A stretch of 64,000 nt of DNA, taken from contig CALXTQ010000013.1 of NCBI GenBank assembly GCA_944391485.1, positions 126,809 to 190,808 on the forward strand. The letters run 5' to 3'. Under the pieces are notes generated by a model that was not told the origin of the DNA, did no database searches, and worked only from the letters and a program-made list of their open reading frames with translations. Numbering within the stretch: position 1 is the stretch's first letter; the number at the start of each line of letters is the position of its first letter. A program made the translations under genes and the position numbers. Origin of the DNA: an uncultured Alphaproteobacteria bacterium. Its GTDB lineage: Bacteria; Pseudomonadota; Alphaproteobacteria; RF32; CAG-239. Positions 1-64,000 of the stretch are shown one piece after another.

Positions 1-2
1 TG

Positions 3-791
3 ACGGCCTACGGCGATATGGAATATTCCAAAATCGATCAGGTTCCGGCCGGACGCAAACCCATAGACACCCGGGTTATTCCGATTTCAAAGCTTGCTGA
101 AGTCGTCGGCGGGCTGATCAGAAAAGTCGAAGCTGGCTGCCGCTGCTACTGGGTCTGTCCGCTGGTTGAAGAATCCGAAAAAGTCGATTTGGCGGCGGCG
201 GAGGAACGATTTGAAAGCCTAAAAAAAGTTTTTGGAAACGAAGTCGGTCTGGTACACGGCAAGATGAAGGAAAAAGAGAAAGACGCCGTCATGGAACAAT
301 TTAAAACCGGAAAAATAAAAGTTCTGGTCGCGACAACGGTTATTGAGGTCGGCGTCAATGTCCCCGAGGCCACGGTAATGGTTATCGAGCATGCCGAGCG
401 TTTCGGTCTGGCTCAGCTGCATCAGCTCCGGGGACGCATTAAAAGAGGCTTTCAGGCTTCAACCTGTCTGCTGCTCTATTCCTACCCGCTGAGCGAAACC
501 TCCCGGCAGCGCCTCAATACGATGAAAGAAACGGAAGACGGCTTTGAAATCGCCGAAAAAGATCTTGAGCTGCGCGGCGGCGGAGAAATTCTCGGCACCC
601 GGCAGTCCGGTTTTTGCGAGTTCCGGCTGGCGGATATGACTGTTCATAAACAGCTGCTACTGACGGCCAACAAAGATGCGAAAATGATTTTGGCACAGGA
701 TCCGAACTTGCAGTCTCCGCGCGGAAAGGCTCTGCGCATTCTGCTCTATTTGTTTGAACGGGACGAAGCCGTTAAAACTTACCAGCAGTAA
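3..791 (+). CDS. recG: ATP-dependent DNA helicase RecG, C-terminal part (5' end outside window)
   Basis: RecG remodels stalled replication forks and branched recombination intermediates. Only the last 262 residues are present; the frame is open to the window edge, so the start lies upstream. The piece covers the second RecA-like helicase lobe: an ALTAYGD-like entry (TAYGDMEYS), the TATVIEVGVNVPEA motif V region, QLHQLRGRIKRG (motif VI) and the LELRGGGEILGTRQSG segment typical of RecG. Motif VI in RecG and Mfd is normally QLRGRVGRG; here Lys replaces the second Gly. Transcription ends at a strong hairpin about 80 bp downstream. Confidence 0.95.
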   Translation, partial: TAYGDMEYSKIDQVPAGRKPIDTRVIPISKLAEVVGGLIRKVEAGCRCYWVCPLVEESEKVDLAAAEERFESLKKVFGNEVGLVHGKMKEKEKDAVMEQFKTGKIKVLVATTVIEVGVNVPEATVMVIEHAERFGLAQLHQLRGRIKRGFQASTCLLLYSYPLSETSRQRLNTMKETEDGFEIAEKDLELRGGGEILGTRQSGFCEFRLADMTVHKQLLLTANKDAKMILAQDPNLQSPRGKALRILLYLFERDEAVKTYQQ

Positions 792-872
792 TTTTCCGAA
801 ACGCGACAGACAGCCCCTGGCCTTAAAATGGGCGCCAGTCTGTCCAAAAAACGCTGGAGAAACCGAATAAGG

Positions 873-906
873 AAAAAGGCCGCATAAAAATATGCGGCCT
901 TTGCTT
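873..906. terminator. Bidirectional intrinsic terminator between recG and the 907-1551 gene
   Basis: A perfect 12-bp stem (875-886 with 891-902, loop AAAA) starts AAAGGCCGCATA. It is flanked by an A-run on the left and T-rich sequence on the right, so it can serve both recG (+) and the convergent minus-strand gene. Confidence 0.85.
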
Positions 907-1551
907 TTATACTTCCTGCTTTTTTTTCTTTCTTTTCGGAAAGTAAGTTTCCGAAACATTTTTCCGAGGCGGTTCCAAATAATAAAAATGGACCTCATGA
1001 ACAGCGTCTTCCTTGCGGAAAATCCTGCCGTCCTGCGCCCGGATGAACAAAATGTCCCGGCGGCCGTTGCCCGAAGCTTTGACTGCGATCATAAACCCTT
1101 CGTCCCCTTCAAAGAAGGAACGGACAAAAGGTTTGCAGATACATCCCTTAAACAGCGGCTCAAAGTCTTCTCTGACCTCATTCCAGTACGGGACGGCGTC
1201 GGCGGCTGTTTTTATCAGCGGCTGTCTGCGCATTTCTATTCCATACTGGCCGCCGGCATTGACGATTTTGTAAATCATTTTGCTGTCTTCTGTTTTGACA
1301 CCGAGCTCCATAATTTTTGATTTTATTTCCGCGGCATTCACAATGACGGCGCGGGAAAAAACGTCATAAATTACCTTCTCTCTGAGCCCTTTCAGAAGAA
1401 ACAGCACACAAAACCTGCGGCTGAAAGTCTTTTCACCGATTTTATACTCCGTATCGGAAAACGGAATGACGGAGTTTTGGACAACTTCGCCGGGGAACAA
1501 TTGACTGATCTCCGCGGCAACCTGCTCCATCGTCAGAATTTCTTTTTTCAT
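907..1551 (-). CDS. Hypothetical protein, paralog of the 1611-2273 product
   Basis: A 214-residue soluble protein of unknown function. No signal peptide or membrane segment is visible, and the C-terminus is a basic tail (KRKKKK). It appears related to the next upstream gene: both start MKK with an acidic helix ending LFP.E, both have an FC.xL.L segment near residue 48, and both share a C-terminal pattern of F-x6/7-F, a hydrophobic strand, L[FY]I....G.+.R+.D and an E two to four residues later. It lies 59 bp downstream of that paralog on the same strand, probably co-transcribed. I recognise no known family. Confidence 0.75.
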   Translation of the reverse strand: MKKEILTMEQVAAEISQLFPGEVVQNSVIPFSDTEYKIGEKTFSRRFCVLFLLKGLREKVIYDVFSRAVIVNAAEIKSKIMELGVKTEDSKMIYKIVNAGGQYGIEMRRQPLIKTAADAVPYWNEVREDFEPLFKGCICKPFVRSFFEGDEGFMIAVKASGNGRRDILFIRAQDGRIFRKEDAVHEVHFYYLEPPRKNVSETYFPKRKKKKQEV

Positions 1552-1567
1552 AAAAATTAAGTTTTAT

Positions 1568-1600
1568 GAAACGGTTCCGGCATTTTGCGGATACCGTTTC
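1568..1600 (-). other. Intergenic hairpin between the two paralogs
   Basis: Left arm GAAACGGT (1568-1575) pairs with ACCGTTTC (1593-1600), and TCCG (1576-1579) pairs with CGGA (1588-1591), giving about 12 bp with one bulged T. On the minus strand no T-run follows, so it looks more like a processing, attenuation or mRNA-stability element between two co-transcribed genes than a clean terminator. Confidence 0.5.
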
Positions 1601-1610
1601 GGTTTATTTT

Positions 1611-2273
1611 CTAATGAATTCCATATCCTCCGCTTCTGGCGGCGGAAGATATTCTGAAAAATTCGTCTCCAGGCAGCGCCAGTGTAATCTGGTGTTCAAA
1701 CAGAATATCCTGCTCTCTGACAAGATCTCCGCTTTCGACCCCAATATAAAGCACATTGCTTATACCGCGGCGGCTCAACTTTCGCACCCCGACCAGCCAA
1801 ACCGGTTTTTTATCCAGATAAACCGGCAGAAAACGCTCGTAAAGATGATTTCTGAATTCCTTCAGATACGCTTCTTTACCGTCATTGAAAATGGTTTGCA
1901 GCATTTCTTCACTGGTTACCCTGATTTTGTCGGATATCCGCAGACACAGCTTTCCGTTTTGTTCAACAACTTCGTAACTTTTGGTCCGGGTTTCAAAGCG
2001 GTTTCCGACTTCCATCGGCCGATTTTTCATCTCGCCTACATTTTTGTAAGACCGCCTGCATCTCTTCTCAATGACAAAACATTCTGCCTCATCGCCGCTT
2101 CCCAGCTGCAAAAACCAGCAGAAGTCGAAGCTTTTCGTTTTGTTTTGCACCGAATATTCGATGACGCTGAGAACAGGATACTGGGTACAGCCGATTAAGG
2201 CGGGCTCTTCCGGGAACAAATCCATCATGTCCTGAAAAGCACTTTCCGGAGTTTCAATTTCACTTTTTTTCAT
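1611..2273 (-). CDS. Hypothetical protein, first gene of the paralogous pair
   Basis: A 220-residue protein with no recognisable enzyme motif, signal peptide or membrane helix. It is mixed alpha/beta in appearance, with several strand-like stretches (VWLVGVRKL, VLYIGVESG). Its pattern matches the downstream gene (907-1551), which suggests tandem duplication followed by strong divergence. It is the first gene of the minus-strand pair; the 180-bp AT-rich region upstream (2274-2457) is shared with the divergent porin and should hold both promoters. Function unknown. Confidence 0.75.
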   Translation of the reverse strand: MKKSEIETPESAFQDMMDLFPEEPALIGCTQYPVLSVIEYSVQNKTKSFDFCWFLQLGSGDEAECFVIEKRCRRSYKNVGEMKNRPMEVGNRFETRTKSYEVVEQNGKLCLRISDKIRVTSEEMLQTIFNDGKEAYLKEFRNHLYERFLPVYLDKKPVWLVGVRKLSRRGISNVLYIGVESGDLVREQDILFEHQITLALPGDEFFRISSAARSGGYGIH

Positions 2274-2478
2274 TTTTGAAAATTTATGTTAGACAATATA
2301 TACATAATCCGTAAAAAAACGGTTTCAGGGTAATAAATTTTTAGACAAAAGTCAAGCTTTGATACGCACAAATTCGTCCAAAACAGATTTTTTTGCCGTC
2401 CGGCCTTTATATTTTCATTATCATGCCTAGATAAAAAGCGTTATCGCTCTTAACCATTTGTTATATAAGGAACTGCAC

Positions 2479-3750
2479 ATGAATAAAAAATTATTACTGG
2501 GAACGGCACTGACAGTCTGCAGCCTGTGGGTTTCCTCCGGCGCGGCTTTGGCTCAGATCAGCGGTTCCTCTTCCCCGGAAACGGAGCAGGGCACCGCCTC
2601 TCATATTTCGTATCCCAAAAGCGTCAAACAAAGAATTGCTTCGGACAGGGTTCGACGGAATAATCCTTTTACAACGCTTGGAAACGATTATTCCGAGTTC
2701 AAAAACAAATTAAGCAAAAAATATAATTTCGATTACTCCGTCGATATTTCCTATATGCCGCAGCGAGGCGCTCCAAACGGCAGGAAAACAGACTACCAGA
2801 CAATTATTTATCCGACTTTTTCCTGGACAACGTTTAACAATGAATACGGCACCGGAACACTGACCGCCGCTTATAATATTGTTCGTTACGGCGGCTCAAG
2901 CGGCCAGAAAATCGGCAACAATATCGGCGTTGTTACCGGAATCAATGATTACACTGCCAAGACAACAAGCTTTGACGAACTTCTCTATACCTACCAGCTG
3001 GGCGGAAAATGGAACTGGCTGACGATCGGCCTCGGACAATTTCCGATGTATAATTTTGACGGTTCAACCTACAACTCCAACCAGCAGGTCAACTTCATCA
3101 ACGAGGCTCTGTCCCAAAACGCAAGCTCCACCTATTCCACCGCCGGGGTCGGCACCTATGTTCAGATTGCGCCGAACAGCGACTGGACCTTTGTTGTCGG
3201 AGCGCAGGACGCCACCGACGTCGACGGCCTCAGTTTCAGGGTCAATAATCTCAACGAAGAACATTACGCAACTTTCGGATCAATTTCTTATACTCCGACA
3301 ATCAAAGGGCTGGGAGCCGGACAATATTCCCTGCTGCTGTACAACATGCCCGGCGTTAAAGAACAGCCCGAAACGACAAACGGCTGGTCGCTGAACTTTG
3401 CGCAGGCTTTCGGCGAAAAACTCAATCTGTTCGCGCGGATTAACGGCGTATCGGGAAATACGGCGGAAATAAACCAATCCTGGGTTTTCGGTGGCGTATA
3501 CAACAATCCGCTGGACCGCAATCCGCTGGATCAAATCGGTCTGGCCTTCGCCTATAACAAAATCGACGAGGAAGCCGTCGGAGAAAATCTGTCCAGCGAC
3601 AGCGAAAAAGTGCTTGAGGCCTATTGGGCCTGGGGAATTTCGAAATGGATGACGCTGACGCCGGACATTCAGTTTTATATAGACCCGGCGCTTAATCCCA
3701 AATCAGATTACGCAACAGTTTTCTCCCTTCGCGCCTCATTCTTCTTCTAA
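2479..3750 (+). CDS. OprB-like outer-membrane porin
   Basis: A 423-residue outer-membrane beta-barrel with a Sec signal (MNKKLLLGTALTVCSLWVSS, cleavage near AALAQ), alternating aromatic/polar strands throughout and a C-terminal strand ending in Phe (ASFFF). Overall pattern (N-terminal NNPFTTLG, central LTIGLGQFPMYNFDG, late QIGLAFAYNKID) resembles the carbohydrate-selective OprB family (PF04966). The start at 2479 is chosen over 2458 because AAGGA sits 7 nt upstream and the signal peptide then begins correctly. It is monocistronic, ending in a 20-bp stem terminator. OprB relatives include sugar porins and the chlamydial arginine porin AaxA; an AaxB/AaxC-like pair lies at 15.3-17.5 kb, so an arginine role is possible but unproven. 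Confidence 0.75.
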   Translation: MNKKLLLGTALTVCSLWVSSGAALAQISGSSSPETEQGTASHISYPKSVKQRIASDRVRRNNPFTTLGNDYSEFKNKLSKKYNFDYSVDISYMPQRGAPNGRKTDYQTIIYPTFSWTTFNNEYGTGTLTAAYNIVRYGGSSGQKIGNNIGVVTGINDYTAKTTSFDELLYTYQLGGKWNWLTIGLGQFPMYNFDGSTYNSNQQVNFINEALSQNASSTYSTAGVGTYVQIAPNSDWTFVVGAQDATDVDGLSFRVNNLNEEHYATFGSISYTPTIKGLGAGQYSLLLYNMPGVKEQPETTNGWSLNFAQAFGEKLNLFARINGVSGNTAEINQSWVFGGVYNNPLDRNPLDQIGLAFAYNKIDEEAVGENLSSDSEKVLEAYWAWGISKWMTLTPDIQFYIDPALNPKSDYATVFSLRASFFF

Positions 3751-3793
3751 CATTATAAAAACAGCCGGTATTTTACCGGCTGTTTTTATAATG
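3751..3793. terminator. Long bidirectional terminator
   Basis: A perfect 20-bp inverted repeat (3751-3770 with 3774-3793, loop TTT) contains ACAGCCGGTA and an A/T-rich base that supplies the U-tract in both directions. It separates the porin from the convergent gene at 3786-4715, whose stop codon lies inside the right arm. Confidence 0.9.
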
Positions 3794-4715
3794 TTTTGCT
3801 GTTCCGCATATTTCTGGCCAAAACTAACGGCGGTTCTTTCTGCTTCGGCAGACTGTCTTCCATGCCATAAGTCAGCATTTCCATCGCCGCGGCATAGGTC
3901 ATGCCGTTTACTTTCCGCTGCAGACACAGCTCAATAATTTTCTGCATGTCAATTACATAACCGGAAACATCTTCTTTCATATCTCCCCAGTAATCCCGGT
4001 TGAAACCGGCTTCTTTACCGCCTCCCAAATACAGTTTAGCATGCAGACCGCTGGAGGTATTGGCTCTTGATCTTATAATCAGGATGCTGCCTTTCGGTGT
4101 TTTAGAAGTATCTATTTTTTTCTGAAAAGGCGTAATGCAATCGGGATAATTTTTCCGGACATACTGCACAAAACGCGGACAGGAAACACTGTTGTGTCCG
4201 TCCAAAGTTTTGCTGTCGGGAATAAACTCCCGGAGATCCCCCGTCCTGCTGTCTGCATCCATCATACTGCGTATCAGTCCTGCTATGCAGTAATTGGCAT
4301 TACCGTCAATACCGCCTCGCTGAAAAACGACATCAAAAAATTCTTTCTCTATATAATCTTTTTTGACTTTGCCGCTCAGTTTTGTCAGCTTGTCATACTG
4401 ATTGCGAACAGCCGGTATAAAATTTTTATCAATAAACCAGGACGTACGCTCGGAAATTTTCTCGCGTATATTTTCCGCCGCCTGTTCTTCCGTCATCCGA
4501 TCCGCGGTAACATTTCTGTTGGCTGCCAGAAGCTCCTTCTGCTCCTTTTTGAGCTTTTCCTGCCCCTGCAACAGCGTATTGCCGGCATACGGAAGCGCCA
4601 AGGCTCCCTGCAAAGCGATAAAATAGGTCAGTTTTAAAAAAGAAAGCTTTTTTCTTTTAAAAATATTCTTATGTTTTATGACATCTGTTTTATCTATATC
4701 TGCAGTTTCGGACAT
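3786..4715 (-). CDS. Membrane-anchored putative CHAP/NlpC-like cysteine hydrolase
   Basis: A 309-residue protein with a basic N-terminus, one hydrophobic segment (about 26-45) that could be a signal anchor, then a charged helical region (50-130). The C-terminal half has the order expected of a papain-like CHAP or NlpC/P60 fold: a Cys at a helix start (NANYCIAGL, Cys143), later PKGSILIIRS followed by GLHAKLYLGG (His225), which recalls the GD[VI]..W...HV.[IL]Y pattern. Such enzymes cut peptidoglycan peptides or related amides. Further cysteines (179, 193, about 264) are present. Family placement is by pattern only; function is uncertain. The gene is monocistronic, its stop sits in a terminator stem, and upstream is a 170-bp AT-rich gap shared with the divergent operon. 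Confidence 0.6.
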   Translation of the reverse strand: MSETADIDKTDVIKHKNIFKRKKLSFLKLTYFIALQGALALPYAGNTLLQGQEKLKKEQKELLAANRNVTADRMTEEQAAENIREKISERTSWFIDKNFIPAVRNQYDKLTKLSGKVKKDYIEKEFFDVVFQRGGIDGNANYCIAGLIRSMMDADSRTGDLREFIPDSKTLDGHNSVSCPRFVQYVRKNYPDCITPFQKKIDTSKTPKGSILIIRSRANTSSGLHAKLYLGGGKEAGFNRDYWGDMKEDVSGYVIDMQKIIELCLQRKVNGMTYAAAMEMLTYGMEDSLPKQKEPPLVLARNMRNSKTL

Positions 4716-4888
4716 TGTATTTTCTTTCCGCTATATTGATTCTTTTTATCATGATATCATAGGTTTAAACGATTTTCATTAAAAATACATAATTAATTAC
4801 ATTTATGCAGACAATATTTAAATTTAACTTTACTTTTGTGCTTTTTTGATTGTAAATAGCTAGAGATTTAAGGAAAAAGAGTGAGAAA

Positions 4889-5428
4889 ATGAGAAAATTC
4901 AGCAACTTTTTTATTTTAGGAATTATGGCCGTTATGTGCAGCGCATGCCAAAACAACCAGATCAAAACGCCGCAGATTGTTCCGGCCGTCGAGGTCAAAC
5001 AGCCCGAAACCCCCAAACACTCCCTCGGCATTATCGGCGCTACAGAGCCGATTTATATTCTGCCAATGAAATCGCCCTTTTATGCCAGAATAGATACAGG
5101 CGCCGAAAATTCCGCGCTTGACGTCAGCAATCTCCGGACTTTTGAACGGGACGGAGAAAAGTGGGTTGCCTTTACCATGACAAACCGGGAAACGGGAGAA
5201 AAACACCGCTTTGAGAAAGAAGTCGAAAGACATACGACCATCAAAAGAATTAATGAGCATGAAAAACGCGTCGTCGTAGAAATGGATGTTAAATTCGGTT
5301 CTGAAATCATCAAAGAAAAATTCTCTCTGGCAGACCGCTCAAAATTTGAGTATCAGGTTCTGGTCGGGCGCAATATTCTGACCGGCCGCGCCATCGTCGA
5401 CACCTCCTTAGAAAATACACTCCATTAA
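4889..5428 (+). CDS. Retropepsin-like aspartic protease lipoprotein (RimK-associated Zn_protease family, PF05618)
   Basis: A 179-residue exported protein. Residues 1-20 form a lipoprotein signal ending CSAC (Cys20), so it is probably lipid-anchored and periplasm-facing. The core begins LGIIGATEPIYILPM and holds the aspartic protease triad Asp69-Thr70-Gly71 in ARIDTGAENSALDV; the end (LVGRNILTGRAIVDTS) matches the second half of the family, annotated as ATP-dependent zinc protease although the fold is retropepsin-like. It is the first gene of a three-gene operon with an inactive transglutaminase/7TM protein and an ATP-grasp ligase, a combination known in other proteobacteria. It may trim a peptide or glutamate tag made by the ligase; substrate unknown. 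Confidence 0.82.
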   Translation: MRKFSNFFILGIMAVMCSACQNNQIKTPQIVPAVEVKQPETPKHSLGIIGATEPIYILPMKSPFYARIDTGAENSALDVSNLRTFERDGEKWVAFTMTNRETGEKHRFEKEVERHTTIKRINEHEKRVVVEMDVKFGSEIIKEKFSLADRSKFEYQVLVGRNILTGRAIVDTSLENTLH

Positions 5429-5446
5429 TCTAGGATTCTCAAAATC

Positions 5447-6988
5447 ATGCTCAAGAAATTTGTTACCGTCCGCTTTGTTCTTTCCATCTGTCTGTTTTTT
5501 TCCGTTCTCTTCGCCGGATACAGCATTTATTACAAAATAAAGTACTGGGGTTTTAATTTCGCGCCCAAACAGACAACCGACGTCTGGACAATCGAAGCGC
5601 ATATTTCCTTTGAGCCCACCGGTGATCCGATTAAAATATCCATGGCAACCCCGACCGTCAGCGACGAATATAAGATTCTGGACGAAGACGCCGTAGCTCC
5701 GGGATATAAAATAAATAAAGACAGAAAAAACAACCGGGTTGTTCTCTCCTCTTCCCCAAAAGAAGGAACACAAAATATTTATTACCGGATTCTGGTATTT
5801 GACAACGAATATGGCAAAGGAAAAATCCGCTCGCCGATTAGACCGGAAGTCGAAAAACCCATTTTTGACGAACAACGCTTGACCGTCGCGCAGGAACTGC
5901 TGAAACTTTCGGACAGACAGGAAGGCGACGATGTTCAGAGAATCATCCGCCTGCTCAACCAAACGCCGCCGGATCCGACGGTTCTGGCCTTTATGCCGAT
6001 GAAAAAAAGCCAAAAGGAAATTACGGAGGCCGTCAGTTCCCTTCTGGCGCTGAAGAATATTCCGACGCGCACGGCCCGCGGCATCAAACTGGAAGAAAAC
6101 AAAAAGTCGTTTACACCTGATCTGATGCTTGAGGCTTACATGAACGGCCGCTGGATTTTGTATAATATCCAGACCGGCAAAAAGGGACTGCCCGAAAATT
6201 TTGTTATTTTCCAGCGCGGCGGCGTTTCACTGCTTGACGTGGAAGGCGGTTCCGATTCCGTCATCAAATTTACGGTTTTGAAATCCATCAGTTCTTCCCT
6301 GAGTCTGGCCGGACCGCGCGCCAAACTGGCAGAAATGAAAAACTGGTATGACAACTCTATTTACAGCCTGCCGCTGATGGAGCAGAATACCTTAAAATGG
6401 CTGATGATCTTTCCGCTGGCCATTCTTATCATCGTTCTGATGCGTAATGTCGTCGGCGTCGTAACAATGGGCACATTTACCCCGATGCTGATTTCAATGT
6501 CTCTCATCAAAACCGGATTTCTTCCCGGTCTGGTCTGCTTTGGCATTATCATTACGCTCGGTCTGGCTCTGAGAGCCGTTCTGTCAAAGCTGAACCTGCT
6601 TCTTGTGCCGAGAATTTCCGCCGTCGTCATCTTTGTTATCCTGATTATGCAGGGACTGATGATCATGGGGTATCGGATGAAGTTTGACGTGGCTTCTTCC
6701 GCGGCGTTCTTCCCCATCATCATCATGGCATGGATTATTGAACGCGCTTCCATTACCTGGGAAGAAGACGGCCCGGTCAACGCCACGCGCGAAATCATCT
6801 TTACCGTTTTGGTGGCAATTATCACATATTTCGTTATCAGCAGCGAATATATCCGCCATATCATGTTTGCGTTTAATGAGCTGAATCTCGTTATTCTGTT
6901 CATCGTTATGCTGCTCGGAACCTATACCGGATACAGGCTGACGGAACTCAGACGTTTTGCCCCCCTGGTTCAGAAGAAAGGGAAATAA
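5447..6988 (+). CDS. Inactive transglutaminase fused to seven transmembrane helices
   Basis: A 513-residue inner-membrane protein. It has an N-terminal helix (about 8-28), then a roughly 280-residue extracytoplasmic region resembling a transglutaminase fold (EITEAVSSLLALKNIPTRTARG), without a convincing Cys-His-Asp triad. A C-terminal block of about seven helices (from about 318 to 500) contains VTMGTFTPMLISMSL and a GTYTGYRLTELRRFAPL end. This matches the Transglut_i_TM / 7TM_transglut architecture (PF14400/PF14402) found next to RimK-like ligases. It starts 18 nt after the retropepsin-like gene and its stop is 2 nt before the ligase start, so the three are almost certainly co-transcribed. 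It probably acts as membrane sensor or scaffold of the system; no direct function is known to me. Confidence 0.85.
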   Translation: MLKKFVTVRFVLSICLFFSVLFAGYSIYYKIKYWGFNFAPKQTTDVWTIEAHISFEPTGDPIKISMATPTVSDEYKILDEDAVAPGYKINKDRKNNRVVLSSSPKEGTQNIYYRILVFDNEYGKGKIRSPIRPEVEKPIFDEQRLTVAQELLKLSDRQEGDDVQRIIRLLNQTPPDPTVLAFMPMKKSQKEITEAVSSLLALKNIPTRTARGIKLEENKKSFTPDLMLEAYMNGRWILYNIQTGKKGLPENFVIFQRGGVSLLDVEGGSDSVIKFTVLKSISSSLSLAGPRAKLAEMKNWYDNSIYSLPLMEQNTLKWLMIFPLAILIIVLMRNVVGVVTMGTFTPMLISMSLIKTGFLPGLVCFGIIITLGLALRAVLSKLNLLLVPRISAVVIFVILIMQGLMIMGYRMKFDVASSAAFFPIIIMAWIIERASITWEEDGPVNATREIIFTVLVAIITYFVISSEYIRHIMFAFNELNLVILFIVMLLGTYTGYRLTELRRFAPLVQKKGK

Positions 6989-6990
6989 GC

Positions 6991-7953
6991 ATGTTCGGCT
7001 GGCTGAAATCCTTTGCCTCTCCGTCATCATTGCGGGCCGCCGGCGTTTTGGGAATGAATCGGAGAAACTTCAACGTTATCTCAAAATATAACAACCGCCG
7101 TCTTTATCCGCTGGTTGACGATAAGGTTCAGACCAAAAAGCTCGCTAATAAAATCGGCATCAATACCCCGGGGCTTATCGGCGTCATAGAGGTTCAGAAT
7201 CAGGTGCAAAATCTGCTTGACCTTGTACGGGGATATGACGAATTTGTCGTTAAACCGGCTCATGGTAGCGGCGGCAAAGGCGTTTTGGTCATTAAGAGCT
7301 TTAATGAGGAAAAATTTATCACGGCCTCAGGAAAAACGCTGACCTTTAACGAGGTTTACCAGCATATTTCCAATATTTTAAGCGGTTTGTACAGTCTGGG
7401 CGGCAAATATGACATTGCCCTGATTGAAGAACTGGTTCATTTCAGCGGCATGTTCAGCGAATACAGTTATCAGGGGGTTCCCGACGTCCGCGTCATTGTC
7501 TATAAGGGATATCCGGCAATGGCTATGATGCGTTTGTCGACAAAGGCTTCCGGCGGCCGCGCCAACCTTCATCAGGGAGCCGTCGGCGTCGGTCTGGACA
7601 TTACAAACGGCAAAAGCCTGGAAGCTGTCATGTATAATAAACCCATTAAATTTCATCCCGACACGCAGGCCGATCTGTCGACGCTGAATATTCCGTTCTG
7701 GCGGGAACATCTGATCATTGCAGCCAAAGGATACGAAATGACCGGTCTGGGGTATCTGGGAGCGGATATTGTTCTGGATGAGTCCCGCGGCCCCATGATG
7801 TTGGAACTGAATGCTCGTCCCGGTCTGGCTATCCAGATTGCCAACGGAAAAGGACTGGCTTTACCATTGAAAAAAATTGACAAATACTACCCGTCCGGCC
7901 TCAGCCCGGAAGAGCGCGTCGATTATGTTCTGACGCACGGAGGTAGTCGATAA
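6991..7953 (+). CDS. Alpha-L-glutamate ligase-like ATP-grasp protein (RimK-related)
   Basis: A 320-residue ATP-grasp enzyme. The ATP-binding lobe has FVVKPAHGSGGKGVLVI (about 89-105), and the catalytic/Mg site is MMLELNARPGLAIQIANG near 270, both diagnostic of the RimK-related group that joins amino acids to a carboxylate. The N-terminal part (NRRNFNVISKYNNRRLYPLVDDK) is typical of the subfamily paired with inactive transglutaminase/7TM proteins. An AAGGGA Shine-Dalgarno overlaps the end of the previous gene. With the retropepsin-like protease it suggests a reversible peptide or glutamylation modification in the envelope; substrate unknown. Confidence 0.85.
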   Translation: MFGWLKSFASPSSLRAAGVLGMNRRNFNVISKYNNRRLYPLVDDKVQTKKLANKIGINTPGLIGVIEVQNQVQNLLDLVRGYDEFVVKPAHGSGGKGVLVIKSFNEEKFITASGKTLTFNEVYQHISNILSGLYSLGGKYDIALIEELVHFSGMFSEYSYQGVPDVRVIVYKGYPAMAMMRLSTKASGGRANLHQGAVGVGLDITNGKSLEAVMYNKPIKFHPDTQADLSTLNIPFWREHLIIAAKGYEMTGLGYLGADIVLDESRGPMMLELNARPGLAIQIANGKGLALPLKKIDKYYPSGLSPEERVDYVLTHGGSR

Positions 7954-8070
7954 TACCTCGGACAGCCACAGACAGAAGAGAAAACATGCAAAAAATTCGT
8001 GCAAAAACGACAGGAGCTCACTATATATTATTCAGAAACACCTTTCAATCCAACTTATGGAGATTTGACA

Positions 8071-8727
8071 ATGGCAAAAGCAACCAAAGAGAACAAAAAA
8101 TCAGAATCTAAAAAAGAAAAAGAGCCCAAACTCTTAAAAAATGCCGAAACAAAAAAACTCGGTAAAAGCGAAACTAAGGGAATAAAAAGTTCCGAGACAA
8201 AGAAAATCGGCATCAGCAAGACCCGAGCAAAAAAAATCAAACATTCCTATAATGTCAAAGACGCGGAAAATTCCCTGCTGCTGAAACTGAAAAACGGTGA
8301 AGTCGTCATTGAGATGTATCCCGACGCGGCGCCTAACCATGTCGAACGGATTAAAGAACTTGTCCGCGCCGGATTTTACAACGGCCTGAAGTTTCACCGC
8401 GTCATCGACGGCTTTATGGCGCAGACAGGCTGCCCGTACGGCAACGGAACCGGCGGCACCGGACACAAATTGAAAGCTGAATTCAACAAAAATCCCCATA
8501 AACGCGGAACGGTCTCCATGGCACGGTCCATGAATCCGGATTCCGGCGACAGTCAGTTTTTCATCTGCTTTGCGGACTGCCCCTGGCTGGACGGACAATA
8601 TACCGTCTGGGGAGAAGTTACGTCAGGCATGGAATATGTCGATATGATCAAACGCGGAACCGGAAGCAACGGCGTTGTCAGTGATCCCGATGAAATTGTC
8701 AGCCTGGACGTCATTGCGGATTTATAA
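8071..8727 (+). CDS. Cyclophilin-type peptidyl-prolyl isomerase with lysine-rich repeat tail
   Basis: A 218-residue protein. The C-terminal domain (about 62-218) is a small bacterial cyclophilin: FHRVIDGFMAQTGCPYGNGTGG, SMARSMNPDSGDSQFFICF and the LDGQYTVWGEV segment carry the Arg, Phe, Met and Gln active-site residues for proline isomerisation. There is no signal peptide, so it is cytoplasmic. Residues 1-58 are a highly basic tail with an eight-residue repeat ([AS]-E-T-K-[KG]-[IL]-x-x, three clear copies plus SKTRAKKI, residues 25-56), unusual for the family. Start 8071 is preferred over 7999 because GGAG lies 8 nt upstream. It follows the ligase operon by 117 bp and ends in a terminator. 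Confidence 0.9.
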   Translation: MAKATKENKKSESKKEKEPKLLKNAETKKLGKSETKGIKSSETKKIGISKTRAKKIKHSYNVKDAENSLLLKLKNGEVVIEMYPDAAPNHVERIKELVRAGFYNGLKFHRVIDGFMAQTGCPYGNGTGGTGHKLKAEFNKNPHKRGTVSMARSMNPDSGDSQFFICFADCPWLDGQYTVWGEVTSGMEYVDMIKRGTGSNGVVSDPDEIVSLDVIADL

Positions 8728-8730
8728 CGA

Positions 8731-8763
8731 GAAAAGGGAATTTACGCTGTAAATTCCCTTTTC
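8731..8763 (+). terminator. Terminator of the cyclophilin gene
   Basis: A 14-bp perfect stem (8731-8744 with 8750-8763, loop CGCTG) contains AAAAGGGAATTTA and ends in TTTTC, just after the stop codon. Confidence 0.85.
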
Positions 8764-8864
8764 CGGACTTTAACCTCATATTGGTAAAACATTACCGAGG
8801 AGTCTTATCTGATATAAGTCTTCCGGCATAAAAATCAATACCCGGCCGGCTTTTATTTTGCAAA

Positions 8865-8896
8865 AGAAGGGAAATTACCCAAGTAACTTCCCTTCT
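8865..8896. other. Second hairpin in the 8728-8981 gap, similar to the terminator before it
   Basis: AGAAGGGAA-A-TTA (8865-8877) pairs with TAA-C-TTCCCTTCT (8884-8896), 12 bp with one mismatch. It resembles the preceding terminator stem (GGGAA.TTA ... TAA.TTCCC). It may end the minus-strand gene at 8982-9443 or be a duplicated terminator. The gap otherwise shows no gene or RNA I can recognise. Confidence 0.45.
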
Positions 8897-8981
8897 CCGA
8901 GTTGACGATACATTGAAAAATCAATCTATTCATCAACTGCTTTAGGATATAAGCCTGTTTTTTTGATTTTCAACTCATGAT

Positions 8982-9443
8982 CTAAAAAAATTTTTCAGGC
9001 AGTTTTTTGTAAAATTTTCTTTTCAGTTTTCTTTTTTCTTGAAAAGTCAGGCGGCGGTAAAAAACAGCCGCGCCTTCAGATGCGGACAGCAGCAGATACA
9101 GGCAGCCGACGGCAGCGCCAAAATTCATGAAAAAAGCAACCAGCAGACTGACCAGCAGAAAAACATACAGAAAAAGCGACAGCTTATCGGCCAGCTTCCG
9201 CCGTCCTTTTTTTCTGCAGTACTGAATAACAACGCTCCACAATACCCAGCCGGCCATCAGAGACGTCATAAATCCGGCAATTATATTCTTCTTCCAGCCC
9301 AAACAGATTTCAAGCCGGTTAAATCCCGACAAAAACAGATATGACGCAACGACAAGGCCAAATATGACACTTAATACCCATAGGATTTTTTCTATTTTTC
9401 CGCGCCATTTTTTCTTTTTTATTTTTCCCGTAGAAACAACCAT
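8982..9443 (-). CDS. Small multi-pass membrane protein, unknown
   Basis: 153 residues with a very basic N-terminus (KIKKKKWRGK) and four hydrophobic segments (about 19-40, 52-72, 87-107 and 108-125), then a basic, amphipathic C-terminus (EKRKLKRKFYKKLPEKFF). The positive ends suggest cytoplasmic termini. No motif identifies a family. It is separated from the next minus-strand gene upstream by about 70 bp, and the two may form a small unit of membrane proteins. Confidence 0.6.
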   Translation of the reverse strand: MVVSTGKIKKKKWRGKIEKILWVLSVIFGLVVASYLFLSGFNRLEICLGWKKNIIAGFMTSLMAGWVLWSVVIQYCRKKGRRKLADKLSLFLYVFLLVSLLVAFFMNFGAAVGCLYLLLSASEGAAVFYRRLTFQEKRKLKRKFYKKLPEKFF

Positions 9444-9513
9444 TTACTTTCCTACATTATACAGATCATTTAATATTTAATAAAACAGCGGCGGTATTTT
9501 TGCAACATAAATT

Positions 9514-9846
9514 TCAGCAAAAAAAAGACGCCTCTTTTTTACAGAAGCGTTCTTTTAAATGAGCAATTTTTAAATTAATAATGCACCTAGTAATTATTAC
9601 GGTAAGCGCGGCCGCGACTGTACCAAATATTAAAGCGGGCCAAAAGAATTCCAGCACCCAAAGCAGGAACATACAAAAAGCCCAAACAGACAGGATTAAT
9701 GCGGCCGGTTCGTGGTATCTGGGGAAACAAATACCAGTATAAACGGCATACTCCTGATGAGACGGGTAAAAAACCCAGGTTGAATAGGCAACGCATCCGA
9801 CAAATAAAATGCAGCCTAAAACAAAAAAAATAATCATTGTTGACAT
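9514..9846 (-). CDS. Small membrane protein, unknown
   Basis: 110 residues with three hydrophobic stretches (about 3-25, 48-68 and 70-90) and a basic tail ending KKEASFFC. No signal cleavage site or catalytic motif is apparent. The start codon is followed by hydrophobic sequence at once (MSTMIIFFVLGCILFVG). The upstream 150 bp are AT-rich without another gene. It cannot be assigned to a family by eye. Confidence 0.5.
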   Translation of the reverse strand: MSTMIIFFVLGCILFVGCVAYSTWVFYPSHQEYAVYTGICFPRYHEPAALILSVWAFCMFLLWVLEFFWPALIFGTVAAALTVIITRCIINLKIAHLKERFCKKEASFFC

Positions 9847-10001
9847 GTCATCTGTTTAAAATGAAAAGACGAAATAAAGAGATGAAAACCAACTCTACAA
9901 AAGCTTAAAACATACATCATCTCAAATAATACATTACCTGTTTGAGAGATTACGCCTCAGGCCTTTAAGAAATGGTAAAAAAAAGAAAAATTTTAATAAA
10001 A

Positions 10002-10025
10002 AAACTCCGGATTAATCCGGAGTTT
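10002..10025 (-). terminator. Terminator of the RND/cutA operon
   Basis: A perfect 24-bp palindrome containing ACTCCGGAT, followed on the minus strand by a U-tract (A-run at 9995-10001). It lies five bases after the cutA stop codon. Confidence 0.85.
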
Positions 10026-10030
10026 CCGGT

Positions 10031-10342
10031 TCAGCTGTTTTCTGCAATCCATCTGAGATACGGTTCATATCCTTTGTTGATGTCAAACATGACAATCTCG
10101 GGAAGCTCATAGGAATGAAGCTGCAAGATTCTGTCCCGTACGGAGGCAAAATTTTCCGCCCGGGTTTTGACAACCAGCAGATATTCGTTTTCCCGGCAGA
10201 CTGTTCCCTGCCAGCGATAAACAGACTGTATGCCCGGAACAATATTGACACAGGCCGCCAGACCGCTTTCCACCAGATCGGCGGCAATGGTTTCGGCATT
10301 CTGCTTATCACCGGCCATCGACAGAATCAGCGCTTCGGACAT
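10031..10342 (-). CDS. cutA: CutA1 divalent-cation tolerance protein
   Basis: A 103-residue CutA1 protein, a small ferredoxin-like trimer implicated in copper/divalent-cation tolerance in E. coli, though its exact role is debated. Seen: AADLVESGLAACVNIVPGI, the YRWQG core, LLVVKTRAENFASVRDRI and LHSYELPEIVMFDI, the conserved family blocks. The start at 10342 is chosen because AGGAGG lies 6 nt upstream and its ATG follows the stop of the RND pump by one base, implying translational coupling; the longer reading frame from 10420 would just extend into the pump gene. It is the last gene of the adaptor-pump-cutA operon. Confidence 0.93.
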   Translation of the reverse strand: MSEALILSMAGDKQNAETIAADLVESGLAACVNIVPGIQSVYRWQGTVCRENEYLLVVKTRAENFASVRDRILQLHSYELPEIVMFDINKGYEPYLRWIAENS

Positions 10343-10343
10343 G

Positions 10344-13300
10344 TTACGCCTCCTTTTTTGCGGATTTGGACCGGGAGGCTTTCCGGGCTTTTTTATCAAA
10401 AATCTCCCCGATAATGGCAAACATCATCGGAACAAACAAAGTTGCCACAAAGGTAGACAGCAGCATACCGCCGATCATTCCGGTGCCGATGGCATGCCGG
10501 CTGGCCGCGCCCGCTCCCGACGAAACAGCCAGAGGCAGCACGCCGAAAGTAAAGGCCAAAGAGGTCATGACAATCGGACGGAAACGCAGTTTGGCTGCTT
10601 CTACCGCCGCATCGGCATAAGACAGTCCCTCCTCTACTTTCATGACGGCAAACTCCACAATCAGGATGGCGTTTTTGGCAGCCAAACCAATCAGGGTTAC
10701 AAGACCGACCTGAAAATAAAGGTCATTATCGATCCCTCTGAGCCAGACGGCCAACAGCGCGCCGAATACGGCAAAGGGAACGGAAAGAATGACAACAAAA
10801 GGCAGCGACCATTTTTCATACTGGGCCGACAAAATAAGGAAAATCATAATCAAACCGAAGGCAAAAGCCTGAGTGCTGGCACCTCCCGCCTGCTTTTCCT
10901 GATAGGCGGAGCCCGTCCAGGCCAGAGAATAATCATTTCCCAGGACTTTGTCCGCCACTTCTTCCATTGCCGCAATCGCCTGGCCGGAGCTAAATCCGGG
11001 AGCCGGATCGCCCAGAACCTTTGCCGCCGGGAAAATATTGAAGCGGTTGACGAGTTCCGGTCCGGTAACGCGTTCCACCGTAATCAGCGTTGTGAGCGGG
11101 ATCAGCTCTCCCGTTTCCGACTTGACGTAAACATAACGCAAATCATCCGGCGTGCGGCGAAACTGGGCTTCTGACTGAACCGTTACGCGGAAATTGCGTC
11201 CCATGTAAGTAAAGTCGTTGATATACATGCTGCCGAAAGTTGACTGCATAACCGCAAAAATTGAATTGATCGGCACATTTAGGACTCTGGCTTTTTCACG
11301 ATCGAGATCTATTCTGTACTGAGGCGTGCTTACCGAAAAGGTCGTTTTGACATTGCGCAGCTCCGGCCGCTCGTTGGCCGCGTTGATAAACTCCTGCGTT
11401 TTAGCCATCAGTTCCTGCGAAGTTTTGCCCGCCCGGTTTTGGATATATCCCTCAAAACCTCCGGTCATGCTCAGGCCCATTATCGGCGGCATGCTGAAAG
11501 CATAGCCGATTCCTTCGGGCTTACTTAGGCCGATGGCTGTAAACTGAGCTGCCAGCGCCGTCGCCGACTGGTCCGCCTTTTTACGTTCTTCCCAATCTCG
11601 CAGCGTGATAAAGCTGATGCCGGAATAGGTATTCTGCGAAGAGGAAAGAATATTATAGCCGTTAATCGTCAGCATATCCGCGACATTGGGATTAGCCTCA
11701 ATTTCCGCAGAAACCGCATCCGTGAATTTTTCTGTTCGGGGCAGAGACGCCGCCGGCGGCATATCATACGCCATCAGGAGATTTCCCATATCTTCCATCG
11801 GCACCAAACCGCCCGGTACAATTTTGAACAGGGCCAGAATGGCAAGCAAGATGCCGGCAAAGCATGACAAGGCCGTTTTTCTGTGGCTCAAAAACCATTT
11901 GACGCCGGCAATATACCAGTCCGTTATTTTCTGAAAAAAGACGTTAAACCAGCGGAAAAACGCCGCAGGTTCCTTTCCCTGCTTATGGGGTTTGATGAGC
12001 AAAGCGCAAAGAGACGGTGTCAGCGAAAGGGCTACCAGCGCCGAAATCAGCACGGAAACGGCAATAGTTACGGAAAACTGTTTATACATGACGCCGGTCA
12101 TGCCGCCCAGGAACGCAATCGGCAGAAATACTGACGACAAAACCAGCGCAACGGCGACAACCGGTCCCGAAACCTCTTTCATGGCCTTTATCGCAGCTTC
12201 TTTGGGAGAAAGTCCCTCTTCGCTCATCAGGCGCTCAACGTTTTCCAAAACGATGATGGCGTCGTCAACGACAATACCAATCGCCAGAATCAGGCCGAAA
12301 AGCGTCAAAAGATTGATAGAGAAGCCCAGAGCATACATTCCGGCAAAGGCGCCGATAATCGAAACTGGAACCGCCAATATCGGAATAAGGGTGGCCCGGA
12401 AATTCTGCAAAAACAGATAAACCACCAAAATAACCAAAATGACGGCTTCAAAAAAGGTATGAATGACTTCATTAATGGAAACGTTTACAAAAACCGTCGT
12501 ATCATAAGGAATATCATAAACCAGCCCGTCGGGAAAACGTCTGGACAGTTCCGCCATTTTGTTTTTGACCAGTTCGGCAGTTTCCAGCGCATTGGCTCCG
12601 GGTTGCAGATAAATGGCAAAAGCCACGGCATCCTTGCCGTTGAATTTGGACGCGACGCTGTAATCCTGCGCGCCGAGCTCTATCCTCGCGACATCTTTCA
12701 GGCGCAGCAATGCGCCGCTTTCATTGCTTTTCAGAATAATGCTGCCGAACTCTTTGGGGTCTGCCAGGCGCCCTTTGGTATTGACGCTGTAAGTATAGGG
12801 CTGGTATTCCTGCATCGGCTGCTGCCCGAACTGACCCGCCGCAAACTGCGAATTCTGTTCCTGAACGGCCGAAATAACATCCTGCGGCGTCAGATTATAG
12901 TCGGCAAGCTTATCCGGCGAAAGCCAGATACGCATAGAATAGTCCTGCGAAGCAAACAACGACGCGCTTCCGACCCCTTTTATGCGTTTTATTTCATCAA
13001 GAACATTCAACAATGCGTAGTTGGAAACATAAACCGTATCGTAACGATCGGATGTCGAACGCATGGTAACAATCTGCAAAATGGAATTTGACTTCTGCTC
13101 AACGGTAACGCCTTGCTTGGTAACTTCTGAGGGGAGCTTGGGCGTCGCCGCCTGGACTTTGTTGTTAACATCTATGGTTGCCTGATCGGGATCCGTTCCG
13201 ATGTCAAAGACCACGCCGATGGTCAGATATCCGCTGGAAGTGGCGTTTGAATACATGTAAATCATGTTTTTTACGCCGTTGATTTCCTGTTCGATCGGAG

Positions 13301-13490
13301 CCGCGACGGTATCTGCCAGAACCTCGGCTGTCGCACCGGGATAGGTTGCGGAAATCTGGATTTCGGTCGGCACGATATCCGGATACTGCTCAACCGGCAA
13401 AACCTTTATGGAAACAAGACCGGCCAGGATGATAATCAGAGAAATAACCGTTGCAAAAATCGGACGGTCAATAAAAAATTTGGAAAACAT
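10344..13490 (-). CDS. RND efflux pump, hydrophobe/amphiphile (AcrB/MexB) type
   Basis: A 1048-residue inner-membrane proton-driven multidrug exporter, the usual length for the HAE1 family. It begins MFSKFFIDRPIFATVISL and has two repeated halves, each with a periplasmic loop and transmembrane block. The proton-relay acidic pair is in GIVVDDAIIVLENVERLM (equivalent to AcrB Asp407/408) and the relay Lys in GLAAKNAILIVEFA. The GATAE and GAQDYSV porter-domain segments are present. It lies 19 bp after the adaptor gene and is coupled to cutA. No TolC-type outer-membrane factor or local repressor is in the window, so the pump probably borrows an outer channel encoded elsewhere. Confidence 0.96.
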   Translation of the reverse strand: MFSKFFIDRPIFATVISLIIILAGLVSIKVLPVEQYPDIVPTEIQISATYPGATAEVLADTVAAPIEQEINGVKNMIYMYSNATSSGYLTIGVVFDIGTDPDQATIDVNNKVQAATPKLPSEVTKQGVTVEQKSNSILQIVTMRSTSDRYDTVYVSNYALLNVLDEIKRIKGVGSASLFASQDYSMRIWLSPDKLADYNLTPQDVISAVQEQNSQFAAGQFGQQPMQEYQPYTYSVNTKGRLADPKEFGSIILKSNESGALLRLKDVARIELGAQDYSVASKFNGKDAVAFAIYLQPGANALETAELVKNKMAELSRRFPDGLVYDIPYDTTVFVNVSINEVIHTFFEAVILVILVVYLFLQNFRATLIPILAVPVSIIGAFAGMYALGFSINLLTLFGLILAIGIVVDDAIIVLENVERLMSEEGLSPKEAAIKAMKEVSGPVVAVALVLSSVFLPIAFLGGMTGVMYKQFSVTIAVSVLISALVALSLTPSLCALLIKPHKQGKEPAAFFRWFNVFFQKITDWYIAGVKWFLSHRKTALSCFAGILLAILALFKIVPGGLVPMEDMGNLLMAYDMPPAASLPRTEKFTDAVSAEIEANPNVADMLTINGYNILSSSQNTYSGISFITLRDWEERKKADQSATALAAQFTAIGLSKPEGIGYAFSMPPIMGLSMTGGFEGYIQNRAGKTSQELMAKTQEFINAANERPELRNVKTTFSVSTPQYRIDLDREKARVLNVPINSIFAVMQSTFGSMYINDFTYMGRNFRVTVQSEAQFRRTPDDLRYVYVKSETGELIPLTTLITVERVTGPELVNRFNIFPAAKVLGDPAPGFSSGQAIAAMEEVADKVLGNDYSLAWTGSAYQEKQAGGASTQAFAFGLIMIFLILSAQYEKWSLPFVVILSVPFAVFGALLAVWLRGIDNDLYFQVGLVTLIGLAAKNAILIVEFAVMKVEEGLSYADAAVEAAKLRFRPIVMTSLAFTFGVLPLAVSSGAGAASRHAIGTGMIGGMLLSTFVATLFVPMMFAIIGEIFDKKARKASRSKSAKKEA

Positions 13491-13509
13491 GGCGGCTCCT
13501 CAAAAAATG

Positions 13510-15129
13510 TTAACCGGCTATCAGCATATTTTGTTCCGTCTGACTGATAACCTTGTCCGTATAAACTTCCGTTCTGGCTGATGTTGCGGTTGCGCCGCCG
13601 TTTTTTTCCGCCTTGGAAAGCGTATCTTCCTTTAAAATAATAACATTGTCCGCCGGCGGCGTTTGGTTTTCCTCCCGCAAGAGAATAACGCCGCTTTCCG
13701 AAGGCTCTTCCTGACTTTGTGTTCCGGCTGTTTTGCCGTCATTGGAGCGGGAAGATGAATCGGCCTTTGCCGGAGCCACCGCGTCATCTGATTTGGGAGA
13801 AGTTTCGGAAGCCGTCCCAGCGGCCGGAGCTGCATAAATATCTGCCTCAGACTGAACGGGGGCTGTCTCGACCGGCAAATCATCATTGCTTGCAGCCGAA
13901 GCCGACGCCCTTTCAGAGATATAGGAACGAACGTCGTCCATTGCGGAAGGCTTCGTATCCACGGCCGGTTTTTCTACAGGAACCGACGGAAGCGCCTGCT
14001 TCTTAATATCGGCCTTTGCCGGCGCGCCGGGACGGACTTTCATGATACCGTTGACAATAACAACGTCGCCCGAAGACAGTCCCTTATCAATGATCCAGTC
14101 TCCTTCCGGGGTTGTCAAACCTACCTCGACAGAAACAGCCTCGACAATCCCCTGAGAATTGATACGGTAAACAATCGAGCCGTTCGGACTCTGCATGACA
14201 GCTTCCTGCGGGACAACGATGGCGTCTTTACGAATCAGACCTTCTAGAATTAGGCGGACAAACTGGCCGGGGACCAGCTTATTCTCGGGATTGGGAAAAA
14301 CGGCGCGGAGCTTGAGTGTGCCAGTTGTTTCGTCGATGCTCGGATTGACGAAATTTATTTCGCCGTCATAACCGTAAACGGCGCCATTGCCGTATTTAAC
14401 CTTGGCATAGACAGTCTTGGAATGACGGGGATTGACGATCAGTCCCTGCTCAATCATGGAACCGAGCTTGAAAATCTCGTTTTCGGAGGCGGAAAAAATA
14501 ACATAAGCCGGATCCAGCTGAGTAATCGTTGTCATTGGCGTATTAACGGCAATAAGAGAGCCTTCGCTTTGGGTTTCCATGCTTGTTATACCGCTGATGG
14601 GCGCCCGGACTGTCGTATAATTCAGATTAAGCTGCGCCGATTTGACTTTTGCATCGGCTAAAGCCGTGCTGGCCCGCAAAGCATCCAGATTTGCCCGCGC
14701 TTCGTCCCGGGATTTTTCGCTGACAATGCGTTCCTTAAAAAGTTTGGAAATACGATCCCACTGCGTTTCGGCCGCTTTCAGGTTTGCCTCGTTCTGAGAA
14801 AGTTCGGCCTTGGCCTGAAGCAGTTCGACCTCAAACGGTTCAGGATCAATCTGGAACAGGACATCGCCTTCTTTGACTTTTGAACCTTCAACATAATTGC
14901 GTTTGATTAAAATTCCGCCGACACGGGCCCGAACTTCGGTCTCTTTCGATCCCTGCACACGGGCGGCATATTCAAAGCTCAGGGGAATTTCCCGGGGCTC
15001 AGCTTTTATGGCCTGAACCTCCGGCACGGCGGATGCGACCGCCGTCCCCTGCTGCGTTTGTTCGTCCTTACAGGCCACAAGAGTTAAAAAAGCCGCGATG
15101 ACGGCCGATACTTTCAATCTGAATGACAT
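13510..15129 (-). CDS. RND periplasmic adaptor lipoprotein with a long C-terminal extension
   Basis: A 539-residue AcrA/MexA-type adaptor linking the RND pump to an outer channel. The signal ends LVAC (Cys20), so it is lipid-anchored. Family features: RVQGSKETEVRARVGGILI, GDVLFQIDPEPFEVEL, a hairpin of paired helices (about 100-160), TVRAPISG and LVPGQFVRLILEG, then VVIVNGIMKVRPGAP near 370. Adaptors usually end at about 370-400 residues; this one continues for about 160 residues of Ala/Ser/Pro/Glu-rich low-complexity sequence containing two similar patches, GVILLREEN and NVIILKEDT. First gene of the operon; its promoter must lie in 15130-15324, shared with the divergent arginine decarboxylase. 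Confidence 0.93.
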   Translation of the reverse strand: MSFRLKVSAVIAAFLTLVACKDEQTQQGTAVASAVPEVQAIKAEPREIPLSFEYAARVQGSKETEVRARVGGILIKRNYVEGSKVKEGDVLFQIDPEPFEVELLQAKAELSQNEANLKAAETQWDRISKLFKERIVSEKSRDEARANLDALRASTALADAKVKSAQLNLNYTTVRAPISGITSMETQSEGSLIAVNTPMTTITQLDPAYVIFSASENEIFKLGSMIEQGLIVNPRHSKTVYAKVKYGNGAVYGYDGEINFVNPSIDETTGTLKLRAVFPNPENKLVPGQFVRLILEGLIRKDAIVVPQEAVMQSPNGSIVYRINSQGIVEAVSVEVGLTTPEGDWIIDKGLSSGDVVIVNGIMKVRPGAPAKADIKKQALPSVPVEKPAVDTKPSAMDDVRSYISERASASAASNDDLPVETAPVQSEADIYAAPAAGTASETSPKSDDAVAPAKADSSSRSNDGKTAGTQSQEEPSESGVILLREENQTPPADNVIILKEDTLSKAEKNGGATATSARTEVYTDKVISQTEQNMLIAG

Positions 15130-15324
15130 ATTCTGCCCCCGTATATTAAAGTTTTACTCAGAAAAAAAATAAACTAATTTGCAGAAATTACAACATCATT
15201 CGGATTATGTGGATATTTCAGAATGTTTTATTTTGCGGCCGTTGAAAAAGCAAATCCAGCGACTAGCTTAATAGCGGATGATCTTTACAAAAATCTTACA
15301 ACACATTATTTAAGGAGAAAAATG

Positions 15325-15909
15325 ATGACAGAGGGTGTACGCTATCCTACTTTTGCCTTTATTACCGGCGGTGTCGGACAGGCTGATGACGGTATTCCGC
15401 CCCAGCCGTTCGAAACTTTCTGCTACGACTCAGCTTTGATGCAGGCCAGAATTGAGAACTTTAACGTCGTTCCCTATACTTCCGTTCTGCCCAAGGAATT
15501 ATACGGAAAAATCCTGCCCATCAATGACAAGATCGTCAGCCAGTTCAAACACGGCGCGGTTTTGGAAGTCATTATGGCAGGCAACGGCGCTAACCGCGAC
15601 GAGCATAAGGCCATCGCCACGGGTCTGGGAGTCTGCTGGGGCAAGGACAAAAACGGCGAGCTTATCGGCGGATGGGCCGCGGAATATGTTGAATATTTTG
15701 ATACGCAGATTGACGACGAAATCGCCAAAGGACATGCCGAAATGTGGCTGAACAAATCGCTGCAGCACGAACTTGACATCCGCGGTGTCGAAAAACATTC
15801 CGAATTCCAGATGTGGCATAATTACATCAATCTGACGCAACAGTTCGGTTACAGCCTGACTGCCATGGGTTTCCTGAACTTTGAGCATGCCGATCCGGCT
15901 CAGGCTTAG
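15325..15909 (+). CDS. aaxB: Pyruvoyl-dependent arginine decarboxylase (AaxB-like)
   Basis: A 194-residue proenzyme that self-cleaves to give a pyruvoyl cofactor and converts arginine to agmatine and CO2, consuming a proton. The cleavage site is Thr52-Ser53 in [13 protein letters not shown]; chlamydial AaxB is cleaved at Thr-Ser, while archaeal enzymes use Ser-Ser. Other family blocks are [27 protein letters not shown] and [12 protein letters not shown]. The start at 15325 (GGAG 7 nt upstream) puts the cleavage pair at 52-53 and gives the normal length, so the longer frame from 15223 is rejected; ATG 15322 is a near alternative. An APC antiporter follows 101 bp downstream, as in arginine-agmatine acid-resistance modules. 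Confidence 0.93.
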
Positions 15910-16010
15910 TTCAGCGCATATCCTTATCAGGCGAAGCAGCGCGGTTCCGTCCTCTCTGCTCCGCTTCTCTTTGCAACAGAAACATTTTAATTTATCAGAG
16001 GAACAAAACA

Positions 16011-17510
16011 ATGGCTGATTTACACAACAAGCCTGTTACCGGAACCACCAATCCGCCAGCAACGCCAAAAACCGGCGGCGGATTGGGCGTCCTAGCTCTG
16101 GCCAGCATCGTCGTAAGCTCAATGATCGGCGGGGGCATTTACAGTCTGCCTCAAAACATGGCGGCCGGCGCGTCGGCCGGCGCCGTGCTTCTGGCGTGGA
16201 TTATTACCGGTATCGGCGTTTATTTCATTGCCAATACGTTCCGAATTCTCTCCGCGGCAAAACCGGATCTGACCGCCGGTATTTATATGTACAGCCGCGA
16301 GGGCTTCGGTCCGTATGTCGGTTTTACAATCGGATGGTCATACTGGCTGTGCCAAATCTGCGGCAACGTCGGATATGCCGTCATCACCATGGATGCCCTG
16401 AACTATTTCTTCCCGCCACATTTTGCCGGCGGCAACAACCTGCTGTCGATTATCGGCGGTTCCATTCTCATCTGGGCCTTTAATTTTCTGGTTTTAAGGG
16501 GCATCAAACAGGCCACCGTTATCAATATCATCGGCACAATCGCAAAAATCGTGCCCTTGATTTTATTTATCATTATTCTGGCTTTTGTCTTTAACTATCA
16601 CAAATTCGACTTTGATTTCTGGGGTGAAAACATGGCCTCCAGAGCAAAACTCGGCGGACTGTCGACCCAGATCAAAAGCACTATGCTGGTTACGCTGTGG
16701 GCCTTTATTGGTATTGAGGGCGCCGTTGTTATGTCTAAACACGCCACTAATCCACAGGCTGTCGGTCGTGCTACGCTGCTGGGCTTTTTGGGATGCCTTG
16801 CCATATATGTTCTGCTATCCCTGCTGCCCTTCGGCTTTATGAGTCAGGCGGAACTGGCCTCCATTCCCAATCCGTCGACGGCCGGCGTTTTGGAAAAGAT
16901 CGTCGGTCCCTGGGGCGCCTGGCTGATGAATATCGGACTTCTGGTTTCGGTTCTTACCAGCTGGCTCGCCTGGACGATGGTTACCGCGCAAATTCCGCAG
17001 GCGGCCGCCGAAAACGGAACTTTTCCGAAAGAATTTGCCACCGAAAACGAAAATCAGGCTCCGTCTGTTTCCCTCTGGGTTACGAGTATTCTGATGCAGA
17101 TTTTCATCCTGCTGGTATATTTCTCAAATAATGCCTGGAACACCATGCTGAGCATTACCAGCGTCATGGTTCTGCCCGCTTATTTTTCAAGTTGCGCCTA
17201 TTTGTGGAAAATCTGCGAGGATGGCGAATATCCGTCGGGTATCTACATCAGACGCTCCCATGCCCTGATTTCGGCAATCATCGGCTCTGTTTACGCCCTG
17301 TGGCTTATTTACGCCGCCGGACTGAACTACCTGCTGATGGCCGTCATCTTTATGGCTTTGGGAATTCCGGTCTTTATCTGGTCCAGACGCCAGTTTGCGC
17401 CGAATGACCGCGCATTCACGACCGGAGAGGCCGTACTGGCCTGGTTTCTGGTAATCATTGCGCTATGGGCCATTTACGCTCTGTCGCACGGCATTGTCAG
17501 CATGAACTGA
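16011..17510 (+). CDS. APC-family amino-acid antiporter, probable arginine/agmatine exchanger (AaxC/ArcD type)
   Basis: A 499-residue inner-membrane transporter with about twelve helices. It has the APC superfamily substrate-loop signature in helix 1 ([20 protein letters not shown]) and a [16 protein letters not shown] segment in the helix 6 region typical of basic-amino-acid antiporters. AGAGGA precedes the ATG. It is placed directly after the pyruvoyl arginine decarboxylase, so exchange of external arginine for internal agmatine is the likely role; arginine/ornithine exchange is the alternative, but no arginine deiminase genes are here. A 16-bp stem terminator follows the stop. Confidence 0.88.
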
Positions 17511-17529
17511 CAATCAGGAGCGCAATAAC

Positions 17530-17567
17530 AAAAAAGGTTTTCGCCGAACCGGGCGAAAACCTTTTTT
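17530..17567. terminator. Terminator after the arginine antiporter
   Basis: A 16-bp stem (17530-17545 with 17552-17567) containing GGTTTTCGCC, loop GAACCG, with A- and T-runs at both bases, so it can act for the convergent DUF218 gene too. Confidence 0.9.
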
Positions 17568-17578
17568 CCATACAACAG

Positions 17579-18532
17579 TTATCTGATAAAGCAGATGCCG
17601 AATTCTTTTTCAAATTCTCTCCGCTTCATTCTTATAATCTGCTTCAACTCCTCAACCATTTCGCGCTGATGTTTTTTCAGGGAAACAAACAGCCTGAGAT
17701 ATTGCATTATTTCCCGTATTCCCATTTTACCGAGTTTTATCCGGTAGCAGGACGCCAGAAGAGCCGCGGCTTTTCTGGTTTCCTCGTCAACGGGCTGTTC
17801 CAGCGGCAGCTGAAATTTTCCGGCGTAACGGTCGCAGCGGTCAAGAATCGATGCCAATTCATGAAGCATCATTTCGCCGTTGCAGCATTTTTTGCCGTTT
17901 ACCCAGGAGCAGGCATTGGACAGAGCCTGACCACCGACAAAATACCTGTCTTCCGGAAGCCTGAAATCGTTCGTAACCGTTTGCCCTATTTTCGCACAGG
18001 CTTTGCGCATGGCCTCTTGTATCTGAAACTTGAACGACCGCTCAAAACGAAGAGACAGCCGCGGAGTCAGCGCAAAAGTTATGCTTTCCGAAACCTCGGG
18101 ATGCTCAACCAGAAATTCTGCAATTTCGCCGATATTGGCGCCGGTATTGGTTCCTTTGTCCAACACATAGAGGTTTCGTGGAAAAACACCGAGACTGAGA
18201 CAAACATACTGCAGGCGCCTGGCTTCCGTAAATATCCCGATTTTTTGCCCGAGCATCTTTTCCAACTCGGCTTTCAGCTCTTTGTTGTCAGTATGCCGGG
18301 ACAATAATCCCTGCCCGCCGACGCACAAAACTACCGGAGCACTCCCCTGTCCAAGCATTTTATGAAACAGCCAGGAAGCCCAGACTGCAGACCAGGGATC
18401 ATCATCTATACAGACAATAACCCGGCTTTTGATAACCTGACCCGAATAGTCGAAACAGTTCGACTGGATCCGCAATTTTTCGTGTACAAGTTCAGCTGCC
18501 CACCAAACCTGCACCTTTTTTGATTTTTTCAT
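17579..18532 (-). CDS. DUF218 (YdcF-like) domain protein
   Basis: A 317-residue protein. The recognisable part is a DUF218/YdcF Rossmann-like fold: APVVLCVGGQGLLS (about 65-78), then LGVFPRNLYVLDKGTNTGAN, which fits the family motif of a GVP-type segment followed by E-x2-S-x-NT-x-EN (here DKGTNTGAN). No signal peptide is seen, so it appears cytoplasmic, unlike SanA-type members. The C-terminal half (about 205-317) is helical and basic and is not part of the core. Members have been linked to nucleotide binding and envelope traits, but no general reaction is established. It lies 137 bp downstream of the Nudix gene. Confidence 0.65.
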   Translation of the reverse strand: MKKSKKVQVWWAAELVHEKLRIQSNCFDYSGQVIKSRVIVCIDDDPWSAVWASWLFHKMLGQGSAPVVLCVGGQGLLSRHTDNKELKAELEKMLGQKIGIFTEARRLQYVCLSLGVFPRNLYVLDKGTNTGANIGEIAEFLVEHPEVSESITFALTPRLSLRFERSFKFQIQEAMRKACAKIGQTVTNDFRLPEDRYFVGGQALSNACSWVNGKKCCNGEMMLHELASILDRCDRYAGKFQLPLEQPVDEETRKAAALLASCYRIKLGKMGIREIMQYLRLFVSLKKHQREMVEELKQIIRMKRREFEKEFGICFIR

Positions 18533-18669
18533 ACTTTATAATTTTTAATTAAACTTTGCGTTTTCAAACCCAGCTTAACGGGCTTTGACCACAATCTATC
18601 CATAATTATTATGAATTGAATGTAACTATACCATTGTTTTCGAAAAAACGCAAATGTTTTGTCTAAATT

Positions 18670-19227
18670 TTAGAGATTTTTCAAGGCAAAATATTTCCAC
18701 AGCGGAGCCAGATGCGTAGCCTGTTTGATTTCGTCATGCAGCAGTAGCTCTCTGACTTCGTCAAGCGTAAGCAGATGAACCTTTATATCCTCGCCATCGT
18801 CGAGATGCCTTTCGCCGCAGAGTTCCACGCCTTCGGCAATAAAACAATGCGTCAAATTGGTTGTCGTCGAAGCATTGGCAGAGACTGTCATAAATTCCTG
18901 CCAGACACCGCCGCCGTAACCGGTTTCTTCCATCAGTTCCCGGCGCGCTGCTTCCTCCATGCTTTTGTCGCTTTTTTCGCTGACGCCGGCGCAGAGCTCA
19001 AAAGAGGTTCGGTCTAAACCGGGGCGGTACTGACTGACAAACACAAATTTTCCGTCTTTGGTTACGGCAATCGTATTAACCCATTCGGGATATTCCAAGA
19101 TATAGTAATCCGGTATGACGCGGCCGTCGGGCAACTCATAGGAATTATGCCGTACCGTCAGCCAAGGTTCTCTGAACAAATATTTTTCAGAAAGTTTTTT
19201 CCAACGTTCCTGTTTTAATTCTTCCAT
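18670..19227 (-). CDS. Nudix hydrolase, ADP-ribose pyrophosphatase-like
   Basis: A 185-residue Nudix protein hydrolysing a nucleoside diphosphate linked to another moiety, most likely ADP-ribose or a nucleotide sugar. Seen: VSQYRPGLDRTSFELCAGVSE leading into EEAARRELMEETGYG, the Nudix box. The REL-x-EE-x-G core is intact, but the spacing from the leading Gly is one residue longer than consensus and the usual Glu before the helix is Lys. The N-terminal strand pair (LTVRHNSYELPDG) is typical of the ADPRase/NudF group. It starts 11 bp after the stop of the 19239-19673 gene, so the two are probably co-transcribed. Confidence 0.85.
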   Translation of the reverse strand: MEELKQERWKKLSEKYLFREPWLTVRHNSYELPDGRVIPDYYILEYPEWVNTIAVTKDGKFVFVSQYRPGLDRTSFELCAGVSEKSDKSMEEAARRELMEETGYGGGVWQEFMTVSANASTTTNLTHCFIAEGVELCGERHLDDGEDIKVHLLTLDEVRELLLHDEIKQATHLAPLWKYFALKNL

Positions 19228-19238
19228 TTTTCCGTCTT

Positions 19239-19673
19239 TTAATTAAGGGTCCGATACTTGCGTAGTTCGCGCTCCAGGCCGTCGACCATATAATTGATTT
19301 CGCCGACAAACTTGGGCGCGGCTTTTATAATCTCCCGGACGGTCTGCATATCCATTCCCGGTTTTATCTTCTTGCGCAGGCACTGATAGAACATCCATTC
19401 GCTGAGGGTTCCCTTTATCACGCCGTTTTCCTTGCAATACAAGAATAAATCCTTGTAGGACAATTCCCGCGCTTCTTCATTTTTGACAAGGGACGACAGT
19501 TTGAAAAAAATCTTCATATTATGAACGATTTCATCAAAACTCAGAATAAAACACAAAATTAACGGATGATACTGTTCAACAGAATTATTCAGGGCCTGAG
19601 ACATGCGCAGAATATCTGCCGCGCTTTTAGCGGTTCCGCTGCTTTTCAGAGATAACGAATTTCTTTCCATCAA
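19239..19673 (-). CDS. Small all-helical protein, HI0074/HEPN-like
   Basis: A 144-residue helical protein. The layout resembles HI0074-type nucleotidyltransferase-substrate-binding proteins (PF08780, HEPN superfamily): a first helix ending in HPLILCFILSFDEIVHNMKIFFK (compare R-x4-QRFEF-x3-LAWK-x-LK), then LSYKDLFLYCKENGVI (compare S-x-RD-x-LREA-x-x-GLI), W-containing helix, and a long last helix. The RN-x-T/H motif is not preserved. The usual partner nucleotidyltransferase (MNT) is absent; the downstream neighbour is a Nudix hydrolase. The assignment is by pattern and tentative. Confidence 0.55.
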   Translation of the reverse strand: MMERNSLSLKSSGTAKSAADILRMSQALNNSVEQYHPLILCFILSFDEIVHNMKIFFKLSSLVKNEEARELSYKDLFLYCKENGVIKGTLSEWMFYQCLRKKIKPGMDMQTVREIIKAAPKFVGEINYMVDGLERELRKYRTLN

Positions 19674-19773
19674 AGCCTCATTGCCTGCACAGATAAATTC
19701 ATTCTGTATTTCTTTCTACGGCAATGTATAACACCAATTCTTTTATAAACTCTTAATAAAATTATTTTTTCGG

Positions 19774-20117
19774 CTATAACAGACGACCGCCGACAGACAC
19801 ATCGTCATGCGGCATGTCAACAAACCAGATATTGATGTTTTTCAGATCCAACCCTTCAAAACGGTCATAAACAAACTCTGTCAGGAGTCTGGCCAGACTG
19901 TCTTTGTTTTCAAATCCAACGAATTTCATCTCTATCAGGGCGCCCCGTCCGGTGGAATTTCCGCCAAACGCCATTCCCGGGTTGCTGTCCAGCTCGACGA
20001 CAACATAGGATTTCGGTTTTTCAGCTCTCCGGCAACCAATTCCGTCGCCGCATTCAGAAATTCCGCGGTATTCTTATTTCTTAAACTGGCATTACAGTGA
20101 ACTGTCAAATACGGCAT
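19774..20117 (-). pseudogene. MIF-type (phenylpyruvate) tautomerase broken by a single-base frameshift
   Basis: Two adjoining minus-strand frames together give a complete MIF-like tautomerase. The first (from ATG 20117, with a strong GGGAGGTG Shine-Dalgarno) encodes MPYLTVHCNASLRNKNTAEF, with the catalytic Pro after Met. The second continues PKSYVVVELDSNPGMAFGGN and ends NIWFVDMPHDDVSVGG, matching MIF (MAFGGSSEP..., YINYYDM...). The frames join if one base is added in the A5 run (T5 at 20017-20021 on the plus strand), giving 114 residues, the normal length. Read as is, the product goes out of frame after ELKNR. It is either a recent pseudogene, a slippage-expressed gene, or a homopolymer sequencing error. 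Confidence 0.8.
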
Positions 20118-20259
20118 TTTCACCTCCCTAAAAAATAAGTATTTTAAATAAATAGTCTTTTTCGGCGATTTTTGCAAATAAATAATAATGACTGTCATCA
20201 GGAGTTGATTTTGGACAAAAAAGTGGGTATGATATATGAAAATCAGTAAAGGAGACGAC

Positions 20260-20685
20260 ATGAACCGCGAGGAAGAACTGCTGCATCAAACTCTTGACAA
20301 CTGCAAGGCAAAATTCAAAGCGCCGGAAACATCCGCCGCCGAAAAGAAAGCCATGGCCTTTTATATTGAGCAGCTCAGCGAAATGGGCTTTTGTTCCGAT
20401 AACGCCAAATTTGCCAGACCCGGAAAAGGCGTCGGCGGCACGGGGGACGAAATGGTTTTTCACCGACTGGTCGTTCGGGATGAACAGGGAACTCCCGTTA
20501 TCAGTCCCGAAGGAGAACTTCTGACGGAAATCTGCGCTTTTGAAGATTTTGCCACTTATCTCAAGTATGTTGACGGCAAAAAAGTGGAACCGGGTCCCGG
20601 TATTTTTTACAACGGTATCCCGCAGGATGATTATGTCAGCAGGGTTCTCATGCAGCAGCGTCGCATGTCCCGTTATTACCGTTAG
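20260..20685 (+). CDS. Hypothetical cytoplasmic protein
   Basis: A 141-residue hydrophilic protein with no signal peptide or membrane segment. The N-terminus is helical and charged (NREEELLHQTLDNCKAKF); the middle has FARPGKGVGGTGDEMVFHRLVVRD and PGPGIFYNGIPQDD, which look like loop-rich beta structure. I recognise no family. The start at 20260 is chosen over 20236 because AAGGAG lies 5 nt upstream. It is divergent from the tautomerase and convergent with the flagellin-like gene; an 8-bp inverted repeat (20676-20683 with 20702-20709) spans its stop codon and may help termination. Confidence 0.7.
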   Translation: MNREEELLHQTLDNCKAKFKAPETSAAEKKAMAFYIEQLSEMGFCSDNAKFARPGKGVGGTGDEMVFHRLVVRDEQGTPVISPEGELLTEICAFEDFATYLKYVDGKKVEPGPGIFYNGIPQDDYVSRVLMQQRRMSRYYR

Positions 20686-20737
20686 ATGTCTGTACGGAAA
20701 AAACGGTAACCCGCTAACCACATATTTCCTTATTTGC

Positions 20738-22480
20738 CTAAAACAACTGCAAAACAGAACGAGACGCCTGCGCCGCCAAAGCCAGCGCATTAACGGCAAG
20801 CTGCTGTCTGGTCTGCAGAGAAAGCTGATTTGCCGACTCCTGATTCATATCAGCCAGCGTCAGCCTGTCCGCCCCCTCTTCCAGCACATTTATCAGATTT
20901 TCGGTAAAATCGCGGCGGCAGGAAATAATATTCAGACAATTTCCAAAACCCGAGGCAAAAAGCCGCATTTTTTCAACAGCATCTTCCAATTCGCTGACAG
21001 AAACCTCGATATCTTTTCTGTTTTTCCAATCAGCTTTTCTGATACCCAGATCTTCCGAACGAGCTTTTACTCCTGGAATTTCAACGGCAGACGAGCCTTT
21101 TTCATTAAAATTCACTTTCAGATTAAGGTTTTGCAGCAGATTTATGCCTTTATAAGACGCATCAGCAATCAGCATGTCATATTGAGCCAGAATACTGTTA
21201 TATTCCAAAGAGCGGATTTCAGCCTCCTGCCTGTTTTTTTCTCTGATATCGGGGACGGAAAAAGCATTTCCGGGACCGTAATTTTCGGGATTGGCAAGAA
21301 TTTTTTCCAGAGTTACGTTTGTTGCCGCAATTATGGAAAAATCCGCGAGACTGAAAAAATGACTGCCGACCGAAAGTTTTGCTCCGGCTGCAAAAATCAT
21401 GCGGTTAGCTATGCCTGTCGATACGGAACGATTGTAGAAAACACTCGTAACAGTATTGTCCATCTGAATTTCGGCAGATTTGAGAATTTCCAGAACATGT
21501 TCTTTGCCGTCAGTACCAATGCCGTCATTTTCAAAACCCGTTCGGGTATTTTCCATTTTGATCTTACCAGCGACAACCGCTTTTCCTCCTTGATAATTCA
21601 AGAAACCGATACCTCCGCCGTTCATATCTATATTGACGGTACAGTTTTCAGAAACCTTTATTGTTCCGCCATAAGCGCCAATAGCGCTGTGGCAACCTTT
21701 TAGACTAATATTTCCTGTTAAAGCTGCTGTTCCGCTATAAGCGCAAATTACCGTTTTTCCCCAGTTAGAAGATTGGGCCTGCATTTCAATATCCAGATTA
21801 TTGAGCCGGACATCGCTACCATTGGTTACAATAGTGCGATAAGCTCCTGTATCCGAAGGATTGCTGTAAGTTATTGACAGATCGCTTATCAGAGACTTTC
21901 CCTGCATACCAATCGCATTTAGGGTCTTGTCCGCGGTAAAATTCAGTCTGGAAAAGCGGCTGCTGCCTCGAGCGCCTGATCCCGTAAAATATTCTGTGCC
22001 GACCAGTTTCTGCTCCTGTTTCAGGGTAAATCCCTGATTGTGAATATCTATGCATCCGTAAACAACGATCATCTCCTTGCCGGAATTTACGGCATCCAGT
22101 AATTCCTGCGCCGTTTCGACCACAGCGCCGTTTTCGCCGGCTTTTTCTATAAAATAGTCTTTGTCCGGGACATGACAGGTTTCGAATGCCTGATCAGCCA
22201 CCGCCCGCGCCTGCTCCAAAAATGTCATGGCTTTGTCAATGGCCGCAGACGCCGCTTTAAGCGTTTGAATACTCTGAGACATTGCATCCAAAAGAGTATT
22301 CAGGTCATCCGCCCTGTTTATCAGAGAAACAGCCGTGTAATAAGAAGACGGATTTTCAATTGCAGAATTAACTTTTAAACCGGTTGAAAGACGCGTCTGA
22401 ACAGTTTCCTGCAAGCGGCTGATTCCCTGCAGGTTTAGCAAACAGCTCCTCATTGAGGCATTTAAACTAATCGCGTCCAT
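20738..22480 (-). CDS. Flagellin-like protein with a beta-helix insert
   Basis: 580 residues. The ends match flagellin D0/D1: N-terminal LNLQGISRLQETVQTRLSTG with VNSAIENPSSYYTA and a long helix to about 105; C-terminal DASYKGINLLQ (from about 440) and the tail ANQLSLQTRQQLAVNALALA ... SVLQLF. Between them (about 115-400) lies a repetitive, short-strand region (GNISLKGCHSAIGAYGGTIK, TVNIDMNGGGIGF, GKIKMENTRTGF), typical of a right-handed beta-helix, in place of ordinary D2/D3 domains. It opens AVVETAQELLDAVNSG, very like the beta-helix start of the 34780 and 37111 products. There is no signal peptide, as expected for flagellar export. No other flagellar gene is in the window. It may form a decorated filament or be a secreted adhesin. 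Confidence 0.85.
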   Translation of the reverse strand: MDAISLNASMRSCLLNLQGISRLQETVQTRLSTGLKVNSAIENPSSYYTAVSLINRADDLNTLLDAMSQSIQTLKAASAAIDKAMTFLEQARAVADQAFETCHVPDKDYFIEKAGENGAVVETAQELLDAVNSGKEMIVVYGCIDIHNQGFTLKQEQKLVGTEYFTGSGARGSSRFSRLNFTADKTLNAIGMQGKSLISDLSITYSNPSDTGAYRTIVTNGSDVRLNNLDIEMQAQSSNWGKTVICAYSGTAALTGNISLKGCHSAIGAYGGTIKVSENCTVNIDMNGGGIGFLNYQGGKAVVAGKIKMENTRTGFENDGIGTDGKEHVLEILKSAEIQMDNTVTSVFYNRSVSTGIANRMIFAAGAKLSVGSHFFSLADFSIIAATNVTLEKILANPENYGPGNAFSVPDIREKNRQEAEIRSLEYNSILAQYDMLIADASYKGINLLQNLNLKVNFNEKGSSAVEIPGVKARSEDLGIRKADWKNRKDIEVSVSELEDAVEKMRLFASGFGNCLNIISCRRDFTENLINVLEEGADRLTLADMNQESANQLSLQTRQQLAVNALALAAQASRSVLQLF

Positions 22481-22493
22481 TCTGGTTATATTT

Positions 22494-22531
22494 GAAACAT
22501 GTTTCTATACTAGCCTTTTTATTTTGTGCAA
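22494..22531 (-). promoter_or_regulatory. Predicted promoter and overlapping palindrome of the flagellin-like gene
   Basis: On the minus strand TTGCAC (22526-22531) and TATAGA (22504-22509) are spaced 16 bp, a fair sigma-70 promoter. A 12-bp palindrome GAAACATGTTTC (22494-22505) overlaps the -10 and start region, about 14 bp before the ATG, and could be an operator. I see no sigma-28 or sigma-54 flagellar promoter. Confidence 0.45.
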
Positions 22532-22677
22532 AAAAAGTAAAATTATTCTTAAGGCCCTTTAAATTATGTCTATTTTTTTAGGAAGTTGCAGGGAACTCTT
22601 GTTATAGATTCAAAACTACGCAGATTTAACAGGCAAAACGGGTATGCTTCCAAACAGCGTTCAGAAAAGCATAAAAA

Positions 22678-22701
22678 AAAACCTGCCCGAGGGCAGGTTT
22701 T
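22678..22701 (-). terminator. Terminator of gyrA
   Basis: AAAACCTGCCC (22678-22688) pairs with GGGCAGGTTTT (22691-22701); an A-run to the left gives the U-tract on the minus strand. It lies about 20 bp after the gyrA stop. The rest of 22532-22677 shows no gene. Confidence 0.85.
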
Positions 22702-22722
22702 CCATGGCAGATATCAAAGACT

Positions 22723-25551
22723 TCAGTTGTCCTCGTCTTCAATACCGGTTTCCGGTTCGTTCACTTCTCCGCTTAATTCCTCATCAAGCTCGGAAACGCT
22801 TTCACCCAGAACTTCACTGCCGGTTTCCTCCTCCAGCTCGTCATCATCGCCGTCATCGGCATCGAGCCAGGTTACGGAAACCACTTCTTCATCTTCAGCC
22901 GTCCGGAACAGAATAACGCCCTGCGTTTTGCGGCCGGCAATTCTGATATCTTTGACAGGCATGCGAATCAGTTTGCCGCCGTCGGTAACCATCATAATCT
23001 GGTTATCGTCCTCAATCGGGAAGGAGCTGACAATCTCCTTGTTGCGGGCCGACATTTCCATATTGGCAATACCTTGTCCGCCGCGGCCAGTAACACGATA
23101 TTCATAGGAAGAAGAACGTTTGCCGTATCCCGTGGAGGTTACGGAAAGAATAAACTGTTCTTTCTCTTTCATCTCCTGGTATTTTTCCGGTGTCAGAACG
23201 CTGAGAGGCACGCCGGCATCTGTCAGAGAAACCTCGCAATCGCCGCCTCTTTCGGCCTGAATACGTTTGACGGCGGAAGAAATACGGGCGTATTCGTCAC
23301 GCTCTTCCGATGTGGCGTCGCTGTGGTTCAAAATAGACATCGAGACAACTTCATCGCCTTCGGCCAGTTTGATGCCGCGGACACCTGTCGAATTGCGGCC
23401 GACAAAAACGCGCACTTCGGTAACCGGGAAGCGGATGCACTTACCACTGCGGGCCGCCAGCATGATATCGTTGTTTTCATGGCAGATGCGGACATTTATC
23501 AGCTTGTCGCCCTCATCCAGCTTCATGGCAATCTTGCCGTTGCTCTGAACATTGACGAAATCCATCAGCGAGTTGCGGCGAACATTGCCCTGCGACGTGG
23601 CAAACATAATGGACAGATCCTTGCAATCATCCTCGCACTCCGGAAGCTTCATAATCGTGGTAATGGTCTCGCCTTCATCCAGCGGCAGCAGATTGATGAA
23701 AGGCTTGCCCTTGGATGTCGGCGAACCGAGCGGCAGTTTGTAAACCTTCATCTTGTAAACCAGTCCCTTGGATGAGAAGAACAAGACCGGCGTGTGCGTT
23801 GAAGCCACAAACAGACGGGTTACAAAATCCTCGTCCTTGGTCGCCATGCCGGATTTTCCCTTGCCGCCGCGCTTCTGTGCCTTATAGGCGTTCAGCGGCA
23901 CACGCTTGATATAACCGGCTTCTGTAACGGTTACGACCATTTCCTCACGCTGGATCAGGGATTCGACATCGGTATCGTACTCAATATCTTCAATACGGGT
24001 ACGGCGCGGCGTCGCATATTCATCCTTAATGGCAACAAGCTCGTCGCGCATGATGCCGTAAAGCTTTTCGCGGCTGCCGAGGATCGACAGATATTCTTTG
24101 ATATCTTCGCCGATTGTCATTAGTTCTTCATGAATCTTATCACGCTCCAAACCCGTCAGACGTTGCAGCTTCAAATCCAGAATAGCGCGGGCCTGCGTTT
24201 CGGACAAATGATAAAAGCCGTTCTCGACCTTGCGGTCGGGCTCGTCGATCAGCTGGACAAGTGGTTCAATGTCATTTGCCGGCCAGGGTTTGGCAAGCAA
24301 CGCGTCTTTTGCATCCTGCGGATTGGGAGACGTGCGGATCAGTTCAATGACCGGATCCAGATTTTCAACTGCCAGAGCCAGACCTACCAATGTATGAGCG
24401 CGATCACGGGCTTTATTCAGTTCATAAATCGTGCGACGGCGGATGACTTCCTCGCGGAACTCAATAAACGCCGCGATGATTTCTTTCAAATTCATCATCA
24501 TCGGGCGGCCGCCGTTGATAGCCAGCATATTCATGCCGAAGCTGGTCTGCAGCGGCGTATATTTATAAAGCTGGTTCAAAACGACATCGGCCTGAAAATC
24601 GCGTTTGACCTCAATAACGACGCGAACGCCCTGACGGTCGGACTCGTCGCGGATATCCGAAATGCCCTCCAGTTTCTTTTCCTTAACCAGTTCGGCAATG
24701 CGGGAAACCAGCGCTGCCTTGTTGACCTGATAGGGAATTTCATGAACAATGATCGCTTCTTTGTCCTTGTGTAGTTCCTCAATGGTGCATCTGGCGCGCA
24801 TAACAACGGAACCGCGGCCGGTATAATAAGCCGATTTCGCGCCGCTGTATCCGAGAATCAGACCTCCGGTCGGAAAATCCGGTCCTGGCACGATGCCGAT
24901 CAGCTCATCCAGCGTAATATCAGGATTATCAATGTAAGCGCAGCAGGCCGTAATAACCTCGCCAAGATTGTGCGGCGGAATATTGGTGGCCATACCGACG
25001 GCAATACCGTTCGCGCCGTTAATCAGCAGATTGGGATAACGCGCCGGCAGAACCGTCGGCTCCTGAACCGTTTCGTCATAGTTGGGCATAAAGTCGACGG
25101 TTTCCTTGTCGATGTCCTCAATCAGGGCATGGGCAACCTTTTCCAGACGGGCTTCGGTGTAACGCATAGCGGCGGCTGAGTCTCCGTCCATTGAACCAAA
25201 GTTTCCCTGACCATCCACCAAAGGCAGACGCATGGAAAAAGGCTGGGCCATACGCACCATCGCTTCATAAATGGATCTGTCGCCGTGCGGGTGATATTTA
25301 CCCATGACATCGCCGACGATACGGGCCGATTTACGATAAGCTTTGTTGTAATCATAGCCGTTTTCATACATGGCATAAATAATGCGGCGGTGAACCGGCT
25401 TTAAACCGTCGCGGACATCCGGCAGCGCGCGGGAAACGATAACGCTCATCGCGTAATCAAGATACGAACGGCGCATTTCCTCTGTAATGGAAACCGGCGT
25501 AATATCCTCGTTACCGTTGGTAACGGCTGTTATTTCATTCTCTTCAGTCAT
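22723..25551 (-). CDS. gyrA: DNA gyrase subunit A
   Basis: The 942-residue A subunit of gyrase, which introduces negative supercoils. Seen: [20 protein letters not shown], catalytic Tyr131 in AMRYTEARL, the AQKRGGKG GyrA box opening the C-terminal DNA-wrapping domain, and an acidic tail (about 45 residues, rich in Asp and Glu). In the quinolone-determining region the sequence is [13 protein letters not shown]: the residue equivalent to E. coli Ser83 is Arg (Arg92) and Asp87 is Glu (Glu96), both positions linked to fluoroquinolone resistance. The start at 25551 is chosen because the conserved protein begins just after it. It is downstream of ssb with a 357-bp leader region. Confidence 0.97.
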
Positions 25552-25588
25552 TAGATACCTTTCTGTTTCAAACTGTTCCGAATATAGC

Positions 25589-25608
25589 AGAAACCGCGCG
25601 CGGTTTCT
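25589..25608. promoter_or_regulatory. 20-bp perfect palindrome in the gyrA leader
   Basis: AGAAACCGCG followed by its reverse complement, about 38 bp upstream of the gyrA ATG. It could be an operator or, in RNA, a hairpin close to the ribosome site. The rest of 25552-25857 has a second weak hairpin (GAATAAAG at 25831-25838 with CTTTATTC at 25846-25853) and no gene. Confidence 0.5.
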
Positions 25609-25857
25609 AATCAATAATCCGACTTATAAACACCATTTTCTTTTCTACGGCCAAAAAAACGGCCTTAAAATCGATTTTCCGCCATTGCCGGATTAAAAGG
25701 TTAATGCCGAAATAAAAAAACGGACGATTAAAAGCATCATAAAAAACCACCCGGAAGACGAGCTTTTAATGAAGAAAGATGAGACCTTAAATGAAAATAA
25801 GCCTTTAAATTGCGAAGAACGGTATTCCCGGAATAAAGGAGCTTTCTTTATTCAAAA

Positions 25858-25881
25858 CAAAGCCCCGAAACTGGGGCTTTG
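25858..25881 (-). terminator. Terminator of ssb
   Basis: CAAAGCCCC (25858-25866) pairs with GGGGCTTTG (25873-25881), loop GAAACT, 28 bp after the ssb stop; the minus strand then reads TTTTGAATAAAG. Confidence 0.75.
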
Positions 25882-25908
25882 CAAAAAGAATTCGTATTTG
25901 GCGACCGT

Positions 25909-26376
25909 TTAGAACGGAATATCATCATCCAAATCGGCAGCCGGCGCCGCAGCGGGAGACGCATCCCAGCCGTTTGAAGCGGAACCGGAGAAGACATCGT
26001 TGCCGCCGGCGGGAACCCCGTCGCCGCGGCCGTCCAGCAGAACAAGATTGCCGCTGAAATTCTGCAGAACAACTTCGGTCGTGTATCTTTCCTGACCGCC
26101 GTTGTCTTCCCATTTACGGGTCTGCAGCTGGCCTTCCAGATATACTTTTGAGCCTTTGCGCAAATATCTTTCGGCAATATCCGCCAGCTGAGGATTAAAA
26201 ATAACTACGCGATGCCACTCCGTGCGTTCCTTTCTTTCACCGGAAAGTTTGTCTTTCCATGAATCCGAAGTCGCAATGTTGAGATTGACGATTTTGGAGC
26301 CGCTGGCCGTGTTGCTCACTTTGGGGTCTGCCCCGAGATTGCCTACCAAAATCACTTTGTTAATGCTTCCAACCAT
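25909..26376 (-). CDS. ssb: Single-stranded DNA-binding protein
   Basis: A 155-residue SSB that coats single-stranded DNA in replication and repair. The OB-fold begins INKVILVGNLGADPKVS and holds TEWHRVVIFNPQLADIAERY and RKGSKVYLEGQLQTRKWED. A Gly/Ala-rich linker leads to the acidic DLDDDIPF tip that recruits PriA, RecG, ExoI and other partners (recG and priA are both in this window). It lies in the uvrA / ssb / gyrA neighbourhood typical of alphaproteobacteria, but here a substrate-binding protein gene separates it from uvrA. No SOS box is evident upstream. Confidence 0.97.
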   Translation of the reverse strand: MVGSINKVILVGNLGADPKVSNTASGSKIVNLNIATSDSWKDKLSGERKERTEWHRVVIFNPQLADIAERYLRKGSKVYLEGQLQTRKWEDNGGQERYTTEVVLQNFSGNLVLLDGRGDGVPAGGNDVFSGSASNGWDASPAAAPAADLDDDIPF

Positions 26377-26452
26377 AGTTATTTATACCTTTATCAAATA
26401 AGTTAAACATTGGTGGAAATGTACAATAAAAAAGAAGAGTTGGGAACTAAAA

Positions 26453-27583
26453 TCAATAGACCTGTGTATATTCGCCGGCATGGTACTGATAGATGCCGTA
26501 ATTAATCGAGTTTTGGGGGTTGCCGTTGTTAAACATCGTCTCGCCCCAGCCAGTTTCAACCGGCGTATCGTTAAGCACCCGCGCCAGTTTTTCATAAGAA
26601 AACGAATCGGCTTTTGCCACGAGTTCTTCCCACAGCTTGACTGCGGAATAGCCGTAAACCGACAACCCCTCCGGCTCCACGCCCAGTAACCGGAGTTTGA
26701 CCAGCGTCTCGGTAAAATCGGGATTGTCCTTCAATGACGGCAGACCTATAAAATATGACCCCTCGGCCAGGTCGCCCAAAATTTCGTTATAATCTTCCTG
26801 CGCCTGATATTTGTTTGCAAAAATGATGAAGTCTTTCTTTTCCGACTTCAGTTCTCTGGAGAGTTTAGCAATGGTCTTCGATTTGCCCAGAATATAGGCC
26901 AGATCAATATTGTTTTTAAGAATGGCATCGCTCATCCGCTCGAGGTCTTTTCCATAAGCCTCAAAGCTGAATGCCCGCAGTTTGTCGGCCATGCCGGATT
27001 TACGGAACTCACTTTGGATGGCCGCGGCGACTTCGACTATCTCCCTGCTGTTGCTGTCGTAGACCAGCGCCACTTTTTTATCGGCAAAATGCTGGCTGTA
27101 ATAATTGAAAAAATCTTTTCCCTGACGATCCTTATAACCGACCATTTTGACCAGCCCCTTATGGCTGTTGGAAGCCTCGCGGGAACTGATGGTGGTGGGG
27201 ATAATCTGGAAGATGCCGGCCCGGGCGTAAATATCCGCCACTTCGTCAAAGGCATTGGAACAATAAGGGCCGATGACCAGTGACATTTTGTCTTTCCGGG
27301 AAACATTGACGGCCATCATCTGCGCCGTCGAAACGGCTAAACGGTCATCACATTGGTCGTCAACGGTAATCAGGTTGATTTTTTCGCCTTTCAGCCCGCC
27401 GCGGGAATTGATGTCATCTACGGCTATGCGGACGCCCGATATGATTTCGTCGCCGAATTTTTTATATTCGCCCGCCTTCGGGGCGATAACCGCCATGTTT
27501 ACATCGGCATGAGCCGCACCTGACATAAATAAACTCAGGGCCGAGATTATTTTTACAAAACTTTTCAGCATAAAACAGTTCAT
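26453..27583 (-). CDS. Periplasmic branched-chain amino-acid (Liv-type) binding protein
   Basis: A 376-residue type-I periplasmic binding protein (Peripl_BP_6). It has a Sec signal (MLKSFVKIISALSLFMSGAA, cleavage near HADVN), then IAPKAGEYKKFGDEIISGVR, AVDDINSRGGLKGEKINLIT, VIGPYCSNAFDEVADIYARA and GLSVYGYSAVKLWEEL, all usual LivJ/LivK landmarks. It delivers a small ligand, usually a branched-chain or other amino acid, to an ABC importer, but no permease or ATPase gene is adjacent. Met at 27571 is an equally good start. The gene is inserted between uvrA and ssb. Ligand unknown. Confidence 0.88.
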   Translation of the reverse strand: MNCFMLKSFVKIISALSLFMSGAAHADVNMAVIAPKAGEYKKFGDEIISGVRIAVDDINSRGGLKGEKINLITVDDQCDDRLAVSTAQMMAVNVSRKDKMSLVIGPYCSNAFDEVADIYARAGIFQIIPTTISSREASNSHKGLVKMVGYKDRQGKDFFNYYSQHFADKKVALVYDSNSREIVEVAAAIQSEFRKSGMADKLRAFSFEAYGKDLERMSDAILKNNIDLAYILGKSKTIAKLSRELKSEKKDFIIFANKYQAQEDYNEILGDLAEGSYFIGLPSLKDNPDFTETLVKLRLLGVEPEGLSVYGYSAVKLWEELVAKADSFSYEKLARVLNDTPVETGWGETMFNNGNPQNSINYGIYQYHAGEYTQVY

Positions 27584-27597
27584 ATTGTTTAAACAAT
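27584..27597. promoter_or_regulatory. 14-bp palindrome between the binding-protein gene and uvrA
   Basis: ATTGTTTAAACAAT, directly upstream of the first possible start codon of the binding-protein gene, in the 110-bp divergent region shared with uvrA. It could be an operator; its position at the translation start would also allow an effect on that gene's messenger. Confidence 0.35.
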
Positions 27598-27693
27598 CAG
27601 GTTATTTTAGCCTTATTTCCCTAAAATGCAACAAAATTTTATTTGCCTTTGCGGCGCGCGTTAACTATATTAGTGCCGCAAGGAGAATCTGAA

Positions 27694-30516
27694 ATGGCAG
27701 ATGACAAGTATATCGAAATCAAAGGTGCCAGAGAGCACAATCTGAAAAATGTAGACATCAATATTCCCAAAAACAAACTGACCGTTATCACGGGGCTTTC
27801 CGGATCCGGGAAATCGTCGCTGGCTTTCGACACTATTTATGCGGAAGGGCAGCGCCGATACGTGGAAAGCCTGTCTTCCTATGCCCGCCAGTTTCTGGAA
27901 CTGATGAAAAAACCGGATGTCGACTCAATCGAAGGATTGTCTCCGGCTATTTCCATCGAGCAGAAAACAACGTCGCACAACCCGCGCTCAACCGTCGGCA
28001 CCGTTACGGAAATCTATGACTACATGCGTCTGCTCTGGGCCCGGGCGGGAACGCCCTATTCGCCGGCAACGGGGCTGCCCATCGAATCACAAACCGTTTC
28101 GCAGATGGTCGACAAAATACTCGGGTTTCCGCTGGGAACAAAGCTTTTGCTGCTCTCCCCAATCGCCCGGGGCAAAAAAGGCGAATTCAAAAAAGAATTT
28201 GAATCGCTTCAAAAGCAGGGATTTCAGCGCCTGAACATCGACGGTGAAGTATATGCTATTGATGACCTCCCTTCCCTCAATAAAAACCAGAAGCACGATA
28301 TTGAAGTCGTCGTCGACCGGATTGCTGTGCGAGAAGACATCGGCGAAAGGCTGGCGCAGTCTATCGAGACGGCTCTGAAACTGAGCGACGGCCTGCTTTA
28401 TGTCGATTTTCACGACACCAAAGAGCGCAAAATATTTTCCTCCAAATTTGCCTGCCCGGTTTCCGGCTTTACCATTGAAGAAATCGAACCAAGACTGTTT
28501 TCCTTCAATAACCCTTACGGCGCCTGCCCACACTGCGACGGCATCGGCGCAAAGCTGTACATGGATCCCAACCTGATTGTCCCCAATACGAACCTGAGCC
28601 TGTCGCAGGGAGCCATTGCTCCATGGAATACGGGAAAATCCGCCTTTTACAGCCAGACAATCAATTCTCTGTGCCAGTTTTTGGGCATCTCGCCGCAGAC
28701 AAAATGGAAAGACCTGCCGGAAGATGCCCAGAATACCATTCTCTACGGTTCGGGGAATATCTGCGTGCCGATGTATTATTCCCGCTTTATGACAGACAAA
28801 CCGTTTGAAGGCGTTATTCCTAACATGGAAAGACGCTTTCTGGAGACGGATTCCGCCTGGGTCCGGGAAGAGTTTTCCAAATATCAGTCCGCTGCTCCCT
28901 GCGAATTCTGCCGCGGCAAACGTCTCAAACCGGAAGCGCTTGCCGTTAAAATCAACGGCCTTGATATTATGGAAGCGTCCGAAATGTCCATAAAAGACGC
29001 CAGAGGCTGGTTTCTGGATGCAGAAAGCCGCCTGTCTCCCAAAAAACAGGAAATCGCCCATAAAATCGTCAAGGAAATCGTTGACAGACTAAGCTTTCTG
29101 AATAATGTCGGTCTGGACTATCTGAATTTATCGCGTCAGTCGGGCACCTTATCCGGCGGCGAGGCGCAGCGCATCAGACTGGCTTCGCAGATCGGCTCGG
29201 GACTGACCGGCGTTCTATACGTTCTGGACGAGCCGTCTATCGGCCTTCATCAAAGAGACAACGACCGTCTGCTTGAAACGCTGACCAATCTCCGCGACAT
29301 CGGCAATACCGTTATTGTCGTTGAACATGACGAAGACGCCATCCGCGCCGCGGATTATCTGGTCGACATGGGACCCGAAGCGGGAGACCGTGGCGGTCAT
29401 GTTACGGCCAGAGGCACGGTTGAAGAAGTTCTGAAAAATCCCGACAGTCTGACCGCCCAATATTTGAACGGCACAAAAGAGATCTCTGTTCCGTCCAAAC
29501 GCCGCCGCGGAACCGGCAAATATCTCGGTATCAAGGGCGTTCGCACCAATAACCTGAAAAATGTCGACATAAAGATTCCGGTCGGCACGCTTACTCTGGT
29601 TACGGGCGTCTCCGGTTCGGGAAAATCTTCCCTTATTCTGGAAACCCTGTTCAAGGCCCTGAACAAGGAAATAAACGGTAGTCGCGAACCCGCCGGAAAA
29701 TATGACAAGCTGATCGGGGTCGAAAATATTGATAAGATCATCGACATCGACCAGTCGCCGATCGGCCGCACGCCCCGTTCTAATCCGGCAACCTATACCG
29801 GTCTGTTCACTTATATCCGCGACTGGTTCGCCGCCCTGCCCGAAGCCAAAGCCCGCGGCTATACCGCCGGAAGATTTTCGTTTAACGTTGCGGGTGGACG
29901 CTGCGAAGCCTGTAAAGGCGATGGCGTTACAAAAATCGAAATGCATTTTCTGCCCGATATTTACGTCGAATGCGATGTCTGCAAAGGCAAACGTTTTAAC
30001 CGGGAAACGCTGGAAGTCAAATTTAAGGGGAAATCCATCGCCGACGTTCTCGATATGACAGTGGACGAAGCTTATGAGTTTTTTGAGGCCATTCCGTCAA
30101 TTAAAAACCGTCTGGAACTGCTCCGGCAGGTCGGCCTGGGCTATATTAAACTCGGACAGCCGGCAACAACGCTGTCCGGCGGCGAAGCGCAGCGCATTAA
30201 GCTGTCAAAGGAACTGTCCAAGCGGGCGACGGGAAAGACCCTGTATATTCTGGACGAACCGACTACAGGCCTGCATTTTGAAGACATCAACCGTCTGCTG
30301 AAAGTTCTGCATACCCTTGTCGACCAAGGAAATACCGTATTGGTCATCGAACATAATCTGGACGTCATTAAAACGGCAGACTACATCATTGACATCGGTC
30401 CCGAGGGAGGAGACGGCGGCGGCCGGGTCGTCGCCTACGGCACGCCCGAAGAAGTCGCCAAGTCGAAGGTCAGCTACACGGCAAAATATCTGCGGCCGAA
30501 ACTGGCAACCGCCTGA
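27694..30516 (+). CDS. uvrA: Excinuclease ABC subunit A
   Basis: The 940-residue damage-recognition ATPase of nucleotide excision repair. It has two ABC modules, each with Walker A ([28 protein letters not shown]), ABC signature ([26 protein letters not shown]) and Walker B ([20 protein letters not shown]). The second module carries a clear CxxC zinc site (CEACKGDG ... CDVCKGKR), and the first has CPHCDG and CEFCRGKR. The start at 27694 follows AAGGAG; the longer frame from 27643 is not supported. It is divergent from the binding-protein gene and ends before a hairpin cluster. Confidence 0.98.
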
Positions 30517-30564
30517 CCGGAAAACGCAGCGGTCCGGGTGGTGTGGTTTACGCACAGCAACAAA

Positions 30565-30675
30565 CCGGCGGCATTGCGTGCCGGAATATTGGACATGATA
30601 TAAAACATGCCGGCAGAAGCCGGGTGTACCAAATTTTGTTTTTACGGAAATATCAAAGTTCCGGCAAAATGCCGG
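30565..30675. repeat. Three CCGGC...GCCGG hairpins after uvrA
   Basis: The 217-bp gap between uvrA and fadL holds three short inverted repeats of the same type: CCGGC/GCCGG at 30565-30569 with 30580-30584, at 30610-30614 with 30619-30623, and CCGGCA/TGCCGG at 30661-30666 with 30670-30675. They resemble small REP-like elements or RNA 3'-end stabilisers and precede the terminator at 30687. Confidence 0.5.
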
Positions 30676-30686
30676 ATTGCTGCAGA

Positions 30687-30718
30687 AAAAAGCCTTTCCC
30701 CGAAAGGAAAGGCTTTTT
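30687..30718. terminator. Bidirectional terminator between uvrA and fadL
   Basis: AAAAAGCCTTTCC (30687-30699) pairs with GGAAAGGCTTTTT (30706-30718), loop CCGAAA. It ends just before the stop of the convergent fadL gene. Confidence 0.9.
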
Positions 30719-30733
30719 GCAGAAGCGGCAAAA

Positions 30734-31999
30734 CTAAAAATTATAGTTTGCCGACAGCGCGAGAATATGGATATCATTCTCATAGTCGGCCCGCAGCGTT
30801 CCCCGTGTATCATCGCCTTCATGCGAGCCATTCAGCTTAACTTTGCCTTTTTTGGCGCGGATATAAGTGTACCCAAGATTAAACGTCCATTTGTCGTTAT
30901 ACTTGTATTCCGCACCGGCGGCATACCACAAACGGTCGGAATCCGGAATGCGGGGCGTTCTATATTCCTGCCCCACGGCGCTCTGATCAACGGCAAAACC
31001 GGCGCGGAATTTCCACTGGTCATCCCACTGATAGCTGGCGCCGATGGCATAAAACGTCGTGTCTTTCCATTTTTCTTCCGTAACGTTATTCAGGCCTTTG
31101 TCGCCGATAATACGCAGTTCTTCAAAAGAAGACCAGTAAGTGCGGCCGAACTCAGCCATGACGGACCATTTATCATTGATGTCGTGATAAGCACCGATCG
31201 TAAGGTTTGCCGGCGTGGTCAGGCGGGCGCCGATGTCCTGGTTCATTCCCAGAACGCTGCCCATAATACCGTCAAACTTAATGTCTCCTTTCAGCTTGTG
31301 CTTAATCTGACTGCGGTAGCCGATACCGAAACGGGTCTGCGGCGTCAGTTCATACAAAGCGCCCAGCTGATATCCCATATCAAACGTATCGCCTTCCAGA
31401 CTTGCCTTGTCTTCGGCCGCGGGATTCTGCGGATTGTAATGAACAGCGTTGCGCAGTCTCGCTTTTATGTATTGCATCTGAAAACCTGCACCGAGAGACA
31501 GTTTATCAGTGGCCTTATAAGCAATCATCGGCGTTACGGTAACCGTGGTAACTTTTGACAAAGTGCCGTGAAAACGTCCGGCCCACAAGTCATTGTATTT
31601 GGTAATCATTCCGTAAGGCACATTTAAAGAAAGCCCACCGGTCCAACGATCATTAAACTGGTGGGAGAGATAAAAATTCGGAGCAACCGCGGCATGAACG
31701 ATATCACCGGTATAGCCGGATGTCTGTTCCAGCGGGGTTCCCTCGTTGGCTACGGCGCGTTTGGCCTTAGAACGGGGCGCAATCCATGTTCCGCCAAATG
31801 ACATTTTCGTCCCCTTATGCCGGGTCAGACCCGCCGGGTTAAAATATGAATAGGAAATATCTTCGGCGCCGGCCGTCGCTCCGGCAAACGCATTACCCTG
31901 AGCCGCAGCAGACTGTTCTTTAAGATTAAACCCCGAAGCACTGGCGTTGGAGCAAAGCAAGACTGTTCCAATGGCAGTTAAAGTCAAAAGTTTTTTCAT
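30734..31999 (-). CDS. fadL: FadL/OmpP1-type outer-membrane fatty-acid transporter
   Basis: A 421-residue outer-membrane barrel that takes up long-chain fatty acids or other hydrophobic compounds. It has a Sec signal (MKKLLTLTAIGTVLLCSNAS), then the plug region SGFNLKEQSAAAQGNAFAGA and ISYSYFNPAGL, diagnostic of the family, followed by alternating beta strands and a terminal Phe (ALSANYNF). It is divergent from an Aas-type acyltransferase/synthetase (32319), which could activate imported acids for phospholipid synthesis. The 319-bp divergent region should control both. Confidence 0.92.
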   Translation of the reverse strand: MKKLLTLTAIGTVLLCSNASASGFNLKEQSAAAQGNAFAGATAGAEDISYSYFNPAGLTRHKGTKMSFGGTWIAPRSKAKRAVANEGTPLEQTSGYTGDIVHAAVAPNFYLSHQFNDRWTGGLSLNVPYGMITKYNDLWAGRFHGTLSKVTTVTVTPMIAYKATDKLSLGAGFQMQYIKARLRNAVHYNPQNPAAEDKASLEGDTFDMGYQLGALYELTPQTRFGIGYRSQIKHKLKGDIKFDGIMGSVLGMNQDIGARLTTPANLTIGAYHDINDKWSVMAEFGRTYWSSFEELRIIGDKGLNNVTEEKWKDTTFYAIGASYQWDDQWKFRAGFAVDQSAVGQEYRTPRIPDSDRLWYAAGAEYKYNDKWTFNLGYTYIRAKKGKVKLNGSHEGDDTRGTLRADYENDIHILALSANYNF

Positions 32000-32318
32000 A
32001 TGTAGTCACTTTAGTAGTTAATCCAACGCAACATACCGCAACAATCCGCCGATAACCTTTTGTAACATTTTGAAACATTTAATAAGCAGATTGTAATATT
32101 TGTTCACAATATGTTACTTCAAAAATGTATATAACTGCGAATGTAAAAAATCAATCATTCATTTATCCCCCTCTGGACAATCAGCAAAAAACAGCTCAAT
32201 TTCAACACATTAAACAAACTTCTTCATCTTTCGGGAGAGACTCGGAAATTTAAGGCTTTACAAGACCAGCGGAGTTGGATACATAATACATTATATTTTA
32301 ACTGCTCGGAGATTGACT
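32000..32318. promoter_or_regulatory. Divergent fadL/aas intergenic region
   Basis: 319 bp, AT-rich, no gene. It contains repeated TGTAACAT / ATGTTAC and AAACAT(T) elements (about 32060-32115), including GTAACAT near 32060 facing ATGTTAC near 32110 and an ATTGT ... ACAAT inverted repeat near 32090-32107. These are plausible sites for a regulator acting on both genes, but I cannot match them to a known consensus. Confidence 0.4.
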
Positions 32319-34493
32319 TTGAGGGACTTCATTCGATTTTGTCTGAGAACTTTTTTCAGATGTTTTAAAGTCAGATGCCAAATTGATTTTAATGAAAAGA
32401 ACCTGCCGAAAAAAGGCGTTTATGTTTCCAACCACGTTTCCTATTTAGATCCCATTCTTTTATTTGCGTTTCTGCCCGGAAATCCGATTTTTGCCTTAAA
32501 CGGGCATTTGTACCGCTGCCGCTGGATCCGCTTTCTGATGCGCACGGCTGAGACTGTTCTGTTCAACCCTATTGAGCCGGGGGATCTTAAAGAACTGATT
32601 GCCAAAGTAGACAGCGGGCGTCTGTGTGTTATTTTTGCGGAAGGACGCGTAACGGAAAACGGCGGACTGATGAAAATCTACGAAGCGCCGGGTCTGCTGG
32701 CCGACAAGTCAAAAGCTCCGATTATTCCGGTATGGATCAACGGCCCGCAATACGGTTATTTTTCCAAGACAAAGGGGAAACTTCCGCACCGGCCGTTGCC
32801 GAAAATGAAAATTACCGTCGGCAAACCGCGCAGCTTCAAACTAAAAGACGAACTCCGCCGGCAGCGCGACCACATCAGCAACGAAGTATACATGATTTTG
32901 CGCGAAATGTCGTTTGAATGCAATTACAATCCGAATATTTCGCTTTTTGCGCAACTGATGAAAACGGCCAAAGTCCATTCCAAAAAAGGGCTTTTCAAAC
33001 GTCCTTATTTTGTCGAGGATATTCAGCGCAAACCCAATTCCTACAAAGACATTATCATCAAGTCTTTTGTCCTCGGAAAATATTTCAAACGCAGGACGCC
33101 TCAGGGCGAACATGTCGCCGTTCTGCTGCCAAACTCAATCGCCGCCCTGTGCACTTTTTTCGGGCTTTCAGCCTATGACCGTATTCCGGTTATGCTGAAC
33201 TTTTCCGTCGGCGCCAAAAACATAGCGTCTATGTGCAAAACAGCGGAAGTCCGCATGGTCATCACCTCAATGACTTTCATCAAAACCGCAAAGATGGAAA
33301 ATCTGATTGAAGTTTTGAAAGCTAACGGCCTGCATATCGTTTATTTGGAAAAACTGGCAAAAGAAATCGGCCTGTGGGAAAAAATCAACGCGTTCCTGCG
33401 CTATAAAATCAAGCGCGTCCCCCATAAGGAAGGCGGCAACAAAAAAGCGGTCATTCTGTTTACATCCGGTTCGGAAGGCGCTCCGAAGGCCGTGGTGCTC
33501 AGCCATGCCAATATTATTTCAAACATCAAGCAGATGTCCGCCATTGAAACAATCAATATTACAGACACGGTGTTTAACGCCCTGCCGATGTTCCACAGCT
33601 TCGGACTTACTGTCGGCACGCTTTTTCCGCTTCTGGAAGGCGCCAAGCTGTTTCTTTACCCCTCTCCTCTGCATTACCGCGTTGTTGCCGAAATCGTGTA
33701 TGAAATCGGCGCGACCATAATGTTCGGAACAGACACATTCTTCCGCGGTTATGCAAAAATCGCCCATCCGTTTGATTTCCACAATGTCCGGTTCATGTTC
33801 GGCGGTGCCGAAGCCGTCAAACCCGATACGCGCAATATGTGGATGGAACGTCTGGGAATCCGGGTTCTGGAAGCTTACGGCTCTACGGAATGTTCTCCGG
33901 TCGTAACGGCCAACAACCGGATCTTCAACCGTTTCGGTTCTATCGGAAAACTTCTGCCGGCTATTCAGTATCGTATCGATCCGGTAGACGGCATAGAAAA
34001 AGGCGGCGAGCTTGTGATTAAGGGTCCCAATATCATGATGGGCTATATCATGCCGGATAATCCTGGCGTTCTGGTACCGCTGGAAGACGGCTGGTATCAT
34101 ACCGGAGACGTCGTAGACATTGATGAAATCGGATTTGTCTATATCAAGGACAGAATCAAACGTTTTGCCAAAATCGGCGGAGAAATGGTTTCCCTGAATG
34201 CCGTTCATGAAATGGTCTGCAAGGCCTATGAATGGATGGGCGGAGAGTTTCAATACGGAATTGTTTCTGTGCCGCACGAAAGCAAAGGCGAGCAGATTGT
34301 TCTGGTTACCAACAACAATCAGGTTACGCAGGATGTTTTGCACGCATATATCAAAAATAACGGCATGTCGGAGCTCTATCTTCCGCGTGTTATTCTGTAC
34401 CACGACAAACTTCCGGTTTTTGCGACTGGAAAAGCTGACAATGTTACCCTGAAAAAAGAAGTTATGGAAGAACTCGGGATAACGGCGGCTTAA
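32319..34493 (+). CDS. aas: Bifunctional acyltransferase / acyl-ACP synthetase (Aas-like)
   Basis: A 724-residue fusion. Residues 1-200 are a PlsC-type lysophospholipid acyltransferase with the HX4D motif in VSNHVSYLDPI and FAEGRVTENGG. Residues 230-724 are an AMP-forming acyl-activating domain: VILFTSGSEGAPKAVVLSHA, the AYGSTECSPV motif, GWYHTGDVV and a late catalytic Lys (FATGKADNV). E. coli Aas re-acylates 2-acyl-lysophosphatidylethanolamine using activated exogenous fatty acid; the same is likely here, paired with FadL. No MFS (LplT) domain is present. The start is TTG: 32319 has GGAG 7 nt upstream, and TTG 32313 is the alternative. Confidence 0.9.
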   Translation: MRDFIRFCLRTFFRCFKVRCQIDFNEKNLPKKGVYVSNHVSYLDPILLFAFLPGNPIFALNGHLYRCRWIRFLMRTAETVLFNPIEPGDLKELIAKVDSGRLCVIFAEGRVTENGGLMKIYEAPGLLADKSKAPIIPVWINGPQYGYFSKTKGKLPHRPLPKMKITVGKPRSFKLKDELRRQRDHISNEVYMILREMSFECNYNPNISLFAQLMKTAKVHSKKGLFKRPYFVEDIQRKPNSYKDIIIKSFVLGKYFKRRTPQGEHVAVLLPNSIAALCTFFGLSAYDRIPVMLNFSVGAKNIASMCKTAEVRMVITSMTFIKTAKMENLIEVLKANGLHIVYLEKLAKEIGLWEKINAFLRYKIKRVPHKEGGNKKAVILFTSGSEGAPKAVVLSHANIISNIKQMSAIETINITDTVFNALPMFHSFGLTVGTLFPLLEGAKLFLYPSPLHYRVVAEIVYEIGATIMFGTDTFFRGYAKIAHPFDFHNVRFMFGGAEAVKPDTRNMWMERLGIRVLEAYGSTECSPVVTANNRIFNRFGSIGKLLPAIQYRIDPVDGIEKGGELVIKGPNIMMGYIMPDNPGVLVPLEDGWYHTGDVVDIDEIGFVYIKDRIKRFAKIGGEMVSLNAVHEMVCKAYEWMGGEFQYGIVSVPHESKGEQIVLVTNNNQVTQDVLHAYIKNNGMSELYLPRVILYHDKLPVFATGKADNVTLKKEVMEELGITAA

Positions 34494-34508
34494 GCACTTT
34501 CCTTTTTG

Positions 34509-34531
34509 AAAAGCGGCAGAACGCCGCTTTT
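34509..34531 (+). terminator. Terminator of the aas gene
   Basis: AAAAGCGGC (34509-34517) pairs with GCCGCTTTT (34523-34531), loop AGAAC, followed by TTTT. Confidence 0.9.
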
Positions 34532-34618
34532 TTTATGCCTTAAATCGGCACCTTTTATTTTTACGACAAGAACCGGTCAATAATATTTTTTGAGAAAAAA
34601 TCCCCAGCCAATATTGAG

Positions 34619-34670
34619 TTGACAAAAAGCCGCCGTTTTTGTAAACTGAAATTGGTAGGTGTGATATAAT
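34619..34670 (+). promoter_or_regulatory. Promoter region of the first cysteine-rich gene, with a block shared by its paralog
   Basis: TTGACA (34619-34624), 17 bp, then TAAACT (34642-34647) form a good sigma-70 promoter. Further down is an extended -10, TGATATAAT (34662-34670). The segment 34642-34663 (TAAACT...ATT.GTAGGTGTG) matches 36992-37013 upstream of the paralog at 18 of 22 positions. Confidence 0.65.
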
Positions 34671-34672
34671 TA

Positions 34673-34727
34673 GCGGTTTTTCAAAACCGCCATAATGCTG
34701 TCTCGGGTATGTCGAGAACAGTATTTT
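34673..34727 (+). promoter_or_regulatory. Two hairpins in the 5' leader of the first cysteine-rich gene
   Basis: First hairpin: GCGGTTTT / AAAACCGC (34673-34690). Second: CTGTCTCG (34698-34705) with CGAG-A-ACAG (34713-34721), one bulged A, followed by TATTTTT. The second has the look of a conditional terminator 50 nt before the ATG, so attenuation is possible. The paralog's leader does not obviously share it. Confidence 0.45.
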
Positions 34728-34779
34728 TGGTTATCTCGCATCTTAACAGGCTTTAGTTCCAAACAGCGAGGTAATCGTC

Positions 34780-36846
34780 ATGAAGAAAATTCTAACTTGT
34801 TTTTTAACGACTGTACTTGTTTGCTTCTGCAATCAGGCACAATCTGCATTACAGGGTAATGATGCCATTACCTCACGACACACTACAACACACACATACA
34901 CACCAGAACTAAAGCCTGTGCCGCAAAGTTTCAGGACTGCCGCCATCTGCTTTATCGGCGACGACTGCGGAAGCCAGGGGCTTTACAACAAAACAGATGA
35001 AGACATGACAATAGATCCCGAAGATATGTGCAAATCGGAAGGATATACCAAAAACATCTGTACCGACGGACAAATTGCCGACAGTGTCTGTCCGTATCAT
35101 GAAGATTATAATAAAGGCTGTACCTGTCCGGAAGAATATAAAATCTGCTCCGATTTGGAAGCCGGATCGGGTCTGACCTGCGTTTTGGATGACAAAACCT
35201 ATTATGAATCCTGTGCCTGCAGTCCTTCTCTGGTTACCTGCAATTCGGCGGAAGACGGCGTCGGGGATGCTTGCGGCGGCAAATACGCTTCCTGCCAATG
35301 CAAACCCAACCTGGTCAGCTGTAATGAGGTTCAGGACGGCGTCGGGGATGCCTGCGGCGGCAAATACGCCTCGTGCCAATGCAAAGACAGCCTGATCCAG
35401 TGCGGCACCAATCAGGAAGGCGTCGGCCTGCAATGTGATGGCAAATATGCGGAATGCCGCTGCCCGACAGATTGGAGTGAATGCAACGGGGATACGGAAG
35501 ACGGAGGCGCCGAGGGCGCGTCTAAATGCTCAATCGGCGGCAAGGATTATTACAGCAAATGCAAAATTGTCGAAGATAAATGCGGTAAAAATGTTTTGAG
35601 CGGCTATGGCAGAGTTGTAACAACTTCGGAAGAGTTTCTGCAGGCCGTTAAAGACGTTAATGCCAAAATAGCCAGAACGATCATTGTCATGAACGATATT
35701 GCCGTTACGGAACCGATTTCCTTTACTGCGGAATCTGACATAAAAACCAAAAACTCCTTCCGGGACGCTATTCCTGATTGCAAAACGGACAAACGCCCAA
35801 AACTGACGTTTGACACGGAAGCGGCAGCCATTACCTATTCCGGGCATAACCACATGGTTGACAGCCTGCAGTTTGAGAATACCGGCGGCGACCTTCTGCA
35901 GGTATCGCCGAACATAGATCTGACACTGAACAACATAACTCTCCGCGCAAACGCTACAGATCGTGTAGCAAATGCCATAAAAATGGACAGTTATGGAGCC
36001 GCAGATATCACGATCAACGGCGATCTGCAGCTTTACGGCAATATCATGCTTGAACGCGCCAGTTCATCCAAATTTACACTGAACGGTTCTCTCATCGCCA
36101 GGTGGTCAACGACGGAGATAAATCTCGGAGGTTCTGATCTGATTATTGACGAATTACCGGAAGGTTATGATGACTATCCGGTGAAACCTACTGCCGGATA
36201 TGATATTAATTCCCCTTACATTATGGCCCAAAGTGCGCAGATAACGGCTAATACTGCTTATATCTACTGCCCGCTCGGACAACTTCTAAGCATTAAAACC
36301 AGACAAAATATCGCATTTGGCATAGTCATGAACCATAGAGAAGAAAACTGTCCGATTGCACCGGGAGCATTTTCTACAGTTCTGACCGGCTCGCCAAAAA
36401 ATATTACGTTTTCCGGTATAAATGCTCAGCCGGAATTTAATCTGGAGAGCAACAGCAGTTCCGCGTCTCTTATAGTTGAAAATTCCAATCTTAGGGCCAG
36501 ATCAACCGGACAAATTAACCTTTCCCGTCTCAGTTATTATAACTCGACGGTACAGGGCTTAAGAGCGACAGTTAAAACAACGGGCAGCAATAATGTTGAA
36601 AAAGATGTTCGTAATCTTGATGTTTCCATTTATGACTCGACTTATCAGCGTGGTTCCATAACCCTGCAAAACGCTTCTTATGTTATAAGGAGCAATGGTA
36701 AAGAAGAGGGAACAGGAGACAGCTGCTGTTACAGAGTTGGTACAAATTGCGGTCTGGCTCCATTATATTGTACCAAATGCCCCTGGGCAAGACAATGTCA
36801 GTCAGGGACAACTTATTATTATAAGAAAGTAAATCGAACGATTTAA
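34780..36846 (+). CDS. Secreted cysteine-rich repeat / beta-helix protein, first paralog
   Basis: 688 residues with a Sec signal (MKKILTCFLTTVLVCFCNQA, cleavage near QSA). A conserved N-terminal part (DCGSQGLYNK; CPYHEDYNKGC) precedes five cysteine-rich repeats (about 114-261) of about 27 residues, pattern C-x-C-x5-6-C-x6-GVG-x2-C-x-GKY-x-SC, likely disulfide-stabilised. From about 277 (GRVVTTSEEFLQAVKDVNAK) to 640 lies a repetitive short-strand region that looks like a right-handed beta-helix. The end is a second cysteine cluster (CCYRVGTNC, CTKCPWARQC). There is no anchor or barrel, so it is periplasmic, secreted or held by partners. I recognise no characterised family. The start has GAGGTAA 7 nt upstream. 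Confidence 0.85.
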   Translation: MKKILTCFLTTVLVCFCNQAQSALQGNDAITSRHTTTHTYTPELKPVPQSFRTAAICFIGDDCGSQGLYNKTDEDMTIDPEDMCKSEGYTKNICTDGQIADSVCPYHEDYNKGCTCPEEYKICSDLEAGSGLTCVLDDKTYYESCACSPSLVTCNSAEDGVGDACGGKYASCQCKPNLVSCNEVQDGVGDACGGKYASCQCKDSLIQCGTNQEGVGLQCDGKYAECRCPTDWSECNGDTEDGGAEGASKCSIGGKDYYSKCKIVEDKCGKNVLSGYGRVVTTSEEFLQAVKDVNAKIARTIIVMNDIAVTEPISFTAESDIKTKNSFRDAIPDCKTDKRPKLTFDTEAAAITYSGHNHMVDSLQFENTGGDLLQVSPNIDLTLNNITLRANATDRVANAIKMDSYGAADITINGDLQLYGNIMLERASSSKFTLNGSLIARWSTTEINLGGSDLIIDELPEGYDDYPVKPTAGYDINSPYIMAQSAQITANTAYIYCPLGQLLSIKTRQNIAFGIVMNHREENCPIAPGAFSTVLTGSPKNITFSGINAQPEFNLESNSSSASLIVENSNLRARSTGQINLSRLSYYNSTVQGLRATVKTTGSNNVEKDVRNLDVSIYDSTYQRGSITLQNASYVIRSNGKEEGTGDSCCYRVGTNCGLAPLYCTKCPWARQCQSGTTYYYKKVNRTI
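35254..35385 (+). repeat. 81-bp tandem coding repeat
   Basis: The 51-bp stretches 35254-35304 and 35335-35385 (both begin GACGGCGTCGGGGATG) differ at about three positions and are 81 bp apart, the period of the 27-residue cysteine repeat. The high nucleotide identity points to recent duplication or gene conversion inside the gene. Confidence 0.8.
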
Positions 36847-36868
36847 CTGCTTATAACCGCAATAAAAC

Positions 36869-36897
36869 AAAATCTCCGGAATCCTCCGGGGATTTTT
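36869..36897 (+). terminator. Terminator of the first cysteine-rich gene
   Basis: AAAATCTCCGGA (36869-36880) pairs with TCCGGGGATTTT (36885-36896) with one T-G wobble, then T. Confidence 0.8.
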
Positions 36898-36970
36898 GTG
36901 TATAAAACACGTTTTTTTACATAATTTTTCCTTTTAACTCTGGCGGAAAAATTTTTACCCCAATAAATAG

Positions 36971-37013
36971 TTGAAAAATCCATTATATTGATAAACTATT
37001 ATTTGTAGGTGTG
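36971..37013 (+). promoter_or_regulatory. Promoter region of the second cysteine-rich gene with the shared block
   Basis: TTGAAA (36971-36976) and TAAACT (36992-36997), 15 bp apart, then ATT.GTAGGTGTG to 37013, matching the block upstream of the first paralog. The ribosome-site region is also alike (TTTAGTTC ... CAG ... GAGG ... TCATGA) in both genes. Confidence 0.55.
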
Positions 37014-37110
37014 TTTTGTTGTGATTAAAGATGCGTGTCTCATCATTTTTCGCTTTCTTCTGTCATATTTTCTTACACCTTCTTGGGTTTTAGTTCTACA
37101 GGAGGGTATC

Positions 37111-39048
37111 ATGATAAATAAGCTTTTATTTCTTATTTTCGCCGGAGGAGCCGTTATCGGACTTTTTCCGAACCCCGCTTCCGGTTCCGATGCTTTTTCT
37201 GTTGCCACCATACCATTCACACCAAAGCTAAAGCCCGCCTCTTCTTTTAAACTGGCGGCGGTCTGCTTTGCCGGCAGCGACGATTGCGGAAGTCAGGGCC
37301 TTTTTAACCGTGTCGGAGAGGACGAAGTTATTACCATGGATCCGGAAGAACAATGCCTGGCAGAAGGTTACAGCAAAAATATCTGTAACAATGGACAGAT
37401 TGTTAAAGACCCATGCCCGTATCATGAAGATTATAATAAAGGCTGCGCCTGTCCTTCCGATTTCAGCATTTGTTCCGGCGAAGAAGACGGCAACGGCCAG
37501 CAATGCGTTCTTGATGGACAGACATACTGGGAAAGCTGTTCATGCAAAGCATCGTTCGTCAGTTGTAATTCGGCGCAGGACGGTGTTGGAGTTCCTTGCG
37601 GTGGTAAATACGAATCCTGTGTTTGCAAACCTAATCTGATCAGTTGCAATGAAGTTCAGGACGGTGTCGGAGATGTCTGCGGCGGCAAATACGCCTCGTG
37701 TCAATGTAAAGACAGCCTGATCCAGTGCGGCACTAATCAGGAAGGCGTCGGGGAAGACTGCAACGGAAAATACGCCAAGTGTAAATGTCCGGACGGGTGG
37801 ACAACCTGCGAGGAAGGAGGACCTGCAAAAGAAGCCGAAAAATGTTCTATCGGGGGAGATGATTATTACAGTCAATGTGCTCCGGTAGATAATGATCCAT
37901 GCGGAAAAACAGTTTTAAGCAAATATGGCACCGTCGTTTCAACAGAGGAGGAATTTCTGGCAGCCGTAGATCAGGTTAATCTGCGAAAAGAGGGATTTAT
38001 TATTGTAATGAATAATATCAAGGTAACCAAACCAATTTTTTTCACAAATATGGTAGATATAAAAACGAAAAATTCGTTCCGCGATGAAATACCCGCATGT
38101 AAAACAGATGCCCGTCCATCACTGACCTTTGATACGGATACGGCAATTTCCTTGGATTATCAGGCTGGAAAATCTACTTTTAATGATTTGAAATTAATTA
38201 ATGATGGCGGTCATTTATTTCGGTTGTCCGGGGAAAGCGGTAATTTAACCATGAGCAATATTACACTTCAAACCCCAATGGACTCTGATGTTTTCTATTT
38301 AAACCTTCCTAATTTGAATCAATCTGAAATGACTATTGAGATTTTCGGAGACTTGTTTATAAAAGGAAACATCAATCTTGAAAAATTTACAGATGAAGCC
38401 GTTTTTACAATTTTCGGTTCCCTTATGGCTACCGGGAGCAAAGAGATAAATTTAGGGGACGGACAGTTTTGGATTAAAGCCTTGCCTGAAGGATATGATG
38501 AATATCCTGTTAAACCAATTAATCCTTTCGGTACCAATTATCCGCTTGTTAATGCAAACAATATAAAAGCCGGTTTTGTCCGCTTTTACTGCCCTAAAGG
38601 AGGTGTCAAATCCATTACTCTTACAGGCAACGGTTATCCCAGCAGCGTCGTTTTAGGTTTGGGGGATGATGAAGAAGGCGATGAATGTCCTCTGGGAATA
38701 CAAAGTTTTACAGTAGTTATTGAGGGAAGACCTGATTATGTTTTTTTTCAGGGAATGCAATCAGCTACTGCTACATTTAATACAACAACTTATCCTGAAT
38801 TGACTGTTAAAAATGCAACTCTTAACGTCAATACTCCACAACCCTCTTTTTCCAGATTATTCCTGTATGCGTCGACTTTGAAAGGCTCGGTCGAAATCAG
38901 CACTGCTGATATTTATGATACAGATAATTTTGATGTTATTATTAAAGATTCAAAGTATTCTGGCATTAGTCTGAATCCCGCCTCTTATTCAATTAATGAA
39001 AAAGGTTCTCGTCAAAATAAAGTATACGAAGTTTTAAAAAATATGTAA
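37111..39048 (+). CDS. Secreted cysteine-rich repeat / beta-helix protein, second paralog
   Basis: 645 residues with a Sec signal (MINKLLFLIFAGGAVIGLF, cleavage near ASGSDA). It has the same plan as the 34780 product: DDCGSQGLFNR, CPYHEDYNKGCACP, five cysteine repeats (about 112-256), then GTVVSTEEEFLAAVDQVN opening a beta-helix-like region. It lacks the C-terminal cysteine cluster and ends QNKVYEVLKNM. The start at 37111 (AGGAGG 5 nt upstream) is preferred over 37009. The cysteine region is close to the first gene in DNA sequence, but the 3' half is much more AT-rich and diverged, suggesting a mosaic history. Function unknown; probably a surface or secreted partner of the first. Confidence 0.85.
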   Translation: MINKLLFLIFAGGAVIGLFPNPASGSDAFSVATIPFTPKLKPASSFKLAAVCFAGSDDCGSQGLFNRVGEDEVITMDPEEQCLAEGYSKNICNNGQIVKDPCPYHEDYNKGCACPSDFSICSGEEDGNGQQCVLDGQTYWESCSCKASFVSCNSAQDGVGVPCGGKYESCVCKPNLISCNEVQDGVGDVCGGKYASCQCKDSLIQCGTNQEGVGEDCNGKYAKCKCPDGWTTCEEGGPAKEAEKCSIGGDDYYSQCAPVDNDPCGKTVLSKYGTVVSTEEEFLAAVDQVNLRKEGFIIVMNNIKVTKPIFFTNMVDIKTKNSFRDEIPACKTDARPSLTFDTDTAISLDYQAGKSTFNDLKLINDGGHLFRLSGESGNLTMSNITLQTPMDSDVFYLNLPNLNQSEMTIEIFGDLFIKGNINLEKFTDEAVFTIFGSLMATGSKEINLGDGQFWIKALPEGYDEYPVKPINPFGTNYPLVNANNIKAGFVRFYCPKGGVKSITLTGNGYPSSVVLGLGDDEEGDECPLGIQSFTVVIEGRPDYVFFQGMQSATATFNTTTYPELTVKNATLNVNTPQPSFSRLFLYASTLKGSVEISTADIYDTDNFDVIIKDSKYSGISLNPASYSINEKGSRQNKVYEVLKNM

Positions 39049-39118
39049 GGTCAATATTTTTGCAAAACTCATATCAGATTACAGTAATCTTATAATGGAT
39101 AAATGATGTTCGGCTTCG

Positions 39119-39148
39119 AAAAAAGCCCCGAAATTCGGGGCTTTTTTT
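39119..39148. terminator. Bidirectional terminator between the second cysteine-rich gene and atpC
   Basis: AAAAAAGCCCCG pairs with CGGGGCTTTTTT (arms 39119-39130 and 39136-39147, loop AAATT), followed by T. It overlaps the atpC stop codon. Confidence 0.9.
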
Positions 39149-39524
39149 ATTTGCTGGGAAATGTTCCCAAATAATCGATAATCATCTGATAATAGGCTTT
39201 ATCGTCATCATGAACGGCAGCATCCCTCTTTTCCGTCGCTTTGGCGATATCAATATTTTCATACGAAACAACCTTTTCCGTCGAAACGGCGCAGCGGTTG
39301 CGTGCGATATCGGCGATGCCGCCTTTTATGAAATATCTTTCGATCGGTTTGTTCGCCGTATCCAGAACCTGCAGGAGTCCGTTTCTCAGCAAAACCAGCG
39401 ACGGCGCTCTGTCCCGCAAAACGGTCAGATCGCCGTTAACGCCCGGCACGACAACTTTATCTACTTTTGCCGTGCGATAGACCTTGTAAGGACGGGATAT
39501 TCTGAAAATAATGCCTTTTTCCAT
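39147..39524 (-). CDS. atpC: ATP synthase epsilon subunit
   Basis: The 125-residue central-stalk subunit that regulates F1. The N-terminal beta-sandwich is seen in KVVVPGVNGDLTVLRDRAPS (family: GxxGxxGILPxHAP), LLRNGLLQVLD and RYFIKGGIADI; the two-helix C-terminal part follows (YENIDIAKATEKRDAAVHDD). It lies 28 bp after atpD and is the last gene of the F1 cluster. Confidence 0.93.
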   Translation of the reverse strand: MEKGIIFRISRPYKVYRTAKVDKVVVPGVNGDLTVLRDRAPSLVLLRNGLLQVLDTANKPIERYFIKGGIADIARNRCAVSTEKVVSYENIDIAKATEKRDAAVHDDDKAYYQMIIDYLGTFPSK

Positions 39525-39552
39525 TGTTTATCCTTTATATCGGGAAAGGCCG

Positions 39553-42104
<2,552 letters not shown>

Positions 42105-42113
42105 CTCTTTTCC

Positions 42114-43664
42114 TTACGCCGCTTTTTCTTCTCCGATAAATTCGCTCAAAAAGCCGTCAAAGAATTCCGTCAGTTTCTTCTCCAGTTCATCCGAGATGAC
42201 TTTTTCGTCGCGAATCTGTTCCAGATAATCCGGATGATTTGCCTTCAGGGATGCCAGAGCCCGGGCCTCAAACTCCTTGACGTCCTTGACGGCTATCTTG
42301 TCCAGATATCCGCGGACACCAGAGAAAATGGCCACGACTTCCTCCGCCACCGGCATCGGATGATAAACCGGCTGTTTTAGCAGTTCGGTTAATCTTTCGC
42401 CGCGGGCGAGCAGGTTTTTGGTTGACTGGTCAAGATCCGAGGCAAACTGCGCAAAGGCCGCCATTTCGCGATATTGGGCAAGCTCGAGCTTGATTTTGCC
42501 GGCAACCTGTTTCATTGCCTTGATCTGCGCGGCGGAGCCGACGCGGCTGACCGAAATACCGACGTTTACCGCTGGACGAACCCCCTGATAAAACAAACTT
42601 GTTTCCAGGAAGATCTGGCCGTCTGTAATGGAAATAACGTTTGTCGGAATGTAGGCGGAAACATCGCCGGCCTGCGTTTCAATAACGGGCATGGCCGTCA
42701 GAGAACCGGCGCCTTCGGCATCGTTCATTTTTGCCGCGCGTTCCAAAAGTCTGGAGTGAAGATAGAAAACGTCGCCAGGATAAGCTTCGCGCCCGGGTGG
42801 ACGACGGAGCAGCAGGGACATCTGGCGGTATGCCGTCGCCTGCTTGCTCAGGTCATCATAAAAGATAACCGCATGCATGCCGTTGTCCCGGAAATATTCG
42901 CCCATAGCGCAGCCGGAGTACGGCGCAATAAACTGCATCGGCGCAGGATCCGAGGCCGTAGCGGCCACCACAATCGTATAGTCTAGAGCGCCGTGTTCCT
43001 TCAAAACTTTCACAACCTGCGCCACTGTCGAACGTTTCTGCCCGACAGCCACATAAACGCAGTACATCTTTTCTTTTTCGGACTTAGCCTGATCATTGAT
43101 ATGTTTCTGGTTGATGATGGTATCCAGAATAATTGCCGTCTTACCTGTCTGGCGGTCGCCAATGATCAGCTCACGCTGGCCGCGACCGATCGGGATAAGA
43201 GAATCGACGATTTTAAGTCCGGTCTGCATCGGCTCATGCACGCTCCGGCGGGCAATAATACCCGGCGCCTTGACTTCGGAGTTGCTGTATTCTTTCGCCT
43301 TAACGGGACCTTTGCCGTCTATCGGTTCGCCCAAAGCATCCACAACGCGCCCAAGCAGCTCTTTACCGACGGGAACGCTGACGATTTTGTCTGTGCGTCT
43401 GACCGTATCGCCTTCCTTGATCGACTGGTCGGAACCAAAAATAACAACGCCGACATTGTCTTCTTCCAAGTTTAAGGCCATGCCTTTGACGCCGGATTCA
43501 AACTCGACCATTTCGTTGGATTGAACCTTGTCCAAACCGTATATACGGGCGATACCATCACCGACGGAAAGAACCTGCCCGACTTCCGATACGTCTACAT
43601 CCACATCGGATTTGGCGATTTTTTCCTTAATAATGGAAGATATTTCGCTTGCGTGTACAGCCAT
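42114..43664 (-). CDS. atpA: ATP synthase alpha subunit
   Basis: The 516-residue non-catalytic nucleotide-binding subunit of F1. Seen: [18 protein letters not shown], Walker [30 protein letters not shown], the arginine-finger region [20 protein letters not shown] and the C-terminal helical bundle. Normal length. Its ATG overlaps the last base of the atpH stop, implying translational coupling. Confidence 0.98.
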
Positions 43665-44230
43665 TATTGTCCACCTTTCATGATTAATTCCAGACGATTT
43701 AACTTCCCTTTCAGAGAGTCATCAATCATATTTGAGTTAAATTTTACAACCAGTCCGCCCAGCAACTCCGGCCTGATTTCATAATTGACCACAATTTTGC
43801 CGGAAAGCATTTTTTCCAGACTGCTTTTAAGCTTTTTGTCCTGAGCGGAGCTGAGCGCCTTTACGGACTGAACTTCAACTTCAATAATTCCGTTTTTGCG
43901 GTAATTAAGATGCCGAAACTCCTCGAGAATCAGCTCCAGTTCTCCGAACCTGCCGTTATCCGCGATAATGTCCAGACAAGACAGCGTTTCGGGACTTAGC
44001 TTCAGCTTTTTGGAGATTTCCTTAAGGGCTTCCTTTTTGCCGCCGTTGTCCCAGACGGGATTAGCCAGATATTTGAGAATATCCCTGTCCTCGCGGATAA
44101 CAGCGAGAAGTGACGCCATGTCTTCGGACACTCTGGCGACGGCCTTTTTGTCTTCGGCAGCTTCATAAAGCGCCAGAGCATAAACGGAAGCAATTTTTGA
44201 TTTCGAATCTTTTTTCACGTTTTTAAGCAC
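43664..44230 (-). CDS. atpH: ATP synthase delta subunit
   Basis: The 188-residue stator subunit (OSCP-like) joining F1 to the peripheral stalk. The N-terminal helical domain contains [20 protein letters not shown]; the C-terminal part has [20 protein letters not shown] and [14 protein letters not shown], the conserved family end. First gene of the F1 operon. The F0 genes (a, b, c) are not in the window, as usual in alphaproteobacteria where they form a separate locus. Confidence 0.95.
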
Positions 44231-44418
44231 TCAATGATTTATAAAACTGATGGTCATCATAATAACAATAGGTTTCTAATTTGTTAAGATAATTTAATAC
44301 TTATGCAAAAAAGTAAAACCTCCCCGCTCCGGATAAAATATCCCCGGACGCTGCCAGCGGGAAACGCCTTCCGCAAAATGCCTCCCCGCCCGGAAAAAGG
44401 TTTGCGGCTGTCCAAATT

Positions 44419-46596
44419 TTACATGAACGAATAAGGATCTATATCTACTTCAATCCGCACGTTGGAAGGGCAAGGAACCCGGCGCAGCCATTCTCCGACA
44501 ACATCCTGGATTCTTATGTTTTTTGCGGTTTTCAGCAGCAGCCGGTAACGATATTTGCCGCGCAGCATATAAATCGGCGCCTGCGCGGGTCCCAGGGTTG
44601 AAATATAATCCGTATTCGGCGCCGTCCGGCCGAGAAGAATCGCCGTTTTTTCGGTCTGTTCGCGATTGGCGCCGGAAACGACCACAGCCGCAAGTTTTCC
44701 GTAAGGAGGCATTTTGAGAAGCCGGCGCGTCTGTTTCTCCAGTTTGAGAAACTTTTCGCGGTCTCCGGCTATCAGCGCCTGCAAAACGGCATTTTCCGGA
44801 TACAGCGTCTGAAGATAAACCGTCCCCTTTTTTTCGCCGCGGCCGGCGCGGCCGGACACCTGAGACAACAGCTGAAACGTCTGCTCAGAGGCGCGCAAAT
44901 CGCTGCCCATCAATCCAAGGTCGGCATCAACTATTCCTACCAGAGTCAGGCTCGGGAAATGGTGTCCCTTTGCCAAAATCTGCGTTCCGATCAATATATC
45001 GACCTCGCCTTTTTCCATTTTGCGGATAACCGCGGAAATCTCGTTCAGACTGGAAGTAATATCGCTCGACAGAATTTCAATCCGAGCAGAAGGAAAACGG
45101 CCCTTTACTTCTTCAGCTATTCTTTCAACGCCGGGGCCGCAGGCCGTCAGTCCGTCTTCCGACCCGCATTCGGGACAGACTTTCGGAATCGGCGTACTGT
45201 AACCGCAGTGGTGGCAGACAAGCGTGTTACTGTTGCGGTGTTCCGTCAGCCAGGCTGTACAGTTCGGACACTGAATCCGGTGCCCGCAGTCGCGGCAGAT
45301 GGTCAGAGGCGCGTATCCGCGGCGGTTGAGAAACAAGACGGACTGCTCCCCTTTTTCCAGATTTTCTTTCAGGGCGGCCACCAGATCGGGCGACAACCAC
45401 GAAATGCCCCAGCTGCCTTTTTGCGGCTTACTTTTTTTCAGATCAATGATTTTGATTTCTGGCAGAGACGCCGCGGCATAACGGCTGGTCAGGCGGACGA
45501 CGCCGTATTTTCCCTCTTCCACGTTGCTGACCGTCTCCAAATCGGGCGTCGCCGTAGAAAGAATCAGAGGAAACTGCTCTATTTTGGCTCGGACAACGGC
45601 CATATCGCGCCCCTGATAATTGACAACGTCTTCCTGTTTGAAAGAATGGTCATGGCTTTCGTCAATAACAATCAGCCCCAGATTTTTGTATGGCAGAAAC
45701 AGCGCCGAACGCGCGCCGATAATAACCTTTGCCCTTCCGTCAACCGCGGCCTGCCAATTATCAATGCGTTCCCGGCTGCCGAGCCCGGAGTGCCAACAGG
45801 CCGGACGAACACCGAAACGTTTTTCAAACCGGTTGAGCCACTGGGTAGTCAAAGCGATTTCAGGAACCATGATCAGAACCTGCGCGCCGCGTTTCAGCGC
45901 CTCGGCAACCGCTTCGAAATAAACTTCCGTCTTACCGGACCCCGTTACGCCGTCCAGCAGGGTTACGGAAAAACCGGCACCGACTTTTGCAGACAGCTCA
46001 TCCGCCGCGGCCTGCTGCTCGGGCGTTAGGACAACTTTGCAATGCTCCGCATCGGGAAGCAGAAATTCTTTTTTCTTTTCGACCACAAACGGTTCCAGCA
46101 CTCCGGCATCAATCATGTTTTTGACAACGGCCGGACCGCAGCCCGCTCCCGCGCAGATTTCCGTCCGGGAATAAGGATAATGCCGCAGCAGATCCATTAC
46201 CCGCCATCTAGCATCCGAATTTTTGAGTCCGGCTTCGGCCAGCGTTTTTCCCGAAAGCCTGTAAAGCGTTGCCGTCTGCCGGTCGTCAAAAGCGCCTTTG
46301 ACACTGAGCACCATTTTCAGCGTCAATCCCAGAAAAGCCATATTGTAAGAAGCAACAAAGGAAATAAACTTCATCAGCGAGGGGGAAAGCGGCGGATAAT
46401 CCAAAACCTCGAGCACCGATTTTATTTTGGCATCGTCCAGATCAGAGGACTTTCCCTGCTTCCAGACAACACCGACATAGCGCTCGCGGCCGAACGGCAC
46501 GCGAACCAGCGTGCCGTTCGCAACGGCGTCTTCGACTTTATAATCAAAAACATCGTTAAAAGGCAATGGCAGCAGGACACCGACTATTTTACTCAC
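44419..46596 (-). CDS. priA: Primosomal replication protein N' (PriA helicase)
   Basis: The 725-residue superfamily-2 helicase that restarts stalled replication forks. Seen: N-terminal DNA-binding domain (VSKIVGVLLPLPFNDVFDYK), Walker A LLDGVTGSGKTEVYFEA, IIVIDESHDHSFKQED-like motif II (LIVIDESHDHSFKQEDVVNY), a zinc-binding block of paired cysteines (CRDCGHRIQCPNC ... CHHCG ... CPECG) and QLLSQVSGRAGRG motif VI. The start is taken as GTG 46596 with GGGGAG 4 nt upstream; the longer frame to 46734 would add 46 unrelated residues. It is divergent from xerC. Confidence 0.96.
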   Translation of the reverse strand: MSKIVGVLLPLPFNDVFDYKVEDAVANGTLVRVPFGRERYVGVVWKQGKSSDLDDAKIKSVLEVLDYPPLSPSLMKFISFVASYNMAFLGLTLKMVLSVKGAFDDRQTATLYRLSGKTLAEAGLKNSDARWRVMDLLRHYPYSRTEICAGAGCGPAVVKNMIDAGVLEPFVVEKKKEFLLPDAEHCKVVLTPEQQAAADELSAKVGAGFSVTLLDGVTGSGKTEVYFEAVAEALKRGAQVLIMVPEIALTTQWLNRFEKRFGVRPACWHSGLGSRERIDNWQAAVDGRAKVIIGARSALFLPYKNLGLIVIDESHDHSFKQEDVVNYQGRDMAVVRAKIEQFPLILSTATPDLETVSNVEEGKYGVVRLTSRYAAASLPEIKIIDLKKSKPQKGSWGISWLSPDLVAALKENLEKGEQSVLFLNRRGYAPLTICRDCGHRIQCPNCTAWLTEHRNSNTLVCHHCGYSTPIPKVCPECGSEDGLTACGPGVERIAEEVKGRFPSARIEILSSDITSSLNEISAVIRKMEKGEVDILIGTQILAKGHHFPSLTLVGIVDADLGLMGSDLRASEQTFQLLSQVSGRAGRGEKKGTVYLQTLYPENAVLQALIAGDREKFLKLEKQTRRLLKMPPYGKLAAVVVSGANREQTEKTAILLGRTAPNTDYISTLGPAQAPIYMLRGKYRYRLLLKTAKNIRIQDVVGEWLRRVPCPSNVRIEVDIDPYSFM

Positions 46597-46998
46597 TTTA
46601 CTCCCCGTTTCAGCAGGTTGGCACATTTCAGAGGCGCTGAAACAACCGCATAAAGCCTTCGCTTTCAGGTCAGCGTTTCCTCCCAAAATCCGACAGAAAG
46701 GACAGATTCTCCGTTTTCCGCGGCAATCTTCCAACCGCTCAGAAAAAAGAAAGTTTTCCGCTTTTGTCCGCCGGGCCGCCCGAAATCCGACCAGCGCAAA
46801 GCGGACAAACCCCTGTCGTTGTCTGCCGGTATCTTAACAGTCAGACGGGAAAAGGACAAATATCTTATGCGATTAACACACAAAAAACCGTCCGGAAACT
46901 CAAGACATCTTCCCTTTCGCGGCTTAAAAAGACGGACAATCCGCTTTCCGAAAAAAATACAAACCAAAAATTAAACTTTCGATGCTATCATACGGGTT
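46597..46998. other. priA/xerC divergent intergenic region
   Basis: 402 bp with open frames on both strands (for example minus 46665-46967) that show no family resemblance or ribosome site and look like chance frames in GC-rich spacer. Promoters for priA and xerC should lie here; I see no clear -35/-10 pair for either. Confidence 0.4.
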
Positions 46999-47928
46999 AT
47001 GAAAAGAAAAATTGACTATAAAGCCGCAGACGAGCTGGTCGATGTGATTCATGACTGGCAAAGTTGGCTGCGCGAAGAAAAACGCTATTCTGAACATACG
47101 CTGGACGCTTATTTCAGGGATCTGTCATTTTTCTTTGAGTTTCTGTACAACTCTCTCAAAAAACTTCCGGATATCGCCGATGCGGAAAAAATTGACGTAC
47201 GCGGTTTTCGCGCCTATCTCAGTCAGAGAGCGGCAAAACATATTTCTAAAAGCTCCCTTGCCCGCGAAATCTCGGCAATAAAAAACTTTTTTAAATGGCT
47301 CGACAGGAAAGGCATTGTCAAAAATGCCGCGATAACGATTATCTCCTCGCCGCGCAAACCCAAAGTGCTGCCCAAGGCGCTGGATGTCCGTGACACCTTC
47401 CGGGTTATTCACGAGGCCTGCCGCAACGAAAAAGAACCGTGGCAGGGGCTCCGGGATACCGCCGTCTTTACGCTTCTTTACGGATGCGGTCTGCGTATCT
47501 CCGAAGCCCTGTCGCTGAATGTGGGGGATTTTGACAATAATAAATTTCTCAGAATCAGAGGAAAAGGCAAAAAAACGCGTCTGGTTCCCCTTTTGCCCGT
47601 TGTTACGGACAATATTGACGCCTATCTTGCCCAATGCCCTTATAAGATGCGCCGTGGAGAAGCTCTTTTTCTCGGCGCGAGGGGCGACCGGCTGAGTCCG
47701 AGAATTATCCAGCGGCAGCTTGAAAAAATCCGCTTCAAGCTTGGCCTTCCGGATACACTGACCCCGCACGCGCTGCGCCATTCCTTTGCCACCCATTTGC
47801 TGGAGGCCGGAACAGACCTGCGTTCCATTCAGGAGCTTCTGGGTCATGCGTCTCTGACCACAACCCAGCGCTACACGGATGTTCAGATTGAAACCCTGAA
47901 AAAAGAATATCATAAAGCTTTTGATTAG
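46999..47928 (+). CDS. xerC: Tyrosine recombinase XerC (XerC/XerD family)
   Basis: A 309-residue site-specific recombinase that resolves chromosome dimers at dif. The N-terminal SAM-like domain (WLREEKRYSEHTLDAYFRDL) is followed by the catalytic domain with Arg in GCGLRISEALSL, Lys in RGKGKKTRLVPLLP, HALRHSFATHLLE (His-x-x-Arg), LLGHASLTTTQRYT with the second His and the nucleophilic Tyr. Adjacency to priA supports XerC over XerD, though the sequence alone does not decide. No phage or integron context is present, so a housekeeping role is likely. Confidence 0.92.
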   Translation: MKRKIDYKAADELVDVIHDWQSWLREEKRYSEHTLDAYFRDLSFFFEFLYNSLKKLPDIADAEKIDVRGFRAYLSQRAAKHISKSSLAREISAIKNFFKWLDRKGIVKNAAITIISSPRKPKVLPKALDVRDTFRVIHEACRNEKEPWQGLRDTAVFTLLYGCGLRISEALSLNVGDFDNNKFLRIRGKGKKTRLVPLLPVVTDNIDAYLAQCPYKMRRGEALFLGARGDRLSPRIIQRQLEKIRFKLGLPDTLTPHALRHSFATHLLEAGTDLRSIQELLGHASLTTTQRYTDVQIETLKKEYHKAFD

Positions 47929-48152
47929 CTCTGTCCTACGGCCTTGTTTTGCCTTGTCTCATATCCGCCTTTTGAACATAAGACGGCATAATGTTCCGTT
48001 TTGCGCCGCACCCTTATTTTATCCTACTATTATGTGCCCGTAAACGGAAACCTGCCTGGAATTGCACTTTTCAGACAAATCATGACGGCACTCTTTCCAA
48101 ATAATTTCTATGCTTTTCTGCCCGATATTTGTCCTGGCGCAAAGACAGCAAA

Positions 48153-48183
48153 AAAAGTACCGGGAACAGGCCCCGGTACTTTT
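48153..48183. terminator. Terminator between xerC and rpmG
   Basis: AAAAGTACCGGG (48153-48164) pairs with CCCGGTACTTTT (48172-48183), with A- and T-runs, usable in both directions. The space 47929-48152 upstream shows no gene. Confidence 0.85.
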
Positions 48184-48222
48184 ATCTTAACTTACAACTT
48201 AAACTTCTAGGAATTTGCTTAA

Positions 48223-48390
48223 TTACTTAAGTTTTTTCTCTACGAACTCTTCATGTTTTTTAGACTTCTTGTCATATTTTTTCAAAGTCAGTTTCTCAGG
48301 ATGAGTTCTGGGATTTTTTTCAGCAAGATAAAATGTGCCGGTTCCGGCCGTGCTCTCTAATTTTACTTTAACTTTTACTGCTTTTGCCAT
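48223..48390 (-). CDS. rpmG: 50S ribosomal protein L33
   Basis: About 55 residues, read from ATG 48390: MAKAVKVKVKLESTAGTGTF, then YLAEKNPRTHPEKLTLKKYD and a basic tail ending near EFVEKK. The T-G-x-F-Y and KN-R-T-x-EKL-x-x-KKYD pattern is diagnostic of L33; it lacks the CxxC zinc pairs of the other L33 type, as expected for many proteobacteria. The exact stop base is uncertain by a few nt because of a T-run. It is monocistronic. Confidence 0.93.
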   Translation of the reverse strand: MAKAVKVKVKLESTAGTGTFYLAEKNPRTHPEKLTLKKYDKKSKKHEEFVEKKLK

Positions 48391-48741
48391 TTTTTTATAC
48401 TCTAATTAAAGGTTATCAATTCAAACATTTAGGCGTAATATACATTTTTTGGACGTCTTGTCAACAACAATTTCATATAATTTTACCGGAAAAGTCCAAA
48501 AATTTACAAATCCGGCTTTGTTTTTGTCAAACAGGCCCGGTCTCCGAAATCACAGCCGCAGCGCCGCGACAACCCTCATTCTGCCGATTGCTTCCGTTGC
48601 GGATATCGGCCGAACAACGATAAGCCCGCCGCAAAACGAAACACTGCACCGCCTTATTTCCGAACCAGACCAAAGCCCTGCAGAATATTTTCCGGCAGAC
48701 TGGGCGGTAAAAAGAAAAAGCCCGGCGCCGACAGTTTTTTA
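48391..48741. other. rpmG/ctpA intergenic region
   Basis: 351 bp. The right part holds open frames on both strands (about 97 residues each) without recognisable homology or ribosome sites; they may be chance or a decayed gene. The AT-rich left part (48391-48500) should contain the rpmG promoter. A GC-rich palindrome (CGGCGCCG near 48723) followed on the minus strand by TTTTTC may be part of the ctpA terminator. Confidence 0.35.
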
Positions 48742-49842
48742 TTAACGTCGCTTGTCTTTCAGAAGTTCCGCGGCGACTTCGATGTCCAGATTTCTGGTTT
48801 CGCGATTTTCCGCGCCGCAATCTGCGGTCCCGCGCTTAATAATTGTTGCCGGACTGACATCTTCTTCCGCCTCAAAAGTGCAATAATCGGGGTTTAATCC
48901 CTTTTTATCAATCTTATTGCCGGAAGGCGTATAGAAATAGGCATTGGTCAAAGCCAGTTCGCTGCGGTTTTCCAGGCTGATCAGCTTTTGTACCGTTCCT
49001 TTGCCGTAACTGCGGGTTCCGACCAGTTTTGCCCGTCCCTGCTCCTGCAGGGCGGCAGCCAGAACTTCCGCCGACGAGGCCGTCGCCGCATCTATCAGCA
49101 CGACCATCGGCCGGCCGTCAAAGATATCGCCGGCTTCCGCCGTATAATATTTGACAGAATCCGGCGAACGTCCGCGCGTGGAAACAATTATCCCCTCGTC
49201 GATAAAAAGCCCGGCCAGCGCGACGGCTTCGCTCAGCAGGCCGCCGGGATTTCCGCGCAGATCCAGAATCAACGCTTCCGCCTCTGGATGTTCCGAAAGC
49301 GATTTTTCAATGTTCGGCACAGTATATTTATTGAACGCTCCGGATTTTATATAAAGAGCCGTTCCGATCATGCGGTCGGAAAAATAAAGTTTCGGCCGGC
49401 GGATTTTACCGCGGCTGACATCCAGATCGGGATAATAGGCATTGTCGTGAGCCAGAGACGCAAATGCCGCCGGCATCACCGTATCTATAATTTCAAAATC
49501 GCGCCTGTCGAGTTCCGGCGAAATCTGTTTTGCCTTGTCAATAATCCTCACCGTCAGACGCGCCCAGTCATCCGCCTCGGCGTTCTGCGGTTTGAGGACA
49601 CCGAGCACAAAACGTCCGCCGTAATACAAAGAAACGCGTTTAGCATCATCCGCAATCCGGATTTTCTTATCCATCAAATTCAACGCCTTCAGGGCGGGAA
49701 GAGCTATTTCTTCCGGCGTCAGTTCTTCCACATAATCCGCCGCGGATTTCTCATAAATGCTTTTCAGAACAGCAAAATCGCCGGCCAGAGCCGGAACGGC
49801 CGCCAGAAACACCATGCCCAATATCAAAATTATGCTCTTCAT
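48742..49842 (-). CDS. S41 family C-terminal processing peptidase
   Basis: A 366-residue exported serine protease. It has a signal peptide (MKSIILILGMVFLAAVPALA), then the S41 core: ALILDLRGNPGGLLSEAVAL, the nucleophile region DAATASSAEVLAAALQEQGR and the catalytic Lys in GTRSYGKGTVQKL. It cuts proteins near their C-termini in the periplasm. No PDZ domain is recognisable in the N-terminal 150 residues, unlike classical CtpA/Prc. The ATG overlaps the rnr stop by 4 bp, so the gene is coupled to rnr. Confidence 0.88.
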   Translation of the reverse strand: MKSIILILGMVFLAAVPALAGDFAVLKSIYEKSAADYVEELTPEEIALPALKALNLMDKKIRIADDAKRVSLYYGGRFVLGVLKPQNAEADDWARLTVRIIDKAKQISPELDRRDFEIIDTVMPAAFASLAHDNAYYPDLDVSRGKIRRPKLYFSDRMIGTALYIKSGAFNKYTVPNIEKSLSEHPEAEALILDLRGNPGGLLSEAVALAGLFIDEGIIVSTRGRSPDSVKYYTAEAGDIFDGRPMVVLIDAATASSAEVLAAALQEQGRAKLVGTRSYGKGTVQKLISLENRSELALTNAYFYTPSGNKIDKKGLNPDYCTFEAEEDVSPATIIKRGTADCGAENRETRNLDIEVAAELLKDKRR

Positions 49843-51953
49843 TTGTCTTTGACTTTTTTCCGGCTTTTTAACCTGTTTTGTTTTTTAATTTTCTTTTTCC
49901 TGCTTTTTTTTGACGCTTTGGCTGTTCCCGCTTTTTTTCGGGACAGCGCCGCGTATTTAGTTCCCTGCCGGGAACCTTTTTCATCATAATCGACGCCGTC
50001 GTTTTCATCCACAAATTTAAAAATTAATCCACCGGTAACGGCGGAGGCCTCCGTCAGACGGGCTTTTATCGCCGCGCCGAAGCTGAAAGTCCGATCCGTA
50101 TACCTGCCCTTCAGGACGTTTCCGCAATCGCAGACTTCATAATCATCATCCGGGAGCGTCCGCATCGGAATCAATCCTTCGGCGCCGAGACTCTCGATGC
50201 AGACAAACAGCCCGGCCGTCGTTATGCCCGAAATTTTTACCTCAAAATCAGCGCCGACCGACGGTTCCAGATAGTAAGACAGATACCGCGCCGTCATATC
50301 GCGCTCGGCCTGAACAGCTTTTCGCTCCGTTGCCGATATATGTTCGCCGATCTGCTCAAACAGCCCGTATCCGGCCCCGTCGTCGAGACCGCCGCCGTCC
50401 GGCATCTTAAAGACCTTAATCAGGGCGCGGTGAATCAGCAGGTCCGAATAACGGCGTATCGGAGACGTAAAATGCACATAATCCGCCAGTCCCAGACCAA
50501 AATGCCCAAGAGGATCCGGCGAATAGCGTGCCTGACTCTGAAGCCGCAAGATTAGCATGGCTATGCCGTCATTATATCCTTTCTGCGCGCAGGCCTCCAT
50601 AATCCGGTTAAAATGTTCCGGTTTCAACGCCGGCTGCTCCGGCAGCCGCATTTTCAAACTGCGCAGCAGAGGCTGAATATCTTTCAGTTTTTCTTCCGAC
50701 GGTTTTTCATGCACTCGGTACATTACCGGTAGACCGCTGTTCTTCAGAGCTTTTGCCGCGGCAACATTGGCGGCAATCATAAATTCTTCGACCATGCTGT
50801 GGCTGACATAATGCTCCGCTTTTGATACGGACTGTATTTCGCCGTCTCTGGAAAACCTTATTTTCAGTTCCGGAACATCAAGCTCTAAGGCGCCTCTTTT
50901 CCGGCGCGCCTTCTCCAAAGCGTGGTACGCCTCATACAACGGTTGGATAACTTTTGGAAACAACGACCGCGTCGTGTCGTTGCAGATGCCGTCAACAGCC
51001 TCCTGAACCTCCTTATAGGTCAGCCTTGCCGCGGACTTTATGACCGCACGCCTGAAATCATACTCTAACATCTCGCCGTTTTTATCAATTTTTATGAAAC
51101 AGGCTATGGCGGCTCTTTCCACCTTGGGATTCAGGGAACACAAATCGTTGCTCAGCCGTTCGGGAAGCATGGGGACAACCCTGTTGGGCAGATAAACGGA
51201 GTTTCCCCGTCTATATGCCTCGCGGTCAAGTTCGCTCAGGTCGCGGACATAAAAAGCCACGTCGGCAATCGCCACAACCAGCAGAAAACCGCCGGGCAAT
51301 CTGCGGGCATAAACAGCATCGTCAAAATCTTTGGAATCTTCTCCGTCAATCGTTACCAGAGGGAGCCCGGTTAAATCTTCGCGCGACGTCCGGTCAAAAT
51401 CAGGCTCGTTTTCGGCTTCTTGCAGCGCGCGGCGCGGAAAATCGGCCGGAATACCGTATTTTTCCAAAATAATGGACACCGCGGCCTTATTCAAATCAAA
51501 GCGTCCGAAATTTTTGACAATCTTCGCTTCTTTGAACTTACGCTCGCCGATAAGCACAAAGGCCACAAAATCTCCGTCTCCGGCATTTTCCGCGTTATCA
51601 AGAAGATAATCCATCCGGGCATTTTTCTCCATCGGCTTCAGGTAAAACCTGCTGCCCCGTTTTTCTATAACGCCGTAAAGTTTTTCGAGAGGCATTTCCG
51701 ATACGGACGTCCGCGCCAGAGGTTTGACCCAGCAGACACCTTCCCGGCCCCGGTCAACGCGCCCCAGAAACTCGTCGCCTATTCCCAATGCCGGTTTGAT
51801 ACGCTTGTTTTCAGAAACATAAATTTTCAGATCCGGCAAGGTGTTTTCCGCCTCGGCGGGAACGGCCGTCAGCTCTCCCGAATCGTTTACAGAAACCACA
51901 CGCAGCAGACAATTTCCGGCAAAAACTTTCTTTTTTTTATTTTTTCCGGCCAT
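49839..51953 (-). CDS. rnr: Ribonuclease R
   Basis: A 704-residue 3'-5' exoribonuclease that degrades structured RNA. The RNB catalytic core has TIDGEDSKDFDDAVYA (metal-binding Asp), then YVRDLSELDREAYRRGNSVY and RVVPMLPERLSNDLCSL; a cold-shock-like part precedes it and an S1 domain follows (VGADFEVKISGITTAGLFVC). The C-terminus is very basic (KKAGTAKASKKSRKKKIKKQ). Overlaps xthA by one base (TAATG) and ctpA by four, forming an xthA-rnr-ctpA transcription unit. Confidence 0.96.
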   Translation of the reverse strand: MAGKNKKKKVFAGNCLLRVVSVNDSGELTAVPAEAENTLPDLKIYVSENKRIKPALGIGDEFLGRVDRGREGVCWVKPLARTSVSEMPLEKLYGVIEKRGSRFYLKPMEKNARMDYLLDNAENAGDGDFVAFVLIGERKFKEAKIVKNFGRFDLNKAAVSIILEKYGIPADFPRRALQEAENEPDFDRTSREDLTGLPLVTIDGEDSKDFDDAVYARRLPGGFLLVVAIADVAFYVRDLSELDREAYRRGNSVYLPNRVVPMLPERLSNDLCSLNPKVERAAIACFIKIDKNGEMLEYDFRRAVIKSAARLTYKEVQEAVDGICNDTTRSLFPKVIQPLYEAYHALEKARRKRGALELDVPELKIRFSRDGEIQSVSKAEHYVSHSMVEEFMIAANVAAAKALKNSGLPVMYRVHEKPSEEKLKDIQPLLRSLKMRLPEQPALKPEHFNRIMEACAQKGYNDGIAMLILRLQSQARYSPDPLGHFGLGLADYVHFTSPIRRYSDLLIHRALIKVFKMPDGGGLDDGAGYGLFEQIGEHISATERKAVQAERDMTARYLSYYLEPSVGADFEVKISGITTAGLFVCIESLGAEGLIPMRTLPDDDYEVCDCGNVLKGRYTDRTFSFGAAIKARLTEASAVTGGLIFKFVDENDGVDYDEKGSRQGTKYAALSRKKAGTAKASKKSRKKKIKKQNRLKSRKKVKDK

Positions 51954-52744
51954 TATTCAAACTCCGCGACCAGCGCCGTATGGTCGGACGGCTTGACGCC
52001 GTAGCGGGGCTTTTTATCCACAGCGCAGGACGAAAGACGATCTGCCGCCCGCGCCGATAGCAGAAGATAATCTATCCTCATGCCGTAGTCGGCCTGTAGC
52101 GCATTTCCCGAATAGTCCCAATAAGTATACCCGACATCCAAGGGATGCAGCGCGCGGAACGCGTCATAATACCCGAGATAAAGCAGCGACGCAAAGCGCT
52201 GTCTGACTTCCTCGCGAAACAGGGCATTGTTGCGAAACGCTTCGGGATCGTAAACATCCTTTTCCGTCAGAATGACATTAAAATCGCCGCCCAGAATGAC
52301 CGGCTGCTCCAGCCTCAGCAGTTTTTCGGCATGGGCATAAAAGGCGTCCATCCACTTCAGCTTATACTCAAATTTGGAGTTATCATCGGGATTGTTGTAC
52401 GGCGGATTTCCGTTCGGCAGGTAAATTGACGCCACGCGGAACTTTTCACCTTTTACATCAACATCAGCTTCCAGATAACGGGAATTTTCATCGGGAAATC
52501 TCGGAAGCCCCTCTTCCGTTACCTTTATTTTATAACGGCTGAGGACAGCCACGCCGTTGTAGCTTTTCTGTCCGAGAATTTTCGCGTCATATCCCGCCAT
52601 TTGCAGATCAAAAAACGGAAAAGAGTTGAACTCGCTTTTGATTTCCTGCAACAGCACAATGTCCGGCGACGTTTCCGCCAGCCAGGCCGTCAGATTTTCC
52701 ATACGCGCGTTGATTGAGTTTACATTCAGTGTGGCTATTTTCAT
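51953..52744 (-). CDS. xthA: Exodeoxyribonuclease III
   Basis: A 263-residue Mg-dependent exonuclease and AP endonuclease for base-excision repair. Seen: MKIATLNVNSINARMENLTA, VLLQEIK (metal Glu), ILGGDFNVILTEKDVYDPE, YTYWDYSGNA and the RIDYLLLS ... KPSDHTALVAEF end with the catalytic Asp-His. First gene of the xthA-rnr-ctpA unit and divergent from dgt (75-bp gap). Confidence 0.96.
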   Translation of the reverse strand: MKIATLNVNSINARMENLTAWLAETSPDIVLLQEIKSEFNSFPFFDLQMAGYDAKILGQKSYNGVAVLSRYKIKVTEEGLPRFPDENSRYLEADVDVKGEKFRVASIYLPNGNPPYNNPDDNSKFEYKLKWMDAFYAHAEKLLRLEQPVILGGDFNVILTEKDVYDPEAFRNNALFREEVRQRFASLLYLGYYDAFRALHPLDVGYTYWDYSGNALQADYGMRIDYLLLSARAADRLSSCAVDKKPRYGVKPSDHTALVAEFE

Positions 52745-52818
52745 CTTGTTATTTTCTACCTTTACTTATTGCGTTTTCTTATTGTATATTAAAAATAAAT
52801 TTTGGAAAGACAAAAATC

Positions 52819-53973
52819 ATGGAACCTGCAAATTACGCCACCACCCCCGAAAAAAGCCGCGGACGCCTGTATCCCGACTTTCCCAACATTATCCGCTCCC
52901 CTTTTCAGAGAGACCGGGACCGGCTCATCCACTCTTCCGCGTTCAGGCGGCTGGACGGCAAAACGCAGGTCTTTGCCTACCACGAAGGAAGAAACTACCG
53001 GACGCGGCTGACGCACAGCATTGAAGTCGCCCAAATCACCCGAACGATCTGCAAATCGCTCGGTCTGAACGAGGAATTAGGCGAAGCCATCGCTCTGGGA
53101 CATGATCTCGGCCACCCGCCGTTCGGTCATGCCGGAGAACGTGGACTGCAAAACGCTATGCGTGATTTCGGCGGATTTGACCATAATGTCCATTCGCTCA
53201 AAATCATCACCAAACTGGAAATCCATTATCCCGAATTCGACGGTCTCAATCTGACCTGGGAAACCATTGAGGGAACCGTCAAACACAATGGCCCAATAAG
53301 AAAAATATGCAGCCGGTACCTGAAAAATTACAACAAAGCCTTTGATCTGGATCTGAAAAATTTTCCTTCTCTGGAGGGGCAGGTCGGCGCAATTGCCGAT
53401 GACATCGCTTACAACAATCATGATATCGACGACGGGTTCAGAGGCGGTTTTTTCTCTATTGACAAGCTGCGGGAGCTGCCGTTCGTCAAGCTTATTCTTG
53501 AGGATTTCGAAAAGCGCAATCCCGGATGCGACGACAATCTGAAAATCTATGCCGTAACAAGAAACATGATCGCCGGAATGGTTTTCGACGTTCTGGAAAA
53601 CACAAAGCGCAATCTGCAAAAACACAATATCCAAACCTGCGATGACTGCAGAAAACAAAAAACCTTTATGGTTGATTTTTCCGACGGCATGAAGAATGAC
53701 ATCCTGCAGCTGCGGCAGTTTTTGCGGAACAATTTTTACACGTCTACGCAAGTTGCACGCATGGACATGAAGTCGCAGAAAATTGTCGAGGAACTGTTCG
53801 CCGTGTTTATGAACGACCCGAAGCTGCTGCCGGCGGAAATACGGCAAGAACTCTCCGGGTTCAGTAAAGACTGCGACAAGGCGGAAATTATCTGCGAATA
53901 TATCGCCGCGATGACCGATATCGCCGCCATTGGCGAGCATAAGAAACTTTTTGACCCGCATACCAGATTTTAG
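52819..53973 (+). CDS. dgt: Deoxyguanosinetriphosphate triphosphohydrolase-like protein
   Basis: A 384-residue HD-domain phosphohydrolase. Seen: SPFQRDRDRLIHSSAFRRLD, KTQVF, RTRLTHSIEVAQITRTI, ALGHDLGHPPFGHAGE (HD motif) and DDIAYNNHDIDDGFRGG. Members remove triphosphate from dNTPs, tuning nucleotide pools; substrate range varies between type-1 and type-2 proteins. The start at 52819 is chosen because the conserved protein begins there; the longer frame from 52714 would add a hydrophobic leader that overlaps xthA. It is divergent from xthA. Confidence 0.94.
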   Translation: MEPANYATTPEKSRGRLYPDFPNIIRSPFQRDRDRLIHSSAFRRLDGKTQVFAYHEGRNYRTRLTHSIEVAQITRTICKSLGLNEELGEAIALGHDLGHPPFGHAGERGLQNAMRDFGGFDHNVHSLKIITKLEIHYPEFDGLNLTWETIEGTVKHNGPIRKICSRYLKNYNKAFDLDLKNFPSLEGQVGAIADDIAYNNHDIDDGFRGGFFSIDKLRELPFVKLILEDFEKRNPGCDDNLKIYAVTRNMIAGMVFDVLENTKRNLQKHNIQTCDDCRKQKTFMVDFSDGMKNDILQLRQFLRNNFYTSTQVARMDMKSQKIVEELFAVFMNDPKLLPAEIRQELSGFSKDCDKAEIICEYIAAMTDIAAIGEHKKLFDPHTRF

Positions 53974-54184
53974 GGATGGAAGTTTGTTCACGCTTCTGCC
54001 GACAGCAGTGGCACGTCTGCCCGTTTTCCTAAAACGGCAAGACAAAACAACGCCTCCGGTTCCGCCGAGCCGACAGCTTCCAATTTTCCGCAGAATTTCA
54101 GAATTCCGTTCACTTGTTAAAGGATTATAAAGTTTTATTTAGTAAGGTAAAGTAAAAGAATTTTAATAATGCAGGAGATTTAGC
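53974..54184. other. Gap between dgt and the SPOR gene
   Basis: 211 bp with no gene. In many alphaproteobacteria argS lies between dgt and a SPOR protein; no argS remnant is visible. AT-rich sequence from 54115 (GTAAGGTAAAGTAAAAG) probably holds the SPOR operon promoter. Confidence 0.4.
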
Positions 54185-55165
54185 ATGTTTCAGGAGTTTC
54201 CAGAAGACAATAAAAGCGATGACTTCTTAAATGAATTCAGACAGAAAATCGCAGACCAGTCAGCCGCAAATTTTGAAGAAAAACGCAACGAAATGAAACG
54301 GTCGAAGAGCGTGTTTATCGGCGCAGTTTCCGGCGTGGCTCTGGCCGGCATCGTCGGCTGGTTTGTCCTGTCTCCGCGTTATGCTGTCAACAATCCCGAG
54401 GAAATTCCGGTCATCAGGAGGCCGCAGACTGCCGTAAAAGTTCAGCCCAGCGAACCCGGCGGCATGGAAATTCTGAATCAGGACAAATCGGTATATGACA
54501 TTATTGAAAAGAAATCAGGAAACGAAACGGTTGTAGAGAATCTTCTGCCGCCTCCCGAACAGCCGAAACTTCCCGTTATTCAGGCTCCGGCGGAACCCGT
54601 AAAAACGGCTCCGGTCGCAGCGCAGGCTGAAGCAGTTTCTGCCCCGGCAACCGACAAAATCATTGCGGAAGCACAGAAAATTACTCAGGCTGAGGAAGAA
54701 ACCGAAGCCAAGGTCATAACAATCAAAGAGGCCGCCCGGCAGGAAGCCGCGACGACACAGCCTCAGGAACAGCCGAAAGCTGAAAAACCGGCTGCCCCCA
54801 AATCCGCGGTTCAGGCAAAAACAAATGAAGCGCCTAAAGCGGCTTCGGTAAAAGATAAAAAGGAAACTAAACCGGCCGCCGCGGTCAATAAAGCCATTGC
54901 GGTCAAAGAAATCCCGAGTGGAAGCTGGCAGGTGCAGCTGATGAGCTCGCAAAACAAAAAAGCCATTGAAAACGCCTGGAATTCTCTGGTAAAAAAATAT
55001 GCCGTCCTACAGGGACAGCCGCATGAAATCGAAACGGCGGATCTTGACTTCGACGGAGTCTTCTACCGTCTCAAAGCCGGCGCTTTCCGCGATCGCGCGG
55101 GAGCCGACAAGCTCTGTAAAGATATCAAGGCTCTGGGCGGAACCTGCATTGTAAAGAAAAAATAA
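54185..55165 (+). CDS. SPOR domain-containing envelope protein
   Basis: A 326-residue bitopic membrane protein: short cytoplasmic N-terminus, one helix (about 43-63, VFIGAVSGVALAGIVGWFVL), a long Ala/Pro/Glu/Lys-rich periplasmic linker (about 70-245), and a C-terminal SPOR domain (SGSWQVQLMSSQNKKAIENA ... FYRLKAGAFRDRAGADKLCK) that binds glycan strands lacking stem peptides at the division site. AGGAG precedes the ATG. It heads a four-gene operon with the site-2 protease, nagZ and tatA. Confidence 0.9.
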   Translation: MFQEFPEDNKSDDFLNEFRQKIADQSAANFEEKRNEMKRSKSVFIGAVSGVALAGIVGWFVLSPRYAVNNPEEIPVIRRPQTAVKVQPSEPGGMEILNQDKSVYDIIEKKSGNETVVENLLPPPEQPKLPVIQAPAEPVKTAPVAAQAEAVSAPATDKIIAEAQKITQAEEETEAKVITIKEAARQEAATTQPQEQPKAEKPAAPKSAVQAKTNEAPKAASVKDKKETKPAAAVNKAIAVKEIPSGSWQVQLMSSQNKKAIENAWNSLVKKYAVLQGQPHEIETADLDFDGVFYRLKAGAFRDRAGADKLCKDIKALGGTCIVKKK

Positions 55166-55824
55166 TGAGTCTGGTTGACATATTTGTTACTTTCGTCCCG
55201 ATCATAACCGCCATTATCCTGCATGAGCTGGCGCATGGTTATACGGCATATAAACTGGGTGATAACACGGCAAAATACTGCGGACGTCTCTCCTTTAATC
55301 CGTTGAAGCATGCCGATTTGTTCGGGACGATTATTCTGCCGGCATTACTGTTTTTCTCAAAAGTCGGATTTATCTTCGGCTGGGCAAAGCCGGTGCCGGT
55401 AAATTTCAATAATCTGCGACATTATAAAAGAGACATGCTTCTGGTTTCCGCCGCCGGCATTGTGATGAATATTTTTCTGGCGGCAGCTTCGGCAATCATC
55501 CTGAAGCTTCTTTCTTTTCTGCCGCAAAGCACGATTCAGGGAATTCTGGGATTGTTTTTTCTGAACATGGTCGTGTTCAACATTGTTTTGGCAGCGTTTA
55601 ACGCTCTTCCCTTTCCGCCGCTGGACGGCTCTAAAATATTCTTCGGCTGGATTGAAAAAAACTGGGCGCAAAAATATGTGAGTTCTGAGAAAGGCGGTAT
55701 GGCAGCCATCATCATTCTGGCTTTTATCATTCCGTCCATCGGAAAAAATCTGGGGTTTGACTGGAATATTCTCGGCTGGTATCTGATAAAGACAACCCAG
55801 TATTTTGCATCAATCTTGCTGTAG
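55165..55824 (+). CDS. Site-2 protease family (M50) membrane metalloprotease
   Basis: A 219-residue polytopic intramembrane zinc protease. Zinc motif HELAHG (HExxH) at about residue 20 in IILHELAHGYTAYKLGD, second motif NALPFPPLDGSK with its Asp, and WAKPVPVN between them, all typical of the SpoIVFB-like short M50 group. It likely cleaves a membrane-embedded substrate, unknown here. The ATG overlaps the SPOR stop (TAATG). Confidence 0.92.
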   Translation: MSLVDIFVTFVPIITAIILHELAHGYTAYKLGDNTAKYCGRLSFNPLKHADLFGTIILPALLFFSKVGFIFGWAKPVPVNFNNLRHYKRDMLLVSAAGIVMNIFLAAASAIILKLLSFLPQSTIQGILGLFFLNMVVFNIVLAAFNALPFPPLDGSKIFFGWIEKNWAQKYVSSEKGGMAAIIILAFIIPSIGKNLGFDWNILGWYLIKTTQYFASILL

Positions 55825-55835
55825 GAAAAAAGATT

Positions 55836-56930
55836 ATGGAAAAACCTATTCTTGCCGCCATGCTGTCCTGTCAGGGCACAAAGCTTTCCGATACGGAAAA
55901 AAAACTGTTTTCCCAATATAATCCTCTTGGCATCAGTTTGTTCAGCCGCAATATAGAAAGTAAAGAGCAGCTACAGAAACTGATTAAGGATATCAGAGAA
56001 ACTATCGGCAGAGACGATGTTCTTATTGCCGCGGATCAGGAAGGAGGACGCGTCAGACGGCTGGCAGAACCAGACTATCGTTCCTATGCTGCTCAGGAAC
56101 ATCTTGGACGTCTGGAAAAAGCCATCGGCAAAGAGGCGGCCGAAAGGGCAATCCGCCTGCATGCCGGACTGACGGCCGCCGACTTGAAAGAAACAGGTCT
56201 TAACATGAATTATGCGCCGGTACTGGACATTGTCTTTGACGAAACTTCTCCGGTGCTGAAAAGCCGCTGTTTCGGGTCTGACGAACTCAAAACCGCAGAA
56301 TACGGGCGCCTGATGACCGAAACCTACATAAAATGCGGCATCTGTCCCTGCATCAAACATATGCCCGGGCACGGCCGCGCTGCCTGTGATCCGCACCTGG
56401 AACTGCCGATACTGAATTATTCCCTCAAGGAGCTGGAAAAAGACTTTTATCCTTTCAGAATGCTCAATGACGCCCCTGCCGGAATGACCGCGCATATCGT
56501 TATTCCGGCTGTCGACGGAACAGCGCCGGTTACACAGTCCAAAAAGGCCATAGATACCGTTATCCGCGGTCTTATCGGATTTGACGGCTTTTTGATTTCC
56601 GACTCCATTGATATGCAGGCCTTGAAAGGATCCGCGGCGGAAAAAACAACCAAAGCCCTAGACGCAGGCTGCGACGCGGTCTGCTATTGCTTCGGCGACA
56701 GCCGGGAAATGCTGGAAATTTGCCGTTTAGGCAGGAATCTGGCGGATAAGTCGATGATAAGATTTGAAAAAATCAAAAAGATATTCCAGAATAATGGAAA
56801 AGTTGCGGATATTGACAAGGCTGCCGAACAATATTCGGACCTTATCGGGCGGGTTGAAAAATACGCCGACAGTTATGACGCAACGGAAGTCTTGAACAAA
56901 ATGCAAAAAAATAACAGAGGAGGACGCTAA
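55836..56930 (+). CDS. nagZ: Beta-N-acetylhexosaminidase (NagZ)
   Basis: A 364-residue GH3 enzyme that removes N-acetylglucosamine from anhydro-muropeptides during cell-wall recycling. Seen: GISLFSRNIESKEQLQKLIK, AADQEGGRVRRL, the catalytic loop KHMPGHGRAACDPHLELP (His/Asp dyad) and the nucleophile in FDGFLISDSIDMQAL. Cytoplasmic, no signal. It is 12 bp after the S2P gene and its stop overlaps the tatA start. ScpA/ScpB, which often follow nagZ in alphaproteobacteria, are absent here. Confidence 0.95.
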   Translation: MEKPILAAMLSCQGTKLSDTEKKLFSQYNPLGISLFSRNIESKEQLQKLIKDIRETIGRDDVLIAADQEGGRVRRLAEPDYRSYAAQEHLGRLEKAIGKEAAERAIRLHAGLTAADLKETGLNMNYAPVLDIVFDETSPVLKSRCFGSDELKTAEYGRLMTETYIKCGICPCIKHMPGHGRAACDPHLELPILNYSLKELEKDFYPFRMLNDAPAGMTAHIVIPAVDGTAPVTQSKKAIDTVIRGLIGFDGFLISDSIDMQALKGSAAEKTTKALDAGCDAVCYCFGDSREMLEICRLGRNLADKSMIRFEKIKKIFQNNGKVADIDKAAEQYSDLIGRVEKYADSYDATEVLNKMQKNNRGGR

Positions 56931-57196
56931 TGTTTTCAGGTTTTTGGGGGTGGTTTTTGGTTGTCGTCATCGTGGCCGTTATTTTCGGCGCGGGCCGTCT
57001 TCCCGAACTTAAAAATATTGCCGAGGAAAAACTGAAACAGGGTCTGGACGCCGTTCAGAAAGGCAAACAGGAGCTGGAAGCAAAAATAAACGAAGCCAAA
57101 CAAAAACGCGCGGAAGAAAATAAAACCGGGAATGAGACAAACGTTCCCTCCGAAAAAGAGAACAATGAAAACGACGGCAATTCCTCGCAGGCCTGA
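56930..57196 (+). CDS. tatA: Twin-arginine translocase subunit TatA
   Basis: An 88-residue TatA/E-type pore protein: one membrane helix (MFSGFWGWFLVVVIVAVIFG), FGAGRLPEL (usually FGxxxLPxL), then a charged amphipathic helix and a Glu/Asn/Lys-rich acidic tail. Last gene of the SPOR-S2P-nagZ-tatA operon; tatB and tatC are not in the window. A strong terminator follows. Confidence 0.92.
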   Translation: MFSGFWGWFLVVVIVAVIFGAGRLPELKNIAEEKLKQGLDAVQKGKQELEAKINEAKQKRAEENKTGNETNVPSEKENNENDGNSSQA

Positions 57197-57212
57197 TTCG
57201 GATCACTCTGAC

Positions 57213-57245
57213 AATTAAGCCGCCTTTCAGGGCGGCTTAATTTTT
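57213..57245 (+). terminator. Terminator after tatA
   Basis: AATTAAGCCGCC (57213-57224) pairs with GGCGGCTTAATT (57231-57242), loop TTTCAG, then TTT. Confidence 0.9.
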
Positions 57246-57388
57246 GCCTTTCACGCCGGCAATATATTTTCCTTCATAATAAGGCGATTTATTTTTTCAT
57301 AAAATCAAATAATTATGGATTTTATGAAAAAGTTGTGTTAGCATAAAATAAGAAAGTATTCTAATCCAAGAACTTTTGGAGATTTAGT

Positions 57389-57838
57389 ATGAGCATTTCG
57401 TCTACCAGAAAAGTATCGAGCTCAACAGCAAGCATGTCGCGGGGATCCGCCGTCAAACACGCGGAGAAAAATTATACGATTCCGTCGGACAGCGATGCCT
57501 TTGTTGAAATGATTGACACTTCCAACAATATCTCAATCAATAATAACGAACGCGACGACAGAGGCAAAAACCGCCGGTCATATGAGCAGCAGGAACAAGA
57601 GCCGGAACGGCAGAAACTTTCCAATCAGACCACCTATATTCCCAGCGCGATTGAAGCTTTAAGCGCCAGTGGTGTTTATGACGAAGAAGAAAAACGGCCC
57701 AGTTCGGGAAAAGTCAACGTATACGGCAATAATCAATCTATCATCAAAGATGAGGAAATCGAACGTACCGGCCGCAATTATCTGAAACATTTTTACGAAA
57801 AGAACGAATTTATTGAAGAAGTTGACGAACTGGTCTAA
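57389..57838 (+). CDS. Hypothetical hydrophilic protein
   Basis: 149 residues, highly polar, rich in Ser, Asn, Glu and Arg, with no signal peptide or membrane segment; much of it (1-110) looks disordered. The C-terminal part (NYLKHFYEKNEFIEEVDELV) is helical and acidic. GGAG lies 8-9 nt before the ATG. It is preceded by an AT-rich, promoter-like 190-bp gap. I recognise no family. Confidence 0.65.
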   Translation: MSISSTRKVSSSTASMSRGSAVKHAEKNYTIPSDSDAFVEMIDTSNNISINNNERDDRGKNRRSYEQQEQEPERQKLSNQTTYIPSAIEALSASGVYDEEEKRPSSGKVNVYGNNQSIIKDEEIERTGRNYLKHFYEKNEFIEEVDELV

Positions 57839-57967
57839 TCCGGAAATATTCCGTCGCAGCCTGCCATCCGGCAAAAATTCGGCGGACATTTAACCGTAAC
57901 CGGAAGAAAAAAGCCTCCCGGATATTTTGTTATGCCGTTTCCGATATTCAATTAAACCGGCAGCCGA

Positions 57968-59605
57968 TTATTTTCCGGTAATTTTATCCAAATCACTCGG
58001 GAAAGTGATATCCGTCAGGGTTTCCGCAGAAGGCGGTTCAACCAGCACCGTGTAGTCCTCATGCTCCATAAAAATCGGGCGCAAATCAGCGTTTTCAGGA
58101 ACCATGTCGGCATTGTCAAACAGCTCCCTGCTCCAGATAACGGGATTGTGTTTGACACCGTTTTTTGAGGCCATGACAACCTGTTTTCCTTTCCCTTTAC
58201 GAAATGCCTTTACCATTTTATTGATAAAAGCCGCATCCACACAGGGCATATCCGCCGGCAGAAGCAGCGCTCCTTCGCAGAAACCGGGAACAGATTTCAG
58301 CCCCAACGCAATTGACGTGCGCACGCCAGCGCGATAGGACGGATTATAAATGACATTGACATCTATATCTTCCATAAACTCGGACAGCTCCTCCGCCCTG
58401 TCGCCCGTTACGACGAATACGGGACCGGCTTTTGACTCCATAGCGGCGCGCACAGCTTTCATGAACAGCGGCCGGCCGTCTTTCATTTCCGCCAGAAGTT
58501 TGTTCCTTCCCGCGCGCCGACCGGCGCCGGCCGCCAGAACTACGGCCGCTATATTCGCCTCGTTTCGTCCAAGCATTTTGCTATCGGCCGCAATCAAACC
58601 GGATTTTTCCTGTTCGGAAAGTTCCCCCGTCTTTTCCAGCAGCACATTCTGCGGTCTGGCAAAATCATATTCATGCAGCTTCTCGTTAACAACGGCCAGC
58701 TTGATGTAATGATCCGCCAGACGCGAACCGCAGCTGTCATAATGAAACGGCAGACTGATGATCCTTTTGTCTCTTTTGGACGCTATAATCAGGTCGGAGG
58801 CCCCGACCTGGGGAATACTCAGACAGACAATCTCATCCACAAAGGAGCGCAAAGCCGACGGGACGACATCCTGCGGAGAATTTCCCTTTATGCCGGGAAT
58901 AATGAAAATAACGTCGTTTTCATCTTTGACGGCCTTTTCTATCGCATTGGCGACATCTTCCGCCGTATGACGGGCATAATATTCATTTACATAGTCCAGC
59001 CGGAGTTTGGCAAAATCCCTGACCAGTTTTTTGACAACGGCCGTAAAATGAGCGGTCTCCCCGCCGTCATTATAAAACTGGGTATAAACCAGAGCCGTTT
59101 TTTTCACTTTCTGCACTTCTATCGCCAGGAGGCTGGTATTTCCCGAAAGACTGTACAAAATCTCGTCCGCCTGCGCCTGAGGCATGGCGGGAAGCGTCAT
59201 TTCAAGCTCGGCAATGACCGTTCCCTCGCGGACAATGGCATAAGGTTCAATCGTATTCAGGATTACACTGCCGCCGTTGCGGTTGAATTTGGCGACGCGG
59301 TCATCCGAACACAGGAAAACGCCGTCCTGCGCCGCGACGATTTTGCAAAGGCCGTTTTCCCCTATGGCATAGGCGGTGTTATCGCCGCAGAGTTTTGCGG
59401 CGATAACACCGAGGGCTATTTCCACGGACAAATCGTTTTCATCTGTCTCCGCGGCAAAAAGTTTCTTTATTCCGCTCAGTTTAAGCTGAATGATATCTTC
59501 TTCGTTCAGGACATGCCCTTTCGGCAGAACCGAGCCGTCGAGGCGGATTTCCTCAAAAACTTTTTTTCCGAGCGCCTGGTTTATTCCAAACTCTTTTGTT
59601 TCCAT
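57968..59605 (-). CDS. Molybdopterin-binding / MobA-like nucleotidyltransferase fusion
   Basis: A 545-residue fusion. The N-terminal part (1-330) resembles MoeA/MoaB-type molybdopterin-binding proteins (QALGKKVFEEIRLDGSVLPK; later DVIFIIPGIKGNSPQDVV). The C-terminal part (about 352-545) is a MobA/MocA-like NTP transferase: [20 protein letters not shown] and LLPADMPCVD. Such fusions in alphaproteobacteria are thought to attach CMP or GMP to molybdenum cofactor for enzymes like xanthine dehydrogenase or CO dehydrogenase-type proteins; no such enzyme is nearby. Monocistronic, ending in a spacer of 129 bp without a clear terminator. Confidence 0.82.
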   Translation of the reverse strand: METKEFGINQALGKKVFEEIRLDGSVLPKGHVLNEEDIIQLKLSGIKKLFAAETDENDLSVEIALGVIAAKLCGDNTAYAIGENGLCKIVAAQDGVFLCSDDRVAKFNRNGGSVILNTIEPYAIVREGTVIAELEMTLPAMPQAQADEILYSLSGNTSLLAIEVQKVKKTALVYTQFYNDGGETAHFTAVVKKLVRDFAKLRLDYVNEYYARHTAEDVANAIEKAVKDENDVIFIIPGIKGNSPQDVVPSALRSFVDEIVCLSIPQVGASDLIIASKRDKRIISLPFHYDSCGSRLADHYIKLAVVNEKLHEYDFARPQNVLLEKTGELSEQEKSGLIAADSKMLGRNEANIAAVVLAAGAGRRAGRNKLLAEMKDGRPLFMKAVRAAMESKAGPVFVVTGDRAEELSEFMEDIDVNVIYNPSYRAGVRTSIALGLKSVPGFCEGALLLPADMPCVDAAFINKMVKAFRKGKGKQVVMASKNGVKHNPVIWSRELFDNADMVPENADLRPIFMEHEDYTVLVEPPSAETLTDITFPSDLDKITGK

Positions 59606-59689
59606 CTTTTTTTCCGGTTTTTGTGTGGATTAAAAATAAGATACCAAATCTAAAATTAAAGCGAAAGAGAAAAAACAACTGCTGAACAA

Positions 59690-59713
59690 TAAAAAAAGGG
59701 AGCCGAGGCTCCC
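59690..59713 (-). terminator. Terminator of the 59713-60183 gene
   Basis: GGGAGCC (59698-59704) pairs with GGCTCCC (59707-59713), and the A-run at 59691-59697 gives the U-tract on the minus strand. It touches the stop codon of the gene. Confidence 0.8.
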
Positions 59714-60183
59714 TAGATTTTGAACGTGTAACTTTCCAATGTCCTGTCGCCCTGTTTGTAATAGACCCAGGCTGCTTTGTCCATGAAAATGACGACAACT
59801 TTCCGGCGGACGATTCTGCTGCTGACAGCGACGTCAACATCAAAGCTCAGCGCCCCCCGGGAATAAAGCGAATATTTTCTGACAACGGCAAAGTTCCCGT
59901 TTTTAATGCGATAGAAATACAGACAGCCGTCCTTATATTCTATCTGAAGGCTGGACCAGGTCAGACTTTTGAGACGTTTTCCCAGAGTTTTGCGAACAAC
60001 TGTCTGGTTGGACGTTACCTGAACCGGATACATTCTCCTGACACGGCGATACAGACTTTCATATTGCTCATATATCTGCATCATCCCGTTCAGCGACCCT
60101 ACGGCCTTATCCATTTTGCTCTGACCGAAGGCACAAGATGCAAGAGCCAGCATAAGCGCCAGCATTAAAATTTTTTTTGCCAT
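59713..60183 (-). CDS. Hypothetical exported protein (possible lipoprotein)
   Basis: 156 residues with an N-terminal signal (MAKKILMLALMLALASCAFG); the LASC lipobox suggests a lipid anchor at Cys17, though cleavage after AFG is possible. The mature part is basic, with alternating strands (LQIEYKDGCLYFYRIKNGNF, RRKVVVIFMDKAAWVYYKQG), likely a small beta-rich periplasmic protein. No family recognised. Upstream is the structured 60184-60503 gap. Confidence 0.6.
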   Translation of the reverse strand: MAKKILMLALMLALASCAFGQSKMDKAVGSLNGMMQIYEQYESLYRRVRRMYPVQVTSNQTVVRKTLGKRLKSLTWSSLQIEYKDGCLYFYRIKNGNFAVVRKYSLYSRGALSFDVDVAVSSRIVRRKVVVIFMDKAAWVYYKQGDRTLESYTFKI

Positions 60184-60306
60184 ATATTTATTTTTTTAGA
60201 TTTGACATATCCATAGCCACAATAATCACCTTTTGCAAAACTAAATTATCATAATTTTACTATTTTGTCTATTCCCTATCTAAACGAAAATTTCAAAGGC
60301 GGGCGC

Positions 60307-60473
60307 TGCCGGAGCAGACGCTTTTCTCCGGCAGAAAAAGAAAGAGTTCCGACTCTTACATCAGAACTCTTCTTCCGCTCCGGGTGCCTTTTGTGAAGTA
60401 AGGCAGTCCGGAACAAACTTCAAAAAACCTATTTACAGGGACGGAAACCCCGGTCTTTCAATCGGAGTTTCCG
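60307..60473. other. Four successive hairpins after the autotransporter gene
   Basis: Inverted repeats: TGCCGGAG/CTCCGGCA (60307-60333), AAGAGTTC/GAACTCTT (60342-60371), CCGG.TGCCTT/AAGGCA..CCGG (60381-60412) and GGAAACCCCG/CGGAGTTTCC (60444-60473, one mismatch). The gap 60184-60503 has no gene. One or more should end the autotransporter transcript; the series could also be a small structured RNA. Confidence 0.45.
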
Positions 60474-60503
60474 CCTACATGAAGAAAGATTACACGCTAA
60501 ATG

Positions 60504-63455
60504 TTAAAATTTATATTTAGCGTTGATTAATCCGGTATGATCCTCATAATGATCGCGGAATCTGCCTTCATAACCGAGAGACAATTCAACATTGTCATTA
60601 ACGTCCGCCGTCAGACCGACACCGGCTTCAACACCAAAGCGGTCCAAAGCCTGACCATTTACGGTATATGCCGCGCCGTTAGCCAGAGTTACGACCGAGT
60701 TACCGGCATCGTTGAACATATCGTAAGTCATGGCGACACGGGCTTCCGGACGGAGATTCATGCCGTTGTCAAGCGCAAAATCTTTCTTTACGCTTGCTCC
60801 GACAACACCGGTCAAAATATCGGACGTATTTTCGCCGACTCTCTGTCCGGCACTATCACGATAGCTGTCCTGGCGAATATTGATATAACGCAGGCCGGCC
60901 TCAGGCGTTACCTGAACACCGGAAATATCAAAGTCATATCCGCTCATTACCTGCAAACCAATGCTGTTTACGTCGTAATCGCCGTCAACCAGCATACCGG
61001 CAACGTTTTTCTTTTCGCTGTAATCCGACCAGTTGTAAGTTGCAATACCGTTTACAAACCAATCAGACGGCTTATATTCGCCATAGGCAAATGCCGTATG
61101 GGTATCAACGTCCGTTGTCCGCAGGAAACCGTCAATATCCGAAGTCGTATAAGCATAACCGACACCGAGTTTGATATCGTCATTGACATATTTTTCGGCG
61201 CCCAGCGCAATACCTTCGCTGTCGGCGTCAAAGCCTTTGGCTTTTCTTGTATCGTCAAGTTTGGCGTGGTTAAACAGACCCTGTATCCACATCGCGCCGC
61301 GCTTAAAGATACTGTCTCCCGACGACATGCCTTTTCCGCCGGTTGCAACTGCGCCGCCGCTTAAACGGCTGCCGACGGCAGCAAATACCTGCTGGGTATT
61401 TTCGACAACATTATGCTGAACCATTGCAGCGGTTTCGGGAGCCAGCGCCGTTGCCGCATCGACCAGAGCGCCGGGATTGGTCTGCGCCAGCGTGTTGAGA
61501 TGCTCGGCAACAGCCTTGGAGGCTCCGGTCAGGGATGCCGCGTCGGAATTTCCGCCGACCCAGGCGTTGACTGTGTTGGCATTGCTGGCATTACCGCCGG
61601 CTGCCACTACTGAAGACGCAACTTCGCCGGAATCTTTTTTGGTAATATTCAGCTTGTTGAAACCGTCTTCCGCAAATTCAACGTTATAAATGGCATTATT
61701 ACTAGCCAGTTTTACGGTTTCTTCGTTCAAATCAAGACCTTCGGCTTTTTCCATTCCGGAAGCATAAGCATATTCTCCGCTTTCGGCTCCAAGTCCGAGG
61801 ACAGGACTGATCGTAACATTTTCGCCGGTATTGATATGGGTTTTGATGGTTCCGTCTATCTGGCCGCCGGCCTGTTCGGCACCGCTTTTGTCAATATTGA
61901 AGACGAGAGTAGAACCGCCCCAAAGATTAAAGTCTCCTGATGTCAGTTTGTTGGAACCCAGGTCAAGGGTACCGTTTTTGACAGAAACTTTGGCGCTCTC
62001 GTAGTCAACGCCATCCAGTCTGGCAGAACCATGAACAACCAGATCGTCTGTTGAAATATTGCCGTTGTCAATGCTGAAGCTTGCGCCTTCGGCGACATAA
62101 ACCTGCGATGCTTCAGACGCTTCGCCAACCAGAGACGAAGAAGACGTATCCGCACTGATATTGAGGCTGTTGCCGTCAAATGACGTTACATACGCGGCAG
62201 AATCGATTACGGAAATCTGTCCGCTGCCCGAAACAGCTCCGTTGAGCTTTCCGGCCAAGTCTATATAGCCGTTGTTGGCGACAGTTTTTTCCTCGCCCAT
62301 ATTGACAACGGCGCCTTTGTTGACGGTAATGAGGCCATTGGTATTGGTAATATTGCCGTTGACGGTATTATTACCGCTGAAGCTTGCTTTCGGCGCAGCT
62401 TTGAGAATTGCGGCCAGTTTTCCGGCAGAATCATCTTTTCCCGGCGTATTTTCACCGCTCAGAGTCAGATTGCCGTTCAGGGTTCCGTTGTCGGAAACAT
62501 ATTCCCCTCCCGCAACCTGTTCTTCGTAAGCGTCATTTTCTCCGGCATCTGCAAGAGACTGTCCTTTAACCGTGATGTCAACGTTTTCGGCATTGATCGT
62601 GCCGCTGTTGACCAATGCGCCGGCAACATTAAACGCACCTTTTCCCGTCGGTTTCTGATCGGCATCGGCGCCACGGTTCATATCCGGAATCAGATTCAGC
62701 GCCCCGCCGGTTGCAACTTCGACCAAACCGCCGGCGGCAACATTGGTCAGACGAGAAGCGATAATACCAACAGAATCTTTTAAAACCCTGACTGCGCCGC
62801 TGATATCCAATTCGGATTTCTGAGCGCCGTTCTGAGAAGAGGCTGCACGGATCATAGCATTTTCACCGCTCATATTGACAGTGCCGGTAACGCTGATCTT
62901 TCCGTCAGGATAGCCGGTAACGATCTGGGCACCGTCGGAAAGATTGACTTCGGCTCCTTTCTCGATATTGACGGCCTTGTCACCCTGAATCATACTGCCT
63001 GACTGCCATTTCGCCGTTTCGGGATTGCGGGTTTCCATATAACCGGAAGCATTAACAACCGTCCCTTCCTTAATATTAACGGTTCCGACGGCAATACCGG
63101 CGCCTTCGGTTATATCGACTTTTGAGTTTTCAAAGTTAACTGTACCGCTTTCGCCGTCGGTGCTGTTGATGCCGTTCATTGCGCCGTTCGGCGCTCCGGA
63201 CATCGTTACGGTACTGTTCTTAATCTCCACCGTGTCAGAATCTTTCAGAACCAATTTTGCCGGACCTGAGGTATCATCCGTATTTTTTATGGTTATATTG
63301 GCTCCGTCAAAGGTTTTATTTTCATCATCGACAGACACTACTTTATCAATATTATAAGAACCGGAAATCGCCGCGGAAATATCTGGATCCGCCAAGGCAT
63401 TCGCCGCTGTAAACATAACTGCCAGCGAAGCTCCGGCTAACAATGTTTTTTTCAT
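60504..63455 (-). CDS. Autotransporter (type V secretion) with beta-helix passenger
   Basis: 983 residues. It has a signal peptide (MKKTLLAGASLAVMFTAANA, cleavage near LADP), then a long repetitive passenger (about 25-650) of short strands and Asn/Gly/Ser turns (GNLTLSG, ITNTNGLITVNKGAVVNM), the beta-helix pattern of AIDA/pertactin-type passengers. The C-terminal ~265 residues are an autotransporter barrel: FKRGAMWIQGLFNHAKLDDT, GIALGAEKYVNDDIKLGVGY, ending NAKYKF. No protease motif is visible, so adhesion is the likeliest role. The start is ATG 63455 (GGAG 9 nt upstream), not the upstream TTG 63470. A palindromic promoter region and an XRE regulator gene lie upstream. Confidence 0.93.
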   Translation of the reverse strand: MKKTLLAGASLAVMFTAANALADPDISAAISGSYNIDKVVSVDDENKTFDGANITIKNTDDTSGPAKLVLKDSDTVEIKNSTVTMSGAPNGAMNGINSTDGESGTVNFENSKVDITEGAGIAVGTVNIKEGTVVNASGYMETRNPETAKWQSGSMIQGDKAVNIEKGAEVNLSDGAQIVTGYPDGKISVTGTVNMSGENAMIRAASSQNGAQKSELDISGAVRVLKDSVGIIASRLTNVAAGGLVEVATGGALNLIPDMNRGADADQKPTGKGAFNVAGALVNSGTINAENVDITVKGQSLADAGENDAYEEQVAGGEYVSDNGTLNGNLTLSGENTPGKDDSAGKLAAILKAAPKASFSGNNTVNGNITNTNGLITVNKGAVVNMGEEKTVANNGYIDLAGKLNGAVSGSGQISVIDSAAYVTSFDGNSLNISADTSSSSLVGEASEASQVYVAEGASFSIDNGNISTDDLVVHGSARLDGVDYESAKVSVKNGTLDLGSNKLTSGDFNLWGGSTLVFNIDKSGAEQAGGQIDGTIKTHINTGENVTISPVLGLGAESGEYAYASGMEKAEGLDLNEETVKLASNNAIYNVEFAEDGFNKLNITKKDSGEVASSVVAAGGNASNANTVNAWVGGNSDAASLTGASKAVAEHLNTLAQTNPGALVDAATALAPETAAMVQHNVVENTQQVFAAVGSRLSGGAVATGGKGMSSGDSIFKRGAMWIQGLFNHAKLDDTRKAKGFDADSEGIALGAEKYVNDDIKLGVGYAYTTSDIDGFLRTTDVDTHTAFAYGEYKPSDWFVNGIATYNWSDYSEKKNVAGMLVDGDYDVNSIGLQVMSGYDFDISGVQVTPEAGLRYINIRQDSYRDSAGQRVGENTSDILTGVVGASVKKDFALDNGMNLRPEARVAMTYDMFNDAGNSVVTLANGAAYTVNGQALDRFGVEAGVGLTADVNDNVELSLGYEGRFRDHYEDHTGLINAKYKF

Positions 63456-63515
63456 TAGAATTTTCTCCAAACTTTTAGTTTTAAAAGGAATCTAACTTCA
63501 GGTCATCGCCCTAAA

Positions 63516-63562
63516 GTATAATCGATTATACAAATTAAATTTTAATTAGCAATAGATTATAC
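63516..63562 (-). promoter_or_regulatory. Predicted autotransporter promoter with palindromic operator
   Basis: A perfect 16-bp palindrome GTATAATCGATTATAC (63516-63531) includes a TATAAT -10 on the minus strand; TTGCTA lies 16 bp upstream of it. A second GATTATAC copy is at 63555-63562. Such overlap of operator and -10 is typical of repressor control; the XRE protein encoded just upstream is the obvious candidate. Confidence 0.55.
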
Positions 63563-63653
63563 GTTAATTTTTATACAAAATTCATAACCCCTTACTTTTT
63601 ACGGGTATACTTCTACCCCAAGGGACTGAAAATTCTGAATAAAATTCTGTATG

Positions 63654-64000
63654 TCAGCGATTTTCGGTAAGAGAATCCACCAATGCTTCAACAATATTCA
63701 GTTCTTTTTCGCTTAATATCCGCAATTTGATGGAAATTGTTTCCAGGTGCTGGAGGTAATTTGACGCTGAATTTGATATTCTGCGGTTGACAAGTTTCGG
63801 ATATCCGTCCTCATTTTCCAAGGGCTCATTCAGCTTCTCCGTTTTCGACAGGGTATCGGCGAAAAGCTCATCCATGGTGATTCCCAATATATCGCAGAGA
63901 TTTATAATCTGCTTCAGATCCGGCATGGTCCGGTCGTTTTCCAAATTGCCGATTGTCTTGAAATTACAGTTCATCCGATCGGCTAGCTGTTCCTGCGTCA
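63654..64000 (-). CDS. XRE-family transcriptional regulator (N-terminus outside window)
   Basis: The C-terminal 114 residues of a helix-turn-helix protein, running off the window end. TQEQLADRMNCNFKTIGNLE followed by NDRTMPDLKQIINLCDILGI and TMDELF is the HTH_3 (Cro/CI) recognition part. The remaining 65 residues are a charged, helical tail, possibly for dimerisation. Its position directly upstream of the autotransporter on the same strand suggests it may bind the palindrome at 63516. Confidence 0.85.
   Translation of the reverse strand, partial: TQEQLADRMNCNFKTIGNLENDRTMPDLKQIINLCDILGITMDELFADTLSKTEKLNEPLENEDGYPKLVNRRISNSASNYLQHLETISIKLRILSEKELNIVEALVDSLTENR

Follow-up and report, generated by a model that had tools for sequence, protein, structure and literature searches.

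The window, a 64,000-nucleotide stretch of an uncultured alphaproteobacterial genome, contains two neighboring paralogous genes, which together with their promoter, leader, and protein segments mapped below lie on its forward strand. Gene 1 spans positions 34780–36846 and encodes 688 residues, and gene 2 spans positions 37111–39048 and encodes 645 residues. The latter most likely begins at ATG 37111, since a good signal sequence, MINKLLFLIFAGGAVIGLF, opens there just 3' of an SD-like GGAGGG; the earlier outer start at GTG 37009, which adds 34 residues, has not been kept. Read by eye and with cleavage assumed, the signal sequences comprise residues 1–23 of protein 1 (34780–34848) and residues 1–26 of protein 2 (37111–37188), and on this reading both ORFs carry the export signal originally assigned to them. 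The proteins share 52% identity across 611 residues (E 2.4e-175), which places their paralogy, likewise part of the original prediction, far above chance. The suggestion that they act as a pair fares less well: each gene possesses its own leader, and the pair is not private, as a genome-wide count yields about 10 members here and dozens in relatives. Tandem duplication is hence a simpler account of the gene pair than joint action.

Predicted cysteine-rich stalk

Behind the signal sequence, each protein contains a head, which spans residues 57–116 of protein 1 (34948–35127; profile A1, E 1.5e-27) and residues 52–114 of protein 2 (37264–37452; E 1.4e-26). It is followed by five four-cysteine repeats, delimited by their cysteine positions, at residues 116–268 (35125–35583; pLDDT about 88) and 114–264 (37450–37902; pLDDT 91–97), respectively. 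In the alignment, the head motifs DCGSQG and CPYHEDYNKGC and the cysteines of both proteins match column by column: 27 matched cysteines fall within residues 57–268 of protein 1 and 52–264 of protein 2, and three further ones lie inside the β-helix of both. The common head and the five repeats proposed at the outset are thus recovered, with the length of about 27 residues being exact for repeats 2–4 only. These follow the pattern C-x6-C-x10-C-x6-C-x-C, repeat 1 consists of 31 residues, and repeat 5 is longer and irregular. Because the head exhibits the same C-C-C-CxC pattern, with a spacing of 10/10/10/2, it can be regarded as a diverged repeat 0. AlphaFold2 models head and repeats with a pLDDT of about 95, and an architecture of disulfide stalk plus β-helix is predicted with good confidence, wherein the cysteines of head and repeats would pair with each other.

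The cysteine module finds zero matches in Pfam or NCBIfam, and sequence and profile searches of the PDB are empty. Foldseek lists EGF and TNF-receptor (TNFR) chains for the repeats at E above 0.01, and the best VIA hit has a Z of 2.2 at an rmsd of 6.7; no structural match to the repeats was found in the PDB that is convincing, from which novelty of the fold does not follow. The repeats share with EGF-like and TNFR repeats the character of short tandem disulfide-rich modules, but differ from them in cysteine spacing, in the lack of a significant structural match, and in the lack of any sequence match. The module is a confidently predicted one without a family model.

The cysteines could instead bind metal or buffer redox state, as the recurring CxC motifs and the failure to find the DsbA re-oxidases DsbB and VKOR in this genome would fit. 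Nevertheless, this reading is very improbable, as the spacing and the predicted β-hairpins resemble extracellular disulfide repeats in kind (the EGF and TNFR chains above) and a TlpA-like thioredoxin gene, read by eye, is present at L208:5339-5869. With DsbB and VKOR not found, the oxidation of about 30 cysteines is unexplained, and the family offers a direct test of how a cysteine-rich secretome is oxidized in a bacterium that seems to be devoid of these two enzymes.

The predicted β-helix and its structural neighbors

The solenoid of the original prediction, set beforehand as its refutation test, is present in the AlphaFold2 model of protein 1 as a right-handed parallel β-helix at residues 273–644 (35596–36711). 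In a VIA comparison, model residues 248–621 match 292 chains at Z ≥ 5, with a top Z of 20.4, and these identify the predicted fold as a right-handed parallel β-helix. The β-helix of protein 2 covers about residues 268–640 (37912–39030) and is 43% identical to that of protein 1 (E 3.0e-66). Protein 1 continues into a C-terminal cluster of six cysteines (C649, C650, C657, C664, C667, and C673; residues 649–673; 36724–36798), which is disordered in the model with a pLDDT of about 30; as noted originally, this cluster is confined to gene 1 of the pair and absent from gene 2. A C-terminal β-barrel translocator of the autotransporter (type V) kind is not found in Pfam, protein 1 ending in its disordered tail and protein 2 with the solenoid.

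Among adhesins, the best-covering match is the serine-rich repeat protein SRRP of Lactobacillus reuteri (5ny0), which aligns over 254 residues at Z 20.2 with an rmsd of 3.0; PfbA, an adhesin of pneumococci, follows with a Z of 17.4. SRRP from gut lactobacilli (5ny0/5nxk) likewise combines a repetitive region with a β-helix binding region. However, it is Gram-positive, with glycosylated serine repeats, accessory Sec export, and an N-terminal binding region, and shares 14% identity. In Pfam, protein 1 displays a marginal match of residues 280–414 to Pectate_lyase_5 (PF20585, "adhesive"), with 25.5 bits against a gathering cut-off of 24.3. This match covers a third of the solenoid, protein 2 has no PF20585 match in Pfam, and no cysteine stalk is known for PF20585. 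Since it is the only Pfam match, and the NCBIfam and PDB searches return nothing, the statement that no characterized family has this domain order stands.

A Z near 20 is common to tailspikes and polysaccharide lyases, so that the β-helix may have an enzymatic role or act simply as a scaffold. The proteins would then be secreted polysaccharide-active enzymes, in which the β-helix cleaves a glycan in the manner of a pectate lyase, an alginate lyase, or a tailspike depolymerase and the cysteine part stabilizes or targets it. AlgE epimerases, PL6 alginate lyases, and depolymerase tailspikes are indeed among the top structural neighbors at Z 16–20. An enzymatic role is nonetheless rather unlikely, as neither Pfam nor NCBIfam yields an above-threshold match to an enzyme family, the β-helix was found in these two genes only among 152 genomes, and sibling genes with unrelated tips on the same stalk fit a binding repertoire better.

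A family of predicted stalks with variable tips

The family is present in 98 of the 152 genomes and is nearly restricted to one bacterial family, which includes Azospirillum sp. CAG:239. Contig searches with protein 2 as query gave no relative, and a single relative as query worked. L131 has nine repeats, which run over into the β-helix columns of alignment A4, and was left out for this reason. A phage origin is not indicated, as none of 50,697 phage records matches and PHROGs gives weak matches only. Across the members, the stalk is constant, and what differs is the C-terminal domain, which may be a β-helix, a weak Lcl/DUF1566 domain, or cysteine-only; a common head is joined to different C termini. 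The weak Lcl_C/DUF1566 match belongs to the paralogue L102 of the same genome (E 0.002, below cut-off), and neither window protein matches PF07603 (DUF1566/Lcl_C). Lcl itself is a glycosaminoglycan (GAG)-binding adhesin of Legionella, a stalk-plus-tip protein with a DUF1566 domain (PMC11162425). Like members of this family, it is Sec-exported and consists of a repetitive stalk and a C-terminal binding domain. Unlike them, it has a collagen triple-helix stalk without disulfides and no multigene repertoire, whereas the window pair carries a β-helix in place of DUF1566 and both window sequences are free of collagen-like Gly-X-Y repeats.

Many copies with a conserved N-terminal module and differing C-terminal domains are also expected of a polymorphic toxin system, in which the N terminus delivers and the C terminus is the toxin. 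This is extremely unlikely here, given that Pfam reveals no toxin domain, that the tips resemble β-helices and Lcl-type domains, and that no immunity-type gene lies 3' of either gene, the end of gene 2 at 39048 being followed by atpC on the opposite strand.

Fibrillar adhesins consist of a stalk, an adhesive domain, and an anchor (PMC9210967). The five repeats (pLDDT 91–97 in protein 2) represent a predicted repetitive stalk domain; for the adhesive domain there are the marginal PF20585 match and an adhesin-like fold, which enzymes have as well. A cell-surface anchor was found neither as a Pfam domain nor, by eye, as a lipobox, and a partner might provide the anchoring. A surface or secreted localization of both proteins is plausible, and on the combined analysis a role as adhesins or binding proteins is most likely. 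After Sec export, the cysteines of head and repeats would form a stiff, disulfide-locked stalk that presents a variable C-terminal domain, here a β-helix of the carbohydrate-binding type, at or near the cell surface, where the proteins may act in adhesion or binding. Each genome would keep its own repertoire of tips, copies would swap sequence with one another through homologous recombination within their conserved N-terminal portion, and a leader RNA could hide the ribosome-binding site of many copies. Overall, we somewhat favor the view of the two genes as recent tandem duplicates within a large modular secreted family of probable adhesins, with a disulfide stalk, a variable tip, and recombining copies. 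The family is undescribed, and its members are probable attachment proteins. For gut-type alphaproteobacteria, which are known from metagenomes and whose mode of attachment is undescribed as far as searched, a stalk-and-tip family that occupies dozens of genes in a genome of 1.5–1.7 Mb represents a large investment and readily suggests itself as a candidate for attachment.

Between signal sequence and head lies a conserved peptide that is predicted to be unstructured, THTYTPELKP in protein 1 (residues 37–46; 34888–34917; pLDDT 35–40) and TIPFTPKLKP in protein 2 (residues 33–42; 37207–37236; pLDDT about 50). It could serve export or display through a type IVb pilus as in TcpF and CofJ: the disordered peptide, here T-H-T-x-T-P-x-x-x-K-P, would latch onto a trimer of minor pilins, and the protein would be taken along with it through the secretin. 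TcpF uses its flexible N terminus in this way in type IVb pilus secretion (PMC9565799), and a Sec signal, a predicted flexible N terminus, and a type IVb pilus in the genome are features in common. The only secretin match of this genome lies in a pilus cluster on contig C4, together with TcpQ, PilO, an ATPase, T2SSF, and pilin-like genes, so that this pilus, as the only secretin system found, may be the export route. The strict motif occurs in 32 of 52 relatives and in 0 of 3150 background windows despite its predicted disorder, but its rows are homologous and their conservation is not independent evidence. Moreover, the family genes lie outside the pilus operon (the gene pair is on contig C13), the fold is unrelated, and the key aromatic residue of the TcpF/CofJ signals is missing in many members (e.g., THTTPIELKP), which leaves this mechanism doubtful. 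Quite improbable as a whole is an undescribed surface-repertoire system that unites all of these elements: dozens of dispersed genes, a secretion peptide, a new disulfide-stalk fold, exchangeable tips, recombination that homogenizes and shuffles the copies and also rearranges the chromosome, a common ribosome-hiding leader, and type IVb pilus export.

Leader RNA and apparent recombination among copies

A promoter-like TTGACA-17-TAAACT precedes gene 1 at 34619–34647 and is the joint best of 15 such sites in the region, compared with a mean of 10.2 in shuffles. TAAACT lies 8 nt 5' of TAGGTGTG in gene 1 and likewise in gene 2. The structured 5' leader of gene 1 (34652–34779; folding z −3.77) contains TAGGTGTG at 34656–34663, the anti-SD ATCTCGC at 34733–34739, and the SD GCGAGGT at 34766–34772, and its internal pairing with the SD ranks first compared with all swapped SDs. 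In the leader of gene 2 (37002–37110; z −2.39), TAGGTGTG is located at 37006–37013, the anti-SD ACCTTCTTG at 37077–37085, and the SD CAGGAGGGT at 37099–37107; herein the MFE structure pairs anti-SD with SD. Such a leader is common to many members in the genus, and the internal anti-SD covaries with the ribosome-binding site. RNAalifold predicts no pairs on the MAFFT leader alignment, as variable hairpins misalign the anti-SD, and energy-based swapping tests were hence used instead. Rfam covariance models give no match at E ≤ 1 overlapping 34652–34779 or 37002–37110. The shared leader RNA, which has no Rfam entry, is one more candidate for a regulatory element. The leader may switch translation by hiding the ribosome-binding site. 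A second pairing, of the 5' TAGGTG with the anti-SD, lacks covariation support in the non-redundant set (4177 of 20,000 permutations are as low), and a two-state switch is accordingly not claimed as shown.

Antigen-gene families can diversify by recombination among dispersed copies. This family resembles them in its many dispersed copies, a conserved part for exchange, and a probably exposed variable part, but the silent-cassette and expression-locus arrangement and the phase variation known there are not seen here. In four genomes, paired contig ends that fall inside family genes have exact blocks of 127, 77, 74, and 99 nt in common, which homologous recombination would explain. Genomes were compared as stretches of draft contigs; in draft assemblies, a mixture of strains could account for part of the shared contig ends. 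The heads cluster by genome, with 13 changes compared with 25.9 in shuffles (0 of 200 shuffles as low). A C-terminal tree of 10 rows exhibits no genome clustering, nor do the same heads alone, and module shuffling hence lacks separate proof. Taken together, the family copies appear to recombine. The stretch between aas and atpC contains, in six relatives, an acetyltransferase gene, glmS, and a nitroreductase gene in this order and no family gene. Here, aas is instead followed by the gene pair, and on contig C14 the acetyltransferase gene adjoins another family member, so that the synteny break has family members on both sides.

Module order and predicted fold of the pair

Genes 1 and 2 (window positions 34780–36846 and 37111–39048, + strand) encode two proteins of secreted type (688 and 645 aa) that share 52% identity over 611 residues in a pairwise comparison (E 2.4e-175). 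From N to C terminus, both consist of a signal sequence (hydrophobic, judged by eye), a Thr/Pro-rich peptide, then a cysteine-containing head with five repeats of four cysteines each, and finally an extended solenoid of short strands. The original prediction had claimed signal, common head, repeats, and short-strand region for both, and a C-terminal cysteine cluster for the first product alone; all are borne out, a six-cysteine tail being confined to protein 1 of the pair. Twenty-seven cysteines coincide between the proteins in head and repeats and three in the solenoid. The cysteines of the head follow the C-C-C-CxC order seen in the repeats, and the head can be read as a divergent first repeat. 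DNA identity peaks in repeats 3–4 (88%; solenoid ~50–60%), which could be due to gene conversion or selection.

The AF2 model of protein 1, built with 25 alignment rows, exhibits a pLDDT of ~88 for head and repeats and of 70–85 for most of the solenoid, with disorder predicted at both ends, in the N-terminal peptide and in the cysteine tail. The solenoid, for which a β-helix had been expected, is predicted to be a right-handed one, resembling the binding region of L. reuteri SRRP (VIA Z 20.2) and PfbA (VIA Z 17.4); tailspikes and lyases give similar values. Since adhesins, tailspikes, and lyases all score alike, the fold leaves the function undecided. Head and repeats of protein 2, modelled alone, reach a pLDDT of 94–97 and have no convincing relative in the PDB (best Z 2.2); its solenoid, 43% identical to that of protein 1, is presumably also a β-helix.

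Family range and proposed role

A profile built from the head and the first repeat finds members in 15 of 16 genera of the GTDB family to which the source genome belongs (98 of 152 genomes), and a match in only one of ~380 genomes of the class outside it. Azospirillum sp. CAG:239 is among the named relatives carrying members. The genome-wide paralogue count that the original prediction had called for gives ~10 loci in the source genome, and the richest genomes hold at least 20–35 scored matches each (as many as 165 candidates at first look). In many genera, the family is represented by one head-only protein of ~120 aa, probably the ancestral form. The C-terminal parts comprise β-helices, a type weakly resembling Lcl/DUF1566 (E 0.002, below the cut-off), and cysteine-only forms; the β-helix of the pair has no match in any other genome at better than 4e-4.

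The two products are best read as stalk-and-tip binding proteins, members of a larger repertoire in the genome. In how they would work, they come nearest to Lcl of Legionella, which sits peripherally at the cell surface and joins a stalk to a binding domain at its C terminus (PMC11162425), although the window proteins lack its defining features. A stalk with adhesive tip and a multigene repertoire are of a known kind; the libraries searched contain neither the stalk module nor its leader nor its taxonomic setting, and the open-access literature on the taxon, the repeats, and adhesin families yielded no description of these proteins.

A second small secreted cysteine family, CxxLGYxxxxxxCxxxxxLxCPFD, lies in tandem directly 3′ of family genes (stretches L105:4344–6466 and L104:1819–2610; gene downstream in L188). 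Family genes of genus g9 (genome G103) contain apparent translated palindromic repeats within the ORF (LPKDLGRGWGGFHN, TSPLRGEVG) between signal sequence and head (L148, L149, L150, L154, L155, L156, L158), likened to Rickettsia palindromic elements. In two family genes of genome G004 (L169:1620–2653; L171:1512–2856), the reading frame breaks into overlapping parts close to the end of the head; these genes are possibly frameshifted or pseudogenes.

Export and leader RNA

The only secretin match in the source genome (G000) lies inside a type IVb pilus cluster (contig C4, ~47–58 kb; L207:5215–13602 and L208:1485–4805) with TcpQ, secretin, PilO, ATPase, T2SSF, and pilin-like genes. The disordered peptide THTxTPxxxKP, conserved in 32/52 (background 0/3150), follows the signal sequence, in the same place as the pilus signal of TcpF (PMC9565799). 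Export via the pilus, with THTxTPxxxKP as a putative signal, is thus a possible route and no more than a lead. Besides a second ATPase gene, the cluster encodes two major pilins of nearly identical sequence (QTGRSMVEMLGVLAIIGVLSVGG). DsbB and VKOR gave no match at E 0.001 in the whole genome, although it encodes a cysteine-rich secretome; hence, the route of cysteine oxidation is left unexplained.

In the genus, 24 leaders have TAGGTGTG in common close to where the transcript presumably starts; all contain variable hairpins, an anti-SD, and an SD (ribosome-binding site), and their mean folding z is −2.28. The anti-SDs pair better with their own SDs than with those of other members: 0/20000 permutations did as well, and the same holds for a set of 15 non-redundant leaders. 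An independent DNA pattern finds five places in seven genomes (reversed control 0): four upstream of known members (G001:C4:62910; G001:C4:201786; G004:C28; G006:C1) and one (G003:C49) upstream of a member missing from the protein list. Neither a second group of members nor the other genus examined has this arrangement; their leaders are short. A search of Rfam gave no hit overlapping the leaders.

Probable recombination and the locus

Near-identical blocks among paralogues often span upstream region, signal sequence, and head, ending before the C terminus. Heads group by genome, a result that either concerted evolution or recent duplication would produce. Four genomes each have a pair of contigs that terminate inside different family genes with exact common ends (127, 77, 74, and 99 nt), a pattern that marks an assembler halting at an identical repeat.

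Six congeners carry aas, acetyltransferase, glmS, nitroreductase, and atpC genes, and the interval from aas to atpC contains no family gene in them. In G000, this interval holds the pair, and the acetyltransferase gene is found on contig C14, next to another family member. Judged from gene order, the locus is a synteny break relative to these congeners, for which recombination between copies is a good, though not the sole, candidate cause. At least four relatives have glmS (query L203:4800–6635) at this locus; in G000, the gene has no match. Its absence, which may be an assembly gap, falls exactly at the break. A tyrosine recombinase/phage integrase family gene in the window (46999–47928) probably encodes a chromosomal Xer-type enzyme.
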